Shown here: in pieces, positions 1-64,000 of the stretch | Layout of the letters: each line of letters opens with the position of its first letter | How positions within the stretch are numbered: position 1 is the first letter of the stretch | Assembly: GCF_947496075.1 (NCBI RefSeq) | Contig: NZ_CANMBJ010000002.1 | Span: 1-64,000 of the forward strand | Source of the DNA: an uncultured Tateyamaria sp. | Lineage (GTDB): Bacteria; Pseudomonadota; Alphaproteobacteria; Rhodobacterales; Rhodobacteraceae | Direction: 5' to 3' | Length of the DNA: 64,000 bases | Program-made: the position numbers and the translations under genes | Notes under the pieces: model-generated | What the model saw: the letters and a program-made list of their open reading frames with translations, nothing else | Databases searched by the model: none | Told to the model about the DNA's origin: nothing

Positions 1-62
1 TCGCGATCCGCGAAGGCGGCCGCACCGTCGGCGCCGGCGTCGTGTCCAAAATCACTGACTAA
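1..62 (+). CDS. tuf: Elongation factor Tu, C-terminal fragment
   Basis: The first readable frame (from base 3) ends AIREGGRTVGAGVVSKITD followed by TAA. This is the very conserved C-terminus of EF-Tu, the GTPase that delivers aminoacyl-tRNA to the ribosome. Only about 19 residues lie in the window and the rest is to the left. A strong terminator follows about 50 bases downstream. In many proteobacteria one tuf copy lies directly upstream of tRNA-Trp, secE and nusG. Here tRNA-Trp is about 4 kb away and secE/nusG are not seen. Confidence 0.93.
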   Translation, partial: AIREGGRTVGAGVVSKITD

Positions 63-110
63 TCGTGCGGTAGGGCGAATACTGCATTCGCCACGCTGTT
101 CGAGACATGG

Positions 111-139
111 AAAGGCCGCGCATTCAGTGCGGCCTTTTT
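111..139 (+). terminator. Rho-independent terminator of tuf
   Basis: AAGGCCGC (112–119) pairs with GCGGCCTT (129–136) around a nine-base loop and is followed by a T-run (135–139). It closes the tuf transcript before the TPR gene. Confidence 0.85.
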
Positions 140-191
140 CGTTGTCTGGATTGTTTAGTTTGCTACCGTATTCGAAACCGGAGCTTTTTGT

Positions 192-1406
192 ATGAGATTA
201 ATGATTTTGGCCGTTTTCGCGTGCCTGTATTTGCCAGGCGCGGTCGCGGCGCGGCCCATCTTGAAAGATAGTCAGAAAAGCTACGCTTTGGTCTGCCTTG
301 AGGATACGGAAACCCCGCAACGTCTCGTTGGAATCTGCGAAACCGCTCTTGCCGAGTTAACGCAGCTCAATCGTGACTACAGAAACATGCAAGTTGTGCT
401 CGCTGGCGCCTATGCCGATCTTGGGCAGTCTGATGTGGCGATCAATATCCTGGAAAAGGTGCTATCGGATGATAAAACGCACAACGGGGCATTGAACACG
501 CTTGGTTGGGTGTATTGGGACACTTCTGATTACGATGCGTCGATTGACGCCTTTCAAAGTGCGCTCGACGTAGGTGCGTTGGCCGAGTCCTTTGCCGGTC
601 TTGCCTCATCAAGTCGCTACAAGGGCGAGATCGAGGAAGAAGATTATCTGACATTGATCGATACAGCCATTGCCATGTCGCCAGAATACGTGTGGGCCTA
701 TCGCGACAAAGCGTGGTACTTCATTGAAACGGGGCGCCCTAAAAAAGCAGAAAAAATTCTAAAAGTCGCGTTGCAACACGACAAAGAGGACCCTTGGACC
801 CTCTATGCACTTGGTGTGGCCTTCTACGATCAAAACGCGTCCGCCGCTGCAGCTGCCCGGCTGAACAAGGCTATTGAGACGCAGCAAGCGCCGACCAACG
901 CCTATCTCTATCGCGCCAAGGCGAACTTCGATCTTGAGAATTATCGCCGTGCACTGCTTGACGCCGAACATGTCGTGCAGGATTGGCCGGCCTCGCCCGA
1001 AGGATATGTCTGGAAAGCGCGTTCACTATCTGCACTGGGCATGCGCCCCGCCGGGCAAACTGTTTTGCGTGACTACCTTGAAGAATCCTATGACAGCTAC
1101 GCAGTCTACTGGCTCGCCGAACTCCTCTATTACGGAGGAGAAGAGATCGAAGCGATCCGCGTTCTGCAGTCGAACTTTGATCAAGGCGATGCCGATTACT
1201 ACTACCATGAATTCATGGCCATGATGATGCTTGAAGTGCAGGATTTCGATGCGGCCAGAACACATATCGATGCTGCACTAAAGCTAGACGCGGGTGCGCA
1301 GTTCCCACGCTTCTATACATCTCTGATCCATGTCGCCGAGGGCAGGTTTGACGAAGCCGAGGCTCTTTTTCTTGATGCGTTGAGGGGGGGGGTTACCACG
1401 CCATAG
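192..1406 (+). CDS. Secreted tetratricopeptide-repeat protein, probably frameshifted at its 3' end
   Basis: 404 residues. An N-terminal signal peptide (about residues 1–20, ending GAVAA) is followed by a chain of TPR-like helix pairs with typical LG.VYWD, A..RDKAWYF and YALGVAFYD segments, so a periplasmic or secreted protein-interaction scaffold is likely. The frame ends at TAG just after a run of nine G (1384–1392). Removing one G continues the protein for about 34 more residues (RHRIGYFIGALTEEG... to TGA at 1504–1506), and that sequence reads as another helix pair. The annotated C-terminus GGVTTP is therefore probably an artefact of G-run slippage, either real or from sequencing. The partner is unknown. 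Base composition is less GC-rich than the TCA block. Confidence 0.75.
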   Translation: MRLMILAVFACLYLPGAVAARPILKDSQKSYALVCLEDTETPQRLVGICETALAELTQLNRDYRNMQVVLAGAYADLGQSDVAINILEKVLSDDKTHNGALNTLGWVYWDTSDYDASIDAFQSALDVGALAESFAGLASSSRYKGEIEEEDYLTLIDTAIAMSPEYVWAYRDKAWYFIETGRPKKAEKILKVALQHDKEDPWTLYALGVAFYDQNASAAAAARLNKAIETQQAPTNAYLYRAKANFDLENYRRALLDAEHVVQDWPASPEGYVWKARSLSALGMRPAGQTVLRDYLEESYDSYAVYWLAELLYYGGEEIEAIRVLQSNFDQGDADYYYHEFMAMMMLEVQDFDAARTHIDAALKLDAGAQFPRFYTSLIHVAEGRFDEAEALFLDALRGGVTTP

Positions 1407-1506
1407 AATTGGGTACTTCATCGGCGCGCTGACGGAAGAAGGCGAGCTACAAAGAGCCGTCGAGTTTCGTACAAAAACCAATTTAGTGTCTGCCGAAGCC
1501 GACTGA

Positions 1507-1890
1507 GCCATCACTTAACACGGGCTTGGGGATGAAAGGCGATCAGCATGTCCGTTGCTCTTTGAACTGAGCCTATTGGTCATGGCTTCAAGTCGAAGAA
1601 TCGTTCCGGGTTTATTGACACTGACAGGCGTATCTCGGCCACCCACAGGCGTGACATAGGCGGACATAAAGTTTCAATTTTCCCGCCTATGGAGAAATTT
1701 TTTGAATGCCGCCTTTGGGTTTCTGCGCCAGCAAAATGGGCTGCAAACTCATTGAAATTGCTCACTCCTCCGAATGCTGCACATGCAAAGGCCGTGCCGC
1801 GGTATACGACAGTATTCCGCTAAGTTATTAAAATATATTGATTTTTTTCCGGGACGTCCTCACCATAAGGAGGCGGGAACGGAGAGCATC
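1507..1890. other. Intergenic region with one inverted repeat
   Basis: No convincing gene in either strand. The one structure seen is ATAGGCGG (1656–1663) facing CCGCCTAT (1683–1690) with a 19-base loop and a short T-run at about 1698–1703. It could be a weak terminator of the TPR gene. An AT-rich stretch near 1825–1850 is a plausible promoter region for the hydratase gene. Confidence 0.4.
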
Positions 1891-2730
1891 ATGGATCAGG
1901 TGAACGTAGAGGCGTGGATCGGACGAAGCCTGTCGGACGTCGGTGAGATTGACCTGACGATGGCGGCAAAACTGCATGCGACACTTGGCCGAGCAGAAGC
2001 GTCGCCACCTCGCACAGGTGATCTGCTTCCTCCGCTCTGGCATTGGAGTGCGTTTGTTCCAATGACGCATACCGAGCATCTTGGTCCGGACGGCCACCCG
2101 GGACCGGGCGCGCTATTGCCTCCGCTTGGCCTGCCTCGCAGGATGTGGGCCGGTGGTGCTCTACGCTTCCACGCGCCGATCCGCGTCGGAGACATTTTGC
2201 ATCGTCACACCGCTGTCCGGTCGGTCGACACAAAGACAACGGCGTCCGGCCCCATGGCGCTTGTGACCTTAGATCACAGGATTGTCGGTCCCCGGGGCCT
2301 CGCCATCGAAGAGCGCCAAGACATCGTGTATCTGCCGATGCCAGACAGCTTCACACCGCCCAAAAAACGGCCCATGCCCGCGGAACCGGTCGAGCGTCTG
2401 GATATGTCGCCGACCTTGCTGTTCCGTTTCTCTGCCGTCACCTTCAACGCGCATCGCATCCACTACGATCAGGACTATGCACAGTCCGTCGAAAAGTATC
2501 CCGGCCTTGTCGTGCACGGGCCCTTGCAAGCTGCGCTCTTGATGCGTCACGCTGTCGAAACGCGACAGCGCCCGCCCAGTTTCTTCGACTTCCGGGCCGT
2601 GCACCCCCTGTTTGCGGCCACAGCCCTCGACATTTGTACGACGGAAGAAGACGGCGTTCTGTCACTCTTTACAGGCCAGAACGGCCATCAGGGCATGCGG
2701 GCCTCAGCGATGTGGGAGGATACGCAATGA
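1891..2730 (+). CDS. HTD2/FAS1-like hydratase (MaoC hot-dog family), mesaconyl-C4-CoA hydratase-like
   Basis: 279 residues from ATG 1891 (MDQVNVEAW...), preceded by GGAG at 1881–1884; an upstream ATG in frame at 1774 has no ribosome site and adds unlikely sequence. The double hot-dog layout of HTD2-type acyl-thioester dehydratases is visible: LPPLWHW and RRMWAGGALRFH in the N-half, and the hydratase-like SAVTFNAHRIHYDQDYA then GLVVHGPLQAALL in the C-half, where the His and Asp are the expected active-site residues. Family members include mesaconyl-C4-CoA (3-methylfumaryl-CoA) hydratase, which makes citramalyl-CoA. The stop overlaps the start of a mesaconyl-CoA-transferase-like gene, which supports this substrate, but related enzymes act on other branched acyl-CoAs. 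Confidence 0.7.
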   Translation: MDQVNVEAWIGRSLSDVGEIDLTMAAKLHATLGRAEASPPRTGDLLPPLWHWSAFVPMTHTEHLGPDGHPGPGALLPPLGLPRRMWAGGALRFHAPIRVGDILHRHTAVRSVDTKTTASGPMALVTLDHRIVGPRGLAIEERQDIVYLPMPDSFTPPKKRPMPAEPVERLDMSPTLLFRFSAVTFNAHRIHYDQDYAQSVEKYPGLVVHGPLQAALLMRHAVETRQRPPSFFDFRAVHPLFAATALDICTTEEDGVLSLFTGQNGHQGMRASAMWEDTQ

Positions 2731-3965
2731 CCATCTTATCCGGAATGCGCGTTGTCGAACACTCCGCCTTTGTGGCGATGCCACTCGCAGGCATGACACT
2801 GGCTCAAATGGGGGCCGAGGTGATCCGCGTAGACAGGATCGGGGGCGGGCTCGATGCGGGCCGCTGGCCGCTTGCGCCTTCAGGACAAAGCCTTTTTTGG
2901 GCTGGTTTGAACAAGGGTAAGAAATCTGTCGCGGTCGATACCCGGCATCCTAGCGGCCGCGAGTTGGTTCAGCACCTCGCGACTGCACCGGGCGATGATG
3001 CAGGTCTGTTTCTAACCAATCTGCCGGCACGCGGTTGGCTGGATTATGATACGTTGCGCGCGCTGCGGGACGATATGATAACCGTCACCTTGGTGGGGGA
3101 TAGGCATGGCAAACCCCAGGTTGACTACACGGTGAACCCTGCGCTTGGCATACCACAGATGACTGGACCGGAAGGATCACAAGACCCCGTGGCGCATGCC
3201 TTGCCCGCGTGGGACTTGATTGCCGGCAACATGTGTGTGTCGTCCCTGCTGGCCGCGGAACGGCGCCGCTTGCGCGGCGGGGGCGGACAGGAGGTGAAGC
3301 TTGCGCTCAAAGACGTGGCAGCGGCGACCATCGGCCACCTTGGGATGATCGGTGACGCCGCACTGAACCCATGTGACCGGGCCAAGGCGGGCAATGCCCT
3401 TTACGGGGCCTATGGTCAGGACTTTCTCTGTGCAGATGGTCGGCGGATCATGGTCATTGGGCTGACGGACCGGCAATGGGCAGGTTTGATCAAGGCCACC
3501 GGCACGCAACACGCCATGTTTGCTATGGAACTGCGCTATGGCGTTTCTCTGCAGGACGAGGGCGAGCGCTGGCGCCGTCGGGCCGAGATCACGGATATCC
3601 TGCGACCATGGTTTGCCGCGCGCCGAGTGTCTGACTTCCGCGCTGACTTCGACCGTGCGGGGCTGACCTGGTCCGAGTTCCGTACGGTGCGGGAAGCTCT
3701 TGCACATGATCCCGACCTCGGGCCGGATAATCCGATGTTCGACATGCTGACCCAACCGGGCCTGGGCAGCTTTCCCGTGCCCAAACATCCCGCCAGCTTT
3801 GGAACGTCGGAACGACCTACGGCAGGGCAGGCACCTGCGCTGGGCGCACATACCGAGGAAGTGCTGGGGGATGTCGCTGGCCTCTCCGATACTGAAATTG
3901 CCGATCTCTTCGATGCGGGCATTGTTCAATCCAGCACCTATCACACTTCCCGTACGGCGGCCTGA
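2727..3965 (+). CDS. CaiB/BaiF class III CoA-transferase, mesaconyl-CoA C1–C4 transferase-like
   Basis: 412 residues from ATG 2727, whose ATGA overlaps the hydratase stop, so the pair is translationally coupled. The N-terminus GMRVVEHSAFVAMPLAGMTL and FWAGLNKGKKSV are typical of class III CoA-transferases. The catalytic Asp is expected in PAWDL (about residue 163), followed by AAERRR. From memory the N-terminal third closely resembles Chloroflexus mesaconyl-CoA C1–C4 transferase (Mct), which moves CoA between the two carboxylates of mesaconate. The neighbouring hydratase fits Meh, the next enzyme. The broader family includes alpha-methylacyl-CoA racemases and formyl-CoA transferases, so the substrate remains inferred. 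Confidence 0.75.
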   Translation: MTILSGMRVVEHSAFVAMPLAGMTLAQMGAEVIRVDRIGGGLDAGRWPLAPSGQSLFWAGLNKGKKSVAVDTRHPSGRELVQHLATAPGDDAGLFLTNLPARGWLDYDTLRALRDDMITVTLVGDRHGKPQVDYTVNPALGIPQMTGPEGSQDPVAHALPAWDLIAGNMCVSSLLAAERRRLRGGGGQEVKLALKDVAAATIGHLGMIGDAALNPCDRAKAGNALYGAYGQDFLCADGRRIMVIGLTDRQWAGLIKATGTQHAMFAMELRYGVSLQDEGERWRRRAEITDILRPWFAARRVSDFRADFDRAGLTWSEFRTVREALAHDPDLGPDNPMFDMLTQPGLGSFPVPKHPASFGTSERPTAGQAPALGAHTEEVLGDVAGLSDTEIADLFDAGIVQSSTYHTSRTAA

Positions 3966-4014
3966 ATTCATCCTTGCAAACCGGGGACGCGCCGCGTAAT
4001 TCAGTCCGGCGCGA

Positions 4015-4090
4015 AGGGGTATAGCTCAGCTGGTAGAGCGACGGTCTCCAAAACCGTAGGTCGCGGGTTCGAACCCTGCTGCCCCTGCCA
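4015..4090 (+). tRNA. trnW: tRNA-Trp (anticodon CCA)
   Basis: A full cloverleaf can be folded: acceptor AGGGGTA (4015–4021) with TGCCCCT (4080–4086), anticodon arm ACGGT–CTCCAAA–ACCGT giving anticodon CCA (reads UGG), T-arm GCGGG–TTCGAAC–CCTGC, discriminator G and an encoded CCA tail (4088–4090). Confidence 0.97.
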
Positions 4091-4362
4091 AAACCAAACT
4101 GACATGAACATGCTGATGTTTGCCGCGCAGGAGATGCCAGCTTGAGTATTATTGTTGCACAACACTGCCCTTGGCATGTGCGTCGATTGTTTGAGTCGGG
4201 ATGATCCACAGCCGCTTTCGAAAAGTTTCTGCCGTCGCACGTGCTGAACGTGAAGCTTATCCATCGGCTCCATGGGCGCACTAAGCGTTCGCTACAATCG
4301 AGCCTGTGATACGCTGACCGCAATAGCCAGCCAGACGAATGAAAGTACGGGCGTCTTGATGC
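4091..4362. other. Intergenic region 3' of tRNA-Trp
   Basis: No gene seen. secE and nusG, frequent neighbours of this tRNA, are absent. I did not find a repeat of the tRNA 3' end by eye that would mark an attachment site. Confidence 0.4.
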
Positions 4363-5181
4363 TCAAGAGGATTTGAGCGTCTTGAGATAGTCTTGCTTCT
4401 TTTTCTCGCCCTGCCGTTCGAAATAGCCGACAACGGGTTTGAGCAGTTTGGGGAACATCATCATCAACGAAGCCATGAAGCCATCGGATTTCGGCAGCCA
4501 GGTTTCGAGCCTGCCCTTGTTCATTGCCTTGACCACGTGGTCCGCAATCTGATCCGGCGTCAGTGGCTTGACGTTGCCGATGAAATTCAGCGGCGATCCA
4601 TCCGGGCTTGCCATCTCGGCTGCGAGCATCGGGGTGTCGATGGCACTTGGGAACAGGCCGCCAACCCCGACCCCATGGGGCTCGAGTTCAAGCGCTAGCG
4701 CAGCCTTGAAGCCGCGCAAACCGAATTTCGATCCACAATAGGATGCGCTGTTCTTCATCGGCCCGATGGCGGCCAGCGACATGATGGAGAAGATATATCC
4801 TTTCTTCCGCGCGATCATTGCCCGTGCGGCAGCAGCACACAGTACCATTGGCGCCGTCAGGTTGATGTCGACATGCGCCCGCATCAGGTCGTTGGGCAGT
4901 GATCCGACTGGCCCTGGTACAATGATTCCGGCGTTGTTGATCAGCAGATCAATCGGCGACTTGGGGTTTTCGAGACGGTCACAAAGCTGCTTGAGGCCCA
5001 CTTCGCTGCGCAGGTCGGCGACAAGAAGCTCGGCTGGCTGGGGCAGGGCGTCTGACACCTTTTCAAGGGCATCCCCATCACGGTCGGTCAGCACCAGAGT
5101 GTACCCTTCGCGCGACAGCCGTTTCGCCAGCGCCTCGCCCACACCGCCCGCGGCACCGGTGATCAATGCGCGTCCCATCAT
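4363..5181 (-). CDS. Short-chain dehydrogenase/reductase
   Basis: 272 residues. Classical SDR features are the TGAAGGVG cofactor motif near the N-terminus, NNAG (INNAGII), a catalytic Ser region (IFSIMSLAA) and YCGSK giving the YxxxK pair. It is a soluble NAD(P)-dependent oxidoreductase of unknown substrate. The start (ATG 5181 or the next ATG) overlaps the stop of the upstream flavin monooxygenase, so the two form one operon and probably act on the same compound, with oxygenation followed by alcohol/ketone interconversion. Confidence 0.85.
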   Translation of the reverse strand: MMGRALITGAAGGVGEALAKRLSREGYTLVLTDRDGDALEKVSDALPQPAELLVADLRSEVGLKQLCDRLENPKSPIDLLINNAGIIVPGPVGSLPNDLMRAHVDINLTAPMVLCAAAARAMIARKKGYIFSIMSLAAIGPMKNSASYCGSKFGLRGFKAALALELEPHGVGVGGLFPSAIDTPMLAAEMASPDGSPLNFIGNVKPLTPDQIADHVVKAMNKGRLETWLPKSDGFMASLMMMFPKLLKPVVGYFERQGEKKKQDYLKTLKSS

Positions 5182-6551
5182 GCGGCCTCCAGCGTCATCC
5201 GCGTGTCGGATGATTGCTTGGCCTTGTTGAAGTAGCCCGCCTCGGGTTCATGCCAGCCCATGTGTTTGCGCAGGTTTCTGAACTCTCGCTTCAAGGCATC
5301 GATGTTGGCGTATGTGGCGTGGCGGTCGCTTGCGACATATCGGATACCGCCGCTCAGGTCCGGGACGTGGGACTGCATCCGCGCGCGCAGCTTGGCCCAT
5401 GTAACCGCATCGTCCCGCTGCGCTAAAATCGTGCGCCCGATCAGATCTGCCATCCCATCAAAGAGCTTGTAGATACCGCCATTCGTTTCCGTGAATCCAA
5501 GCCCAAAAAGCTGGCTGTTGGCGCGTGAGAACATGTGCAGGTAATTGTCGGGCCGGTTGCCTTTCCAGCTGAACAGGCTGGGATCGACATAAGGCACTTT
5601 CCATTCGTAGCCGGTGGCACAGATGACCACGTCGACCTCTTCTCGGGATCCGTTCTTGAACACCACATGCTTGCCCTCAAGCCGCTCGACATCGCCCTTG
5701 GCAAGAATGTCCCCGTGCCCAAGATAGTGGAGCAGTTGCGAGTTCACGATGGGATGGCTTTCAAGCACGCGGTGGTCGGGCTTGGGTAACCCAAGCCGAG
5801 TGAGATCCCCGTTCAGAACCTTCAGGATGCCGCTGAAGATGCGCTGGGACAACCAAAGTGGCAGGTTTGGTCCTGAATCGGCAAAAACATCCGCGGGCTT
5901 GCCCATGATGTGTTTCGGCACAAAGTGGTATCCACGCCGGACAGAGATGAACGTCTTGTTGCCGCTCACGGCTGCATCGCAGGCGATGTCGCAGCCCGAA
6001 TTGCCTGCCCCCACGATCAGCACGTTCTTGTCGCGAAATTCGTCCATGTGGCGGAAGGAATTGGCGTGGCGGACTTCCCCGTCGAATTGCCCGGCCTCGA
6101 GTGCCCAACCCGGGAGCTGGGGATGCCAGGTCGTCCCCGAGACACAGATCAGCCAACGATACGTGCGGCTTTCTCCACTGGACAGTGTCACCGTCCAGGC
6201 ATCGTCATCGAACGACGTCTCGGTCACTTCGGTGTTGAAGCTGATGTGAGGATAGAGATCATACTCACGCGCAAACGACTTCATGTAATCAAAGATCTGA
6301 CGGTTCGACGGATAGTCCGGGTAGTGATCCGGCATCGGGAAATCTGAGAAGTACGAGTGCGTCTTGGACGAGATGAAATGCGCAGAATCGTACATCGGCG
6401 TGCCCGGGTTCTCCAGATCCCAGACGCCGCCGACCTCACTGTGTCTTTCAAATACGTCAAACGCGATACCCAGATTTTTGAAAGCCCGCGCCAGCGCAAG
6501 GCCCCCTGGGCCAGCTCCGACAATGCATGCACGGTTGACGGTGTCTGTCAC
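5178..6551 (-). CDS. Flavin-containing monooxygenase (class B FMO)
   Basis: 457 residues from a GTG start at 6551 preceded by AGGAGG. FAD-binding GAGPGG lies at about residues 12–17 and the NADPH Rossmann motif GAGNSG at 181–186. The FMO fingerprint FxGxxxHxxxF is FDGEVRHANSF at 156–166. That last position being Phe rather than Trp-Pro argues for an N/S-oxygenating FMO rather than a Baeyer–Villiger enzyme. Length is normal for bacterial FMOs. It is coupled to the downstream SDR and divergent from a TetR-type regulator that probably controls it. The substrate cannot be read from the sequence. Confidence 0.87.
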   Translation of the reverse strand: MTDTVNRACIVGAGPGGLALARAFKNLGIAFDVFERHSEVGGVWDLENPGTPMYDSAHFISSKTHSYFSDFPMPDHYPDYPSNRQIFDYMKSFAREYDLYPHISFNTEVTETSFDDDAWTVTLSSGESRTYRWLICVSGTTWHPQLPGWALEAGQFDGEVRHANSFRHMDEFRDKNVLIVGAGNSGCDIACDAAVSGNKTFISVRRGYHFVPKHIMGKPADVFADSGPNLPLWLSQRIFSGILKVLNGDLTRLGLPKPDHRVLESHPIVNSQLLHYLGHGDILAKGDVERLEGKHVVFKNGSREEVDVVICATGYEWKVPYVDPSLFSWKGNRPDNYLHMFSRANSQLFGLGFTETNGGIYKLFDGMADLIGRTILAQRDDAVTWAKLRARMQSHVPDLSGGIRYVASDRHATYANIDALKREFRNLRKHMGWHEPEAGYFNKAKQSSDTRMTLEAA

Positions 6552-6565
6552 GGTCTTCCCTCCTA

Positions 6566-6612
6566 AATATGAGTATCTGTCATGTTTGTAATATGTGAGA
6601 CTTTCTCATATT
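6566..6612. promoter_or_regulatory. Candidate TetR operator with repeated half-sites
   Basis: Between the divergent FMO and TetR genes, AATATGAG (6566–6573) and AATATGTGAG (6590–6599) are direct near-repeats, and CTCATATT (6605–6612) is the exact inverse of the first. The 6590–6612 unit is an imperfect palindrome of the size TetR dimers bind. Its position covers both promoters, so it suits autoregulation plus control of the FMO–SDR operon. Confidence 0.55.
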
Positions 6613-6638
6613 AGTCAATCATCGGGATTTTTGGCAGG

Positions 6639-7280
6639 ATGCTCATCGTCATGGAAACGTCGATCAAAATACGGAAAACGCCCGTGCAGGCCCGCAGCAA
6701 AGCGCGGGTCGAGCAGATCCTCAAAGCAGCCGAAGAGATGATCTCGGATCACGGAAGCGATGGTTTGAAAATGAGTGCTGTTGCGAAGCGCGCGGATGTA
6801 CCAATCGGAACCGTCTACCAGTTTTTTCCGAACAAAAGCGCGCTGATACAAACTTTGGCGACTTCGGTCATGTCTGATATCAGGGACAGTATCGATGCCG
6901 ACTTTATCGGTGTTTCAAGTCTCGCGGATGCCGCGGACCGGATCGAAATATCCTTGCGTGCTTACCAACAATTTCTCAAATCCAATCCAACTGTGCGGGA
7001 TATACTTTGTTCGACGCAGGGGGACAAAAAACTGCAGCAGCTTGATCTGGATGACAGCCGGAAAAACGGTGAAACGCTCCTTCGTCACCTCAAACCCTTG
7101 GTCGACGATTCGCAGCACGACCAGCTTGCAACGATGTGTTTCATGAATATGCATTTGACCGGGGCACTGGTTCGGATGACGGTCGAATTGGACGATAATG
7201 AGGCTGCAAGTCTGCTGAATATGTTTATCACCAACTTGCGGACCGAGATCACAAATTTCACCAGCCGCGCCGGGCCATGA
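6639..7280 (+). CDS. TetR/AcrR-family transcriptional regulator
   Basis: 213 residues from 6639, or 209 from the second ATG at 6651; no ribosome site decides between them. The N-terminal helix-turn-helix is typical: RVEQILKAAEEMISDHG then KMSAVAKRADVPIGTVYQFF and NKSALI. The C-terminal ligand-binding half is helical and unassigned. It diverges from the FMO–SDR operon, with an inverted-repeat operator candidate between them, so local repression relieved by the FMO substrate is the simplest role. Confidence 0.85.
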   Translation: MLIVMETSIKIRKTPVQARSKARVEQILKAAEEMISDHGSDGLKMSAVAKRADVPIGTVYQFFPNKSALIQTLATSVMSDIRDSIDADFIGVSSLADAADRIEISLRAYQQFLKSNPTVRDILCSTQGDKKLQQLDLDDSRKNGETLLRHLKPLVDDSQHDQLATMCFMNMHLTGALVRMTVELDDNEAASLLNMFITNLRTEITNFTSRAGP

Positions 7281-7283
7281 ACG

Positions 7284-7304
7284 CCCGCACGTTGGCCGTG
7301 CGGG
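7284..7304. terminator. Hairpin between convergent tetR and oppF genes
   Basis: CCCGCAC (7284–7290) and GTGCGGG (7298–7304) form a 7-bp stem with a seven-base loop between convergent genes. There is no T-run on either side, so termination efficiency is uncertain. Confidence 0.45.
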
Positions 7305-7331
7305 TGGCAACGGACTGACCGTCCGACTTTT

Positions 7332-8333
7332 TCAGCTATCAGATAGGCAAGGTTCCTGTTCTGCGGATGCGTCGTCCAACAGATAACATGCTGCTTCATG
7401 TCCTTCACGCTGCACCATTGGCGGCCGTGCCTTTATGCACTTCGCCATGGCATGCGGGCAGCGCGAAGCGAACAGACAGCCGGGTGGCAAATCCATCGGG
7501 CTGGGCAAATCACCTTCCAGCATCTGTGGTGCAATGCGGATATTTGGATCGGGCACCGGCACCGCCGACAGCAAGGCCTTGGCATAGGGGTGCTGTGGTG
7601 CACGGACGAGGTCAGCGGCAGGGGCGCGCTCCATCTGGGCACCCATGTACATGACCAGCACCTCGTCCGAGATGTGGCGGACGACGCCAAGGTCATGGGC
7701 TACGAACACAAGGGCCAGCCCCATCTCGCGCTGCAATTCTTTGAGCAGGTTCACCACCTGCGCCTGGATGGATACGTCCAGCGCTGACACCGGCTCATCA
7801 CACAACAACACCTTGGGCTCGGCCACCAGCGCGCGCGCGATCCCGATCCGCTGGCATTGTCCACCCGAGAATTCGTGCGGAAAGCGGTTCGCCTGTGCGG
7901 GCGGAATGCCCACCCGTTCAAGCATCGCCAGCGCGGCGGTCTTGCGGTCTGCGGCACCCATCTCGGGCCGGAAGAATGTCAGCGGTTCAGTGACAATCTC
8001 GCGGATCGTCATGCGCGGGTTCAACGAGGCGATGGGATCTTGAAAGATCATCTGCATCGTCGCGCGCAATCGCTGCATCGAAGTGCGATTGCCATAATCC
8101 ACCTGTTCGCCATCAAGGGTCACAGTGCCGGAGACCAAGGGTGCAAGCCCCGCAACAGCCCGGATCAGCGTGGATTTCCCGCAGCCTGACTCACCGACGA
8201 TCCCAATCGTCCTGCCCGCCTCCAGTTCAAAGGAAACACCGTTGACCGCGTGGACGATGCCCGCAGGCGACCAGGGCCATTTCTTGGTTTGGGCAACGCG
8301 GAATTCGACATATGCGTTCTGGACCGAGAGCAT
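7332..8333 (-). CDS. Oligopeptide/dipeptide ABC transporter ATP-binding protein (OppF/DppF type)
   Basis: 333 residues starting at ATG 8333. The same frame is open further upstream, but that part is a shadow of the neighbouring gene. Walker A GESGCGKST is at 47–55, signature SGGQCQRI begins at about 156, Walker B VLLCDEP at about 175–181, and the C-terminal oligo_HPY extension contains CPHAMAKC. It is a cytoplasmic ATPase subunit that pairs with the OppD-like protein to power peptide import. The start codon shares a base with the OppD stop (TGATG). It is the last gene of a five-gene importer operon. Confidence 0.92.
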   Translation of the reverse strand: MLSVQNAYVEFRVAQTKKWPWSPAGIVHAVNGVSFELEAGRTIGIVGESGCGKSTLIRAVAGLAPLVSGTVTLDGEQVDYGNRTSMQRLRATMQMIFQDPIASLNPRMTIREIVTEPLTFFRPEMGAADRKTAALAMLERVGIPPAQANRFPHEFSGGQCQRIGIARALVAEPKVLLCDEPVSALDVSIQAQVVNLLKELQREMGLALVFVAHDLGVVRHISDEVLVMYMGAQMERAPAADLVRAPQHPYAKALLSAVPVPDPNIRIAPQMLEGDLPSPMDLPPGCLFASRCPHAMAKCIKARPPMVQREGHEAACYLLDDASAEQEPCLSDS

Positions 8334-9280
8334 CAGGTCAGCTCCTCGATGGGGCGCAGGCAGGCACGGCCGTCGCGCAGTTGGGGCAAGGTTTCGCGGC
8401 AAGTGTCCACGACATCCGCGCAGCGGGGCGCGAAGGGGCACGCCACTGGAAAGCGGTGTTGGTTCGGTGGACTGCCTGGGATGGCCGTCAATGCATCCGA
8501 CGGATCCTCGATATTCGGTACGGCGCGCAACAGGCCGCGGGTGTAGGGGTGACCGGGCTGATCGAACAGCGCCATGGTCTTGGCCGTCTCCATGACGCGC
8601 CCGCCATATAGGACAAGCACGTCTTCGCAGAACCCAGCAACCACGCCGAGGTCGTGAGTGATCAACACAACCGATGTCCCAAGGTCGCTCTGCACGTCCT
8701 GCAACAACTGCATGATCTGGGCTTGCACGGTGACGTCGAGCGCGGTTGTGGGTTCGTCGGCTAGGATCAGTTTGGGCTGGCACATCAGCGCCATGGCAAT
8801 GACGATCCGCTGGCGCATCCCGCCCGAAAACTCGTGCGGATAGGCGCGCAGGCGGGCCTTGGCATCCGGAATGCGGACGGCATCCATCACCTCAAGCGCG
8901 CGGGCACGGGCGGCACGGCGCGACATCCCCTCGTGATGCTCGACGATCTCGGTCAATTGCCGCTCGATCGTCATGTAGGGGTTCAGCGATGACATCGGGT
9001 CCTGAAAGATGATCCCGATCTCTCGCGCGCGGATGCGGTTCATTTCGCGGTTCGAGGTGGCCAGCAGGTCCTGACCGTCCCACATGATGCGCCCCTCGAC
9101 CTCGGCATTCTTGGCGAGCAGGCCCATGATGGCGAGCGCGATCTGCGACTTGCCGGACCCGCTTTCGCCTACGACAGCCAGACGGCTGCCTGCATCGACG
9201 GAAAAGGAAACATCATTGACCGCGTGGACCAGCCCGTCGCCGGTGCGGAAGCGGATGTGCAGGTTCTCGACACTCAGCAT
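8333..9280 (-). CDS. Oligopeptide/dipeptide ABC transporter ATP-binding protein (OppD/DppD type)
   Basis: 315 residues. Walker A is GESGSGKSQ (38–46), the signature SGGMRQRI, Walker B LILADEPTTALD, and the H-loop VLITHDLG. The C-terminal oligo_HPY segment has the PFAPRC Cys-bearing motif seen in this subfamily. It forms the ATPase heterodimer with the following gene. It starts about 40 bases after the OppC-like permease stop in the same operon. Confidence 0.92.
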   Translation of the reverse strand: MLSVENLHIRFRTGDGLVHAVNDVSFSVDAGSRLAVVGESGSGKSQIALAIMGLLAKNAEVEGRIMWDGQDLLATSNREMNRIRAREIGIIFQDPMSSLNPYMTIERQLTEIVEHHEGMSRRAARARALEVMDAVRIPDAKARLRAYPHEFSGGMRQRIVIAMALMCQPKLILADEPTTALDVTVQAQIMQLLQDVQSDLGTSVVLITHDLGVVAGFCEDVLVLYGGRVMETAKTMALFDQPGHPYTRGLLRAVPNIEDPSDALTAIPGSPPNQHRFPVACPFAPRCADVVDTCRETLPQLRDGRACLRPIEELT

Positions 9281-9319
9281 GGTCTGCCTCGGGCTTTTGT
9301 AGTGTTCAATTGGCTCATC

Positions 9320-10255
9320 TCAACGCTCCTTCGGGTCGAGCGCGTCCCGCAGCCCGTCGCCGATATAGAAGAGCGAGACCTGGGCGAGTACGAAGATCGC
9401 CGCCGGGAAGCCCAACTGCCACAGAGTGCCAAAGGTCATGGTGCTGGCCCCTTCAGACAGAAGGGCCCCCAGCGACGTATTGGGTTCCTGAATGCCAACG
9501 CCAAGGAAGGACACGAGGCTTTCCATCATGATGACCTCGGGGATGACCAGCGAGGTGTAGATCACCACCACCCACAGCACGTTGGGAGCCAGGTGGCGGA
9601 AGATGATGGCAAGGTCCGACATGCCCAGCATCCGCGCGGCATCCACGAATTCACGGTTCTTCAGCATCATCACCTGCCCCCGCACGATCAGCAGGCCAGC
9701 CGTCCAGTTCACAAGGATGATGACAAGGATCATCTGGCTCATCGAACGGCCAAAGAAGGCCTGCCAGACGACGAAGAAGATGATGTAGGGAATCGCCAGC
9801 CAGATCGTGTAAGCGCCCAGCACCGTGCGGTCGAAACGCCCACCGTAGTAGCCAGACAGTGCCCCCAGCGTGGCGCCCAGGATCACCGAGACCGGGCCCG
9901 CGATGAAGCCCACCAGCAGCGACGTGCGTGTGCCTTGCACGACGCGCGCATACAGATCGCGGCCCAGCTCATCCACGCCGAACCAGTGACCGTTTTCCAG
10001 CGACGGGCCACCGTCTTGCTTGATGCGGCCAAGCACGTTCCAGTCGATCTCTTCAAAGGACCAGCGGGAGAACAGGTTGCCGAAGATGGCGAACAGGACC
10101 AGGACGCTCAGCATCCCCACCGAAAACACGGCCATGCGATTGCGCAGGAACCGCCGTCCCGCATCCGCCCAGAACGAACGAGAGGCGACCATCTCTCCAG
10201 CGCGTTCATCGGCGAAGTTGGCGGAGTTCAGGCGACGTTTGACAGCCCCGATCAT
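9320..10255 (-). CDS. Oligopeptide/dipeptide ABC transporter permease (OppC/DppC type)
   Basis: 311 residues from ATG 10255, chosen because ATGA overlaps the OppB stop; the frame continues upstream only as shadow. N-terminal RSFWADAGRRFLRNRMAVFS is the OppC_N region, followed by about six membrane helices. The BPD_transp coupling loop around EFVDAARMLGMSDLAIIFRH contacts the ATPases. It is an inner-membrane permease subunit. Confidence 0.92.
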   Translation of the reverse strand: MIGAVKRRLNSANFADERAGEMVASRSFWADAGRRFLRNRMAVFSVGMLSVLVLFAIFGNLFSRWSFEEIDWNVLGRIKQDGGPSLENGHWFGVDELGRDLYARVVQGTRTSLLVGFIAGPVSVILGATLGALSGYYGGRFDRTVLGAYTIWLAIPYIIFFVVWQAFFGRSMSQMILVIILVNWTAGLLIVRGQVMMLKNREFVDAARMLGMSDLAIIFRHLAPNVLWVVVIYTSLVIPEVIMMESLVSFLGVGIQEPNTSLGALLSEGASTMTFGTLWQLGFPAAIFVLAQVSLFYIGDGLRDALDPKER

Positions 10256-11184
10256 GACAGGCCCGCCCGCACCTTGGGGTCGATCCAAGCATAAAGCAGG
10301 TCAACCGCCAGTGTCAGCGCAAAGGTCAGAACAGCGTACAGGATCGCAAGGCCCAGCAGGATCGAATAGTCGCGGCTATAGGCCCCATCGATAAAGTCCT
10401 GGCCGATGCCACCGGTGGAAAAGAACACGTCGACAAAGACCGATCCGGTGATCATGTAGACAAAGACCGGGCCCATATACGTCAGCGTTGGCAGCAGCGC
10501 CGGTTTCAGCGCATGGCGCAGGATGATTGTCCGCTCGGGCAGACCCTTGGCGCGGGCCGTGCGGATATAGGGTGAGCCAAGGACTTCCAGCATCGATCCC
10601 CGTGTCAGGCGCGCGACAGACGCCATGTAGGACGTACCAAGCGCGATGGCGGGCATGACAATGTACTGCCATTGCCCCCCGTTCCAGCCGCCGCCCGGCA
10701 AAAGGCCCCACGAGAGTGTAAAGAGCAGCACCAGCAGCGGTGCCAAAACAAAGTTCGGGAAAATCTGGGAGAAGATGGCCAATCCGGTCATCGTGTAGTC
10801 CCAGAACCCGTTGTGCCGAAGCGCCGCGATGATCCCCAGCGGCACACCCAACGCCAGCACGAAGACAGCTGACCAGAACCCGTAGGTCAGTGTCACGGGA
10901 AAGCCCTGCGCGATGACGTCGTTCACCGTCCGGTCCTTTTGCGCAAAGGAGGGGCCGAAATCAAAGCAGCAGATGATGTTCTTGATGTAGGTCCACAGCT
11001 GGACATAGAGCGGCTCGTCCATGCCATAGCGTTCAAGAACGTTGGCCATAACGGCGGGCGGCAAGGGGCGTTCCGAGGTGAAAGGTCCACCCGGCGCAAG
11101 GCGCATCAGATAGAACGCGAAGATCACGAGGATCAATAGCGTCGGGATCACCATCAATAGACGGCGAAGGGTGTAATTGAGCAT
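10252..11184 (-). CDS. Oligopeptide/dipeptide ABC transporter permease (OppB/DppB type)
   Basis: 310 residues starting MLNYTLRRLLMVIPTLL, the standard OppB N-terminus, with LAPGGPF after the first helix. The EAA-like loop is PYIRTARAKGLPERTIILRH, and the C-terminus RDYSILLGLAILYAVL..DLLYAWIDPKVR is diagnostic. Its stop overlaps the OppC start. A perfect hairpin separates it from the upstream binding-protein gene. Confidence 0.93.
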   Translation of the reverse strand: MLNYTLRRLLMVIPTLLILVIFAFYLMRLAPGGPFTSERPLPPAVMANVLERYGMDEPLYVQLWTYIKNIICCFDFGPSFAQKDRTVNDVIAQGFPVTLTYGFWSAVFVLALGVPLGIIAALRHNGFWDYTMTGLAIFSQIFPNFVLAPLLVLLFTLSWGLLPGGGWNGGQWQYIVMPAIALGTSYMASVARLTRGSMLEVLGSPYIRTARAKGLPERTIILRHALKPALLPTLTYMGPVFVYMITGSVFVDVFFSTGGIGQDFIDGAYSRDYSILLGLAILYAVLTFALTLAVDLLYAWIDPKVRAGLS

Positions 11185-11223
11185 TGTGGGCTCCGAGGTT
11201 CCGGTGGGGGATATGCCCCACTG

Positions 11224-11252
11224 TTACGCCCCGGCGCGGAACCGGGGCGTAA
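11224..11252 (-). promoter_or_regulatory. Intercistronic hairpin between oppA-like and oppB-like genes
   Basis: TTACGCCCCGG (11224–11234) and CCGGGGCGTAA (11242–11252) form a perfect 11-bp stem with a seven-base loop. No T-run follows on the minus strand. Such a hairpin after a binding-protein gene commonly protects its mRNA or causes partial termination, giving more binding protein than permease. Confidence 0.6.
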
Positions 11253-11266
11253 GGGTTACGGTCGCG

Positions 11267-12883
11267 TCAGTCGGCGACGCGGTAGAGGTCCTTGGCGTAC
11301 CAGTTCTGCTCTACGTTGTTGATCGGCCACCCTTGGATACTGTCGGACAGCATGATGTTGGTTGAGTAGTGGTAGATCGGTATGACCGGCATCTCGGCGG
11401 CCACAATCTGCTCTACCTCGGTATAGAGCGGCTGCGGATCCTTAGACGATTTGGCCTCGGCCATCAATTCGTCGACGCGGGCGTTGGAGAACTTGGCATC
11501 GTTGTAACCTGACTCGGTGGTTAAGAGGTCAAGGAAGGTCGACGCCTCGTTGTAGTCACCACACCATGCACCCCGCGCCATGTCGTAGTTCTGGGCACCG
11601 CGCGTTTCGAGGAAGACCTTCCATTCCTGGTTCTCCAGTGTCACATCCACGCCCAGCTTCTGTTTCCACATCTGCGTGGCGACGATGGCGACCTGCTGGT
11701 GTGCTTCGGAGGTGTTGTAGAGGTATGTGAAGCTCAGTTCTTCACCGCCTTCGCCATATCCCGCCTCGGTCAGCAATTCCTTGGCTTTTGCGTCACGCTC
11801 GGCCTGCGTCATGCCTGCCATGTCTACGTCCGGTGTCTCGAACCCGGCCGTCGCAGCTGGGGTGAACGAGAAGGCTGGGAACTGACCACCCTGCAACACG
11901 CGGTCTACAATCACCTCACGGTCTACAGCCATTGCCAACGCCTGACGGACGCGGACGTCCTTAAAGGCTTCGGGACCGGAGGTGAGGTTGAAGTTAAAGT
12001 AGTAGTTGCACAGACGCGGAAGAGCAAAAGCTTCGTCCGGGAACTCCTCAGCCAATGCGGGATACTGGCCTGCGGGAATGTCGGTCATATCCACTTCGCC
12101 AGCACGCCATCGGGTCAAACCCTGCGCCTCGTCGCCTATGACAAACGTCGTGACTGTATCCAAAACCGTGTTTTCATTGTCCCAGTACATCTCGTTTCGC
12201 GACCGGACCGAACGTTCTTTTGGCACGTGCGCTGTCAGGACATAAGCGCCGTTGCTTACCATGTTCTCGGGGCGGGTCCATTGTGCCCCGTGTTCCTCGA
12301 TCGCCCATTTGGGGGCGGGGAATGTGGTGGCATGCGTGACCATCTTGGTGAAATAGGGCAGCGGCTGCGACAGTTGTACGACCAGAGTTGTGTCGTCAGG
12401 GGCCGAGACCCCAAGCGCGGTTGGTTCCATGTCGCCTGCAATGATGGACGCGCCATTCTCAATGGACATCAATTCCATATACCAAGCGTACGGAGAGGCC
12501 AGTTCAGGATCGACCGCGCGCTGCCAAGCATAAACAAAGTCGTTCGCTGTAACAGGTGTGCCGTCGGACCATTTGGCGTTGTCACGCAGGGTGAACGTAT
12601 AGGTCAGGTTGTCGTCTGATGCCTCGTGATTTAGCGCGACGCCAGGGACGAGGTTGCCATCTGCATCCTGATTATAAAGCCCTTCGAATAGATCACGTAC
12701 GACGTTGGAGCCATCCACATCCTCTACAACCTGCGGATCAAAGGACGAAAACTCGTCAAGCGTGCGATAGGTAAAGGTCTGCTCCTCTGCCAAGGTCACA
12801 CCATCGGGGATGTCAGCAGCAATAGCAGGGGTTGTAAGACAAGTTGTTGCAAGGGCGGCGGCAAGAAACGAGCGACGTTTCAT
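11267..12883 (-). CDS. Peptide ABC transporter substrate-binding protein (SBP_bac_5, OppA type)
   Basis: 538 residues. The Sec signal peptide MKRRSFLAAALATTCLTTPAIA is followed by the cluster-C binding-protein fold: TFTYRTLDEFSSFDPQVVED, then EGLYNQDADGNLVPGVA, KWSDGTPVTANDFVYAWQRA and DVRVRQALAMAVDRE. These match OppA/MppA-like oligopeptide binders. It acts in the periplasm and delivers peptides to the OppBC-like permease. It is the first gene of the minus-strand importer operon, with its promoter presumably in the large gap to the right. Confidence 0.92.
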   Translation of the reverse strand: MKRRSFLAAALATTCLTTPAIAADIPDGVTLAEEQTFTYRTLDEFSSFDPQVVEDVDGSNVVRDLFEGLYNQDADGNLVPGVALNHEASDDNLTYTFTLRDNAKWSDGTPVTANDFVYAWQRAVDPELASPYAWYMELMSIENGASIIAGDMEPTALGVSAPDDTTLVVQLSQPLPYFTKMVTHATTFPAPKWAIEEHGAQWTRPENMVSNGAYVLTAHVPKERSVRSRNEMYWDNENTVLDTVTTFVIGDEAQGLTRWRAGEVDMTDIPAGQYPALAEEFPDEAFALPRLCNYYFNFNLTSGPEAFKDVRVRQALAMAVDREVIVDRVLQGGQFPAFSFTPAATAGFETPDVDMAGMTQAERDAKAKELLTEAGYGEGGEELSFTYLYNTSEAHQQVAIVATQMWKQKLGVDVTLENQEWKVFLETRGAQNYDMARGAWCGDYNEASTFLDLLTTESGYNDAKFSNARVDELMAEAKSSKDPQPLYTEVEQIVAAEMPVIPIYHYSTNIMLSDSIQGWPINNVEQNWYAKDLYRVAD

Positions 12884-13271
12884 AGGGGGGCTCCTCCATT
12901 GGTTTTAATTTATGCTGTCCTGGTACTGTGGCTTAGGTGCGACAAAGACCAAAGCCGTGTCGAGTGGAATTAACGCTACGGCACTTGATGGTCGGCGAAC
13001 TTCCGCCATTGACCAAAGTTTGCTCGTAAAACAATCGCTTGCGCTTCACCCAAGGCAAAGGGTGATGCACAGTGGATCGTCCGGGATGACGCCAGACAAC
13101 GATACAAGAAATTCAGCTAACCGTCGATATGTGACCGCCTCAGTTTTCTTAATTCCTGTTCTCGACCTGGCCGACACATTTGTCGCTCAAGCCTTTTGTC
13201 TTCACTTTTAAAGGGAATTTACGTTGTTGCGCTGGACTGAGAATTCTTGCCCCGCCGAACTGTAGTACCTT

Positions 13272-13285
13272 GTATCAATTGATAC
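13272..13285. promoter_or_regulatory. Perfect 14-bp palindrome, possible operator
   Basis: GTATCAATTGATAC reads identically on both strands. It lies 389 bases upstream of the oppA-like start and about 735 bases upstream of the first aidA-like gene. The size suits a dimeric regulator, but the regulator is unknown. Confidence 0.4.
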
Positions 13286-13441
13286 GGGTGGGTTGCCATG
13301 CCAGGTTGTGACCCACTGGTATCCACCTTGAATATGGGCTCTGGGTTGTATGTCGGGCATTCCGTAGCGCAGGGTTGATATGCTCTATTCGGGAAGGCTG
13401 CAGGCTCATCAACCAGAACGCCCGGAACTAATCAGGGCGGG

Positions 13442-13567
13442 GTAAGCGAAGGCGCCAGTACTTACTACTAATAACCTGGTCATAAAAAATACGCCTTCGC
13501 CCACTGCCGCAGCGGCGACATCAGCGGTGATACCAGCGTAGTAGGTGAAGGTTCGAGCTTCGCTTAC
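13442..13567. repeat. Long-range inverted repeat
   Basis: GTAAGCGAAG (13442–13451) is the exact inverse of CTTCGCTTAC (13558–13567). Between them further complementary pieces occur (GAAGGCG near 13448 with CGCCTTCG near 13492). The ~126-base unit could fold into a branched RNA or be a degraded element end. Confidence 0.4.
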
Positions 13568-13848
13568 TATGCGGTTTTCCATTCGCTATGTCTGCCCTTT
13601 CGCAACTTACATGGGGCGCCTCACGAAACGCTTCCATGCACAAACTAACTATGCCCAGAGGCGACATTTAGTTCCTGAAATCTTTCCGAAATTAATCCGA
13701 AACGTGGTTTGCGCAGCTACGGTCAACTGTTTCTTGTTGAAGCACGACGCGTGACACACGCGTGCTCTGTGCTTGCGCGACCGCCGTTCCATTCGGCCCG
13801 CACGCGTACACATCCAAATCGAACCGTATTGGTGGATGCCCTGGGTTT

Positions 13849-13873
13849 CTGAAATGCAGCGGAAGCATTTCAG
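13849..13873. promoter_or_regulatory. 9-bp inverted repeat upstream of the aidA-like genes
   Basis: CTGAAATGC (13849–13857) and GCATTTCAG (13865–13873) are exact inverses with seven bases between, about 147 bases before the first aidA-like start. It could be an operator or an RNA hairpin. It does not match the CTG-N10-CAG spacing of a lux box. Confidence 0.4.
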
Positions 13874-14019
13874 ATCGTGAGCATCAGCTTTTCGCAAATG
13901 ATTTCGCGCGGGTTTCAGGCAAAAAACTACTTCTACGGGAATTTGGCTTCCGTGGAGCCCCCCACACTCAAACTTCAGCGGATCATGCGCTGAAAATACT
14001 GACCACAAGGAGACTTGAA

Positions 14020-14352
14020 ATGGCCACCGTTAACGTTCTGATCGCCGTAGACGTCGAGGGAGCCCTGAGCAGCGGCAACCTCGGTGCGAACACCTACATG
14101 GTTGATACCAACAAATACATGGGGTCCGGGAGGGAAGGCACAGATGAGCTGCAGACCAAGCTTGCCATCGGCGATACAATCGTCTGGAGCGTCGCACCCA
14201 TCGACCCTGGCACCTCGGTCGAAATCAACAGCTTTTCAGGCACCGCCGTCAGCGACAAATACATCAGTCCAGTGCAAGACCCGCTGACGCCAACGTCGTG
14301 GGAATCAAAGTTCCAACCTCCCGGCGGCACACCTTCCGGTACGTCCTACTAA
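14020..14352 (+). CDS. AidA/PixA-family protein, first copy, interrupted by an ochre codon
   Basis: 110 residues from ATG 14020 with AAGGAG at 14007–14012. It begins ATVNVLIAVDVEGALSSGNL and contains TNKYMGSGREGTDEL and DTIVWSVAPIDPGT, the signature of the AidA/PixA inclusion-body protein family. The frame stops at TAA (14350–14352) after GTSY, but the bases directly after continue in frame as YTMTLSFEGKNMTFDPFLIVA to TGA 14416–14418. That matches the second copy's C-terminus (QYNATLKFNDSKELTFDPFL). A Gln codon (CAA) has probably become TAA. Family members accumulate in stationary phase and some are quorum-regulated; the biochemical role is unknown. Function of the truncated form is doubtful. 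Confidence 0.85.
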   Translation: MATVNVLIAVDVEGALSSGNLGANTYMVDTNKYMGSGREGTDELQTKLAIGDTIVWSVAPIDPGTSVEINSFSGTAVSDKYISPVQDPLTPTSWESKFQPPGGTPSGTSY

Positions 14353-14492
14353 TACACGATGACCCTATCGTTTGAGGGCAAGAATATGACGTTCGATCCG
14401 TTCTTGATCGTCGCATGACCAACGACAACTCGTTCGACCGGTCCACACGCGGTCGAGCAAAATCAACAATCGCACACCACAGGAGAAAACAC

Positions 14493-14894
14493 ATGTCCAC
14501 AGTAGACGTACTTATGATGGTTGACATCGAAGGCGCCCTTGCCAGCGGCAACCTCAGCCAAAACATTTATCTCGCCGATACGAACGGATACCTCGGTTCG
14601 TACAACGAAGGGCAGGACGAACTCAGCACCAAGCTTCACAATGGAGACACCATTGTCTGGTCTGTTGCGCCTATCGATCCCGGCACCAACGCTACTATTG
14701 CAAGCTTCTCGGGCACTGCCGTGGCCGACAAGTACATCAATCCGGTGCCAGACCCGCTGTCTGCAGGTGTTTGGGAGTCAAAATTCCAACCACCGGGCGG
14801 AACGGCCGGTAAGTCGTTTCAGTACAACGCAACGCTCAAGTTCAATGACTCCAAGGAATTGACGTTCGATCCGTTCCTGATCTCAGTCGACTAA
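14493..14894 (+). CDS. AidA/PixA-family protein, second copy (intact)
   Basis: 133 residues from ATG 14493 with AGGAG just upstream. It shares most positions with the preceding copy (VDVLMMVDIEGALASGNL, DTIVWSVAPIDPGTN, WESKFQPPGGT) and, unlike it, has the complete beta-rich C-terminus ending LTFDPFLISVD, the full length of AidA/PixA proteins. Relatives are Burkholderia AidA (quorum-sensing dependent, linked to killing of nematodes) and Xenorhabdus PixA (cytoplasmic inclusion protein). There is no signal peptide. The tandem arrangement shows a local duplication. A hairpin follows the stop. Confidence 0.88.
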   Translation: MSTVDVLMMVDIEGALASGNLSQNIYLADTNGYLGSYNEGQDELSTKLHNGDTIVWSVAPIDPGTNATIASFSGTAVADKYINPVPDPLSAGVWESKFQPPGGTAGKSFQYNATLKFNDSKELTFDPFLISVD

Positions 14895-14907
14895 ATGATG
14901 TTGATTT

Positions 14908-14931
14908 AAGCCCCGATGAAGGTCGGGGCTT
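14908..14931 (+). terminator. Hairpin after the aidA-like pair
   Basis: AAGCCCCGA (14908–14916) pairs with TCGGGGCTT (14923–14931) around a six-base loop. It lies between convergent genes and can serve both directions, though the T-run is minimal. Confidence 0.7.
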
Positions 14932-14994
14932 ACATCCGTCCGTGATGATTGGCGTATCAGTTGCTGCGGTTGAAGATCATCCGCCCAATTCCCA

Positions 14995-15969
14995 CTACTC
15001 GTCAACATGGCCACGCATTGCCCAGTACAACGTTTTCAGCTTTCGGGATGCTTGTCCCTTTGGGCAGCTATCCTCAAACGCCTTGTCAAGGATTGAGGGT
15101 TGAAAGAATATCTGCCGGTTCAGTATCTTGAAGAATGTCGCATTGAACCGGATCTTTTCGGGTGACGTCCGATACGTGTTTCCAAGGATGACATATCGCT
15201 CTTCCGAGAACATGCGGTCGGAAATCGCGTACTCACATGTGGGGCCGGTCTTGCGATATGCTTGCAGTGTCAGGGCCACAATTTCGTAGTCACCGACGTA
15301 GTACTTGATCTCACCCGAGCAGAACGCTTTGGCCAGATCCACGTGGCTGTCGTATTGTCGGATCGGGGCAGCGGGCGGGTCATCGCAATCTGCATACACC
15401 TCTTGCCAGCTGTCATCATTCAATCGGAATCTCTCAAGAATGATGCCGTCGTCGCGGAAACTGCCTGACTGTGCGATTGTCGCGATCAGCGCCAACCCGG
15501 ACGTCGATCCGCCAAGCGACCCCACCAAGGCTGAACATGTGGCAGCTTCGCCCACTGGTTTTCGTTGCGCATAGGTGACGCCGGACAAGAAAACCGGCGG
15601 CGAGGAAATGTAATTCGACAGACGTTTTTTCGTGGCCGTCGTCGGGCTGCATATAATGTCAATCTCGCCACTCCGCAGCGCGGGAAACACCTCGGCCGCC
15701 AGAAGTGGAACAACCTCAATGCTCAATTCTGCGCCAAAAACTGTCTGCATTTCAACAAGAGCACTGTCGCAGATGAAGGCGACATAGCCTTCAAAACCGT
15801 CTTCTTCCAGCGGGCCGGGAAACGCTGAAAACGTTGTATCGACAAGCGCTTCTGATGTGTGGGCCATTCCGGTTGCGTCTGATCGCACACCAACCATCAG
15901 GGCCTCTTGCACATGCAACGCCGGTGCCATCGTGCAGAACAGGGCCGCGCTTAACGCGACTGCCTTCAC
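14995..15969 (-). CDS. Periplasmic substrate-binding protein (SBP_bac_3-like), orphan
   Basis: 324 residues from GTG 15969, chosen because GTGA overlaps the upstream stop and AGGAG precedes it. The signal peptide (KAVALSAALFCTMAPALHVQ) is followed by VGVRSDATG, FEGYVAFICDSALVEMQ, SGEIDIICSPTTATKKR and VGSLGGSTS, the family-3 amino-acid-binding fold in order. DLAKAFCSGEIKYYVGDYEIV and YRTSPEKIRFNATFFKIL follow. No permease or ATPase is adjacent. It sits with a small membrane protein and a membrane-protein pseudogene, so it may have served as a sensor domain or partner rather than an importer part. Confidence 0.7.
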   Translation of the reverse strand: MKAVALSAALFCTMAPALHVQEALMVGVRSDATGMAHTSEALVDTTFSAFPGPLEEDGFEGYVAFICDSALVEMQTVFGAELSIEVVPLLAAEVFPALRSGEIDIICSPTTATKKRLSNYISSPPVFLSGVTYAQRKPVGEAATCSALVGSLGGSTSGLALIATIAQSGSFRDDGIILERFRLNDDSWQEVYADCDDPPAAPIRQYDSHVDLAKAFCSGEIKYYVGDYEIVALTLQAYRKTGPTCEYAISDRMFSEERYVILGNTYRTSPEKIRFNATFFKILNRQIFFQPSILDKAFEDSCPKGQASRKLKTLYWAMRGHVDE

Positions 15970-16355
15970 GCCTGCTCCTCCGACTTTGCGAGCGAGCACA
16001 ATAATACTGCCGCGAGGCCGGGAAATAGCGCATGGATAAAAAAGTGCAGGAAAGGAATGTGGTTCAGCGGCCACCTCTGCCAGCGTCCATATTCCAGCGA
16101 CGCCTCGCGACTTAAAAGTGCTGTGCCCGCGCACAAGCCGAACATCAACAGGCTTTGGATGAGCGACACCAGAGTTTCGTTGCGGATGAAATCAACAAGG
16201 TCCTGAGGTAGGCCATCTGTTGCGCCCACAACCTGCCACCACGACGCCAAGTAAACGAGCGGGTAAACAACCAATACAGATATAGCCATGATGAAAACCA
16301 CTCCGGCCAAGGCGTTTTGCGTTGGTTCCCGGTCATTCTGCAAATGCTCGATCAA
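15966..16355 (-). CDS. Small three-helix membrane protein of unknown function
   Basis: 129 residues with predicted helices at about 18–40 (LAGVVFIMAISVLVVYPLVYLAS), 66–85 and 105–123. Its only available start is TTG 16355, overlapping the stop of the frame upstream (TTGA). The same frame runs a little further upstream to a TAG, so this could instead be the C-terminal piece of the decayed membrane protein encoded at 16352–17270. Its stop overlaps the binding-protein gene (GTGA). I do not recognise the family. Confidence 0.5.
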   Translation of the reverse strand: MIEHLQNDREPTQNALAGVVFIMAISVLVVYPLVYLASWWQVVGATDGLPQDLVDFIRNETLVSLIQSLLMFGLCAGTALLSREASLEYGRWQRWPLNHIPFLHFFIHALFPGLAAVLLCSLAKSEEQA

Positions 16356-17270
16356 CCGGACGGTGTTGGGCTGGGCCTAGTAGTGTCCGCAACATTGTCA
16401 TTCCGGATGAACAACAAGGCAAACAGGGCCTGCATATTGTTTCTCAGACGCCCTGCTTTCATGTGAACGGCTTCAATGTTTCCTTCGTTCAACTCGTCAC
16501 CGACCAAAGCGCTGCGGACTTCTTTGTATTCGCCCTCCATCGTTTCGATAAGCGTCTCGATTGGGCGGTGCTTATGCACCGCAAAAAAACTGGTCTCGGC
16601 TGCTTCCAAGGACGGATGCGTAGAGCACGTCGACCGTCTTCAGGCTCTCCAGGATTTCACGAAGAATGCCCGCATTGGGTTCACGAGCCTGATCCTCTGC
16701 CAGGCTTTCGTTTAAAGCCATTTCCAGAGGTCCCTTGGTGCGGGGACTGATCGCTGCATAGTTTGCGCGTTTTAGGCTTCCGATGACACGATACACACCA
16801 CGCGGTATCGCGGCGATCTAATGCGCATAGGACCGCATGACCCTTTCGATCGGGGAAAAGAGGCCGATGGATAGCGCGGAAACGATGGTGGCCGACACAA
16901 GAATTGGCTTGCTCAGATCGAAGCCTGATGTCTGCCCGGCAAGATCGGCGTCGTCACCGGTGCCTTCCCGCGCGCCGACGATCGTGAGTGTTGAAGAGTC
17001 GGAAGAGCTCGCCGCTTCCGACGCGGCGACGATAGAATAGAGTTCCGTCGACGTTAGGATCGCGGCCTATTCGCAAAGATAAAGTGCGGCATACATCAGG
17101 AAGCCGCGCAGCAGCTCCCCCTTGGTGCACAGCGCATCCAGATCTACATTTCTAAGGATCGGATACCGATCATGAGGTTCGACGTCGAGTGGCGTTTAAA
17201 ACTGGCGATACGCCTCAATGACCAGCGTGACAGCCCCCACAGCTCCCACCGCCCAATATGCTACAAACAT
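16352..17270 (-). pseudogene. Membrane-protein pseudogene with three in-frame stops and a frameshift
   Basis: Reading leftward from ATG 17270 gives one coherent protein: a first helix MFVAYWAVGAVGAVTLVIEA, then TPLDVEPHDRYPILRNVD, LLRGFLMYAALYLCE, a Ser-rich loop, a second helix VSATIVSALSIGLFSPIERV, and a long soluble helical part ending near 16352. The frame is broken by TAA (17196–17198), TAG (17067–17069) and TAG (16818–16820). A one-base shift at a run of seven A on the plus strand (16583–16589) follows; with six, QFFAVHKHRPIETLIE continues. Sequence on both sides of each lesion stays protein-like, so decay is recent. The following three-helix ORF may be its C-terminus. Family not recognised. 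Confidence 0.7.
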
Positions 17271-17829
17271 TGGACTGGATCAGTAGCAGATCTGGATTTC
17301 GGGATTACATGGTCCAGTCGCCTTGACCTTTGTCGGAGCGAGCGAACCCGCCGCTGCAACAGTTGTCGCGAATGCTGTGAACTTAAAATAAAGTACCTCA
17401 AAATTCTCCCGGTTAAATGGCAATCAATCAATGCGCGAATATTGGCTAAAATTTGACCAAAACTCAAATTCTTGGACAATCAAGCGCGTGGCGACCTCTC
17501 TCTTGCGGTCTATGATTTGCGGTCCGATGAAGGACAATCCCTGAGAATAATCATTCCTTGTCAGAGATTTAGAATCCGCGCTGATCTGTCCTGTCTCAGA
17601 ACCGAAATCCGCTTTCCGTAGCCATCAAATACAATGCGACTGGGTGGATCACTGTATACTGCTTCGTGCCGGAAAAAGCGCGTAGGCCCGCATCAGTTAC
17701 GGCTGTCATAAAACATTCACAAACCTGATGGGCCGTCGTTCATCGTCCTGTAAGTCCCGGCGATGGCTTTTGTCGTTACCCCTTTGATCAGCAACCCGCG
17801 AAAGCGCTGATCGACGAAAGGGACAGACG
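17271..17829. other. Intergenic region upstream of the SLC13 transporter
   Basis: No gene seen. It is lower in GC around 17380–17470. It contains the Pho-box-like site at 17703–17720 and presumably the promoters of the transporter (right) and the decayed operon (left). Confidence 0.45.
17703..17720 (+). promoter_or_regulatory. Candidate Pho box (PhoB site)
   Basis: CTGTCATAAAACATTCAC has a perfect first PhoB half-site (CTGTCAT), the usual four-base A/T spacer (AAAA) and a second half (CATTCAC) matching five of seven positions. It ends about 110 bases upstream of the SLC13-type transporter start. Confidence 0.5.
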
Positions 17830-19545
17830 ATGACTGCGGACCATGACACGTTTGGCAAGGCAAACCCGGTTCTGGCCGAAGGGCTGAAAACGGTTTTGCT
17901 TCCAGCGGTGTCGGCTGCAGTTCTCGGCGCGGTGATCTGGTTCAAAGCCACCACTCTCCTCCCGGATGCCCGGATCGTTCTTATCGTCATCGTCTGTGCG
18001 TTGATCGGTTGGGTTGCCACCCGGTTGCCGGACAGTCTGGTCGCCCTGATCGCGGCGCTGACCCTTGTGATCATGGGCGCCCAACCGCCCGAGGCTTTGA
18101 CCGACACGCTCGGGTCACAGATTGTCTGGCTCTTGCTGGCGGCCTTTGTCATCGCCGCTGTGGTCAAGGAGGCTGGCCTTGTGGAGCGCCTCGTCGCGCC
18201 ATTGACGCGAAGCGCCCCGCGAGTGCTGCCGTTTTTCCTCGTGACTGGTCTGGCCATTTCAGCCACCGCCTTCCTCCTGCCCAGCACCTCGGGGCGTGCC
18301 GCGCTCCTGCTGCCGGTCTTTCTTGGGTTGCTGGCTGCTTTGCCGGATCGCAGGCTTATCAAACCCTTGGCCCTGCTGTTTCCAACGGCCATTCTGCTGT
18401 CTGCTGGCGGGTCGCTTATCGGAGCAGGAGCGCATGTGGTCGCCGTCGAGGCAATTGACGCGACCGGCGGACCACGGATCGGCTATCTGGATTGGTTGCG
18501 CATTGGTGCACCACCTGCCGGCGCTTCGGTCGTTTTGGCCACCGTTTTGATCTTTGCAATCTTCGTCCCTCGGGATTTGCAGCGCGCCCGCATCGTGCCC
18601 TCCGCTCAAAGTGGATCTCTCTCGTCGCTACAGCGCCGCATCCTGTTTGTTTTGGCTGGTTTGGTCGTTCTATGGATTGCCAAGCCAATGCACGGTCTGG
18701 ACGAGTCCATGGTTGCGCTGGGCGGGGCAGTTCTGCTTCTGTTGCCGCCGTTCTGCACGCGCAAACCTAAGGAAGTCTTTCGCTCAGTTGATATGGAACT
18801 GGTGCTGTACATGGCAGCGACGCTTATGCTGTCTGTGGCCGTGGTCGACACCGGTGCAGATCACTGGCTGGCGGCAGGGGCCATAAGCCTTTTGCCACCA
18901 GAGCTGGCAACGCACACCGGTGCTGTTGTGATCTTCATGTCCGTTGTTGCAGTCGTGTCGCATCTGGCCATCACCTCGCGCTCGGCCCGCGCTGCAATCC
19001 TGGTGCCCGCGCTGGCGCTGCCGGTGGCCGGTGTGGGACATGACGCGACACTGACCATCCTGATTGCTGTCATGGGAACAGGTTTTTGCCAGACGCTGAT
19101 GGCAAGTGCCAAGCCGGTGGCCATCTTCGGGATGCACGAGTCCGCTGGGTTCAGCCAAAAAGACCTGTTTAAACTCGCCCTCCGACTTGCCCCGGTCAAG
19201 ATCACGCTGCTTGTCGCGTTTGCACTGTGGGTCTGGCCGGATCAGTTGGCCGAGCTTGGCCCTGCAGAACTGCAGTCGCAACCATCGGCGCTTGCTGCAT
19301 CCGAGCAACCCCTGCCGCGTCATCAGGCTACCGCTGCAACCGTGGCGTCCACCCCGCCATCCAGTAGCCAGCGGCCCATGCTGCGTCCGGGACGCACAAC
19401 GGCTGCTTCTTCGGATACAGCGCCTATCACGCGCACGATATCCAGTAAGGCTGAACAGCAGCCATATATCATCGCGCAGGCCCGCAGCGATCTCCGGGTC
19501 GCGCACAAGCAGATCAAACGCGATCTCTCCCGTCTGTTCCAATGA
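17830..19545 (+). CDS. SLC13/DASS-family sodium-coupled anion transporter with a hydrophilic tail
   Basis: 571 residues. About a dozen membrane helices fill residues 20–480, with the two-fold SLC13 pattern: TAFLLPSTSGRAALLLP and LLSAGGSLIGAGAHVV in the first half, and VVSHLAITSRSARAAILVPAL with TGFCQTLMASAKPVAIFG in the second half. DASS members carry dicarboxylates, tricarboxylates, sulfate or phosphate with sodium. After about residue 480 a Ser/Thr/Ala-rich, non-membrane tail of some 90 residues is unusual. The stop overlaps a possible start of the glycerate kinase frame, so the two genes form an operon. The upstream Pho box hints at phosphate control. Substrate unknown. Confidence 0.82.
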   Translation: MTADHDTFGKANPVLAEGLKTVLLPAVSAAVLGAVIWFKATTLLPDARIVLIVIVCALIGWVATRLPDSLVALIAALTLVIMGAQPPEALTDTLGSQIVWLLLAAFVIAAVVKEAGLVERLVAPLTRSAPRVLPFFLVTGLAISATAFLLPSTSGRAALLLPVFLGLLAALPDRRLIKPLALLFPTAILLSAGGSLIGAGAHVVAVEAIDATGGPRIGYLDWLRIGAPPAGASVVLATVLIFAIFVPRDLQRARIVPSAQSGSLSSLQRRILFVLAGLVVLWIAKPMHGLDESMVALGGAVLLLLPPFCTRKPKEVFRSVDMELVLYMAATLMLSVAVVDTGADHWLAAGAISLLPPELATHTGAVVIFMSVVAVVSHLAITSRSARAAILVPALALPVAGVGHDATLTILIAVMGTGFCQTLMASAKPVAIFGMHESAGFSQKDLFKLALRLAPVKITLLVAFALWVWPDQLAELGPAELQSQPSALAASEQPLPRHQATAATVASTPPSSSQRPMLRPGRTTAASSDTAPITRTISSKAEQQPYIIAQARSDLRVAHKQIKRDLSRLFQ

Positions 19546-19607
19546 CTGTCATTGCGCAGACGCTTCCAATCCTCCCTCCCAGCTCCCAGACAAAAGGAAC
19601 CAGACCC

Positions 19608-20786
19608 ATGACCATGACTGTTCTTGTCGCACCATCCGGCTTTAAGGAGTCTCTCTCAGTAAATGCCGTCACCAAGTCGATTTCCAAGGGGATCCTGCGC
19701 GCCATGCCTGACGCCCGCATTCTGCAGGCACCCATGGTTGACGGCGGCGAAGGTACAACCGAAGCGTTGGTGCGAGCCACGGGCGGCGCGATTATCCCGG
19801 CCTGTGTTACCGGGCCGGTTGGAGAGCCGGTCGACAGCTTCTACGGCATTCTTGGCGGACCCGGGCCACGCACCGCAGTGATCGAGATGGCCGCCGCTGC
19901 GGGTCTATCGCTGGTGCCGCAGGATTGTCGCAACCCGATGCTGACCACGTCCTATGGTGTCGGCGAACTGATCCTGCACGCACTTGATACCGGGGTGGAG
20001 AAAATCTTGATCGGCTGTGGTGACAGTGGGATCAACGATGGCGGTGCGGGCCTCGCCCAAGCCCTCGGTGCGCGACTTCTCGACGAAGAGGGTGCCGAGA
20101 TCGGCCGCGGCGGCGCCGAGCTGATGTGGCTTCACCGGATCGACATGTCGGATCTGGACCGACGCCTCAGGTCGGTGCGTATCGATGTCGCGGTGAACTG
20201 GCACAACATGTTGCTGGGGCCGAAAGGCGTCGCGCGGGTCTTTGGCCCGCAAAAGGGCGCGACGCCGACTCAGGTGGATTACCTGGATTCCGCGTTGCAA
20301 CGCTGGGCAACCGTTATCCGGGCCGAAACAGGTCTGGATGTCGGGACCGCTCAGGGGGCAGGGGCATCTGGTGGTCTGGGCGCAGGTCTGATGGCGTTTG
20401 CAGGTGCCACGTTGCACCCACGCTTTGACATCATGATGCAGTATCTCGATTTTGACCGCCTGCTGGATCAGGCCGATCTGGTTATTACAGCCGAAGGCAG
20501 CCTCGACGGTCAAAGCCCTTACGGAAAAGTACCTTGCGAAGTGGCAAGACGCGCCGCCGACCGGGACATTCAGACCGTGGCCCTCGCCGGTACCATCGGT
20601 AAGGGTGTCGACCAGACATTCTCCCACGGGATTTCGGCCTTTGCGTCCATTCTGAAACGACCCTGCACCCTCGAAGAAGCGATCCGCGATGGTGATCAAC
20701 TTCTGCGCCGCGCGGCAGAAGATGCGATGCGCATGATGTGCGTTGGGTTGCGCATGTCGCAGAAAAAACAGGTCGCATATGCATGA
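19608..20786 (+). CDS. Glycerate kinase (GarK/GlxK family)
   Basis: 392 residues from ATG 19608, which follows AAAGGA and gives the family's usual N-terminus (TVLVAPSGFKESLS). An in-frame ATG at 19542 overlaps the transporter stop and could give a 22-residue longer form. Type-I glycerate kinase motifs present include MVDGGEGTTEAL, GCGDSGINDGGAGLAQALGA, GAGASGGLGAGLMAF, TAEGSLDGQSPYGKVP and VALAGTIGKG. The enzyme phosphorylates glycerate with ATP to 2-phosphoglycerate (3-phosphoglycerate in other families) in the cytoplasm. Pairing with an SLC13 transporter suggests uptake and use of glycerate or a related acid. Confidence 0.9.
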   Translation: MTMTVLVAPSGFKESLSVNAVTKSISKGILRAMPDARILQAPMVDGGEGTTEALVRATGGAIIPACVTGPVGEPVDSFYGILGGPGPRTAVIEMAAAAGLSLVPQDCRNPMLTTSYGVGELILHALDTGVEKILIGCGDSGINDGGAGLAQALGARLLDEEGAEIGRGGAELMWLHRIDMSDLDRRLRSVRIDVAVNWHNMLLGPKGVARVFGPQKGATPTQVDYLDSALQRWATVIRAETGLDVGTAQGAGASGGLGAGLMAFAGATLHPRFDIMMQYLDFDRLLDQADLVITAEGSLDGQSPYGKVPCEVARRAADRDIQTVALAGTIGKGVDQTFSHGISAFASILKRPCTLEEAIRDGDQLLRRAAEDAMRMMCVGLRMSQKKQVAYA

Positions 20787-21003
20787 ACGTGATGCTGGCG
20801 GGTTTCTGGCTCGCCAGCTCTGTCACTCCCATCAGGCGCGCGCAATTCTGTTTGATGGCATCAGGCGGATAGAAATCAGGCACAAATAAGGCATAATTTT
20901 AGGCTGAGTTTTTCTGACTGTGGCCGATCCGCACTAGGCAAATCAGAACCCGCTGGGCTAACCGTTGTCGGGCCTGGGGGGGCACGCTTGTCGAGGCATC
21001 TTA

Positions 21004-21921
21004 ATGCTCAAAATTTTGACCGCCGCACTCTGTGCGACGCTCTGTTTCTCCGGTTTGGCAGAAGCACAAGACAGGAAACGGCTGGGTTACGGTCGCCTGA
21101 TCACCAATGACTTCTTTGGCGATGGAGAGGATCGCTGGCGTACCGGTGGCTTCCAGTCCTCGCGTGTCTGGGGACCTACGTGGGACGGCGCGGCGCCGAC
21201 CGGGTTCGGCCAGTTGCTGGAACTCAGACTATCTGCCGAAATCCTTGCACCTGATGATATCCGCACACCTGATCCAGGGGATCGTCCCTACGCCGGTGCG
21301 CTGTCAGCGGGTCTACACACGCATTTCTCGCGGGGACCAATGGAGTATTCCGTCGGTGGGGACATCGTCTTTCTTGGCCCGCAGACCCGCCTCGACGAAC
21401 TTCAGGACGCATTCCATGACACGTTCAACATTTCCACACCGTCGGATGCGGTGCGGGATGCGCAGGTCGGCAACGATGTTTTGCCAAATGTGGTGGCTGA
21501 AGCTGGGCGCAGCTTTGCTATAGGAGAATCCACGTCCCTTCGCCCCTTTGTTGAGGCGCGGGCTGGTGTTGAGACGCTTGTTCGGGTTGGTGTAGATTTT
21601 ACGTACGGCGCCTTTGGACAAGGCGAGCTTCTGGTGCGCGATGGTGTCAGCGGACAGCGCTACGACGTTGTTCAGTCGGACTGGACCGGGTTTAGCTTCG
21701 TGATGGGTGCGGACATTGCGCGGGTGGCGGACAGTGAGTTCTTGCCTGCCAGCAGTGGTGTCAGTCCGCAGGACACGCGAGAGCGGCTGCGCGCCGGTGT
21801 GATGTGGCGCAGCGAAACGGGGGTGTCCGGGTTCTACGGCGTGACCTATCTGGGCGAAGAGTTCGAGGGTCAGGACGAGGGCCAGATCGTCGGTGCAATC
21901 CGTTGGCGCGTGCCTTTCTAG
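21004..21921 (+). CDS. LpxR-family lipid A deacylase-like outer-membrane protein
   Basis: 305 residues from ATG 21004; the frame is open further upstream but this start gives a clean signal peptide (MLKILTAALCATLCFSGLAEA). After cleavage, YGRLITNDFFGDGEDRWRTG carries the Asn-Asp pair and GxxDRxxTxG motif typical of LpxR. Alternating beta-strand sequence and a C-terminal Phe (WRVPF) suit a 12-strand outer-membrane barrel. LpxR removes the 3'-acyloxyacyl group of lipid A. It stands alone, about 220 bases after the glycerate kinase gene. Confidence 0.78.
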   Translation: MLKILTAALCATLCFSGLAEAQDRKRLGYGRLITNDFFGDGEDRWRTGGFQSSRVWGPTWDGAAPTGFGQLLELRLSAEILAPDDIRTPDPGDRPYAGALSAGLHTHFSRGPMEYSVGGDIVFLGPQTRLDELQDAFHDTFNISTPSDAVRDAQVGNDVLPNVVAEAGRSFAIGESTSLRPFVEARAGVETLVRVGVDFTYGAFGQGELLVRDGVSGQRYDVVQSDWTGFSFVMGADIARVADSEFLPASSGVSPQDTRERLRAGVMWRSETGVSGFYGVTYLGEEFEGQDEGQIVGAIRWRVPF

Positions 21922-22075
21922 CATGCGTTGAGATAGCGTGCTGAAGGCCAGTCAGTGACCCCACGTTATCTTCCGCGTGCAACACTCTGGAATCTTGTGG
22001 AAATCCATACTTCACAGAAGCGAATCACTTTGCTAACGTGCCCGCAATAAAAAAAGTAAGGCAGGCATACAGGCA

Positions 22076-23140
22076 ATGGAAACGGGCTTTCGTGGCACGT
22101 TTGTCATCTCCTGGTCGCAAACGGAAGTGGACGGTCTCGAGGCCGCGCCTTTGCCATCTTTGGCGGTGGGCGCAGCATGGGCGTGGCGTGGGGACGCCGT
22201 GCGTGTGGATGGTCCGCAGGATGTATTGCGTCTGGACAGGGCGAACGGAGAAGACGTAATCCGCCGCAGGGCGGCGCGGATGGTGCATCGACTTGTCGGG
22301 GCAGCCATCGAAAATACCCCTCTGACACCCGAACCGGACGAGTCGGAGCCGCTGATGACAGACAGCAGCTTTGTCGTTACGGACGGTGCCAAGAGTTACA
22401 CTGTGACAGTGATAGAAGTGGGGCGCGGTGCGCCGCCATTACTCATGTTCCTGGACGATATTCCACCGCGAAAAACCGACCTGTGGGTTGTGCATCACAC
22501 GATCAACACCGCCTACGGTGATCCAACCCCGGATGGAGCGGGTGGCGTTATCTGCTTTACGCCCGGGACATGGATCGACACACCCGATGGACCGCGCCTG
22601 ATCGAAGATCTGCGCGAAGGGGACAAGGTTCAGACACAAGACAATGGTCCTCAGGAGATCTTGTGGACCGGAAGCCGTCATATGACCGGCGCACGGCTCT
22701 TTGCCATTCCGCGGTTGCGTCCGATCCGGATTGCGGCTGGCGCTCTGGGGGTGGAGCGCCCCGATCAGGAACTGCTGGTGTCACCGGAACATCGGATGCT
22801 GATCAAGGGAGACGTGGCCAAGGATCTGTTCAATACACCCGAGGTGCTGGTTGCGGCCAAAGATCTTGTCAATGGGTCCACCATCACCGTTGATCTCAAG
22901 GCACGCAAAGTGACCTATGTTCATCTGCTTCTTCCCAAACACGAGGTGTTGCGTGCCAACGGTGTGGAGACCGAAAGCTTCCATCCGGCCAATACTGCGC
23001 TGTCGATGCTGAACGAAGATGATCGCGCGCGGTTGGTGGGCGGCATGCCGAACCTGGAACGTGACCCGCATACCTATGGTAGCTACGCGCGCCGCAACCT
23101 GAGCGCCAGCGAAGCCGCAATCCTAAACCACGTCGCTTGA
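22076..23140 (+). CDS. Hint-domain protein (Hint_2)
   Basis: 354 residues. The Hint domain starts at about residue 159 with VICFTPGTWIDTPDGPRLIE, continues through LREGDKVQTQDNG, and has the conserved SPEHRMLIKG block near 237–247 and a final KVTYVHLLLPKHEVLRANG strand. These self-processing-fold domains are abundant in Rhodobacteraceae secreted proteins. The N-terminal ~155 residues are a separate beta-rich module. No signal peptide or membrane helix is visible. A C-terminal extein-splicing Asn cannot be assigned, so protein splicing is not implied. Confidence 0.82.
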   Translation: METGFRGTFVISWSQTEVDGLEAAPLPSLAVGAAWAWRGDAVRVDGPQDVLRLDRANGEDVIRRRAARMVHRLVGAAIENTPLTPEPDESEPLMTDSSFVVTDGAKSYTVTVIEVGRGAPPLLMFLDDIPPRKTDLWVVHHTINTAYGDPTPDGAGGVICFTPGTWIDTPDGPRLIEDLREGDKVQTQDNGPQEILWTGSRHMTGARLFAIPRLRPIRIAAGALGVERPDQELLVSPEHRMLIKGDVAKDLFNTPEVLVAAKDLVNGSTITVDLKARKVTYVHLLLPKHEVLRANGVETESFHPANTALSMLNEDDRARLVGGMPNLERDPHTYGSYARRNLSASEAAILNHVA

Positions 23141-23229
23141 TCTGTCGGACGCTGCGGGATGACATGATTTTGAGGCCTTGCCCTCGCCTTGCGGGCGGCC
23201 CCATCGTGTTTCCGGTCAAGATAAACGGT

Positions 23230-24159
23230 TTAGTTGAACCCTGGCGTGCCCTTGTCCTGAGGCGCGCGTTCCAGATGCTTGCCCTTGATCTTTGCTGAAG
23301 TATCGCGGGAGCCATCGTGGCTCCATCCCGGTGGGGCAACTGTGTAGAGCAGGCGATCTTTGAGCGTCAGCCCACGTTGGGTGACATCCTTCCAGATGCC
23401 GACCCATTCGTGAAACGCGACCCGGATCGGGTTGAAGGTGCCGATGTTCTGGACCAGCCCGTAGTCCGGCTTTTCACTGTCCAGCTCTGGAACAAAGGTG
23501 CCGAAAATCTTGTCCCAGATGATGAAGACACCAGCGTAATTGGCATCGAGATACCTAGCGTTGCGTCCGTGATGGACGCGGTGGTGACTGGGTGTGTTCA
23601 TCACGGCCTCGACCGAGCGGGGCAGTTTTCTGATGGCTTCGGTATGAATCCAGAATTGGTAGATCAGGTTGAGGCCGCCGACGAACAGCACCATGGCCGG
23701 GTGAAAGCCGAGCAGGATCAAGGGTGCACGGACAACCATCATGAAGGTGAAGGTGCCTGTCCAGGTCTGCCGCAATGCCGTTGTCAGGTTGTAGTGTTGG
23801 CTGGAGTGGTGGTTGACGTGGCTGGCCCAGACCCAGCGGATGCGGTGCCCGAAACGGTGCACCCAGTAGTACCGCAGGTCATCCAGCACGAAGCAGATCA
23901 GCACAACCCAGATGCCGGTTCCGAGATCAAATGGGGTGATCGCCCAGAGCCACATGAAAAACCCCCAGGCGATGAAGCCCAAGATGATGCCCGACGCGAC
24001 ACTGCCAGCCCCCATGATCAGCGATGTGACGGCGTCACGTGTTTCGTAGCGCCCGCCGCGATGTTTGATGACGATCCACGCCAGTTCGATGGCAATCGCG
24101 ACGATGAAGAAGGGGACAGCGAGTTGTACGACGTCGGGGTAGGTCAGGTCGCTCATCAT
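23230..24159 (-). CDS. Sterol desaturase/fatty-acid hydroxylase-family membrane enzyme
   Basis: 309 residues from ATG 24159 (ATGA overlap with the upstream stop; the next ATG 24156 is equally possible). Several N-terminal helices are followed by the di-iron His boxes HRFGH, HVNHHSSQHYN and HHRVHHGRNARYLDANY. The last pattern is typical of the family that includes alkylglycerol monooxygenase-like bacterial proteins. It is an inner-membrane oxygen-dependent hydroxylase or desaturase, substrate unknown. It is co-transcribed with the small membrane-anchored protein upstream. Confidence 0.87.
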   Translation of the reverse strand: MMSDLTYPDVVQLAVPFFIVAIAIELAWIVIKHRGGRYETRDAVTSLIMGAGSVASGIILGFIAWGFFMWLWAITPFDLGTGIWVVLICFVLDDLRYYWVHRFGHRIRWVWASHVNHHSSQHYNLTTALRQTWTGTFTFMMVVRAPLILLGFHPAMVLFVGGLNLIYQFWIHTEAIRKLPRSVEAVMNTPSHHRVHHGRNARYLDANYAGVFIIWDKIFGTFVPELDSEKPDYGLVQNIGTFNPIRVAFHEWVGIWKDVTQRGLTLKDRLLYTVAPPGWSHDGSRDTSAKIKGKHLERAPQDKGTPGFN

Positions 24160-24545
24160 TTTTGGGTGATCCACGTTTGCCAGTCGGTGTATTCGTCGGA
24201 GGTGAGATGCAGCCGCACTTTCGGAGCGGCATAGTCATCAAGGTAAAGCGTTGTCGATTTTGCGTTGATGCGGAGCGTTTCGTTGCCTGTCAGCAGTCGG
24301 GCGCATGTGTCTGCCCCCATCTGCCACAGGATACCCGGACCGCGCTCTGTCGTGATCCGTGCGGCACGTCCATCGGCGGTGATCATTGTCTTTTCGATCA
24401 CATCATCCGGGTGCGCGCGCAGCCATGCGGCACTGGCTGTTTCCGGTGTGAAAGGCGGGACCTTGGACAAGCCAAGCCAATGCAACACGAGCGCAATGCC
24501 CGCGATGCCACCGACCACTAAAATGAGCAGGATGTGCAATGGCAC
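24156..24545 (-). CDS. Small membrane-anchored protein of unknown function
   Basis: 129 residues with one N-terminal helix (LHILLILVVGGIAGIALVLHWL) followed by a soluble domain containing TPETASAAWLRAHPDD, GILWQMGADTCARLL and YLDDYAAPKVRLHL. The start ATG 24545 is about the only choice. Its stop overlaps the desaturase-like gene. I do not recognise the family; co-transcription suggests an accessory role to the hydroxylase. Confidence 0.72.
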   Translation of the reverse strand: MPLHILLILVVGGIAGIALVLHWLGLSKVPPFTPETASAAWLRAHPDDVIEKTMITADGRAARITTERGPGILWQMGADTCARLLTGNETLRINAKSTTLYLDDYAAPKVRLHLTSDEYTDWQTWITQK

Positions 24546-24762
24546 GGCCTGATCCTCCCTGTTGCCACTTCAGCGTAGCAGGCGCGCAATCGTCAAGCTT
24601 GGCGTTGCGTCAGGTTTGTTTATGGAACGCAGGTACAGTGAGCCATGTGTAAACGTATGTTATTGTTAATAAATATTAAAAAATAAGTATCGCTTGCGAG
24701 CTGCGGCTTATCGCATCAAAGGCCAGTGGCGTTTGAAGACGATAGTACGTTATCCGCGTGAC

Positions 24763-25097
24763 ATGTATCGCGTGTTGTTTTTCTCCGGAAAGGCCTGGAT
24801 ACGTAGCCCCACGGCTGCTGATGTTGCCGCGGCGTGGCCAGGGTTCGAAGCAGACTTTGCCGGGTTGAGCAGAGATGCCGACGAACACGTGTCTAAGGAA
24901 CACCTTAATGGGCCGACATGGTGATCGTCATGCAACATCGGCAGAAGCGGCTCTTGCAATAGAGGTTTGGTGCCAATTTACGCGATGTGGCTGTGCGTGT
25001 CTTGAATGTTCCCGACCGCTTTGGGTTTATGGACCCGGAGCTGGTCGAACTCATCACACCCCGGTTAAGTCGCATTCAGCCAATGAATGGCAGTTAG
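24763..25097 (+). pseudogene. Low-molecular-weight tyrosine-phosphatase-like pseudogene
   Basis: Two frames join into one protein of the short LMW-PTP-like family. Frame 1 from ATG 24763 reads MYRVLFFSGKAWIRSPTAAD and AGLSRDADEHVSKEHL. After a shift near 24890–24909 the next frame reads WADMVIVMQHRQKRLLQ, then an in-frame TAG (24960–24962), then RFGANLRDVAVRVLNVPDRF, GFMDPELVELITPRL and TAG 25095–25097. Intact relatives have a CxxxxxRSPTA catalytic loop; here the Cys position is Ser. It overlaps the 3' end of the TlpA gene by four bases. Frameshift, nonsense codon and loss of the nucleophile all point to a dead gene. Confidence 0.75.
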
Positions 25098-25660
25098 CTG
25101 TCTTCGCGCTCGATCAATGTTGCGATGATCGCCTTGGCGCTGTCCGATGACCAGTCGGCATCGCCGCGAAGGCGGGCGATCTCGCGCCCTTTGGGGTCGA
25201 TCAGAACGGTGATTGGCAGGCCAAAGATGCCCATTTGCGCGGCCAGCTTCTGTTTCGGGTCTTGATGACGGGGCAGGTTGGTTGCGTTGATTTCTTCAAG
25301 GAATTTCACAATGGCGGCCGGGTTGTTCCGGCCTGTCGCGATGGTCACCACCTCGAAGTCGTCGCCACCGAATTCGGCTTGCAATTCTGATAGCATGGGC
25401 ATTTCGTGCCGACAGGGCGCGCACCATGTGGCCCAGAAATTCACCAGGATATGCTTGCCTTCATAGTCGGCGAGCGAACCCTCACCTTCGCCATCGGCCA
25501 GATCGAAGGATTGCATCGACACCGCTTCGGGTGTGCCGTGGAAGATCAGTTTTTTCATGTCGCCGTCCCGCAGGGCTGCGGCGGCATCCGTGTCGGCGAG
25601 CGCGGGAATTGCACCAAGGCTCAGGGCCATGTAGAGGGCTGCGACAACAGTTTTTTTCAT
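25094..25660 (-). CDS. TlpA-like thioredoxin-fold disulfide reductase
   Basis: 188 residues. The signal peptide (MKKTVVAALYMALSLGAIPALA) is followed by a thioredoxin fold with NFWATWCAPCRHEMP (CxxC), FEVVTIATGRN, and the cis-Pro strand FGLPITVLIDPKG. Periplasmic TlpA/ResA-type proteins reduce disulfides, often for cytochrome c or oxidase maturation, but no such genes are adjacent. It is divergent from argH with a gap of only 25 bases, so the promoters overlap. Confidence 0.9.
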   Translation of the reverse strand: MKKTVVAALYMALSLGAIPALADTDAAAALRDGDMKKLIFHGTPEAVSMQSFDLADGEGEGSLADYEGKHILVNFWATWCAPCRHEMPMLSELQAEFGGDDFEVVTIATGRNNPAAIVKFLEEINATNLPRHQDPKQKLAAQMGIFGLPITVLIDPKGREIARLRGDADWSSDSAKAIIATLIEREDS

Positions 25661-25685
25661 GTCTCTTCCTTAGGTGGGCGACCAG

Positions 25686-27077
25686 ATGACCGACAAATCC
25701 GCGAATGCAATGTGGGGAGGCCGTTTTGCGGCAGGGCCAGATGCGATCATGGAGGCAATCAATGCCTCGATCGGATTTGACCAGCGCATGGCGTCCCAGG
25801 ACATCGCGGGTTCTCGCGCCCATGCCGCCATGTTGGGCGCCACCGGCATCCTGAGTGATAAGGATGTGGAGGCGATCCGGGAAGGGCTGCTCACGGTCTT
25901 GTCAGAAATTGACGCAGGCACGTTTCAGTTTTCGACGGCTCTGGAAGACATCCACATGAATGTCGAGGCGCGGCTGAAAGAGGTGATCGGCGAGCCTGCG
26001 GGGCGTTTGCACACGGGGCGCAGCCGGAATGATCAGGTTGCCACCGATTTCAAATTGTGGGTGCGGGAACAGTTTGACGCGGCGGAGGGTGCGTTGTTGT
26101 CGCTGATCGCTGCCCTTCTGGATCAGGCAGAGGCGGGCGCCGACTGGGTTATGCCCGGTTTCACCCATTTGCAAACAGCGCAGCCGGTCACATGGGGCCA
26201 TCACATGATGGCCTATGTCGAGATGTTTGGCCGTGACCTGTCTCGCGTGCGCGATGCGCGCGCCCGGATGAACGAAAGTCCCTTGGGGGCGGCAGCGCTT
26301 GCGGGGACGTCTTTCCCGATTGATCGACAGATGACGGCGGAGGCGCTGGGTTTTGACCGGCCTGCCGCAAACTCTTTGGATGCCGTGAGTGATCGTGATT
26401 TTGCGCTGGAGTTCCTGGGTGCGGCCAGCATCTGTGCCGTACACCTGTCCCGTTTTGCGGAAGAATTGGTGATCTGGTCTTCGGCTCAATTCCGGTTTGT
26501 CACCTTGTCCGACAGATTTTCGACCGGATCGTCGATCATGCCGCAGAAGAAGAACCCCGATGCTGCCGAACTGATCCGGGCCAAGGTGGGCCGTATCTAT
26601 GGCGCGCACACAGCGCTGATGATGGTGATGAAGGGCCTGCCGCTGACTTATTCCAAAGATATGCAAGAGGACAAGGAACAGGTGTTCGACGCGGCCGACA
26701 ACTGGATGTTGGCGCTGGCCGCTATGGACGGGATGGTGCGTGACATGACCGCGAATCGCGACAGTCTGGCTGCTGCGGCGGGTTCCGGTTTCTCGACCGC
26801 GACCGACCTGGCCGACTGGCTGGTGCGCGTTCTGGGTCTGCCTTTCCGCGATGCGCATCACATCACCGGCAGCCTCGTGGCGCTGGCCGAGGCCGAGGGG
26901 TGTGACCTGCCTGATCTGACCCTGGAGCAGATGAAAACCGCGCATGAAAGCATCACTGACGATGTTTTCACTGTTTTGACCGTGGAAAACTCCGTTGCTT
27001 CGCGTACAAGTTACGGAGGCACTGCGCCCACTCAAGTCCGTGCGCAGGTCGCCCGATGGAGAGAGGTGATTGCATGA
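25686..27077 (+). CDS. argH: Argininosuccinate lyase
   Basis: 463 residues from ATG 25686 with AGGTGGG upstream; an in-frame GTG at 25674 is less likely. Fumarase/aspartase superfamily motifs are clear: [33 protein letters not shown], and the signature [15 protein letters not shown] with the catalytic Ser. It cleaves argininosuccinate to arginine and fumarate, the last step of arginine synthesis. Length is normal. Its stop overlaps the start of a small lipoprotein gene (ATGA), and that operon runs on towards lysA. Confidence 0.97.
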
Positions 27078-27250
27078 TCCGCGTTCTTTGTGTCCTGTCC
27101 CTGCTGGCCCTTGCAGCCTGCGGTGCTGATGGTGAGCCGGTGCAACCGCATGCGGGCGTAAACATCGGTGTGGGATCCGGCGGCGTGCACGCAGGTGGCA
27201 CTGTGGGCGTCAGCAGAGGACCCCTGTCCGTCGGCGTGAGTCTTTTCTGA
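27074..27250 (+). CDS. Small glycine-rich lipoprotein
   Basis: 58 residues from ATG 27074, overlapping the argH stop. It has a lipoprotein signal [20 protein letters not shown] with lipobox LAAC, then a short Gly/Val-rich tail with [19 protein letters not shown] repeats. Such mini-lipoproteins between argH and lysA are common in this family of bacteria; the role is unknown. Confidence 0.75.
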
Positions 27251-27253
27251 TCC

Positions 27254-27571
27254 ATGGCCCCCATTCGCATGATCTACCTTGGCCTTGCCATTTGGGGGGC
27301 CATCCATCCGATGTACTATTTCGTTAGCTGGTTTCAGGCTAACAGCTGGGATTTGATGGCGATGGTTGATGCGTGGCATGTGAACGCTGCCACCAGCGGT
27401 CTGGTCTGGGACCTGACCATTGCGGCTCTTGCCCTAACCATTTGGATCATCTCGGAAGTGGCGGTGCGCCGGAACTGGATCGCGCTTGTCGCCATTCCTG
27501 CAACATTTTGCATCGGTGTCAGTTGTGGCCTGCCTTTGTACCTGTTTTTACGGTCCCGCCCCGTCACCTGA
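27254..27571 (+). CDS. DUF2834-type small membrane protein
   Basis: 105 residues with three membrane helices (IYLGLAIWGAIHPMYYFVSW; VWDLTIAALALTIWIISEV; WIALVAIPATFCIGVSCGLP). The first helix with PMYYF and the loop N.ATSGLVWDL fit DUF2834. It starts three bases after the lipoprotein stop and precedes lysA, so it is probably part of the argH–lysA operon. Function unknown. Confidence 0.75.
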   Translation: MAPIRMIYLGLAIWGAIHPMYYFVSWFQANSWDLMAMVDAWHVNAATSGLVWDLTIAALALTIWIISEVAVRRNWIALVAIPATFCIGVSCGLPLYLFLRSRPVT

Positions 27572-27608
27572 TTGATCCCGGCCAGCTTGCCCGATAAAGG
27601 CGCGTGTC

Positions 27609-28874
27609 ATGGATCATTTTCTGTATCGCGATGGCGTGTTGCACGCCGAAGATGTCCCGGTGGCCGACATAGCCGCTTCCGTGGGCACGCCGTTCTATGT
27701 CTACTCTACGGCCACCTTGCTACGTCACTTCAAACTTTTTGATGATGCGCTGGAGGGGATGGACCATCTTGTCTGCTATGCGATGAAGGCGGCCAGTAAT
27801 CAGGCGATCCTCAAGACCCTTGCGCAGGCGGGTGCTGGCATGGACGTGGTGTCGGGCGGTGAATATGCACGGGCCAGGGCCGCAGGTGTGCCGGGCGACA
27901 AGATCGTGTTTTCTGGCGTGGGAAAGACGGCCGACGAGATTCGCAAGGCCCTGATCGGCGGCATTCGCCAGTTCAACGTGGAATCTGAACCCGAGCTGGA
28001 GGTGCTGAACCGCGTCGCGGGCGAGGTCGGTGTCATCGCCCCCATCACCATCCGGGTGAACCCGGACGTAGATGCCAAGACCCACGCCAAGATCGCAACG
28101 GGCAAGTCCGAGAACAAGTTCGGAATCCCAATTGCCCGCGCACGCGAGGTTTATGCCATGGCGGGCGCGATGGACCACCTCGAGGTTATAGGTATCGACG
28201 TGCATATCGGCAGTCAGCTGACTGATCTGACTCCGTTCGAGCTGGCCTATCAGAAGGTGGCCGAGTTGACTGTGCAGCTGCGCGAGGATGGGCATGACAT
28301 TCGCCGCCTCGATCTGGGTGGCGGTCTGGGTATTCCCTATGCCCGTTCCAACGAAGCACCGCCGCTGCCCACCGATTATGGTGCGCTGATCAAGCGAACT
28401 GTTGGGCATCTGGGCTGCGAGGTCGAGATCGAACCCGGGCGCCTGATCGCGGGCAACGCGGGGTTGATGGTATCCGAAGTCATCTATGTCAAATCAGGCG
28501 AGGGGCGGGATTTCCTGATCCTGGATGGAGCAATGAACGACCTGATCCGTCCGGCGATGTACGAGGCCCATCACGACATCGTTCCCGTGATCGAGCCTGC
28601 TCCGGGCACGGAACAGGCCCCCTATGACATCGTGGGGCCAGTTTGCGAATCCGGGGATACGTTTGCCAAACAGCGCATGATGCCGCCCCTTGCGGCCGGA
28701 GACCTTGTCGCTTTTCGGTCGGCCGGCGCCTATGGCGCGGTTATGAGCAGTGAATACAATACGCGGCCGCTGATCCCCGAAGTTTTGGTCAATGGTGATC
28801 AATACGCGGTGATCCGCGCACGCCCGACCTTTGACGAAATGATAAATCGCGATACCATCCCTGAGTGGCTCTGA
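27609..28874 (+). CDS. lysA: Diaminopimelate decarboxylase
   Basis: 421 residues. The PLP-binding Lys lies in CYAMKAASNQAIL. GVDVVSGGEYARA-like text, DVHIGSQLTD, the glycine-rich LDLGGGLGIPY and EPGRLIAGNAG phosphate-binding regions, and CESGDTFAKQR with the catalytic Cys all match LysA. It decarboxylates meso-diaminopimelate to L-lysine, the last step of lysine synthesis, in the cytoplasm. Full length. Confidence 0.97.
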   Translation: MDHFLYRDGVLHAEDVPVADIAASVGTPFYVYSTATLLRHFKLFDDALEGMDHLVCYAMKAASNQAILKTLAQAGAGMDVVSGGEYARARAAGVPGDKIVFSGVGKTADEIRKALIGGIRQFNVESEPELEVLNRVAGEVGVIAPITIRVNPDVDAKTHAKIATGKSENKFGIPIARAREVYAMAGAMDHLEVIGIDVHIGSQLTDLTPFELAYQKVAELTVQLREDGHDIRRLDLGGGLGIPYARSNEAPPLPTDYGALIKRTVGHLGCEVEIEPGRLIAGNAGLMVSEVIYVKSGEGRDFLILDGAMNDLIRPAMYEAHHDIVPVIEPAPGTEQAPYDIVGPVCESGDTFAKQRMMPPLAAGDLVAFRSAGAYGAVMSSEYNTRPLIPEVLVNGDQYAVIRARPTFDEMINRDTIPEWL

Positions 28875-28941
28875 CGTGTTCAGGGCCTCTTGAGGCTTTG
28901 GGCGCTATGGTGCGCCGCGACACCGGCAAGGGACGCGATGA

Positions 28942-31542
28942 ATGGCGAGTTTTTCCAGGCATGACGTTCGGCATGGGCTGAAGGCGTTGCGCTGGCCGCT
29001 TGCGCTAACGCGGGCGGGTATGTTTGCCGAGGCGTTCTGGCAAGCCACGTGGCCGCTGGCAACCGTGGTGCTGGGGTGCTTGGCGATGCTTATGCTGGGC
29101 CTCCACGACACTGTCATGGTCGAACTGGTCTGGTTCCTTGGTGTCGTCGCGGCGTTGGCAAGCATCGGTGCATTGATCTACGCCTTGCGCCGGTTCCGTA
29201 TCCCGACGCGCGAGGCGGCACTGGTCAGATTGGACGAAACGCTGCCAGGCCGCCCCATTCAGGCGCTGATGGATGAACAGGCCATTGGGGACGACGATGC
29301 CGCGTCGACGGCCGTGTGGCGCGCGCACCAGGCACGCATGGCCGAGCGTGCTGCCGCTGCGCAACCCGTCCCTGCCGATCTACGCATCGCCCGCCGCGAT
29401 CCCTATGCCCTGCGCTATGTTGCGGTGCTAATCTTTGCCGTGGCGCTGATCTTTGGCTCTATTTGGCGTGTTGGGTCGGTGACCGACATGACACCGGGCG
29501 CAGGCAACGGGTTGGCAACGGGCCCGGTGTGGGAAGGTTGGGCTGAAAGCCCGCGCTACACCGGACGCCCAACCATCTATCTGAATGACATTGCAGAGGG
29601 GCCGCTTGAAGTCCCTGCGGGGTCGCTGATCACCTTGCGCCTGTACGGCGAGGTCGGCGCGCTGACCATTGCGGAAACCGTGTCCGGCCGCATTGGCGAA
29701 GTGCCCCCGGCATCGGACCCGGAACAGGACTTTACTGTTGTCCAGTCGGGCGAGATTGCGATCAACGGACCAGGTGGGCGGACGTGGGGGGTGACCGTTT
29801 TGCCGGATATCCCTCCTGCTATCGCTGTTTTGGAAGCCCCGGAAGCGACTGCGCTGGGTGAGATGACACTCCCCTTTGGCGCATCTGACGACTATGGGGT
29901 CGAGGCGGGCGAGGCCCGTTTTTTCCTGGATCTGGATGAGGTGGATCGCCGCCACGGCCTGCGCATCGCGCCCGAACAGCGTCCTGAAATTACAGCTTCA
30001 TTGCCAATGCCGTTCACGGGCGATCGGACCGAGTTTGAGGAAGCGTTGGTCGAGGATTTCTCGGAACATCCATGGGCGAACCTGCCTGTGACGGTCGTTA
30101 TGACTGCACTTGATGCCGCGGAACAGCAGTCGGAAACCGAACCGTTCCAGATGATCCTACCCGGACGACGGTTCTTTGATCCGATGGCCGCCTCCATCAT
30201 CGAGCAACGCCGCGATCTGTTGTGGTCGAAAGACAATAGCGCCCGTGTTGCGCAGATTTTGCGCGCTGTGGCCCACCGTCCGGACGACGTTTTCCGCCGC
30301 GAAGTGGATCAGTTGCGCCTGCGCCGTGTCATCACACGGCTTGAAACGCTGGCCAGCTATGGCCTGACCGATGAGCAACAGGAAGATGTTGCGCGCGATA
30401 TGTGGGACCTTGCCCTCGGGATTGAGGAAGGGGACCTGTCCGACGCGTTGGAGCGTTTGCGTCGTGCTCGCGAACGGTTGGAGCAAGCAATGCGCGATGG
30501 TGCCAGCCAAGCCGAGATCGAGGAGTTGATGCAGGAGCTGCGTCGGGCGACCGATGATTACATGCAGCAACTGTCCCGTCAGGCAGAGTTGGATCGGCAA
30601 GAGAATGACGAGAACCCGCGCAACCAGCCGCAGAACCAGATGCAGATGACGCAGGACGATATCCAGCGCATGATGGATCGCATTCAGGAGCTGATGGAGC
30701 AAGGCCGCATGGCCGAGGCCGAACAGGCCCTGCGCGAGTTGCAGGAGATGCTTGAGAATATGCAGGTCACCCAAGGGCAAGGCGGCGAAGGCCAAAGCCC
30801 TGGAGAGCAGGCCATGGAAGGGTTGGCCGAGACCTTGCGTGAACAGCAAGGCCTGAGCGATCAGGCGTTCCGCGATCTGCAAGAGCAGTTCAATCCCAAT
30901 GCGCAAACTGGTGAAAGTCAGGGCAACGAAGGCCGTGATGGCGGTCAGGGTCGGGGCAACCAGCACAGTCAGGGCGGCGAAGGCCAGGGCGAGCAGGGCA
31001 CCGATGAGGGCGGCGGCGAAGGCAATGAGCAGGCCGAGGGGCAATCCGAGGGATCTCTTGCCGACCGCCAGCAGGCGTTGCGGGACGAGTTGCGCCGCCA
31101 ACAGGGTAGCCTGCCAGGCGCGGGCACGCCCGAGGGCGATGATGCGCGCGATGCGTTGGATCGCGCAGGCCGCGCCATGGACGGTGCGGAAGAGGCCTTG
31201 CGCGAACGTGATTTCGCAGAGGCTATCGACAATCAGTCGCAGGCCATGGAGGCGCTGCGGGAAGGTATGCGCGCGTTGGGCGAAGCGATGCAGCAGGAAC
31301 AACAGAACGCGCAGCAGGGTCAGGGCACTAGCGAAAGTGATCGCCGGGCCGAAGCGCGTGATCCCCTTGGCCGTGATCCGGGGGCAAATGGTTCTGTAGG
31401 TACCGAGGAAGGGCTGCTTCAGGGCGAAGACGTGTACCGCCGCGCCCGCGATCTGCTGGACGAAATTCGCCGCCGCTCGGGTGATGGCGAACGTCCTGAC
31501 GTGGAACTTGACTACCTCAAGCGCCTATTGGATCGGTTTTAA
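28942..31542 (+). CDS. TIGR02302/DUF4175 family membrane protein
   Basis: 866 residues. Two N-terminal helices (about 35–80) and a third near 152–172 precede a beta-rich periplasmic part. A long Gln/Glu/Gly-rich helical region from about residue 480 follows (QAEIEELMQELRRATDDYMQ, QMTQDDIQRMMDRIQELMEQ, then GQGGEGQSPGEQ repeats). The C-terminus is VYRRARDLLDEIRRRSGD..DYLKRLLDRF. This order is characteristic of the alphaproteobacterial TIGR02302 proteins, whose role is not established. It ends three bases from the convergent zinc-ribbon gene. Confidence 0.88.
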   Translation: MASFSRHDVRHGLKALRWPLALTRAGMFAEAFWQATWPLATVVLGCLAMLMLGLHDTVMVELVWFLGVVAALASIGALIYALRRFRIPTREAALVRLDETLPGRPIQALMDEQAIGDDDAASTAVWRAHQARMAERAAAAQPVPADLRIARRDPYALRYVAVLIFAVALIFGSIWRVGSVTDMTPGAGNGLATGPVWEGWAESPRYTGRPTIYLNDIAEGPLEVPAGSLITLRLYGEVGALTIAETVSGRIGEVPPASDPEQDFTVVQSGEIAINGPGGRTWGVTVLPDIPPAIAVLEAPEATALGEMTLPFGASDDYGVEAGEARFFLDLDEVDRRHGLRIAPEQRPEITASLPMPFTGDRTEFEEALVEDFSEHPWANLPVTVVMTALDAAEQQSETEPFQMILPGRRFFDPMAASIIEQRRDLLWSKDNSARVAQILRAVAHRPDDVFRREVDQLRLRRVITRLETLASYGLTDEQQEDVARDMWDLALGIEEGDLSDALERLRRARERLEQAMRDGASQAEIEELMQELRRATDDYMQQLSRQAELDRQENDENPRNQPQNQMQMTQDDIQRMMDRIQELMEQGRMAEAEQALRELQEMLENMQVTQGQGGEGQSPGEQAMEGLAETLREQQGLSDQAFRDLQEQFNPNAQTGESQGNEGRDGGQGRGNQHSQGGEGQGEQGTDEGGGEGNEQAEGQSEGSLADRQQALRDELRRQQGSLPGAGTPEGDDARDALDRAGRAMDGAEEALRERDFAEAIDNQSQAMEALREGMRALGEAMQQEQQNAQQGQGTSESDRRAEARDPLGRDPGANGSVGTEEGLLQGEDVYRRARDLLDEIRRRSGDGERPDVELDYLKRLLDRF

Positions 31543-31545
31543 GGC

Positions 31546-32358
31546 TTAGCCTTCCTCTTCCGGTGCGGACAGGTTGTCGAGCCAGGTCAAACCCGCTTCA
31601 ACTTGCCCATCCAGCCAAACCCGTGCGCTGTCGACCTGCGCCACATAAGCACTGAGAAACGGATCGGCTTGGGGAACCGCCCGCGCGATATCCGGCGCAA
31701 AGACATAGATCGCGCCAAGGATCACCGCGAGCAGGATCATTAGCGTAAAACCACGACGGAAACTGGACTTGCGCGGCGCCACTTCTGCCAGATCGGTTGC
31801 GGTATCTGCCGTAGGCGCAGTCTGGCGGTCACCGGTCGATCGAAGAGTCGAGTTGATTTCCTCTATATCCGGCAACAGGTCACGGCGGGACCCGATAGCG
31901 GCCGCTGTCACCGCCGCTTCCGAAACCTGTTCCGGGGCGGCCTCCTCGCCACGCATCCGTGCCATTCGCTCGCGCGCTTCTCGGGCACGGCGATCTGAAT
32001 CCGTCTCAGCGCTGTCGAGACCAAGGTCAGGTTGACTTTCAAGGCCCTCAGCCTCGGTGGCCCGGGCTTGTGCTTCGATCTCCGCTTCCTGGCGCAGAAT
32101 GTCGGCAACCGAAGAATCCAGTTCGCGCCGCTGGGGCTCGGGCGCGTCAGCGCGTTCTTCGTCCTCGACCGGTTCATCATCCGGCGGGCTCAGATCCGCA
32201 GGTGCTTCCGCCTCCTCCGGCTCCTCAGGGGCGTGGTCGCGATGATGCTGAAACCAGGTCTGGCCGCAGTTAGAACACTGCACATCGCGCCCCTCGGAGG
32301 GGATCACGTCATCGACAACCTCGTATTGGGCATCGCAATTGGGACATATCAGCCGCAT
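31546..32358 (-). CDS. MJ0042-type zinc-ribbon membrane protein
   Basis: 270 residues from ATG 32358; the frame is open 79 codons further but that part lacks a start context and motif. N-terminal MRLICPNCDAQYEVVDDVIP...QCSNCGQTWFQ carries two CxxC pairs forming a zinc ribbon. An acidic, proline-rich linker follows, then one membrane helix (FTLMILLAVILGAIYVFAP) and a short C-terminal tail. Proteins of this plan are found next to ftsEX in Rhodobacteraceae and may be regulatory; their role is unproven. It is divergent from ftsE. Confidence 0.85.
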   Translation of the reverse strand: MRLICPNCDAQYEVVDDVIPSEGRDVQCSNCGQTWFQHHRDHAPEEPEEAEAPADLSPPDDEPVEDEERADAPEPQRRELDSSVADILRQEAEIEAQARATEAEGLESQPDLGLDSAETDSDRRAREARERMARMRGEEAAPEQVSEAAVTAAAIGSRRDLLPDIEEINSTLRSTGDRQTAPTADTATDLAEVAPRKSSFRRGFTLMILLAVILGAIYVFAPDIARAVPQADPFLSAYVAQVDSARVWLDGQVEAGLTWLDNLSAPEEEG

Positions 32359-32505
32359 TTTGGGTCCTGCCTCAGTTTTACGTGTTACCATATGTTGTAG
32401 GAATTGTTCAGAAAAGACATAAGTGCGACCACCGCTGTCGGAGCATTCAGATTGAATCCGGCATGGTGCTGAGGCACAACAGGTGCCAAAGGGGCGAGGG
32501 CACGC

Positions 32506-33183
32506 GTGATCGAGCTGGAAAATGTAGCCTACAGCTATGGTGGGGGTGAATTGCTGTCCGATATTTCGGTCAAGCTGGCCCCTGGGTCCTTTCATTTTTT
32601 GACGGGCCCCTCTGGCGCGGGCAAGACCACCCTTCTCAAGCTGTGTTACGGGGCGTTGCTACCCACGGCAGGACATATTCGCTTGTTTGAGCGTGATGTG
32701 CGCAGCCTTGAACGCGATGATGTGGCAATGATCCGGCGCAAAGTTGGGGTGGTGCATCAGGATGTGCAGTTTCTGGATCATTTGAACGTGTCCGACAACG
32801 TCGCCCTGCCTTTGACAGTGTCGGGGCGACAAGCTGAAGCGGCAAACGGTGATCTGACCGAGCTTATGGCTTGGGTTGGATTGACCCACCGGGCTGACGC
32901 GATGCCGCCCGAGCTGTCGGGGGGCGAACGCCAACGTGCAGCACTGGCCCGTGCTGTCATCATGTCGCCCGACGTTGTGCTGGCGGACGAACCCACCGGC
33001 AACGTCGATTGGGAGATGTCACAGCGCTTGCTCACCCTACTGGTCGAGTTGAACAGGATGGGTAAAACAGTGCTGCTGGCCACCCATGACCTATCCCTGA
33101 TCCGCGCCGCCAAGGCACAGGTACAGGCACGCGTCTTGCGCATCTCGAACCGCCGGGTGCAGCTTGCGGGGGCCGACCTGTGA
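32506..33183 (+). CDS. ftsE: Cell-division ATP-binding protein FtsE
   Basis: 225 residues from GTG 32506. Walker A GPSGAGKTT, signature LSGGERQRAALARA, Walker B VVLADEPTGNVD and H-loop LLATHDLSL are all present. HQDVQFLDHLNVSDNVALPL is typical of FtsE. It forms an ABC-like complex with FtsX that activates septal peptidoglycan hydrolases. The stop overlaps the ftsX GTG start (GTGA). Confidence 0.93.
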   Translation: MIELENVAYSYGGGELLSDISVKLAPGSFHFLTGPSGAGKTTLLKLCYGALLPTAGHIRLFERDVRSLERDDVAMIRRKVGVVHQDVQFLDHLNVSDNVALPLTVSGRQAEAANGDLTELMAWVGLTHRADAMPPELSGGERQRAALARAVIMSPDVVLADEPTGNVDWEMSQRLLTLLVELNRMGKTVLLATHDLSLIRAAKAQVQARVLRISNRRVQLAGADL

Positions 33184-34085
33184 CTTTTGGCCGGAACACC
33201 TTGCGCGCTCTTCTGGTGGGTGATCGACATGCGGACCGGGTTGTTCCGCCCACGGGCTTTACAGCGCAACTGACCCTATTCGTGTCGGGTGCGATGGCCT
33301 TTCTGGCGGTTTTTGCGCTTGCCTTGTCACTGGCGTCGGGCCGGTTGGCCGACCGATGGGGAGAGGAACTGGCGCGCACGGCGACCATTCGTATCGTGGC
33401 ACCGGAAGATCAACGGGCGATCCAGACCGCTGCCGCTTTGCAGGTACTGTCCACAACACCGGGCATCGCAGGCGCGCGTGCCCTGACGGACGAAGAACAA
33501 CAGGCCTTGCTGGCCCCGTGGTTTGGGCAGGAGCTGCCGTTGGATACACTGCCCGTCCCCCGGCTGATCGAGATTGAAGCGGCAGATCAGGGGTTCGACG
33601 CCACGGGCCTGCGCTTGCGTCTGGCGGCGGAGGTTCCCGGGGCAGTGCTGGATGATCATGGCCGCTGGCGCGAACCACTTGTGTCCGCAGCACAGCGGAT
33701 GCGCCTACTGGGGTGGACTGTGGCTTTGCTCATTGTTGGGACTGTCGCTGCCATGGTGACATTGGCTGCAAACGCTGCACTGGCTGCCAATGCGCAGGTC
33801 ATTGCCGTGCTCCGGCTCGTGGGGGCGACAGACAGCTATATCGCAAATGCCTTTGTTAGGCGCTTTACGCTGCGGGCCCTCGTTGGCTCTGTCGTGGGGG
33901 CCATCATCGGTGTGATCGCCGTATGGCTCATGCCTTCGGGCGGAGATAGCCCCGGCTTTCTGACAGGGCTTGGTTTTACCGGCGCGGGATGGTTGGTGCC
34001 CGTCTTTTTGCCCCTCGTTTGCGCGGCAGTGGCATTGTTCGCCACGGCCTATGCGGCCAGCCGCGCCCTAAGGACCCTCACGTAA
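33180..34085 (+). CDS. ftsX: Cell-division protein FtsX
   Basis: 301 residues from GTG 33180. Four membrane segments frame a periplasmic domain: helix 1 about 33–55, the periplasmic part to about 175, then helices near 178–200, 230–250 and 270–295. The FtsX-domain stretch AQVIAVLRLVGATDSYIANAFVRRF is diagnostic. It acts with FtsE at the divisome. The stop TAATG overlaps the following plsC start, so ftsE–ftsX–plsC is one translational unit. Confidence 0.92.
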   Translation: MTFGRNTLRALLVGDRHADRVVPPTGFTAQLTLFVSGAMAFLAVFALALSLASGRLADRWGEELARTATIRIVAPEDQRAIQTAAALQVLSTTPGIAGARALTDEEQQALLAPWFGQELPLDTLPVPRLIEIEAADQGFDATGLRLRLAAEVPGAVLDDHGRWREPLVSAAQRMRLLGWTVALLIVGTVAAMVTLAANAALAANAQVIAVLRLVGATDSYIANAFVRRFTLRALVGSVVGAIIGVIAVWLMPSGGDSPGFLTGLGFTGAGWLVPVFLPLVCAAVALFATAYAASRALRTLT

Positions 34086-34813
34086 TGCAGATGATCCGTT
34101 CCGCCCTGTTCGTGGGCCAGATTTACGTCGCCATGCTCGTTCTTGGCATCGTGTTCGCCCCCTATGCCATCTTCAGTCGCAATGGGGCCTATACGGCCTG
34201 CAAGACCTATTGCAAGTGGGTGTTCTGGACCATGGGCTGGATGGTGGGCATCAAGGGTGAAGTGCGCGGCGAGGTCCCACAGGGCGAGGTGCTTATCGCA
34301 GCCAAGCACCAGTCCTTTCTGGACATCATGCTGATCTTTCATGCCTTACCCGCAGCCAAGTTCATAATGAAGCGCGAGCTGCTCTATGCGCCGATCATTG
34401 GCATTTATGCAAAACGGCTGGGGTGCGTTCCAGTGGCCCGCGGGAAACGGGGAGCGGCCATCGCCAAGATGGTGCGGGACGTGGAAGCTGGACGTGCCAA
34501 TCCTGGGCAATTGATCATCTATTCGCAGGGCACGCGCGTGGCACCAGGGGTCAAGGCCGCCTACAAGGTTGGAACCGCCGTTCTGTATGAGCAACTTGGA
34601 CAGCCATGTGTACCCGTTGCGACAAATGTTGGGGTGTTCTGGCCGCGCAAGGGTATCTTGCGCAAGCCCGGCACCGCGATCGTGGAGTTTCTGCCTGTGT
34701 TGCCAGAAGGTATGACGCGCGATGCGTTTATGACTGAGCTGGAGGAAACGGTCGAGGCACGGTCAGACGCGCTGATGCGCGAAGGAGGGTTTGAGCCCAA
34801 TGGAGTTCATTGA
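34085..34813 (+). CDS. plsC: 1-acyl-sn-glycerol-3-phosphate acyltransferase (PlsC)
   Basis: 242 residues from ATG 34085, coupled to the ftsX stop. The HX4D catalytic motif is KHQSFLDIM, motif II MKRELLYAPIIGIYAKRLG includes the substrate-binding Arg-Glu, and motif III reads YSQGTRVAPG, with Gln where most family members have Glu (FPEGTR). One or two N-terminal helices anchor it in the inner membrane. It acylates lysophosphatidate to phosphatidate in phospholipid synthesis. Confidence 0.9.
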   Translation: MQMIRSALFVGQIYVAMLVLGIVFAPYAIFSRNGAYTACKTYCKWVFWTMGWMVGIKGEVRGEVPQGEVLIAAKHQSFLDIMLIFHALPAAKFIMKRELLYAPIIGIYAKRLGCVPVARGKRGAAIAKMVRDVEAGRANPGQLIIYSQGTRVAPGVKAAYKVGTAVLYEQLGQPCVPVATNVGVFWPRKGILRKPGTAIVEFLPVLPEGMTRDAFMTELEETVEARSDALMREGGFEPNGVH

Positions 34814-35402
34814 AGACATTCCTGCGTTGGAAGCCCTGTACGGCACGCCGGGGCAACCGTCGTTGCGTAAGGTGGCCGACCATCTGACCCCGCTTTACGC
34901 CGAGTGGATCGCCGCATCACGCTTTGTGGTGCTGACGACTGTTGGTCCGGATGGAACCGACGGCAGCCCGCGCGGTGATGATGGACCCGTCGTGCTGCAG
35001 CTTGACCCAAAAACACTGGCGCTGCCGGATTGGCGTGGGAACCAGCGGCTCGACAGCTTGCGCAACATCGTCGAGGACGGGCGTGTGTCACTGATGTTCA
35101 TGGTGCCGGGGTCGAATACCGTCGTGCGGGTAAATGGTGAGGCTCGGCTAACAGCGGATGAGGGGCTGAGACAGCAGTTCGAGCAGAAGGGGAGGCATCC
35201 GGCAACGGTGATCGTGATTCGCGTGGGAGAGGTCTACACCCAATGCGCGCGGGCACTGATCCGGTCAGGTCTGTGGTTGCGCGACGATGCCGAGGGCCTG
35301 CCAACTCCAGGCGAGATCCTTGCAGAAGTGTCTCAAGGGGATGAAGGCGGGGCATCGTATGATGCGGCATGGCCCGAGCGCGCGGCCCGGACCATGTGGT
35401 AG
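34800..35402 (+). CDS. Pyridoxamine 5'-phosphate oxidase-family FMN protein (MSMEG_1061 type)
   Basis: 200 residues from ATG 34800, with GAAGGAGG at about 34780–34787; it overlaps the plsC 3' end by 14 bases. The split-barrel flavin fold is seen in FVVLTTVGPDGTDGSPRGDD, LPDWRGNQRLDSLRNIVED and SLMFMVPGSNTVVRVNGEA, and VYTQCARALIRSGLW near the end matches the MSMEG_1061 subgroup. It is a probable cytoplasmic FMN-dependent oxidoreductase; the substrate is unknown. Confidence 0.85.
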   Translation: MEFIEDIPALEALYGTPGQPSLRKVADHLTPLYAEWIAASRFVVLTTVGPDGTDGSPRGDDGPVVLQLDPKTLALPDWRGNQRLDSLRNIVEDGRVSLMFMVPGSNTVVRVNGEARLTADEGLRQQFEQKGRHPATVIVIRVGEVYTQCARALIRSGLWLRDDAEGLPTPGEILAEVSQGDEGGASYDAAWPERAARTMW

Positions 35403-35450
35403 CCGTTTTCTGGTACAGAAAACGGGCCGGAAACGCTGTCAGTTTCCGGC
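35403..35450. terminator. Two adjacent hairpins between convergent genes
   Basis: CCGTTTTCT (35403–35411)/AGAAAACGG (35417–35425) and GCCGGAAAC (35426–35434)/GTTTCCGGC (35442–35450) are two perfect 9-bp stems placed back to back. The first overlaps the region just after the PPOX stop. They lie between convergent genes and probably end both transcripts. Confidence 0.7.
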
Positions 35451-35466
35451 ACTGCTCGGACCTGTT

Positions 35467-35967
35467 TTAAGGCAGTAGCACTGCGTCGATGGCGTGGATC
35501 ACACCGTTCGACGCAAAGATGTCCGGCTGAATGACATTGGCATCATTCACTTTAACGCCTGACCCGAACTTGCCGACGATCCCGTTCACATCCAGTGTAC
35601 CGCCTTGCACGGTTGTCACGTTCTGGCGCGTGCCAAGCACGTCACCCGCCGTGATCTGGCCCGGTACAACATGGTACGTCAGGATATTGACCAGTTGGTC
35701 TTTGTTTTCGGGCAAGAGCAAATTGTCGACGGTGCCAGCGGGCAGCGCGGCGAATGCGTCATTTGTAGGGGCGAAGACGGTGAAGGGACCGGGCCCCTTC
35801 AGCGTATCGACCAGTCCGGCCGCCTGAATTGCGGCGACGAGGGTTGAGAAGTTCGGATCGCCAGCCGCGATATCTACGATGTCCGGGTCTTGCGGTTGCG
35901 CGCATGCGGCCAGTGTCAACAGGGCAGCGCCGCCCCCGATCAGTTTCAAAGTGCTGCGACGATCCAT
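35467..35967 (-). CDS. Fasciclin-domain lipoprotein
   Basis: 166 residues. The signal [24 protein letters not shown] contains a lipobox (LAAC) and a possible twin-arginine-like start. One complete FAS1 domain follows: [46 protein letters not shown] and the final [21 protein letters not shown]1 domains mediate adhesion or surface interactions. It is a single-gene transcript running towards the convergent hairpins. Confidence 0.92.
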
Positions 35968-36207
35968 GATGATGTCCTCTTGTCGTTTGGCAATAATCTA
36001 TCAGGCCCAGTGGGCTGCCTTATCAAAGAGCGTGGTTTGCCAAAAAGGAAATGACGGGCATCCCTATAAATAGGCGTGAACGCGCCATGCGGCGGATTTG
36101 CTCCGAGGGCGAAACCGTTCGGTGGCGGATGGTCGCCAGTTTGAGGCCAGTTCACGTTATCTATGGACAGGTGGCGCTGTGCTCTGGCCCGGCTCGCCTC
36201 CAAGAAG
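35968..36207. other. Intergenic region between fasciclin gene and lpdA terminator
   Basis: No gene seen. CCTATAAATAGG (36063–36074) is a near-palindrome in the region expected to hold the fasciclin gene promoter. Confidence 0.35.
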
Positions 36208-36239
36208 CAAAAAAGGCCGGCTCTTTTAGAACCGACCTT
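36208..36239 (-). terminator. Rho-independent terminator of the lpdA operon
   Basis: On the minus strand AAGGTCGGTTC and GAGCCGGCCTT form an 11-bp stem (two G·U pairs) with a TAAAA loop, followed by six T. It ends the sucCD–sucAB–lpdA transcript. Confidence 0.85.
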
Positions 36240-36262
36240 CTCGTTAGCATTGTGCGGTGTGA

Positions 36263-37651
36263 CTAGCTATGAATCGCCCCAAGGCCGCAGGCCAGCGCCG
36301 CCTCGCGCACCGCCTCGGAGTAGGTGGGGTGCGCGTGGCAGGTCAGCGCCAAGTCTTCTGCCGAGGCGCCGAATTCCATCGCCACGCAGACCTCGTGGAT
36401 CAGGTCGCCTGCGCTCGGGCCGATGATGTGCGCCCCAAGGATGCGGTCGGTTTCGGCGTCGGCGAGGATCTTGACGAACCCGTCTGCGGCAAAGTTTGCT
36501 TTGGCCCGACCGTTGCCCATGAAGCTGAACTTGCCCGCCTTGTACTTACGCCCTTCGGCTTTCAGCATTTCTTCGGTCGCACCGACGTTGGCCACCTCGG
36601 GGTGCGTGTAAATTACGCCAGGGATCACGCCGTAGTTCACGTGGCCATGCTTGCCTGCCACTTGATCGGCGGCGGCCATGCCTTCATCCTCGGCCTTGTG
36701 GGCGAGCATTGGTCCCTCGATCACGTCACCGATGGCGTAGATGCCGGGGATGTTGGTCTGCCAGTGCGCGTCAACGGCGATCTGGCCGCGGTCGGTCATC
36801 TTGATCCCAAGTGCTTCCAGGCCCAGCCCGTCGGTGTAGGGCTTGCGGCCTGTAGCGACCAGAACGACGTCTGCGTCGACTTCGTGTTCGCTGTCATCCT
36901 TGCGCAGCTTGTAGTGGACCTTGGCCTTGTTCTTGGCAACATCGACCTTTCGCACGGCAGCACCCATGGTAAAGCTGAGGCCCTGCTTGGTCATGATTTT
37001 CTGGAACTGGCGCTGCACCTCGGAATCCATGCCGGGTGTGACGGCGTCGAGGAATTCGATAACTTGTACTTCGGACCCCAGGCGCTTGTAGACCGAGCCA
37101 AGCTCCAGCCCGATTACGCCAGCGCCGATCACCACCATCTTCTTCGGGATCTTGCCCAGTTCCAACGCCCCGGTGGAGCTGACGACAACCTTTTCGTCAA
37201 TCTCGACCCCCGGAAGGGTGGCGACATCAGACCCGGTGGCGATGATGATGCTCTTGGCCTCGTGGACCTCATCTCCGACTTTGACCTTGCCTGCTTCGGG
37301 AATGCTGCCCCAGCCCTTGAGCCAGTCGACCTTGTTCTTTTTGAACAGGAATTCGACACCCTTGGTGTTCTGACCGATAGTGTCGGTCTTGTATTGCAGC
37401 ATCTGCTTCCAATCGACGGATGGCGATTTACCCTTGAGGCCCATGGCGCCGAAATTGTGCTCAGCCTCGTGCAGCATGTGGCTGGCGTGCAGCAGCGCTT
37501 TCGAAGGGATACAGCCGACGTTCAGGCAAGTGCCGCCCAATGTCTCGCGCCCCTCGACGCAGGCGGTTTTCAGGCCGAGTTGCGCGCAGCGGATGGCGCA
37601 GACATAGCCGCCGGGGCCGGAGCCGATGATGATTACGTCGTAAGAAGCCAT
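36263..37651 (-). CDS. lpdA: Dihydrolipoyl dehydrogenase (E3)
   Basis: 462 residues. The FAD site [17 protein letters not shown], redox pair [20 protein letters not shown] site [18 protein letters not shown], and the C-terminal active-site His-Glu in [10 protein letters not shown] are all present. It reoxidises lipoyl groups of 2-oxoglutarate dehydrogenase (SucAB). It is the last gene of the leftward TCA operon and ends just before a strong terminator. Confidence 0.97.
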
Positions 37652-37682
37652 GGGTTTGGTCCTTTTGCTTTGGCGTCGGACC

Positions 37683-37729
37683 GGTGGCGCTGCCCCCGGA
37701 CCCCCGTGGTATTTTCAGTCAGAAGAAGA
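37683..37729 (-). repeat. Short dispersed Rhodobacteraceae intergenic repeat
   Basis: The segment around GCCCCCGGACCCCCGTGGTA (37692–37711), continuing as ATTTTCAGTCAGAAGAAGA, resembles, from memory, a short sequence found in many Rhodobacteraceae intergenic spaces, often just inside or beside gene ends. Only one copy is seen in this window, so the repeat status rests on recall. Confidence 0.4.
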
Positions 37730-38143
37730 TCATGTGAGCGCCGCGATTAACATGAAGGGTGCGGAGAGGAAGCCCACGAACCAGATTAGCGACCGCCATG
37801 GGGTCAGGCCGAAGTAGTAGGCGGGGATATAGAGGATGCGGGCAGCAAGATAGGTCCAGGCGCAAGCGGCAGTAAAGCGAGTATTGGCGTCTGCGAGCGA
37901 CACCACCATGACGGCTATGGTGAAAAGCGCGAGGCTTTCGAAGTGGTTTTCCCAAGCCCGGATCAGGCGGGCCGTTCTGTCGGACACCTGATCCTGAATG
38001 TCGCCGCCCAAACGATTGCGGTCCCGCGGGGACAGTGTCTTGCCTTGCGGCAATTCGATGTTCGTGGGCACGGCCATGAGTGCGAATTGCAGCACTTGCA
38101 GAAGGGCCGCGAGGGCAAGGGCGGTGAGTTCGGGTGTCATCAC
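37730..38143 (-). CDS. MAPEG-family membrane protein
   Basis: 137 residues with four membrane segments. The MAPEG pattern is visible: QVSDRTARLIRAWENHFESL (helix 2 with the conserved Glu-Asn/His), AWTYLAARILYIPAYYFGL and the C-terminal RSLIWFVGFLSAPFMLIAAL. The bacterial relatives have unknown substrates (the family includes glutathione transferases of membranes). It is one of two tandem copies between sucB and lpdA. Confidence 0.85.
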   Translation of the reverse strand: MMTPELTALALAALLQVLQFALMAVPTNIELPQGKTLSPRDRNRLGGDIQDQVSDRTARLIRAWENHFESLALFTIAVMVVSLADANTRFTAACAWTYLAARILYIPAYYFGLTPWRSLIWFVGFLSAPFMLIAALT

Positions 38144-38153
38144 GCGTGTCCGA

Positions 38154-38546
38154 TCAGGCCCCCAGAAGTGGCAACAGCATCAGCACCAGCCCGCCAAGCG
38201 AGGCGAACCACGCGATGGAGCGGACCATGGGGATGCCAGAGGCATAGGCGGGGATGTAGGCAACGCGTGCCCAGAACCAGAGGGCTGCACCTGTGGCACT
38301 GGTCGCCGTGCCAAGGTCGGTGACTTTTAGCATCAGGGCGAGGGCGATGAATGCGGGCAGGGTTTCAAGGTAGTTCTTGAGCGCGCGCTGGATGCGGCCA
38401 GCGATCAGGTTCTGGTCGCGCTGCTCGTCCTGTGGGCCAAGCGCCCAGCCGAGGCCCTTTGACAGGTCCGAGAACGTGGCCTGAATGATTGCGTGAGCGA
38501 TCAACAGGATGACTGCGTAGGTCAGGTAGGTGAGTTCTGGGGTCAT
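38154..38546 (-). CDS. MAPEG-family membrane protein
   Basis: 130 residues, a paralogue of the next gene downstream: LTYLTYAVILLIAHAIIQAT, IAGRIQRALKNYLETLPAF, FWARVAYIPAYASGIPMVR and SIAWFASLGGLVLMLL. Four membrane helices. Its start overlaps the stop of the unknown 188-residue gene (ATGA), so it is translated as part of the suc–lpd operon. Confidence 0.85.
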   Translation of the reverse strand: MTPELTYLTYAVILLIAHAIIQATFSDLSKGLGWALGPQDEQRDQNLIAGRIQRALKNYLETLPAFIALALMLKVTDLGTATSATGAALWFWARVAYIPAYASGIPMVRSIAWFASLGGLVLMLLPLLGA

Positions 38547-39109
38547 TGGGCCTCACTTTTTTTCGTTTGGCTGAACTGTGGGTCAGCATCAGCCTCGGCC
38601 AACATAGTGCTTGCTTTTGCAGCTTGCCGTTTGCTTAACTGTTTCTGATCTACATTGCTGAGAATTCCATTTAGCAGGCGGAATTCTTCTTCGGTTGCTA
38701 TATGACCGCGACGTAACGCGGCCTTCACTTTCCCCATTGGGTCACCGACGTCTTCGAAAAAATCGCGACCAGTCCTCTCTTGATACAACTCGGGGATCTT
38801 CGCATCGCTCAGCGGATTTTGCTCATTTTCGTCTTCGATGGCTTGCCAAATCCCTTCGACAAAGTCGTTGATCCCTTCTTGAAGCCCTGCAAGGTGCGTC
38901 GATGCGGTCCAACGTGTTTTGTCACGCTGATCTTCGGGAACACCTGGCCAGCTCCACTCACGCTGAGCATCAAAGTCCTCAATCATCGTTTCTTTGCTGA
39001 GCCAACCGCTTCGAGAAGCTTCACCAGTCGCATCGCCGAGAAACGAGTAGATTTCCGCTAGCCTGATGAATTCGTTCCTGATTTCAGTCCGTGTTCGACG
39101 TTTAGACAT
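38543..39109 (-). CDS. Unknown soluble protein inside the sucB–lpdA operon
   Basis: 188 residues, charged and helical, with no signal peptide or membrane segment. The C-terminal part (KVKAALRRGHIATEEEFRLL, then LSNVDQKQLSKRQAAKASTM) is probably a helical hairpin. The start ATG overlaps the sucB stop (TAATG) and the stop overlaps the MAPEG start (ATGA), so it is tightly built into the operon. Codon use is less GC-rich than in sucA and sucB (for example TTT, CAA and AAA are frequent), which suggests later acquisition. I do not recognise the family. Confidence 0.7.
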   Translation of the reverse strand: MSKRRTRTEIRNEFIRLAEIYSFLGDATGEASRSGWLSKETMIEDFDAQREWSWPGVPEDQRDKTRWTASTHLAGLQEGINDFVEGIWQAIEDENEQNPLSDAKIPELYQERTGRDFFEDVGDPMGKVKAALRRGHIATEEEFRLLNGILSNVDQKQLSKRQAAKASTMLAEADADPQFSQTKKSEAQ

Positions 39110-40632
39110 TACAAATCCATCAACAATCGCCGCGGATCCTCCAGCGCTTCTTTCACACGTACGAGGAACGTCACCGCCCCTTTGCCATCCACAATCCGGT
39201 GGTCATAGCTCAGCGCCAGATACATCATCGGGCGGATAACCACTTGACCACCAATCGCCATGGGACGGTCCTGGATCTTGTGCATACCCAATATACCCGA
39301 CTGCGGCGGGTTCAGGATGGGTGAGGACATGAGCGAACCGTAGACGCCGCCGTTCGAAATGGTGAATGTGCCGCCCTGCATTTCGGCCATGCTCAGCTTG
39401 CCGTCACGGGCGCGCGCGCCTTTTTCAGCAATCGCCTGTTCAATGGCGTGGAAGGACATGGCGTCTGCGTCCCGGATCACGGGGACCACGAGGCCTGTGG
39501 GCGTGCCCGCGGCGATGCCCATGTGCACGAAGTTCTTGTAGACGATGTCGGTGCCGTCAATCTCGGCATTGACCTCGGGCACTTCTTTCAGGGCGTGGCA
39601 GCAGGCCTTGGTGAAGAAGGACATGAAGCCCAGCTTGACACCATGTTTCTTCAGGAACAGGTCTTTGTACTCGTTCCGCAGGGCCATCACCTCGGTCATG
39701 TCGACCTCGTTATAGGTGGTGAGCATGGCGGCGGTGTTCTGACTGTCCTTCAGGCGCTTGGCGATGGTCTGTCGCAGGCGGGTCATCTTCACCCGTTCCT
39801 CGCGCGCGGCGTCATCGGCAGCGACCGGCGCACGGGGCGCGGCGACGGGGGCCGCCGGGGCAGGTGCGGTGGCTGCAGCTGCAACGGCTTTGGCTACATC
39901 CTCTTTCATCACACGGCCATCGCGACCCGTTCCGGTGACTTGGTCGCCACTGATCCCGGCCTCGGCCATCGCTTTCTGAGCTGACGGCGCATTTTCGACA
40001 TCCGAGCGGCCTGTCCCCGCGGGGACAGCAGCCGGTGCGGCCTCGGGGGAGGCTGCGGCAGGCGCGGCGGCTGCGCCAGAGGATGAGATCACGGCCAATT
40101 TGGCCGATGCGTCTACGGTGGTCCCTTCGGGTGCCGTGATTTCGGCAAGGACACCGGCGGCGGGGGCAGGCACTTCGACGCTGACCTTGTCGGTTTCCAG
40201 CTCACAGAGCATTTCGTCTTGGGCGACGCTGTCGCCCACAGCTTTGAACCATGTGGATACGGTTGCTTCGGTCACGCTTTCACCCAATGTGGGCACCATG
40301 ACGTCAACACTGTCTCCGCTCTTAGCGGGAGCGGCAGCGGGCGCTTCGGCCTTTGGAGCAGCCTTGGGCGCGTCGCTGGATGCTGCCGCTGCCCCACCTT
40401 CGGCGATGTTGGCGAGCAGGGCGTCCACGCCAACGGTTTCGCCCTCCGCCGCCACGATGTCAGCCAGCGTTCCCGCCACAGGGCTGGGCACCTCAACCGT
40501 AACCTTGTCGGTTTCCAACTCGCACAGCATCTCGTCCACTTGGACACTGTCGCCGGGTTTCTTGAACCATGTGGCGACGGTGGCTTCGGTGACGCTTTCA
40601 CCCAGGGTGGGCACGCGGACTTCGGTGGTCAT
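39109..40632 (-). CDS. sucB: 2-Oxoglutarate dehydrogenase E2, dihydrolipoamide succinyltransferase
   Basis: 507 residues. There are two lipoyl domains (about 3–77 and 109–184), each with the lipoylated Lys in ELETDKV, joined by Ala/Pro linkers. A peripheral subunit-binding domain (about 214–250; [28 protein letters not shown]) follows, then the catalytic domain ending with the active-site [11 protein letters not shown]. Most SucB proteins have one lipoyl domain, so the second is a duplication. It transfers succinyl groups to CoA in the cytoplasmic OGDH complex. It starts five bases after sucA. Confidence 0.96.
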
Positions 40633-40636
40633 GGTG

Positions 40637-43594
40637 TTATCCTTCGATGGTCAGCGCTTCGTTCACGAGCGCGGCTTGTTGGGCTTTGTGCTGGCTGGCC
40701 AGACCTGTAGCAGGGCTGGCAGAGGTGGCGCGGCCCACGTAAGCGGGGCGTTGGTGCTTGGCCTTGATGCGGGTCAGGACCCATTCGATATTGGGTTCGA
40801 TGAATGTCCAGCCGCCCTGGTTCTTGGGCTCTTCCTGGCACCAGACCATTTCGGCCCCTTTGAACCGCTCCAGTTCCTTGACCAGAGAGATCGCCGGGAA
40901 TGGGTAGAACTGTTCAATCCGCATCAGATAAATGTCGTCAATGCCGCGGGCGTCACGTTCTTCCAACAGGTCGTAGTAAACCTTGCCCGAACACATGACG
41001 ACGCGCTTGATCTTGTCATCTTTGGCCAGCTTGGTGTCGGAATTTCCGTGCTCAGCATCGTCCCACAGCACACGGTGGAAGGACGAGCCGGTTGTGAACT
41101 CGTCGGCCTTGCTGACAGCCAGCTTGTGACGCAGCAGCGATTTGGGTGTCATCAGGATCAGCGGCTTGCGGAAGTCACGGTGAATCTGGCGGCGCAGGAT
41201 ATGGAAGTAGTTGGCGGGCGTCGTGCAGTTGGCGATGATCCAGTTGTCTTGACCGCACATCTGCAAGAAGCGTTCAAGGCGGGCAGAGGAGTGCTCCGGC
41301 CCTTGCCCCTCGAACCCGTGCGGCAGCAGAACGGTCAGGCCGGACATGCGCAGCCATTTGCTTTCGCCCGAGCTGATGAACTGGTCGAACATGATCTGCG
41401 CGCCGTTGGCAAAGTCGCCGAACTGGGCCTCCCACAGCGTCAGTGCGTTTGGTTCGGCCATAGAGTAGCCATATTCGAAGCCCAACACCGCGTATTCCGA
41501 CAGCATGGAGTCGATCACTTCATACTGCGCTTGGCCCGCCCGGATCTGGTTGAGAGGGTAGTACCGCTCTTCGGTCTCCTGGTTCACGTAACCTGAGTGC
41601 CGTTGGCTGAACGTGCCGCGGGTCGAGTCCTGACCGGCGAGGCGCACCGGGAACCCTTCGGTCAGAAGCGAGCCGAATGCCAGCGCCTCACCCGTGGCCC
41701 AGTCAAAGCCTTCGCCGCTGTCGAACATCTTCCTCTTGGCCTCGATCAGACGGCCCACGGTCTTGTGCATCGGGAAGCCGTCTGGCGTGGATGTGAGGGC
41801 CTTGCCCACATCGGCCAGGGTTTCCGGTGCGATGGCCGTCTTGCCGCGCTGGTAGTCTTCCTTGTTCTTGTCGAGGTGAGACCACTTGCCGTCCAGCCAA
41901 TCGGCCTTGTTCGGTTTGTAGTCCTTGCCCGCCTCGAACTCGTCATTCATCTGGGCCTGGAAGGCGGCTTTCATATCCTCGATCTCGCCCTCGGGGATTA
42001 GGCCATCACGGACCAGGCGTTCGGTATATAGCGTGAGCGTCGTTTTGTGCTTCTTGATCCGCTTGTACATCACCGGGTTGGTGAACATGGGCTCGTCGCC
42101 CTCGTTGTGGCCGAAGCGGCGATAGCAGAAGATGTCGATCACCACGTCCTTGCGGAACTTCTGACGGAACTCTGTGGCCACCTTTGCGGCGTGCACAACG
42201 GCTTCTGGATCATCCCCGTTCACGTGGAAGATGGGCGCCTCGACCACCAACGCGTTGTCGGTGGGATAGGGGGACGAGCGCGAGAAGTGCGGCGCGGTGG
42301 TAAAACCAATCTGGTTGTTCACCACGATGTGCATGGTGCCACCGGTCTTGTGGCCGCGCAGGCCAGACAGCGCGAAGCATTCAGCCACAACACCCTGACC
42401 GGCAAACGCCGCATCACCATGCAGCAGGATCGGCATGACGCTGGTGCGTTCGTGGTCGTTGTTCTGGTCCTGTTTGGCACGCGCTTTGCCCAGCACCACC
42501 GGGTTCACGGCTTCGAGGTGCGAGGGGTTCGCAGTGAGCGAAAGGTGGACGGTGTTGCCATCGAACTCACGGTCGGAAGAAGCGCCAAGGTGGTACTTCA
42601 CATCGCCGGACCCGTCCACGTCCTCCGGTTTGAAGCTGCCGCCCTGGAATTCGTTGAAGATCGCCTTGTAGGGTTTGGCCATCACGTTTGCCAATACCGA
42701 CAGGCGCCCGCGGTGGGGCATCCCGATCACGATGTCCTTGACTCCCAGCGCACCGCCGCGCTTGATGATCTGCTCCATCGCGGGGATCAGGCTTTCGCCG
42801 CCATCCAGACCGAAGCGTTTGGTGCCCATGTACTTGACGTGCAGGAATTTCTCAAAGCCCTCGGCCTCGACCATCTTGTTCAGGATCGCCTTGCGCCCCT
42901 CACGGGTGAACTGGATTTCCTTGCCGAACCCCTCGATCCGCTCCTTGAGCCAGCTGGCCTCCTCGGGGTCCGAGATGTGCATGTATTGCAGGGCAAAGGT
43001 GCCGCAATAGGTGCGTTTCACGATGGCCACGATTTCGCGCATCGTAGCGACTTGCAGGCCCAGCACGTTGTCGATGAAGATGGGGCGGTCCATGTCGGCC
43101 TCTGTGAAACCGTAGGATTTTGGGTCCAGCTCGGGGTGCGGGGTCTGATCACGCATGCCCAGCGGGTCGAGGTCGGCCACAAGGTGCCCCCGGATGCGAT
43201 AGGCGCGGATGATCATCAGCGCGCGGATGCTGTCTAGGACGGCGCGTTTGATCTGGTCATCACTGACTTCAACGCCCTTTTCCACAGCCTTCGCTTTGAT
43301 CTTGTCGCCCGCGCCTTTGACCTCCACCGGGGCGGCCCACTCACCCGTCAGCGCCTGGGTTAGATCATCGCCCGGAACCGGAGGCCAATCTGTGCGCGCC
43401 CAGGACGGCCCCTCAGCTTCGCGTTTGACGGACACCTCGTCATCGCCCATCGCCTTGAAGAACGCCTGCCAGCTTTCGTCCACCGCGCCGGGGTCATTGG
43501 CGTAGCGTGCGTACATCTGTTCGAGGTATTCCGCATTGTGCCCCTGCATGAAGGAGGAGGCATGGAATTGGTCGTTGGGGGATTGGTCGGTCAT
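40637..43594 (-). CDS. sucA: 2-Oxoglutarate dehydrogenase E1 (thiamine-diphosphate dependent)
   Basis: 985 residues, normal length. The N-terminal [38 protein letters not shown], the ThDP-binding [28 protein letters not shown] and the C-terminal [16 protein letters not shown] are all diagnostic of SucA/OdhA. It decarboxylates 2-oxoglutarate and reductively succinylates the lipoyl groups of SucB. In the operon it lies between sucD (with a small ORF and hairpins between) and sucB. Confidence 0.97.
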
Positions 43595-43603
43595 TGGTGT
43601 ACC

Positions 43604-43831
43604 TCAGCACAGAGCTCGGGCGGGAACGTCGCCCTTGAGCCATTGGATCCAAGACGGGTCCAGGGTTTCAAATTGGGCATCATCAGTGTCGCAAATTGCC
43701 CGTGTGAAAGTCAGAATTTGGTCCATCTCAAACGCACCTTTCTCGAAGATAAAGTCCCGTGTGATTGCATTTGGTGCGCTTGGAGCGAGTTGGATACCTT
43801 TAGGGATAGCAACAACTCGGAATCGGTCCAT
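43604..43831 (-). CDS. Possible small protein directly upstream of sucA
   Basis: 75 residues from ATG 43831 (MDRFRVVAIPKGIQLAPSAP..DQILTFTRAICDTDDAQFETLDPSWIQWL). The frame looks coding and its stop is nine bases before the sucA start. The same frame continues upstream through a hydrophobic stretch (RRIVGFLFLAVSSQTVVADG) that looks like a signal peptide, but no ATG or GTG precedes that stretch; only TTG 43876 lies inside it. The true start is therefore uncertain, and the gene may have lost its start codon. Family not recognised. Confidence 0.42.
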   Translation of the reverse strand: MDRFRVVAIPKGIQLAPSAPNAITRDFIFEKGAFEMDQILTFTRAICDTDDAQFETLDPSWIQWLKGDVPARALC

Positions 43832-43910
43832 TGGTTTGGCGCCGTCCGCAACCACGGTCTGCGATGAAACGGCCAAAAACAGGAAACCGACTATCCGGCG
43901 GCACCGTCGG

Positions 43911-43966
43911 GTATCCCCCGACCGCCCCCAAGGGCCGGGGATACTCCCCCACCCACGGTTGGGGGA
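43911..43966 (-). promoter_or_regulatory. Double hairpin in the sucD–sucA gap
   Basis: GTATCCCC (43911–43918)/GGGGATAC (43937–43944) and TCCCCC (43945–43950)/GGGGGA (43961–43966) form two adjacent stems within the operon. No T-run follows. They may stabilise or attenuate the message between sucD and sucA. Confidence 0.5.
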
Positions 43967-44006
43967 CACCCTCAGAGCATATGACCGCCAGTGCAGCATG
44001 CTATGC

Positions 44007-44891
44007 TTAGCCCTTAATCGCTTCCATAACCGCCTCGCCCAGCGTCGCCGGGCTGTCGGCCACCACGATGCCTGCGGCACGCATGGCTTCGATCTTGTCC
44101 TCGGCACCGCCCTTGCCACCGGCGACAATCGCGCCCGCGTGGCCCATGCGGCGGCCCGGAGGGGCGGTGCGACCTGCGATGAAACCGGCAGTCGGTTTCC
44201 AGCGGCCTTTCTTCTTCTCATCGGCGAGGAACTGTGCTGCGTCTTCTTCTGCAGAGCCACCGATCTCACCGATCATGATGATGCTTTCGGTTTCATCGTC
44301 GGCCAGGAACATTTCCAGCACGTCGATATGCTCGGTCCCCTTGATCGGGTCGCCGCCGATGCCCACGGCGCTTGACTGGCCCAAGCCCATATCGGTTGTC
44401 TGCTTCACAGCTTCGTATGTAAGTGTACCCGAGCGGCTCACGACACCCACGCTCCCGCGCTTGTGAATATGGCCGGGCATGATGCCGATCTTGCAGGCGT
44501 CGGGTGTGATGACACCTGGGCAGTTGGGGCCGATCAGGCGGGACGAAGACCCTTCCAATGCACGCTGCACTTTCATCATGTCCAGAACCGGAATGCCTTC
44601 AGTGATGCACACGATCAGCGGCATCTCGGCGTCGATGGCTTCGAGGATCGAGTCGGCCGCAAAGGGCGGCGGCACGTAGATGACAGAGGCATTCGCCTCA
44701 GTCACGTCCATTGCCTCGTGCACCGAGTTGAAGACAGGCAGGTCCAGATGTGTCTGACCACCTTTGCCGGGTGTCACGCCGCCCACCATCTTGGTGCCAT
44801 AAGCGATGGCCTGTTCGGTGTGGAACGTACCCTGTGAGCCGGTCAGGCCCTGGCAGATCACTTTGGTGTTTTCATCGATGAGTACGGCCAT
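44007..44891 (-). CDS. sucD: Succinyl-CoA synthetase alpha subunit
   Basis: 294 residues from ATG 44891 ([20 protein letters not shown]); the frame is open upstream only as shadow. CoA-binding [35 protein letters not shown] and the phosphorylated His in [14 protein letters not shown] are all present. With SucC it converts succinyl-CoA to succinate with substrate-level phosphorylation. Unusually it is separated from sucC by two genes for secreted proteins. Confidence 0.97.
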
Positions 44892-44910
44892 GAAGCGCTT
44901 CCTTGGTTTG

Positions 44911-45585
44911 TCAAGCGCAGACGGACTGGGTCTGCGGCGAGAGAGTAGTTTGAGTGAAGGGAACAACGTCGCGCCTGGCGGTGCCGTGCGCGGTCGCGGA
45001 AAGGGTGAAGAGGGGGCGGGCGGCTTCGAAGTAGGCGCGCAGCAGCTTTTGGCGATGCGGCAACCACCCGTTTGGGTATTTACGGCGCGCATCGGATATC
45101 TCCACCTCTTCCGGAAGCCGGTCGACAGCGATGAACGTCTTGCCTTGGCGCGTTCCGACATGGACCACGGCAACACGCCCGCGCAACAGCGCCCGACCTT
45201 CGAGATACGCTGTGCCGGGTTCCGTAGTGTATGGTGCGGGTAGGGAGATGGGCGTGCCAAAGACCGGCTGTTCAGCCATCTTGGCCTGAACGGCGGCCAC
45301 GGCATCTGCTGCATGGTTGCCTTGGAACTCCACGGCGCAGCGGCGTTCGGCGTGATCAGGTGTTCCGGGGGCAGGCTCAAGCGACTTGTCCCAGAAGGTC
45401 AGATCGAATGGTAGCGGGGCGCCCGCGAGGCTTTCCATGTTCACGCGAGCACGCTCGACTGTCTGACCTGCTTTGAAACAGTACGATACAAATGCGTCGA
45501 TGGCCGGATGTGTTCCGGCGGTCGCTGGCATGGCCAGACCGCACAGAGACAAGGCGCCAAGGATATGACGTGCGACTAGCGCCAT
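44911..45585 (-). CDS. Secreted protein of unknown function between sucC and sucD
   Basis: 224 residues from ATG 45585, overlapping the preceding gene's end by ten bases. The signal peptide ([22 protein letters not shown]) is followed by [19 protein letters not shown], then about 55 residues later [23 protein letters not shown]. This Cys..Cys layout parallels the lipoprotein encoded just upstream. The C-terminal third ([20 protein letters not shown], then [20 protein letters not shown]) has no recognised motif. Probably periplasmic. Confidence 0.75.
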
Positions 45586-46286
45586 ACAATCCAGACTCCG
45601 GTGAGTTTTTGACCCAGAACGTTTGTGCGCGTCACCATCTTCAATCGTGTCCCGGCCGGTGCACCGGATATCGCCCATTCCTGTTGTGCATTTCCCGTGG
45701 CCGCGACCGGCGTCAGAGCATAGCCCGCCGCCGTGATAGTGTTCACCAGTGCTTGCGCAGTCGTGGCTTGGTCCTGCCGACGGACAGAAATGTTGCATTG
45801 GAAGATATTGGATCGTCCGGCGCCCAGGGCGACACTCATGAAAATGTCACCACGCCGCTGACCTGAGAGAAAGTAGTTTTGTCCCGCCTCGTCCGGGGCA
45901 ACCCCGAAATCGCGTCGGCTCACCTGATCGAAGCGCTTTTCGACGCCAGCCATGCTGGGCAGCGATGCGACACAGGTATCTGCAAAGGCCTGCGCGGCCA
46001 ACGCTATGTTTCCGGCTGGTTTCGAGCGGTTGGGCACTGCAGGTTGCGCAGCGGGAGTCGCGACAGGTGCATTGCCGCCGGACACGACCGATCGGATTTC
46101 TGACGTTGGGATGTCGCGTGCAGCGCGCACACGCGGCGCGCTGCCTTCACGTTGCTCCAGCCACACGGCCGTCGATGCCAATCCGACAGGCGGCAGGCTC
46201 TGCTGGACCGGAATGTCTGGCCGTCTTTCGCTGCTGCATGCGGCAACTGCCAAAAAGGCTGCGACAACTACTCCCGCGCGCACCAT
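45576..46286 (-). CDS. Lipoprotein of unknown function between sucC and sucD
   Basis: 236 residues from ATG 46286, five bases after the sucC stop. Lipobox AVAACSS follows the signal [15 protein letters not shown] proline-rich linker leads to a globular domain: [20 protein letters not shown], then [24 protein letters not shown] and a strand-rich end ([20 protein letters not shown]). The two Cys and the following Ala-rich helix match the next gene's domain, so the two are probably paralogues. Function unknown. Confidence 0.77.
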
Positions 46287-46291
46287 CGGCG

Positions 46292-47485
46292 TCAGCCCTT
46301 GACCGCTTTCACGATTTTCTGGGCACCGTCTTTCAGGTCGTCGGCCGCGATCACATCAAGACCAGAGTTGTTGATGATGTCCTTGCCCTGCTGCACGTTG
46401 GTGCCTTCGAGGCGCACAACCAGCGGGACTTGCAGGCCCACCTCTTTCACGGCGGCGACAACACCCTCGGCAATCACATCACAACGCATGATGCCCCCAA
46501 AGATGTTGACAAGGATGCCCTTCACGTTCGGGTCTGAGGTGATGATTTTGAAGGCTTCGGTCACCTTCTCCTTGGTCGCGCCACCGCCCACGTCGAGGAA
46601 GTTGGCAGGCTCGGCGCCGTAGAGCTTGATGATATCCATCGTCGCCATGGCCAGGCCCGCGCCGTTCACCATGCAACCGATCTCGCCATCCAGCGCGATG
46701 TAATTCAGGTCGTATTTGGAAGCGGCGAGTTCCTTGGGGTCTTCCTCGGTCTCATCGCGCAGTTCATTGATGTCTGTGTGGCGATAGATGGCGTTGCCAT
46801 CAAAGGACACTTTGGCGTCGAGCACTTTCAAATCACCGCTGTCGGTCACAATCAGTGGGTTGATCTCGAGCATCTCCATATCCTTCTCTTCGAAGGCTTT
46901 GTAGAGCAGGCCCATCAGGCCAACGCATTGCTTGACCTGCTTGCCTTCCAGACCGAGCGCAAAGGCAATGCGACGGCCATGATAGGCTTGATACCCTGTC
47001 GCCGGATCGACCGAGAAGCTCAGAATTTTTTCCGGGGTCGCAGCGGCAACCTCTTCGATGTCCATGCCGCCCTCGGTCGAGCAGACAAAGCTGATGCGGC
47101 TGGTTTGGCGATCCACCAGCAGGGCGAGGTAGAGTTCAGTTTCGATGCCCGAACCGTCTTCGATGTAGATGCGGTTGACCTGCTTGCCAGCCGGTCCTGT
47201 TTGATGGGTAACCAGCGTCCGTCCCAGCATCTTCTTGGCTTCTTCGGCAGCTTCTTCGACCGATTTGGTCAGACGTACGCCGCCCTTGTCGCCTGCATCC
47301 GCTTCCTTGAACTTGCCCTTGCCGCGGCCACCGGCGTGGATCTGTGCCTTGACCACCCACATCGGCCCATCAAGGGCGCCCGCTGCCGTCTTCGCCTCTT
47401 CTGCTCTCAGAACGACACGACCGTCCGAAACGGGCGCTCCGTAGCTGCGCAAAAGGGCCTTGGCCTGGTATTCATGGATGTTCAT
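46292..47485 (-). CDS. sucC: Succinyl-CoA synthetase beta subunit
   Basis: 397 residues from ATG 47485 ([18 protein letters not shown]). ATP-grasp features include [31 protein letters not shown] with metal ligands, and [17 protein letters not shown] and [15 protein letters not shown] in the C-terminal domain. It is the first gene of the leftward TCA operon. Its promoter region carries the double GTGATCAC operator shared with sdhC. Confidence 0.97.
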
Positions 47486-47596
47486 GGCGGTTTGATCCCG
47501 TATAGATACGTCAACGTTGGGCCTATACGACCAACACTGAACAGCGCGTAAACGGAAAATATGTCGCAGTGGCGGTTTTGTGCGCGAAAATCGGAC

Positions 47597-47633
47597 ATTT
47601 GTGATCACTGCATTAAATCGTGTGATCACAAAT
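47597..47633 (-). promoter_or_regulatory. Double GTGATCAC operator upstream of sucC
   Basis: ATTTGTGATCAC (47597–47608) and its exact inverse GTGATCACAAAT (47622–47633) are separated by 13 bases. Each contains the palindrome GTGATCAC. The nearer copy starts about 115 bases upstream of the sucC ATG; the other side faces the divergent glycosyltransferase gene. The same arrangement with the same spacing precedes sdhC. Confidence 0.75.
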
Positions 47634-47659
47634 CTGGGTGAGAAAGGGAATCAACCCCC

Positions 47660-48697
47660 ATGGCGACGCAATTTCCTATAAAACCAGAGGAAAATGGCGT
47701 GCGCTGGGGCGTGGTAATGACGGCAAGCGAACCGTTGGCCTTGGTCGAAACCAATGTGCGGTGGCACCTCGCAACAGGTGCCGAGACCGTTTTCGTGTTC
47801 CTCGACGACCCGAACGATCCGTCAAAAGATACGCTTGGGGCGATCCCAAATTGCTCGGTTCATCTGTGTGACGATCACTATTGGAATGAAGCCAAGCCCA
47901 AAAATGGTCGGCCGCCGTCGCAGATGCGGCGCCAAACAATCAATGCCAACTGGGCGCAGAGCCATTGCGATCTGGATTGGCTGTTTCATATCGATGCCGA
48001 CGAATTCATCTGGCAAGATGGCAATCTCCGGTCCGAACTTGCAGACCATCGCGATCCCCGCACCGAATTGAACTTGCCGGTGTTCGAAAGGGTCTTTCCG
48101 AAGGGGCAGCTGCAGTCCCTGTTCGACGGCGCATTTCGCGCGTCATCGGATCTGACGTCGGATCAGGCCTACGCCGTATTTGGGTCTTTTGCGTCGCTCA
48201 TGAAACGTGGACAGTATTCGCATGGCGCAGGCAAAAGCGGCGTATGTGTGGGGGCCGGTTTGCGCCTTGGGGTGCACAACGCGACACGCACCGGATCGGG
48301 CGGGCAGCAGAGACGGGCGGCCAAATGTGTTTCGGAGACGGCGCGCCTATTACACTTTGATGGCGTGACGCCCCTTCATTGGATGATGAAAGCGTTGCGC
48401 TACCGCCAGACGTCCTCAGAGGTGCAGGCGAAGGTGTTGCAGCCACACCGCGCGGCTCAAATCAGATGGATGATGGAACGTTCGGACACGATGGACAGTA
48501 TGCGGCAGGCTCATCGGAGCATGTTTTCACTGACGGACGAGCGACGTTTGAAATTGAACGCCTTTGGTTTGCTGCGCGAGGTTCCATTCAAGCCCAAAGG
48601 CGTTTTGGGCGCAGATTGCCCCAACCTCGACCCCGACGCGTTCGATACTGAATTGTTCCGCCGCACTCCCTGGCTACGCGAACTGTTTGAAGAATAG
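47660..48697 (+). CDS. Family 2-like glycosyltransferase
   Basis: 345 residues. The nucleotide-sugar fold is seen in GVRWGVVMTASEPLALVETN, HLATGAETVFVFLDDPNDP and the metal-binding DxD in LDWLFHIDADEFIWQ. The C-terminal part (HWMMKALRYRQTSSEVQAKV, RMLFGLLREVPFKPKG-like end) is helical. There is no signal or membrane segment. It is probably cytoplasmic and builds a surface polysaccharide or glycan; the acceptor is unknown. It lies next to a sulfotransferase gene, suggesting a sulfated glycan. Confidence 0.8.
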   Translation: MATQFPIKPEENGVRWGVVMTASEPLALVETNVRWHLATGAETVFVFLDDPNDPSKDTLGAIPNCSVHLCDDHYWNEAKPKNGRPPSQMRRQTINANWAQSHCDLDWLFHIDADEFIWQDGNLRSELADHRDPRTELNLPVFERVFPKGQLQSLFDGAFRASSDLTSDQAYAVFGSFASLMKRGQYSHGAGKSGVCVGAGLRLGVHNATRTGSGGQQRRAAKCVSETARLLHFDGVTPLHWMMKALRYRQTSSEVQAKVLQPHRAAQIRWMMERSDTMDSMRQAHRSMFSLTDERRLKLNAFGLLREVPFKPKGVLGADCPNLDPDAFDTELFRRTPWLRELFEE

Positions 48698-48775
48698 GGA
48701 TTTGTCATGGTTGTGTCGGCAGCCCGATAACAATAGCGCTTGCCATAGAGTGTCGAGAGATTTTGAGTTCGAAAT

Positions 48776-49372
48776 ATGCCGCTTGTCCGCCTTGATAAAA
48801 CACTGATCTTTTTTGTGCACATCCCCAAGACCGGAGGAGCAAGTGTCGACCGCTATCTTTCAAAGGTTGGAAACATCGCCCTTTGGACGCCCGGAACCAT
48901 GCAGTGGTCGAAATGCTCGCCACAGCATATCCATGCAGAATTGCACACACGCATGATCCCTCGTGGCTTCTATCAACACGGTTTCACCATCTTGCGGGAT
49001 CCGGTGGCGCGTATGATCAGCGAGTATAGATACAGGGCGATGCGTCGCCAGTCAGACAGACCCTTGCCTGAGTTTGACATATGGGCGATCCGTATGTTGC
49101 AGCGATATGAGAGCAATCCCTATGTTCTGGACAATCATATTCGCCCGCAATCGGAATTCGTCTCGGACGGCCTCAAGCTGTTTCGCTATGAAGATGGGCT
49201 GGATCCGGTGTTCGACTGGATCGACGAGATAGGTGGTCATGCGGCCCTGCCGCGCAAATGGCATAACAGATCCTCTGGTCCGCAGGTCGAACCCTCCAAG
49301 GATGTTGCGGAGTTGATCCGTGAATTTTATGCGCAGGATATCGCGTTGCTGGATCAGATCTCGTCAGCATAG
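48776..49372 (+). CDS. Sulfotransferase-family protein (Sulfotransfer_2)
   Basis: 198 residues from ATG 48776. The PAPS 5'-phosphosulfate loop is FFVHIPKTGGASVDRYL, and the 3'-phosphate site is GFTILRDPVARMISEYRYRA. Short length fits cytosolic bacterial members of the sulfotransferase family 2. It is 78 bases after the glycosyltransferase gene on the same strand, so the two may sulfate and build the same glycan. Substrate unknown. Confidence 0.83.
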   Translation: MPLVRLDKTLIFFVHIPKTGGASVDRYLSKVGNIALWTPGTMQWSKCSPQHIHAELHTRMIPRGFYQHGFTILRDPVARMISEYRYRAMRRQSDRPLPEFDIWAIRMLQRYESNPYVLDNHIRPQSEFVSDGLKLFRYEDGLDPVFDWIDEIGGHAALPRKWHNRSSGPQVEPSKDVAELIREFYAQDIALLDQISSA

Positions 49373-49420
49373 CGGGTTTTGACAGGTTGCCAACATACCC
49401 GGCATCGCCAAACTGATAGC

Positions 49421-50236
49421 TCAGGAGGCCGCCGTGTCCGTCGTGGGAAGGGTCTTATGGGCACGCCACTTGGTATAAAGGATGTATACCAGAGCGCCCT
49501 CCGGAATGGCGGTCACAAGAAACGGCAAACTTGCATATATATCCACCACGATGATGGCGCCCAGTGCCCCAAGAATGCGATTTCGGTCTTTCTTGAACTT
49601 TCGGTGGGCTGGCGTTTCCGTATCTGATGACGTGTCGTCCGCCGCCGGGGCAAAAGCCGTTGCGCGGTCAATCTTGGGACCAAGGTTATCAAGGTGTCGT
49701 GGGGCGGTGACGCCGTCTGCGACGACCGCATACACACCAACTTCTTCCGCGAGATGTTTGGGGGTCGCGGGTCCAAGCGGGCGCAACTCAACCTTTCCCA
49801 GTTTGCCATGTGCATGATCGTACACCTGTTGCGAGATCAGGATGCCGCCCACATCCGCCATCTCTTGCAAGCGCGCGGCCAGGTTCACGCCATCACCCAG
49901 CAGGTCAGCCCCTTCGATGATCACATCATCCAGATGAATGCCCAACCGAAATGGTAGCAGATCGGCCCGTGCATTCAGCGTGCGTTGTACGTCTACCGCG
50001 CATTTCACAGCGCCGACAACGGATGGAAAGTCAACGATCAGGCCATCGCCCGAGGTGTTGGCGATGCGACCGCCGCATTCTGCAATCGCGCTGTCCATGA
50101 CATCGCGCGTCGCGCGCAACGCCTGCACTGTACCTTCCTCATCCCGGCTCATCCGACCGGAATAGTTGGCCGCGTCCGCCGCCAGAATGGTGGTCAGCTT
50201 TCGTTCAATGGGGCGCGACTGAGACATGTGAACCAT
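49421..50236 (-). CDS. Class III adenylate/guanylate cyclase-domain membrane protein
   Basis: 271 residues (268 if the second ATG at 50227 is used). The cyclase domain is N-terminal: TTILAADAANYSGRMSRDEE, NTSGDGLIVDFPSVVGAVKC, FRLGIHLDDVIIEGADLLGD and GVNLAARLQEMAD. The metal-binding Asp pair (AAD, SGDG) and the Asn–Arg transition-state residues are kept, so it is probably active. A linker leads to one or two C-terminal membrane helices (ILGALGAIIVVDIYASLPFL; IPEGALVYILYTKW). The order catalytic–membrane is less usual than membrane–catalytic. It lies downstream of the mdh terminator. Confidence 0.87.
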   Translation of the reverse strand: MVHMSQSRPIERKLTTILAADAANYSGRMSRDEEGTVQALRATRDVMDSAIAECGGRIANTSGDGLIVDFPSVVGAVKCAVDVQRTLNARADLLPFRLGIHLDDVIIEGADLLGDGVNLAARLQEMADVGGILISQQVYDHAHGKLGKVELRPLGPATPKHLAEEVGVYAVVADGVTAPRHLDNLGPKIDRATAFAPAADDTSSDTETPAHRKFKKDRNRILGALGAIIVVDIYASLPFLVTAIPEGALVYILYTKWRAHKTLPTTDTAAS

Positions 50237-50244
50237 ATAAACAT

Positions 50245-50275
50245 AAAAAGGGCCGGATGCGACGGCATCCGGCCC
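50245..50275 (-). terminator. Rho-independent terminator of mdh
   Basis: GGGCCGGATGC (50250–50260) and GCATCCGGCCC (50265–50275) form an 11-bp stem with a GACG loop. On the minus strand it is followed by TTTTT (50245–50249). Confidence 0.9.
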
Positions 50276-50298
50276 CTAAATTCATCGCCGCGGCAAAT

Positions 50299-51303
<1,005 letters not shown>

Positions 51304-51430
51304 CTAGCGCGAGATGGGGCGTCACGCAAGGGTGCCGCACCGCAGCGTATCGCAACGGGCGTGCTGGTGCATATCACATTCGCGCGCTAAGGGTGCAGGA
51401 CAGCACTGTTTTTCAAAGGGTCGTGCGGGC

Positions 51431-52183
51431 GTGAACCTGGATCTGTGGTTTTTTGCAATCGCTGCACCGGCGGTGGTCTTTGCGGGGGTTTCCAAGGGCG
51501 GTTTCGGGTCTGGCGCATCCTTTGCGTCCGCTTCGATTCTGGCGCTGGTGATTGAACCGGGCATGGCGTTGGGGGTCGTGTTGCCCCTGCTGATGCTGAT
51601 CGATGCAGCGACGCTCAAACCGTATTGGGGCAAGTGGGACTGGCGCGTGTCGGCGTTGATGATTGCGGGCGGGTTGCCCGGCGTCGCGCTGGGCGCGCTG
51701 TTGTATTCGCGTACCGAACCGGATGTGTTCCGAGTGCTGATTGGTGTGATCTCGGTCGGCTTTGTCATCTGGCAGGTGGGACGCAGCCGGGGCTGGATCA
51801 GAACGGCATCGCACGCCTTGCCCACGTGGGTCGGTGCGCTTACGGGCACAGTTGCCGGGTTCACCAGCTTCGTCAGCCATGCCGGTGGACCACCCGCGGC
51901 CGTTTATTTGTTGTCGTTGCGCCCGTCCAAGACTGTATATCAGGCCAATACCGTCCTGATCTTCACCGCGATTAACATCTTCAAATTCGTCCCGTATGCC
52001 TTTCTGGGTATGTTCACGGCCCAAACAGCGATCGCAAACATCGCCCTCGCGCCCTTTGCGCTGCTGGGGGCTTGGCTTGGGGTGCGGGCGCATCACCTCG
52101 TACCGGAACGCGCGTTCTTTTTGCTGACCTATGTGCTTTTGGTGATGACGGGTGCAAAGCTGATCTGGGACGGTCTGACATGA
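51431..52183 (+). CDS. TSUP-family (TauE/SafE) membrane transporter
   Basis: 250 residues from GTG 51431; the open frame before it is shadow of the mdh promoter region. It has about eight helices, with the TSUP half-repeat FAGVSKGGFGSGASFASASI near the N-terminus and GFTSFVSHAGGPPAAVYLLS in the second half. The family exports or imports sulfonates, sulfite and related organic anions. It overlaps the following acetyltransferase (ATGA). Substrate unknown. Confidence 0.88.
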   Translation: MNLDLWFFAIAAPAVVFAGVSKGGFGSGASFASASILALVIEPGMALGVVLPLLMLIDAATLKPYWGKWDWRVSALMIAGGLPGVALGALLYSRTEPDVFRVLIGVISVGFVIWQVGRSRGWIRTASHALPTWVGALTGTVAGFTSFVSHAGGPPAAVYLLSLRPSKTVYQANTVLIFTAINIFKFVPYAFLGMFTAQTAIANIALAPFALLGAWLGVRAHHLVPERAFFLLTYVLLVMTGAKLIWDGLT

Positions 52184-52614
52184 GTACCCGGACCCTCACA
52201 GCGGCTGATACAGCACAGGCCCTGACGTTGTATCGGCATCTTGTCGGAGAACAGCCGCTCGCATCCGACTCGGCATTTGCCGAGCTGATTGACCACCCCG
52301 GTACATGGGTGTGGGGTGCCTTTCTGTCGGATCATCTGGTGGCGATGGCAACGCTTCATGTTTTGCCCAACATGACACAGGGTGGTCGCCCCTACGCATT
52401 GGTCGAAAATGTGGTCACGCATCAAACGCATCGTGGGACTGGGCAGGGGCGGCGGGTCATGCAGGCGGCGATCGATGCAGCGTGGGCGGCGGATTGCTAC
52501 AAGATAATGCTCCTGACCGGGCGAACAGCCGAAGCGCGAGGCTTTTATGAAAAGCTGGGGTTCGGCACGGACGAGAAATGGGGTATGACCATCCGCCGTG
52601 TTCCTGAGCGGTGA
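52180..52614 (+). CDS. GNAT-family N-acetyltransferase
   Basis: 144 residues from ATG 52180, overlapping the TSUP stop. The acetyl-CoA loop is VENVVTHQTHRGTGQGRRVM (Q/RxxGxG/A pattern), followed by AAIDAAWAADCYKIMLLTGR and the C-terminal ARGFYEKLGFG. It is a small cytoplasmic acetyltransferase of unknown acceptor. A cluster of hairpins follows. Confidence 0.88.
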   Translation: MSTRTLTAADTAQALTLYRHLVGEQPLASDSAFAELIDHPGTWVWGAFLSDHLVAMATLHVLPNMTQGGRPYALVENVVTHQTHRGTGQGRRVMQAAIDAAWAADCYKIMLLTGRTAEARGFYEKLGFGTDEKWGMTIRRVPER

Positions 52615-52621
52615 TCTGTTG

Positions 52622-52749
52622 GGTGGATCAAGATCCACCTTACAGTGGGTAATGCGGACATTTGGTCTGCCCCGGGCAAAGCAAAGGCGCACCGAGGTGC
52701 GCCTTACAAATGACTGTCAGGATACTGTAAGGCGGACGTGTCGTCCGCC
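52622..52749. repeat. Cluster of three perfect hairpins between convergent genes
   Basis: GGTGGATC (52622–52629)/GATCCACC (52632–52639), AAGGCGCACC (52684–52693)/GGTGCGCCTT (52696–52705) and GGCGGAC (52731–52737)/GTCCGCC (52743–52749) are three stems, each flanked by a GTAAGG or CCTTAC edge. They look like modular copies of one small palindromic element as well as terminators. Confidence 0.55.
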
Positions 52750-52757
52750 GCACCGGT

Positions 52758-53075
52758 TCAGGCGTCGCTGCCTTTGGCAGGCAAGGCTTCGGCGAGCGTT
52801 TCATAGGCCTGGCCGCTGGCAACAAGGCAGGTCATCCCGTTGGGCGTTGTCACTGTGATCGTCCACGATCCGCTTTCGTCCGAGGCAAAAACCTCGATCA
52901 CCGAATTATTGGCCCCAAGGCCCATGGATTGGCGTGTCTCGCCATAACCTTCGGCGAGACGGCTCACCACGATATCGCGGGGTCCGCAATTGCGGGCCTG
53001 CTGCGCCTGTGCCGCATTCACCATTGCCGCAAGCGCTAGAACGCCCGCTATCATCACATTCATCATCCGTGTCAT
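52758..53075 (-). CDS. Small secreted protein of unknown function
   Basis: 105 residues from ATG 53075, chosen because AAAGG lies eight bases upstream. Signal peptide MNVMIAGVLALAAMVNAAQA, then QQARNCGPRDIVVSRLAEGY, GETRQSMGLGANNSVIEVFA and SDESGSWTITVTTPNGMTCL. The CGPR..GY.E pattern with a later Cys is common in alphaproteobacterial small periplasmic proteins, whose role is unknown. Confidence 0.72.
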   Translation of the reverse strand: MTRMMNVMIAGVLALAAMVNAAQAQQARNCGPRDIVVSRLAEGYGETRQSMGLGANNSVIEVFASDESGSWTITVTTPNGMTCLVASGQAYETLAEALPAKGSDA

Positions 53076-53428
53076 CACGTTCAGCCTTTCACAAAGGAAG
53101 GCGTCACCTCTGGTCATCTGGCCCAGCCGGAACCCCGGCGATGACCGGGCAGCCCCGGTTCACACCCGACCCTTTGCGCATTCCGTGAAGTGTTCGGCGG
53201 CCCTGCCGAAACGGCCCTCCCCGCGCTGTCGGATTGGGACAAATGTGCGGATCTAGCCTTGAATAGTGGTTAATGCAGCGTGCGCAGGTCGTTAAAATTT
53301 GATGAAAGACTGCTGAACCCAACGAAAGTAGGGCCCCCATTTCTGCAGCGCAGAAAAATAGCGCTTGAACTATCTGGCAAAAAGTGGCCCTTTCCGCGCA
53401 ACTTTATGACTCGCAAGGATCGCACGCA
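53076..53428. other. Intergenic region upstream of mcl2 with an inverted repeat
   Basis: No gene. TTCGGC (53193–53198)/GCCGAA (53205–53210) is a small hairpin. TTTCTGCAGCGCAGAAA (53340–53356) is a 7-bp inverted repeat with a three-base centre, about 75 bases before the mcl2 start, and is a candidate operator for the acetyl-CoA-assimilation genes. Confidence 0.4.
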
Positions 53429-54283
53429 ATGGCCCTCGACCGTCCCCTCCGCTCTGTTCTCTACATCCCAGGTTCGAAACCACGGGCGTTGGACAAGGCG
53501 CGCGGACTGCCGGTTGATGCGATCATCTTCGATCTCGAAGATGCCGTATCGCTCGAAGAAAAGGAAAGCGCGCGGGCCACGCTGGCCGATGCGCTGGCCC
53601 AAGGCGGGTACGGTGCGCGGCTGAAAATCGTGCGGATCAACGGCTTTGACACAGCATGGGGTCGAGATGATGCGCAGGCAGCCAAGGATATGGGGGCCGA
53701 CGCGATCCTGTTGCCCAAGGTGTCCTCGCCCGCCGATCTGGATGCATTGGCCGAGATCACCGGGGACACGCCTCTTTGGGCGATGATGGAAACGCCTCTG
53801 GGCATGATCAACGCGCCCGCCATCGCTGCGCATCCGAAACTGCAAGGCATGGTCATGGGCACCAATGATCTGGCCAAGGAATTGCAGACCCGCTTCCGGT
53901 CCGACCGACTGCCGCTGCAATCCGGGTTGAGCCTGTGCTTGCTGGCGGCCAAGGCGCATGGCTGTGCCATCGTCGACGGCGTTTACAACACGTTCAAGGA
54001 CGATGAAGGTTTGCAATTCGAATGCGAACAGGGCCGTGATATGGGTTTTGATGGCAAGACGCTGATCCACCCGGCGCAAGTCGACATCACGAATGCCGCT
54101 TTTTCCCCGTCCGAGGCGGAGATCGATCTGGCCCGCCGCCAGATCGCAGCCTTTGAAGAGGTGGAAGCCGCGGGTCAGGGCGTGGCGGTTGTCGATGGAC
54201 GTATCGTCGAGAATCTGCACATCGTGACTGCGCGCGAAACATTGGCCAAGGCCGAGGCTATCGCGGAGATGGCAAAGGGATAA
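53429..54283 (+). CDS. mcl2: CitE-family (3S)-malyl-CoA thioesterase-like protein
   Basis: 284 residues from ATG 53429 (AAGGATCG upstream). HpcH/CitE TIM-barrel motifs present: RSVLYIPGSKPRALDKARG, IIFDLEDAV (metal-binding Glu-Asp), KIVRINGFD with the CoA-binding Arg, LWAMMETPLGMINA, GTNDLAKEL and GFDGKTLIHPAQV. In Rhodobacter the CitE homologue in this position, near mch, is malyl-CoA thioesterase (Mcl2), which completes malate release in the ethylmalonyl-CoA pathway. The shorter length compared with the lyase Mcl1 (about 320) agrees. Lyase activity cannot be excluded from sequence alone. Confidence 0.82.
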   Translation: MALDRPLRSVLYIPGSKPRALDKARGLPVDAIIFDLEDAVSLEEKESARATLADALAQGGYGARLKIVRINGFDTAWGRDDAQAAKDMGADAILLPKVSSPADLDALAEITGDTPLWAMMETPLGMINAPAIAAHPKLQGMVMGTNDLAKELQTRFRSDRLPLQSGLSLCLLAAKAHGCAIVDGVYNTFKDDEGLQFECEQGRDMGFDGKTLIHPAQVDITNAAFSPSEAEIDLARRQIAAFEEVEAAGQGVAVVDGRIVENLHIVTARETLAKAEAIAEMAKG

Positions 54284-54286
54284 GCG

Positions 54287-54841
54287 ATGTATTGGATTGT
54301 GTTGATTGCAGGTGTCGCCTTGTGGTGGGCGGCGCATCTGTTCAAGCGGGTGGCCCCGGCACGTCGGGCATCTATTGGGGATCCGGGCAAAGGCATCATT
54401 GCCTTGGTGCTTGTCGGGTCCATTGTGCTGATGGTTATCGGCTACCGGGGTGTGGATTTTGTCCATGTCTGGCTGCCCCCAGAATTCATGATCCACATCA
54501 ACAACCTGCTCATGCTGATCGCAATCTACCTGCTCAGCCCAGCACCCAAACGGGGCAAGCTGGTGTCAGGCATGCGTCATCCCATGTTGACCGGGTTCAG
54601 CCTGTGGGCCATCGCGCACTTGCTGGTGAATGGTGATGTCGCCTCGATACTGCTCTTTGGCGGCTTGCTGGTTTGGGCCATTGCAACCGCGCGTATCATC
54701 AATGCAGCCGAACCCGGCTGGCAACGTGGACCAGAGGGTACGCTTGCAAAGGACGCCATGTTCCTTGTCGGGTCCGTCGTCTTGCTGGGCGTAATCGGTT
54801 GGGTCCACAACTGGCTGGGTGTCTGGCCGTTCCCGGGGTAA
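54287..54841 (+). CDS. NnrU-family membrane protein
   Basis: 184 residues with about five membrane helices: MYWIVLIAGVALWWAAHLF, GIIALVLVGSIVLMVIGYRG, INNLLMLIAIYLLSPAPKRG, RHPMLTGFSLWAIAHLLVNG (the diagnostic NnrU HPM..G...W..AHLL) and a C-terminal helix. NnrU relatives occur with denitrification genes and carotenoid isomerases; the function is unproven. It lies between mcl2 and mch, four bases after mcl2. Confidence 0.85.
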   Translation: MYWIVLIAGVALWWAAHLFKRVAPARRASIGDPGKGIIALVLVGSIVLMVIGYRGVDFVHVWLPPEFMIHINNLLMLIAIYLLSPAPKRGKLVSGMRHPMLTGFSLWAIAHLLVNGDVASILLFGGLLVWAIATARIINAAEPGWQRGPEGTLAKDAMFLVGSVVLLGVIGWVHNWLGVWPFPG

Positions 54842-54845
54842 ATCC

Positions 54846-55049
54846 ATGAAATTGTACCGCTTTCTGTCCGAAGAGGACACGTCCGCCTTTTGCCACAAGG
54901 TCACTGCCGCCCTGAACGCGGGATGGGAACTACACGGCTCACCGACCCAGACATGGGATCACGCCGCGGGGATCATGCGTTGCGGACAAGCGGTCGTGAA
55001 AGAGGTGCCGGGGGACTACACCCCGGACATCAAACTAGGAGAGCAGTGA
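54846..55049 (+). CDS. DUF1737-type small protein
   Basis: 67 residues from ATG 54846, five bases after nnrU. The pattern MKLYRFLSEEDTSAFCHKVT, AALNAGWELHGSPTQTWDH and VVKEVPGDYTPDIKLGEQ matches the short DUF1737 domain. Its stop shares a base with the mch start (TGATG), so it is translationally coupled to mesaconyl-CoA hydratase. Function unknown. Confidence 0.8.
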   Translation: MKLYRFLSEEDTSAFCHKVTAALNAGWELHGSPTQTWDHAAGIMRCGQAVVKEVPGDYTPDIKLGEQ

Positions 55050-56080
55050 TGGCCAAGACCAATGCGGGCCGGTTTTTCGAAGATTACAGTGTTGGCGATG
55101 TGCTGACGCACGCGGTTCCGAGGACGGTCGGGGCAGGCGAGCGGGCGCTGTACCATGCGCTCTACCCGGCGCGGCACGCTCTGTACTCGTCAGACACGTT
55201 TGCACAGGCGTGCGGGCTGGCCGCGTCGCCGCTGGATGACATGATCGCTTTTCACACTGTCTTTGGTAAAACCGTCCCGGATGTTTCGCTGAATGCCGTT
55301 GCAAATCTGGGCTACGCCGAAGGACGGTGGCTACAGCCGGTGTGGCCCGGTGACACGCTTACCTCGCAATCCGAGGTGATTGGGGTCAAGCAGAACTCGA
55401 ACGGTAGGTCCGGCGTGGTCTACGTGCGGACGACCGGGCGGAACCAGCGGGACGAGGCGGTTCTGGAATATGTGCGCTGGGTGATGGTGCGGAAGGGCGA
55501 TCTGGATGCGCCAGCGCCTGAGACGGTTGTGCCCGACTTGAACAAGGTTGTCCCCGCGGGGACACTTGCGGTGCCCGACGGTTTGACCTTCGAAAACTAC
55601 AATTGCGATCTGGCCGGAGAGCCGCACCGCTGGGGCGACTATGCGGTTGGCGAACAAATCGACCACGTGGACGGCGTGACAATCGAAGAAGCCGAACACA
55701 TGATGGCGACCCGCCTCTGGCAGAACACTGCTAAAGTGCATTTCGACACATCCGCGCGCCCTGACGGGACGCGCTTGATCTATGGCGGGCACGTGATTTC
55801 GATGGCGCGCGCGCTGTCGTTCAACGGGTTGGCCAACACGCAGATGGTCGTGGGCCTGAACGCGGGCGCGCACGCCAACCCTTGTCTGGCGGGTGATACG
55901 GTCCGGGCATGGTCCGAAGTGCTGGACAAGGCCGAAACCTCTGCCCCCGGTGTTGGGGCGATCCGGTTGCGGTTGGTCGCGACCAAGGGCGGCGCGCCGT
56001 TCCAGCTGCGGGGGGAGGACGGCAAGTATCTGCCCGAGGTCTTGCTTGATCTCGATTACTGGGCCCTGATGCCCATGTAA
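55049..56080 (+). CDS. mch: Mesaconyl-CoA hydratase (beta-methylmalyl-CoA dehydratase)
   Basis: 343 residues from ATG 55049 (AGGAG at about 55037). Two MaoC-like hot-dog halves: KTNAGRFFEDYSVGDVLTHA with YHALYPARHALYSSDTFAQA, and HRWGDYAVGEQIDHVDGVTI with TRLWQNTAKVHFDTSARPDG then GGHVISMARALSFNGLANT. This matches Mch of the ethylmalonyl-CoA pathway, which interconverts mesaconyl-C1-CoA and beta-methylmalyl-CoA. It sits with mcl2 as in Rhodobacter. The frame open upstream is shadow. Confidence 0.92.
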   Translation: MAKTNAGRFFEDYSVGDVLTHAVPRTVGAGERALYHALYPARHALYSSDTFAQACGLAASPLDDMIAFHTVFGKTVPDVSLNAVANLGYAEGRWLQPVWPGDTLTSQSEVIGVKQNSNGRSGVVYVRTTGRNQRDEAVLEYVRWVMVRKGDLDAPAPETVVPDLNKVVPAGTLAVPDGLTFENYNCDLAGEPHRWGDYAVGEQIDHVDGVTIEEAEHMMATRLWQNTAKVHFDTSARPDGTRLIYGGHVISMARALSFNGLANTQMVVGLNAGAHANPCLAGDTVRAWSEVLDKAETSAPGVGAIRLRLVATKGGAPFQLRGEDGKYLPEVLLDLDYWALMPM

Positions 56081-56152
56081 GGATGCCGGGGTGACGCGCG
56101 TCTGGCGACGACGCCCCACCCGCCATCCCGCAGGACGCGAAGGAGAGACATC

Positions 56153-56863
56153 ATGCTGCGATACGTGTTGCCGTTTCTGTTGATGCCGGGCATGGCGCTT
56201 GCAGATGAAGAGCGCGAGGCCTTCGTCGAGGCCAATCTTCTGGGGGTTTTCTACCACGAACTAGGGCACGCGCTGATCGACATTCTGGCCCTGCCGGTTT
56301 TTGGTCAGGAAGAGGATGCGGCGGATGTCGCCTCGATCCTGTTGATCGACGGCTTCTATGAGGAAGAGGCAGCACAGGCGTTGGCCTACGATGCAGCCTT
56401 TGGTTTCCTGGGAGAAGCCGCCGCAGCCGCCGGCATCGCCTATTGGGACACGCATGGGCCGGATGAGCAACGCTTTTACAACACGGTGTGCCTGTTCTAC
56501 GGTGCCAACCCCGAAGCGCGCGAGGATTTTGCAATTGACCTTGGGTTGCCGCCAGAGCGCGCAGAAACCTGCCCTCATGAATTCGCACTGGCGCTCGACA
56601 GTTGGGGCCCGGCCTTTGACGAAATCGCGGGGCAGGGCAATACGATCCAGTTCGATCACGGTGGGCATGCCCTGCTGACAACGGACGTTATGCGGGCCGA
56701 GGTTGCCGCACTGAACGATGACTTCGATCTGCCCATCACGCTGACAGTCCGGGTCGAGGAATGTGGCGAGGCCAATGCGTTTTATGACCTTGGCACCACC
56801 GAAATCATCATGTGCACAGAGTTCGAAGACCATCTGCGCACGCTTTATGACGCGCTTGAGTGA
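56153..56863 (+). CDS. DUF4344-type secreted metallopeptidase-like protein
   Basis: 236 residues. Signal peptide MLRYVLPFLLMPGMALA, then a zinc-type motif FYHELGHALIDIL (HExxH-like HELGH), EEDAADVASILLIDGF with a further acidic ligand, WDTHGPDEQRFYNTVCLFYG, ERAETCPHEFA and a C-terminal strand region. This is the DUF4344 putative metallopeptidase plan. Probably periplasmic; substrate unknown. Confidence 0.83.
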   Translation: MLRYVLPFLLMPGMALADEEREAFVEANLLGVFYHELGHALIDILALPVFGQEEDAADVASILLIDGFYEEEAAQALAYDAAFGFLGEAAAAAGIAYWDTHGPDEQRFYNTVCLFYGANPEAREDFAIDLGLPPERAETCPHEFALALDSWGPAFDEIAGQGNTIQFDHGGHALLTTDVMRAEVAALNDDFDLPITLTVRVEECGEANAFYDLGTTEIIMCTEFEDHLRTLYDALE

Positions 56864-56913
56864 CCGTACGTTTGTGAAGTGCACTGTGTGACAGGACGCG
56901 CTAGGCTTCTGTC

Positions 56914-57573
56914 ATGTGGCGCTTGGCTTCCATCTGTCTGACATTGGCGTCGCCAGCGCGCGCGTGCGAGTTGGCGCTGCTTTTGGCTGTGGATGTGTCA
57001 GGCTCGGTTGATGCCGATGAATATCGTATCCAGATGGATGGTGTGGCCCATGCGTTGCGGGACGGGATCGTGGCCGATGCCCTGATTGCGCAAAATGCGC
57101 AAGTGAGCCTTGTGCAATGGACGGGTGCTTCCCGTCAGCGTCAGACAGTGCCATGGACAGCCATCCAGACCTATCAGGACGTGTTGACACTTGCCGACCG
57201 GATCGAAGGTGACGCGCGCGTCTGGCGGAACTACTCGACGGCCATTGGTGAAGCGCTGGCTGTGTCACGTGTGTCCTTTGCCCCCGTGGCTCACTGCCAG
57301 CGCAAAGTGATCGACGTGTCCGGCGATGGGGTCTCGAACGAAGGGGTGGAGCCGGCGACGCAGCGCAAAGTGCTTACGCAGGACAACATCACGGTGAACG
57401 CCATCGCGATTGAGACCGACGATACGGATCTGACGGCGTATTTCTTTGAAAACGTGATCACCGGGCCTGGCGCTTTTGTGGTCACAGCCCAGGGATTCGA
57501 GGACTACCCCGAGCAGATCAAACGCAAGCTACAACGTGAGACGACAAAACAGGTGACTTATTCTGCACAGTGA
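56914..57573 (+). CDS. DUF1194-type secreted von Willebrand factor A-like protein
   Basis: 219 residues. A short signal segment (MWRLASICLTLASPARA) precedes CELALLLAVDVSGSVDADEY, the MIDAS DxSxS metal site; SLVQWTGASRQRQTVPW, RNYSTAIGEALAVS (second MIDAS Thr) and KVIDVSGDGVSNEG (Asp) complete the VWA fold. DUF1194 is common in Rhodobacteraceae; the ligand is unknown. It is immediately upstream of the sdh operator region. Confidence 0.87.
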   Translation: MWRLASICLTLASPARACELALLLAVDVSGSVDADEYRIQMDGVAHALRDGIVADALIAQNAQVSLVQWTGASRQRQTVPWTAIQTYQDVLTLADRIEGDARVWRNYSTAIGEALAVSRVSFAPVAHCQRKVIDVSGDGVSNEGVEPATQRKVLTQDNITVNAIAIETDDTDLTAYFFENVITGPGAFVVTAQGFEDYPEQIKRKLQRETTKQVTYSAQ

Positions 57574-57581
57574 CCAATCTT

Positions 57582-57610
57582 GTGATCACACGCATTTCAA
57601 CCGTGATCAC
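57582..57610 (+). promoter_or_regulatory. Double GTGATCAC operator upstream of sdhC
   Basis: GTGATCAC at 57582–57589 and 57603–57610, 13 bases apart, ends 114 bases before the sdhC start. Aligned in the direction of transcription it shares TTGTGATCACACG, ATTT and the second GTGATCAC with the sucC site. A partial GATCACAAA also occurs just before sdhC (about 57708–57716). Confidence 0.75.
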
Positions 57611-57724
57611 GTTTGCGCAGAATCCTGCAAATGCGCCAAAAAACCGCGCCAATTGTGAAGGCGTCGCGCGTGACATGTCTGTAAAAAGAGGTATCAAGAA
57701 GCAACCGATCACAAAGGATGCACA

Positions 57725-58108
57725 ATGGCAGACGTCAACCGGGGCAATCGCCCGCTTTCGCCGCACCTGCAAATCTACCGCCCACAGTGGACATCGATGT
57801 CGTCCATTATGGTGCGCATCACCGGGATAGGCTGCCTGATCGCCTCTGTGCTTGTGGTTGCTTGGCTCTTGGCCGCTGCATCATCCGAGGCTGCATTTGC
57901 CGTGGTTGATGGTCTGCTGCGCAGCGTGCTCGGCAATCTGGTCCTGATCGCAGCAGTGTGGGGCATCTTTTATCACATGCTGGGTCGGCTGCGTCACGTG
58001 TTGTGGGACTTCGGCCATTTTATCCAGGTCCCCGTGTCCGAAGACATGGCCAAGGGCATGTTCATTCTGGCCACGTTGCTGACCGTTTTTGTTGTGATCG
58101 CAGTTTAG
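57725..58108 (+). CDS. sdhC: Succinate dehydrogenase cytochrome b556 subunit
   Basis: 127 residues. RPLSPHLQIYRPQWTSMSSI (the SPHL.IY motif), MVRITGIG, and HMLGRLRHVLWDFGHF with haem-ligand His, plus three membrane helices, identify SdhC. It anchors the SdhAB dimer and reduces ubiquinone. AAAGGA lies just before the ATG. It is the first gene of sdhC–D–A–x–x–B. Confidence 0.94.
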   Translation: MADVNRGNRPLSPHLQIYRPQWTSMSSIMVRITGIGCLIASVLVVAWLLAAASSEAAFAVVDGLLRSVLGNLVLIAAVWGIFYHMLGRLRHVLWDFGHFIQVPVSEDMAKGMFILATLLTVFVVIAV

Positions 58109-58121
58109 GAGGGGGTTCGAT

Positions 58122-58493
58122 ATGCGCTTTTTGACAGACCGCAAACGCGCCATGGGCCTGGGGTCCGGACGTGAAGGTACACACCATCATTGGCAGATGA
58201 TGGTCAGTTCGATCCTGCTTGTGCCGCTCGTGCCAATCCTTGTCATCCTGTTCGCGTCGGCCCTTGGCGGCAGTCATGCCGAAGTTGTGGACTTCTTCAG
58301 CCGTCCCATCCCGGCCATTCTGATGGGGCTATCCTTGATCGTGATCGTGCTGCACCTGATGCGTGAAGCACATGCGGCGATCGAGGATTACGTTCATGGG
58401 ACAGCTGGCAAGTTGACGTTAATCGCAACCACCGCATTTGCCTACACTATGATCGCGGCAGGCCTGTTTGCGATCGCGCGCATCGCGCTTTGA
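58122..58493 (+). CDS. sdhD: Succinate dehydrogenase hydrophobic membrane anchor subunit
   Basis: 123 residues with three helices. MRFLTDRKRAMGLGSGREGT and HHHWQMMVSSILLVPLVPIL fit SdhD of alphaproteobacteria, and LMREAHAAIEDYVHG carries the conserved His and quinone-site residues. It follows sdhC by 13 bases with AGGAGG before the ATG. Confidence 0.93.
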   Translation: MRFLTDRKRAMGLGSGREGTHHHWQMMVSSILLVPLVPILVILFASALGGSHAEVVDFFSRPIPAILMGLSLIVIVLHLMREAHAAIEDYVHGTAGKLTLIATTAFAYTMIAAGLFAIARIAL

Positions 58494-58542
58494 AATAACC
58501 AAGCGCGCTTCGCCAGCGCCGCTGTGAAACGAGGAGGCCGAA

Positions 58543-60348
58543 ATGGCTGCATATGATTACGAGACGCATGAATATGACGTCGTGGTCGTTGGTGCCGGTG
58601 GCGCTGGACTGCGCGCGACATTGGGCATGGCCGAGCAAGGCTTGCGCACCGCTTGCGTGACAAAAGTGTTCCCGACGCGCTCACACACCGTTGCGGCACA
58701 GGGCGGCATCGCGGCGTCCCTGTCCAACATGGGGCCCGATAACTGGCAGTGGCACATGTATGACACGGTCAAGGGCTCGGACTGGCTGGGTGACACGGAC
58801 GCGATGGAATACCTCGCTCGCGAAGCGCCCAAGGCGGTTTATGAACTGGAACATTACGGCGTGCCGTTTTCCCGCACGGAAGAGGGCAAGATCTACCAAC
58901 GGCCATTCGGCGGCCACACCACCGAATTTGGCGAAGGACCGCCCGTGCAGCGCACCTGCGCCGCGGCCGACCGGACCGGCCACGCGATCCTGCACACCCT
59001 CTATGGCCAGTCGCTGAAGAACAACGCGGAATTCTACATCGAATACTTCGCCATCGACCTGATCATGTCCGAGGATGGTGTTTGTCAGGGTGTGCTGTGC
59101 TGGAAGCTGGATGACGGCACGATGCACTTGTTCGCCGCCAAGATGGTTGTGCTGGCAACTGGCGGTTATGGCCGTGCTTATTTCTCTGCCACTTCGGCCC
59201 ATACCTGCACCGGCGATGGCGGTGGCATGACGGCCCGCGCCGGTCTTCCGCTGCAGGATATGGAGTTCGTACAATTCCACCCCACCGGCATCTACGGCTC
59301 GGGCTGCCTGATCACCGAAGGCGCACGGGGCGAGGGCGGATACCTCACCAACTCGGAAGGCGAGCGGTTCATGGAACGCTACGCACCGACCTACAAGGAC
59401 CTCGCATCGCGTGACGTGGTATCCCGCTGCATGACCATGGAAATCCGCGAAGGGCGCGGCGTGGGTGCCGATGGTGATCACATTCACCTGCACCTCAACC
59501 ACCTGCCGCCCGAAACACTGGCCGAACGCCTGCCGGGCATCTCGGAAAGCGCGCGCATCTTCGCGGGCGTGGACCTGACCAAGGAACCGATCCCGGTTCT
59601 GCCCACGGTGCACTACAACATGGGCGGCATCCCCACGAACTACTGGGGCGAAGTGCTGGCACCAACCAAGGACAATCCCGACAACGTCTCGCCCGGCCTG
59701 ATGGCCGTGGGTGAAGCGGGCTGTGCCTCGGTGCACGGTGCCAACCGTCTGGGCTCCAACTCGCTGATCGACCTTGTGGTGTTCGGTCGTGCCGCTGCCA
59801 TCCGGGCCAAAGACGTGGTCGACGCCGATGCACCAGTGCCCACGCCCAGCAAACGCGCGATCGAGGCTGCGTTCAGCCGCTTTGACGGTCTGCGCTACGC
59901 GAAGGGCCACGTGCCTACCGCCGAGTTGCGGCTTGAAATGCAGCGTACCATGCAAGCGGACGCCGCCGTCTTCCGCACAGACAAAACGCTGGCGGAAGGC
60001 GAAGAGAAGATGAAGGGCGTGGCCGGCAAGCTGGATGACCTGCAAGTCACCGATACGTCGCTGGTCTGGAACTCCGACCTGATGGAAACGCTTGAGCTGA
60101 CCAACCTCATGCCGAACGCTGTGGCCACCATCACGGCGGCAGCGGCACGCAAGGAAAGCCGCGGCGCCCACGCGCACGAGGATTACCCCGACCGCGATGA
60201 CGAGAATTGGCGCAAGCACTCTTTGATCTGGTTTGAAGGCAATCAGGCGAGCCTTGGGTTCCGTGGTGTGCACCTGCAACCGCTGACCAGCCACAACGAT
60301 GGCGGCATTGACCTCAAGAAAATCGCGCCCAAGGCGCGGGTCTACTAA
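58543..60348 (+). CDS. sdhA: Succinate dehydrogenase flavoprotein subunit
   Basis: 601 residues. The FAD site [20 protein letters not shown], the flavin-linked His in [13 protein letters not shown] (His48), [29 protein letters not shown] and [20 protein letters not shown] are all diagnostic. It oxidises succinate to fumarate and hands electrons to SdhB. The gene is unusually separated from sdhB by a sulfotransferase-like gene and a small lipoprotein gene. Confidence 0.97.
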
Positions 60349-60355
60349 GCCCCGC

Positions 60356-61183
60356 ATGGCCCACGCGGTACGCAGCACGGATGATGTGGCACTCGTCCCC
60401 GGACGGGTGCTGCGCGTCTATGGCATGCGCCGCTCGGGCAACCATGCGCTGATTGATTGGATCATGCGGAACACCAGCGGCGGTGGGCTGTTCCTGAACA
60501 ACTGCAAACCGGGCCGCGACCCACTGGAAACAACGCGCGCCGTCACCGTCTATCGCGACGGTACACAGCTGGACCTGCCAGGCCGGGAAACCAGGATTGC
60601 CGCGGCAGGCGACGCGCCCACAGCGCTCGTATCCTACGAGGACCGCATGCCGCCGCTTGAGCACAAACCGCTCTATGCAGCGCCCGAAACTTGCGTGATC
60701 ATATACCGCAGCTTCTTGCATTGGGCCGCGTCTCTGCTGCGCAAGATCCAGGGCAATCCGGGCTACGGTCCCGTTGATCGGATGCGGGTGATGATGAACG
60801 CCGTCAACACCTATGGCACGATGCTTGAGCGGGTGCAGGACGGTGACGTCGTACCGCTGCTCTATGACCGCTGGAATACCGAGGACAGTTATCGTGCCGA
60901 GATGGCGGCGCGCCTCGACTTGCCGGGGCGCGACCTGACCAAGGGGCGGGTCCAAAGCTACGGCGGTGGCTCGTCCTTTCAGGGCAAGTCGGTGGCCCCC
61001 GAAACACTTACAACGGATCAACGCGCCGCCCAGATGGCAGATGATCTTGAGTATCAGCTGATCCTGTGGACAGCGGCCCGCGACCCCCATTTCATCGCGC
61101 GGCTGGCCGAGGTGTTTCCCGAAGACGCGCTGCGCCTGTCCGATCTGCTACGCACCGCCAAAGCCGAGGTAACCCTGACATGA
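60356..61183 (+). CDS. P-loop sulfotransferase-like protein inside the sdh operon
   Basis: 275 residues from ATG 60356, seven bases after the sdhA stop. The N-terminal VLRVYGMRRSGNHALIDWIM resembles the PAPS-binding loop of sulfotransferase-like proteins (RSGxHALxxW), and CVIIYRSFLHWAASLLRKIQ corresponds to the second nucleotide-binding helix. C-terminal LWTAARDPHFIARLAEVFP is helical. No signal peptide. Its stop overlaps the lipoprotein start (ATGA). The acceptor is unknown; co-expression with Sdh does not by itself mean a role in respiration. Confidence 0.65.
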   Translation: MAHAVRSTDDVALVPGRVLRVYGMRRSGNHALIDWIMRNTSGGGLFLNNCKPGRDPLETTRAVTVYRDGTQLDLPGRETRIAAAGDAPTALVSYEDRMPPLEHKPLYAAPETCVIIYRSFLHWAASLLRKIQGNPGYGPVDRMRVMMNAVNTYGTMLERVQDGDVVPLLYDRWNTEDSYRAEMAARLDLPGRDLTKGRVQSYGGGSSFQGKSVAPETLTTDQRAAQMADDLEYQLILWTAARDPHFIARLAEVFPEDALRLSDLLRTAKAEVTLT

Positions 61184-61509
61184 TCCGCGCCGCCGCCCTT
61201 GTTGCTCTCCTGACGCTTACCGCTTGCGAAGAAACCACCCAAGCGGTGGACAACGTCGCGCGCCGCAGCGCCAAGGCCGCTGTGTCGGAAACCATAGTCA
61301 CCCGCTTCCCGGCGGTGCCGAAACAGGCAGTCACGCCCTTTACCGACTGCATCATCGACAACGCTTCAGCGCGTGAGATCGGTGAATTTGCCAAGGACGC
61401 CGTGATCGGCGTCTCAGAAACAACCGCTGCTCTGGTACGCTCTGTGCTTGAGCGGCAACAGACACAACAGTGCATCGTCGGGGCAGGTCTCTCTGTCCTG
61501 ACCGCGTGA
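61180..61509 (+). CDS. Small lipoprotein inside the sdh operon
   Basis: 109 residues from ATG 61180, overlapping the upstream stop. Signal and lipobox [20 protein letters not shown], then [40 protein letters not shown] and [20 protein letters not shown] with a likely disulfide pair. Located 13 bases before sdhB. Similar small lipoproteins seem to accompany sdhB in related bacteria, but the role is unknown. Confidence 0.75.
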
Positions 61510-61522
61510 AAGGAGAACCGCA

Positions 61523-62302
61523 ATGGTCCAACTGACGCTTCCCAAGAACTCTCGCATGACGACAGGCAAAACCTGGCCCAAACCCGAAGGTGCCACCAAC
61601 GTGCGCAAGTTCAGCATCTACCGCTGGAACCCCGATGACGGGAAAAACCCGCAGGTCGACACCTATTTCGTCGACATGGACACCTGTGGCCCGATGATCC
61701 TGGACGCGCTGATCAAGATCAAGAACGAGATCGACCCGACCCTGACCTTCCGTCGCTCCTGCCGCGAAGGCATCTGCGGATCCTGTGCGATGAACATCGA
61801 CGGCATCAACACGCTCGCCTGCATCTACGGCATGGACGAGGTGAAGGGCGACGTCAAAATCTACCCGCTGCCGCACATGCCCGTGGTCAAGGACCTGATC
61901 CCTGACCTCACGCATTTCTATGCGCAGCATGCGTCGATCATGCCCTGGCTGGAAACCAAGACGAACCGCCCGGCGAAAGAGTGGAAGCAGTCGATCGAAG
62001 ACCGCAAGAAGCTGGACGGCCTCTATGAATGCGTGATGTGCGCCTCCTGCTCGACAGCGTGCCCCAGCTACTGGTGGAATGGTGACCGCTACCTCGGGCC
62101 AGCAGCCCTGCTACACGCTTACCGCTGGATCATCGACAGCCGGGACGAGGCGACAGGCGAACGGCTCGACGATCTTGAGGATCCGTTCAAGCTCTATCGC
62201 TGCCATACGATCATGAACTGCGCCAAGACATGTCCCAAGGGCCTGAACCCAGCAGAGGCGATTGCCAACATCAAGCAGATGATGGTCGAACGTACCGTCT
62301 GA
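61523..62302 (+). CDS. sdhB: Succinate dehydrogenase iron–sulfur subunit
   Basis: 259 residues. The [2Fe-2S] cluster ligands are Cys80, 85, 88 and 100 ([16 protein letters not shown]). The [4Fe-4S]/[3Fe-4S] sites are [15 protein letters not shown] and [17 protein letters not shown]. It passes electrons from SdhA to the membrane quinone site. It has a normal length and is preceded by AAAGGAG. Confidence 0.97.
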
Positions 62303-62309
62303 TGCGGGT

Positions 62310-63008
62310 ATGAACGACGTCTGGGCGGCCCTTCTGCTGGCAACACTTGCAGGCGGATCGATCCCGCTGGGCGCTTGGATTGCGACATTCAACGCCGCTT
62401 GGCCCAACTGGCTCAAGACCGAAGCGCGTCACGGCGTGATTGCATTCGGGGCCGGCGCGCTCTTGGCCGCCGTCGCACTAGTGCTGGTCCCCGAAGGCAC
62501 GGAGCGGCTTGGGCCCGGCGCGGCCCTTGGCTGGTTCTTTGCAGGCGGTGTCGCTTTCGCCGTGATTGACCGGGCGCTGTCGCGGGCAGGGGGCAAATTC
62601 GCGCAGTTTCTCGCCATGATGATGGATTACCTGCCCGAGGCGATGGCGCTCGGCGCCCTTATCTCGGGCGATCTTGGCACCGCGCTCCTTGTGGCGGGGC
62701 TTATTGCGCTGCAGAACCTGCCCGAAGGCTTCAATGCCATGCGCGAATTGTCAGAAGATGGCCCCGCGCCGCTTTGGCTCTTTGTACTGATGGTCCCGCT
62801 TGGTCCACTGGCCGCTTATGTCGGGGTTTCTCTGCCGCCCTCGCAAGAGCATGTGATCGGTGCAGTCATGATGCTGGCCTCGGGTGGCATACTTTTCCTG
62901 ATGTTCCAGGATATCGCACCGCAGGTGCCATTGAAGAACGCGCATCTGCCGACACTGGGCGCTGTGTGCGGCTTTGGCCTTGGATTGGCCGGCGACCTGC
63001 TGATTTAG
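62310..63008 (+). CDS. ZIP-family divalent-cation transporter-like protein
   Basis: 232 residues with about eight short helices. The ZIP core is recognisable in helices 4–5 as MDYLPEAMALGALISG and LIALQNLPEGFNAMRELSED, but both positions that are usually His (HxxPE and HNxPEG) are Tyr/Asp and Gln here. This suggests altered metal selectivity or a non-zinc substrate. It starts eight bases after sdhB and probably shares its transcript. Confidence 0.75.
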   Translation: MNDVWAALLLATLAGGSIPLGAWIATFNAAWPNWLKTEARHGVIAFGAGALLAAVALVLVPEGTERLGPGAALGWFFAGGVAFAVIDRALSRAGGKFAQFLAMMMDYLPEAMALGALISGDLGTALLVAGLIALQNLPEGFNAMRELSEDGPAPLWLFVLMVPLGPLAAYVGVSLPPSQEHVIGAVMMLASGGILFLMFQDIAPQVPLKNAHLPTLGAVCGFGLGLAGDLLI

Positions 63009-63101
63009 ACCATTGAGCCCAACGTATCCTACCTCCGCACAGCCCGGCTGCCGCCGAAGGCCGATTTGTGATACCCTGCGTCCAATCAAACGGGGGTGGA
63101 C

Positions 63102-64000
63102 ATGTCGGATATCACCATTCTCATCGGCACGACCAAGGGTGCGTTTCTTTTGCACAGTGCCACGCGCGACACCTGGAAACTGACAGGACCACATTGTGAC
63201 GGCTGGGCCATCAACCATGTGATTGGTGATCCGAAGACAGGCCATATCTGGGCCGGTGGTGGCAATACTTTCAGCGGCGCCGGGATCTGGCGGTCTGACG
63301 ATGGCGGGGCGACATGGCAGCTGTCCAAACTCTCGAAAGGAGAGATGGACAGCTGGGCCGAAGACAATCCGGATGAGGCGGCCCTTTTCGGCTGGACGGC
63401 GCACGACACCAGCTTTGATGGCGATGTCACCGCGATCTGGTCCCTGTCACTGGCCAACGGGCGGCTCATGGCAGGTGGCAATCCCGGCCGCCTTTACGAA
63501 AGCGCCGATGGCGGCCAGAACTGGACCCGCAACGATGCGCTCAGCGACCATGACACGCGCGACAGCTGGAACCCTGGCGGGGCGGGGCTGGTCCTGCACA
63601 CGATTGTCCGCGATCCCAAGGATGACGCCAAGATGTGGGTGGGGATCTCGGCGGCAGGCGTTTTTGCGACCGAGGATGGTGGCGCCACATGGGACCGGCG
63701 CAACCGGCTCTCCAATGCCGAAAGCTGCGGCCACAATGCACATCCGGCAGCACCCCGCGATGGCGAAACCGGGCATTGCGTTCATAACTTTGTCCGCGCC
63801 AGCACGGATGTGCTCTATCAGCAAAACCATCACGGGGTCTGGCGGTCGTCCGATGACGGCCGCAGTTGGGAGGATATCACCGAAGGACTGCCCTCGACCT
63901 TCGGGTTTCCCATCGCCGTACACCCCCACAAGCCACAGATGATCTGGACCTTGCCGCTCAACGGTGACAGCGACGGGCGCTATCCCCCCGATGCCAGCGC
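63102..64000 (+). CDS. Asp-box (BNR) beta-propeller protein, N-terminal part
   Basis: About 300 residues are visible from ATG 63102; the gene runs off the right edge. Four Asp-box repeats S/TxDxGxxW are seen: SDDGGATW, SADGGQNW, TEDGGATW and SSDDGRSW, each followed by a strand, as in sialidase/sortilin-like propellers. No signal peptide. GTTKGAFLLHS at the start is typical of bacterial exo-alpha-sialidase-like annotations, but catalytic Arg-triad residues cannot be judged and hydrolase activity is unproven. Confidence 0.8.
   Translation, partial: MSDITILIGTTKGAFLLHSATRDTWKLTGPHCDGWAINHVIGDPKTGHIWAGGGNTFSGAGIWRSDDGGATWQLSKLSKGEMDSWAEDNPDEAALFGWTAHDTSFDGDVTAIWSLSLANGRLMAGGNPGRLYESADGGQNWTRNDALSDHDTRDSWNPGGAGLVLHTIVRDPKDDAKMWVGISAAGVFATEDGGATWDRRNRLSNAESCGHNAHPAAPRDGETGHCVHNFVRASTDVLYQQNHHGVWRSSDDGRSWEDITEGLPSTFGFPIAVHPHKPQMIWTLPLNGDSDGRYPPDAS

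Follow-up and report, generated by a model that had tools for sequence, protein, structure and literature searches.

A conserved pair of palindromic boxes before sucC and sdhC as a probable AkgR operator

Which protein reads the two identical palindromes that precede both sucC and sdhC in this Tateyamaria sp., and why are they paired? In the window, meaning the whole 64-kb stretch of DNA that was analysed, GTGATCAC-N13-GTGATCAC lies upstream of both genes. The four boxes match the originally predicted coordinates exactly:

46292..47485, minus strand: sucC, encoding the beta subunit of succinyl-CoA synthetase (MNIHEYQ... start at 47485)
47601..47608, minus strand: promoter-proximal GTGATCAC box of the sucC operator, 115 nt ahead of the sucC ATG
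47622..47629, minus strand: distal GTGATCAC box of the sucC operator, its centre 21 bp from that of the proximal box
57582..57589, plus strand: distal GTGATCAC box of the sdhC operator
57603..57610, plus strand: promoter-proximal GTGATCAC box of the sdhC operator, 114 nt ahead of the sdhC ATG
57725..58108, plus strand: sdhC, first gene of sdhC-sdhD-sdhA-sdhB (translations named by eye; tblastn into relatives)

The predicted distance of about 115 bases from box to start codon was also borne out: from the near edge it is 115 nt to the ATG of sucC (first base 47485) and 114 nt to that of sdhC (57725). A longer mechanical sucC ORF begins inside the operator; it was rejected as the real start, and the MNIHEYQ... 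start at 47485 was preferred. Of the spacer features said to be common to the two sites, TTGTGATCACACG is present in both when each is followed in the direction of its gene. ATTT, displaced by one base between sucC and sdhC, is not conserved as such and was dropped as an inter-box similarity. Across 71 sucC promoters the N13 spacer has kept only the bases flanking the boxes, an A behind the first and a T ahead of the second, along with a weakly A/T-rich centre.

The exact pair occurs twice in the whole 4.94 Mb genome, at the sucC and sdhC sites only, with one-mismatch N13 pairs at four further places. One of the latter, at C4:683310, sits next to mutY in a short gap between divergent genes. 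Allowing up to three mismatches, the window holds six N13 pairs, two of them exact, against a shuffle mean of 0.35. Single copies of GTGATCAC number six in the window (four being the operator boxes) against 1.3 expected, a count reached by 1 of 100 shuffles; the remaining two, at 57454 and 59474, fall within coding sequence. A search of the genome for regulon members with TGTGATCAC returned 54 matches, and 20 stretches were inspected. The box lay inside at least one crude ORF call in 16 of these, the other four being akgR itself, L178, L183 and L185. The L178 box (C6:329902) stands 118 nt upstream of an alpha-glucosidase-like ORF. A lone GTGATCAC is unremarkable, and the significance comes from pairing, spacing and position.

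Single boxes are indeed common, often within ORFs, as would be expected if they were chance or coding by-products of frequent GATC words. Pairs, however, precede the same two genes, and a spacer control refutes the chance explanation, whose probability we regard as negligible: in the same 179 genomes the exact N13 pair was present in 149, versus 21 sites in 20 genomes for N14-N30 (17 spacers together). The spacer control and an out-of-family control were used instead of a reverse-pattern control, which tells little: reversing the box creates CTAG, a word depleted in many bacteria.

The arrangement has hardly changed over hundreds of related genera. The exact N13 pair was found in 338 of 394 family genomes, and N12/N13 pairs in 2 of the 381 genomes from elsewhere in the class. 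All 76 sucC promoters, that of the window included, carry a pair (N13 in 71, N12 in 5), as do 63 of 68 sdhC promoters (N13 in 50, N12 in 13, no pair in 5). The 80 named loci are the best 80 of 587 Mdh relatives and are therefore near relatives; the relatives' sdh loci were located by tblastn with SdhC, SdhA and SdhB queries. The scan of this and related genomes proposed with the original prediction thus finds the pair rare elsewhere and conserved before sucC and sdhC orthologues; the pair was neither absent or shuffled at those orthologues nor frequent at unrelated loci, the outcomes named as counting against it. Variants occur as well. Three genomes have three GTGATCAC boxes at 21-bp steps before sucC, and genome G042 has a further N13 pair ahead of an ORF that reads as a class II fumarase. 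Genomes G136, G164 and G042 carry N22/N23 pairs, with centres about three turns apart; sucC and sdhC were searched for beside these pairs and not found there.

The sequence TGTGATCACA contains both TGTGA and TCACA half-sites, and the promoter distances of the operators resemble class I activation, which might suggest a CRP/FNR-type site at which a CRP/FNR protein activates the operons. Such half-sites need a 6-base gap, whereas here the gap is zero in both operators and the boxes are contiguous at 76/76 sucC promoters. We agree with the original prediction in setting this aside, and consider a CRP/FNR site very improbable.

The original prediction had named AkgR as one of two candidate binders and made no choice; it is now favoured by a published motif statement, an orthologue, co-occurrence and a box at akgR itself. 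We take RSP_0981 of Rhodobacter sphaeroides to be AkgR. According to a single passage in a paper that cites the AkgR work (PMC6365646), GTGATCAC is the same motif as that found among AkgR binding sites in R. sphaeroides, and AkgR, a GntR-family protein, is termed a transcriptional activator; RSP_0981 (GntR family) is predicted to control sucCD, sdh and the 2-oxoglutarate dehydrogenase genes of R. sphaeroides (PMC4344238). An AkgR orthologue is encoded in the same genome as the window, on another contig (C4:211993-212643), with PF00392 (GntR) and PF07729 (FCD) above cut-off. It shares 77% identity with a GntR gene that lies close to sdhB in Cereibacter johrii L110, taken as the RSP_0981 orthologue by its place near sdhB and tag order rather than by sequence comparison.

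The pair and AkgR tend to occur together. Of the 362 AkgR-positive family genomes 349 have an N12/N13 pair, as do 8 of the 32 negatives (Fisher p 1.8e-22, uncorrected for relatedness). This cross-table was counted by eye, with 20 of the 32 negatives listed outright and the other 12 being genomes missing from the match list; the search for N12 was confined to the 56 family genomes lacking N13, and AkgR-positive means E <= 1e-40, a cut-off that may admit a few genomes with a paralogue only (e.g., G054 and G273). The 19 genomes that carry an N12 pair and lack N13 are all AkgR-positive, and 13 AkgR-positive family genomes have no N12/N13 pair. Eight family genomes have a pair and no detected AkgR; five of these are under 90% complete, and seven hold relatives of 24-38% identity, G096 having none. 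One GTGATCAC also stands upstream of akgR in 29 of 31 genes (the 30 best-scoring AkgR matches plus that of L110), being absent in C. johrii L110 and in L146. In 28 of the 29 it starts 16-20 nt after the start of TTGAC, that is, over the expected -10.

The boxes could instead be bound by another GntR/FCD protein, such as an AkgR paralogue, or by both in competition, AkgR being merely a marker of the family. PMC6365646 proposes GTGATCAC for PS417_07240, a protein 32% identical to AkgR; a second protein, 33-41% identical, is present in 5 of 6 family genomes tested and could compete for the boxes; and the N13 pair of G519, outside the family, adjoins a GntR gene 29% identical to AkgR. The genome has 21 GntR matches, and L097 has a different GntR gene (70% identical to L023 of the present genome) on a short contig with mdh and sucC. 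Against this, the genome's own GntR proteins match only three of the 80 named loci (tblastn, E <= 1e-6), namely the AkgR orthologue in L110 (near sdhB) and in L070 (at the locus edge) and the other GntR gene in L097, while both the akgR promoter boxes and the presence of AkgR in all 19 N12-only genomes point to AkgR. We regard a different GntR binder as unlikely. The features of an AkgR regulon found here are the palindrome in the promoters, the suc and sdh targets, the orthologue, and its GntR helix-turn-helix with FCD domain. By these sequence features, the sucC and sdhC sites are very probably AkgR operators, at which paired dimers would activate; a single box at akgR would mediate autorepression.

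How the pair might act depends on where the promoters lie. The following elements are putative:

57670..57675, plus strand: putative sdhC -35, GTGACA, 59 nt after the proximal box
57692..57697, plus strand: putative sdhC -10, TATCAA, after a 16-nt spacer
47550..47552, minus strand: putative sucC -35 region, TTT, 48 nt downstream of the proximal box
47522..47527, minus strand: putative, weak sucC -10-like hexamer, TATAGG

A core promoter of the form GTGAC[AT], 15-19 nt, TA was present in 52 of the 63 pair-bearing sdhC promoters, the window among them, at pair-to-(-35) distances of 57-60 in 45, 69-70 in 6 and 79 in 1. Among the other 11, three Paracoccus loci (GTGAC at 47-48 from the pair) and L041 (GTGAC at 58) have no TA, L064 has its sole match at 30, and six have no match. 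A wider draw gave 116 rows; before checking, 12 of 21 outside 56-61 were in phase, where the expectation was 6 of 25 positions (p 0.0011). Checking then covered the 22 rows outside 57-60, which comprised 12 sdhC promoters one turn away, one sdhC at 61, four sucC pairs, four opposite-strand readings and a double match in G100 (judged from L047); for the 94 rows at 57-60, single checks covered those of G002, G003 and G005. The checked sdhC promoters outside 57-60 thus fell at 47-49 (6), 61 (1) and 68-71 (6), with none at 50-56 or 62-67. The wide draw shares organisms with the 80 named loci (G112/L052 and G100/L047 share sequence) and is therefore not an independent sample. On a tree in which L086, which has two GTGAC, was set to 59, five changes are needed. 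The sdhC pair stays on one helical face relative to the core promoter, and its shifts are whole turns.

For sucC, a search for TTG[ACT]C fixed no -35 with confidence. A conserved TT lies 47-48 after the box in 58 of 76 promoters; the window is one base off and stands outside the 58. In relatives, a TATAAC-like hexamer occurs most often 70-72 after the box. On the stretch from operator to promoter, A/T-rich columns appear to recur at intervals of roughly 10 bp.

GntR proteins are often repressors, and the pair might accordingly be a repressor site. Its proximal box, however, stops some 47-60 nt short of the inferred -35, too far for a simple steric block, and the sdhC phase is preserved over whole-turn shifts. 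AkgR is moreover called a transcriptional activator in PMC6365646. Repression through the pair seems to us improbable, slightly more so than a different GntR binder.

For activation by AkgR, we infer from the spacing that each pair is occupied by two dimers, one per GTGATCAC palindrome, two helical turns apart on the same DNA face and probably touching. The originally proposed two-dimer operator shared by sucC and sdhC fits the spacing, the conservation and the rarity elsewhere. By the inferred promoters, the dimers would lie about 90-120 bp upstream of the transcription start and contact RNA polymerase from one fixed face, activating both promoters in a class-I-like manner. For R. sphaeroides, transcription starts are reported in PMC7471390. 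The single box over the akgR -10 would let AkgR repress its own gene, closing a negative loop. A more specific version is a phase-locked array in which two or three dimers at two-turn steps form a rigid unit facing RNA polymerase, with the single akgR box giving negative feedback; we put this forward tentatively, at a little under an even chance. Such an array must face RNA polymerase on a fixed side and would therefore shift relative to the sdhC promoter by whole turns. If so, the gain of TCA-cycle expression in the different members of the family would be set by how large the array is and by the number of turns.

The kind of operator is known; its pair geometry may be undescribed, judging from papers that cite the AkgR work rather than from Imam 2015. 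A strikingly conserved operator is here assigned a likely binder, and the AkgR regulon grows from a handful of model species to cover most of the sampled genera of an abundant bacterial family. Its geometry offers a natural test of cooperative, helix-phased TCA-cycle activation, in hundreds of homologous promoters with N13, N12 and rarely N14 or triple boxes, and with sdhC distances that differ by whole turns.

In CRP class I activation in E. coli, activator sites work at distances differing by whole helical turns, and the site-promoter distances here vary likewise. The present system differs in its protein family, its contiguous palindrome, its two dimers as a rule and its mostly greater distance upstream. 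CceR, a LacI family protein, likewise acts on central carbon genes within this bacterial family; it belongs to another protein family, and nothing in our analysis ties it to GTGATCAC. According to PMC11323563 it is a global regulator of the glycolysis/gluconeogenesis switch in Paracoccus. The Pseudomonas deoxyribonate cluster, as reported in PMC6365646, shares GTGATCAC and a GntR protein (PS417_07240, 32% identical to AkgR), but has one palindrome at -47 to -40 relative to the start codon and another metabolic target. The AkgR regulon of R. sphaeroides differs in that akgR here lies not beside sdh but on another contig; it shares GTGATCAC, the targets sucCD and sdh and an orthologous GntR/FCD protein, and the near relative C. 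johrii (L110) has both N13 pairs.

The eight-letter palindrome GTGATCAC occurs as a pair of boxes with 13 bases between them (N13) before both sucC and sdhC:

47601-47608 and 47622-47629: GTGATCAC boxes of the sucC pair
57582-57589 and 57603-57610: GTGATCAC boxes of the sdhC pair

All four boxes stand where the original prediction of a shared two-palindrome operator had placed them, and its distance of about 115 bases to the start codon agrees with 115 nt to the sucC ATG and 114 nt to the sdhC ATG. Allowing up to three mismatches, the paired pattern matches the window six times, versus a shuffle mean of 0.35. Genome-wide (4.94 Mb, 11 contigs), the only exact N13 pairs are these two, and four places carry one mismatch. 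The window's two other single GTGATCAC boxes (57454 and 59474) lie within coding sequence. Elsewhere in this genome, a one-mismatch pair (G000:C4:683310-683338, L005) sits in the narrow space that separates a mutY-like gene from a divergently oriented neighbour, and a single box TGTGATCACA (G000:C6:329902-329911, L178:1504) lies 118 nt before an ORF named by eye as alpha-glucosidase-like. Between mdh and sucC (47660-49372) lie a minus-strand ORF that looks cyclase-like and, on the plus strand, a glycosyltransferase-like and a sulfotransferase-like gene (both named by eye); mdh and sucC are adjacent in Cereibacter johrii (L110).

A scan of related genomes, proposed with the original prediction, found the pair to be common in the Rhodobacteraceae and rare outside. 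Exact N13 pairs are present in 338/394 family genomes (337/393 genera), usually two per genome, and 19 of the 56 genomes without N13 have a 12-base version (N12). In a class-wide draw, N12 or N13 pairs were found in 6/6 family genomes versus 2/381 others. As a spacer control, 179 family genomes were searched with spacings N14 to N30, which together gave 21 sites in 20 genomes; N13 alone was present in 149 of the 179. In G296 (L227:1501-1529), an ORF that looks by eye like an acetyl-CoA acetyltransferase follows a further N13 pair at a distance of about 200 nt; it may be a genuine target, or the pair may be there by chance. One record titled Nocardioides marinus (L046, JAHVJD010000010.1) has mdh, sucC and sdhC that closely resemble Rhodobacteraceae ones, with operators present; it is probably mislabelled or contaminated.

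Loci were gathered with Mdh as bait and 10 kb flanks, and the best 80 of 587 relatives, which are near relatives, were compared. Among these, the N13 pair lies upstream of sucC in 70/75 sucC-holding loci and of sdhC in 49/67 sdhC-holding loci. With the window included, the pair precedes sucC in 76/76 promoters (71 N13, 5 N12) and sdhC in 63/68 (50 N13, 13 N12), as expected from the original prediction; of the five remaining sdhC promoters, L054, L062 and L071 have no box and L056 and L079 a single one. An N14 pair precedes sucC in one genome, G170 (L219). The search itself required exact octamers. Outside them, sucC promoters keep a T preceding and an A following each box, outer flanks rich in A/T and a middle weakly so; the same features are less conserved at sdhC.

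Downstream of the pair, 52 of the 63 pair-bearing sdhC promoters, including the window's, contain a core promoter:

sdhC core promoter: GTGAC[AT], 16 nt (18-19 in four), TANNNN

The distance from the proximal box, the one nearer the promoter, to the start of the -35 element is 57-60 nt in 45 cases, 69-70 in six and 79 in one. Three Paracoccus loci have GTGAC at 47-48 with TA absent from the right place; of the eight others, L041 carries GTGAC at 58 and lacks TA, L064 has its sole match at 30, and six have no match. A tree of 53 loci from this set requires at least five changes of the whole-turn class. A wider draw for GTGAC at 41-71 nt after the box, overlapping the first set, returned 116 rows from 110/179 genomes, 94 of them at 57-60. 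The 22 rows elsewhere were checked (G100 was judged from L047): thirteen are sdhC promoters, at 47-49 (six), 68-71 (six) and 61 (one), and the remainder are sucC pairs (four), opposite-strand readings of a pair with an in-phase sdhC site (four) and a double match (one). Thus, no checked sdhC promoter falls at 50-56 or 62-67. This geometry matches what an activator obliged to face RNA polymerase from one side of the helix would show. By arithmetic from the inferred promoters, the box centres lie at about -98/-119 at sdhC and -88/-109 at sucC. Of the 76 sucC promoters, 58 share a conserved TT at a distance of 47-48 nt from the proximal box, a position that the window misses by one base. A TATAAC-like hexamer is seen most often near 70-72. 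From 38 to 71 nt after the distal-box start, in the stretch that separates operator and sucC promoter, A/T-rich columns return with a period of about 10 bp; an intrinsic bend or RNA polymerase contacts are possible explanations.

The original prediction mentioned CceR and AkgR as known TCA regulators and assigned the sequence to neither. The proposed binder, AkgR, is a GntR-family regulator that we take to be RSP_0981. According to PMC6365646, GTGATCAC is a motif also found among binding sites of the R. sphaeroides transcriptional activator AkgR; PMC4344238 predicts succinyl-CoA synthetase, succinate dehydrogenase and 2-oxoglutarate dehydrogenase genes as targets of the GntR regulator RSP_0981. 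The window's genome has 21 GntR matches, one of which is 77% identical to a GntR gene located near sdhB in C. johrii (L110):

C4:211993-212643: AkgR orthologue, GntR and FCD domains

This gene lies on contig C4; the suc and sdh genes are elsewhere, on C2. AkgR relatives (E <= 1e-40) are present in 362/394 family genomes, and N12 or N13 pairs in 349/362 AkgR-positive versus 8/32 AkgR-negative genomes (Fisher p 1.8e-22, relatedness ignored). When the eight pair-bearing AkgR-negative genomes, five of them assemblies <90% complete, were searched again, seven yielded 24-38% identical relatives and G096 none. Outside the family (E <= 1e-30), only 32-41% identical proteins were found, in 15/381 genomes. 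One out-of-family pair (L226) is inside an ORF; the other, N13 (L225:992-1020, G519), is flanked by a TonB-receptor-like gene (by eye) on one side and, on the other, by a GntR gene with 29% identity to AkgR, and distant AkgR relatives may use the operator there on other targets. The sucC and sdhC pairs are most likely AkgR operators, a known kind.

The akgR promoters compared (n=31) were those of the 30 best-scoring of the 362 family AkgR relatives and L110. A box lies upstream of akgR in 29/31, being absent from C. johrii (L110) and L146. It starts 16-20 nt past the start of TTGAC in 28/29 (18 nt in 21 cases) and in 29/29 its end is separated from the first ATG or GTG by 0-11 nt, so positioned as to cover the expected -10; AkgR bound there would repress its own gene. 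Three GTGATCAC boxes in exact 21-bp steps precede sucC in G135, G191 and G285 (L231, L228, L238), the extra box being distal. A third N13 pair in G042 (L220, G042:C16:227100-229500; boxes 1194 and 1215) precedes an ORF resembling, by eye, class II fumarase, a TCA enzyme, which suggests operator gain at another TCA gene.

No description of the pair geometry was recognised in the literature searched, the original AkgR paper being outside its reach, and we do not claim that it is unpublished. The window most likely carries an AkgR operator in a species for which no study was found; the fixed pair, the phase-lock, the triple arrays and the akgR box may be new.
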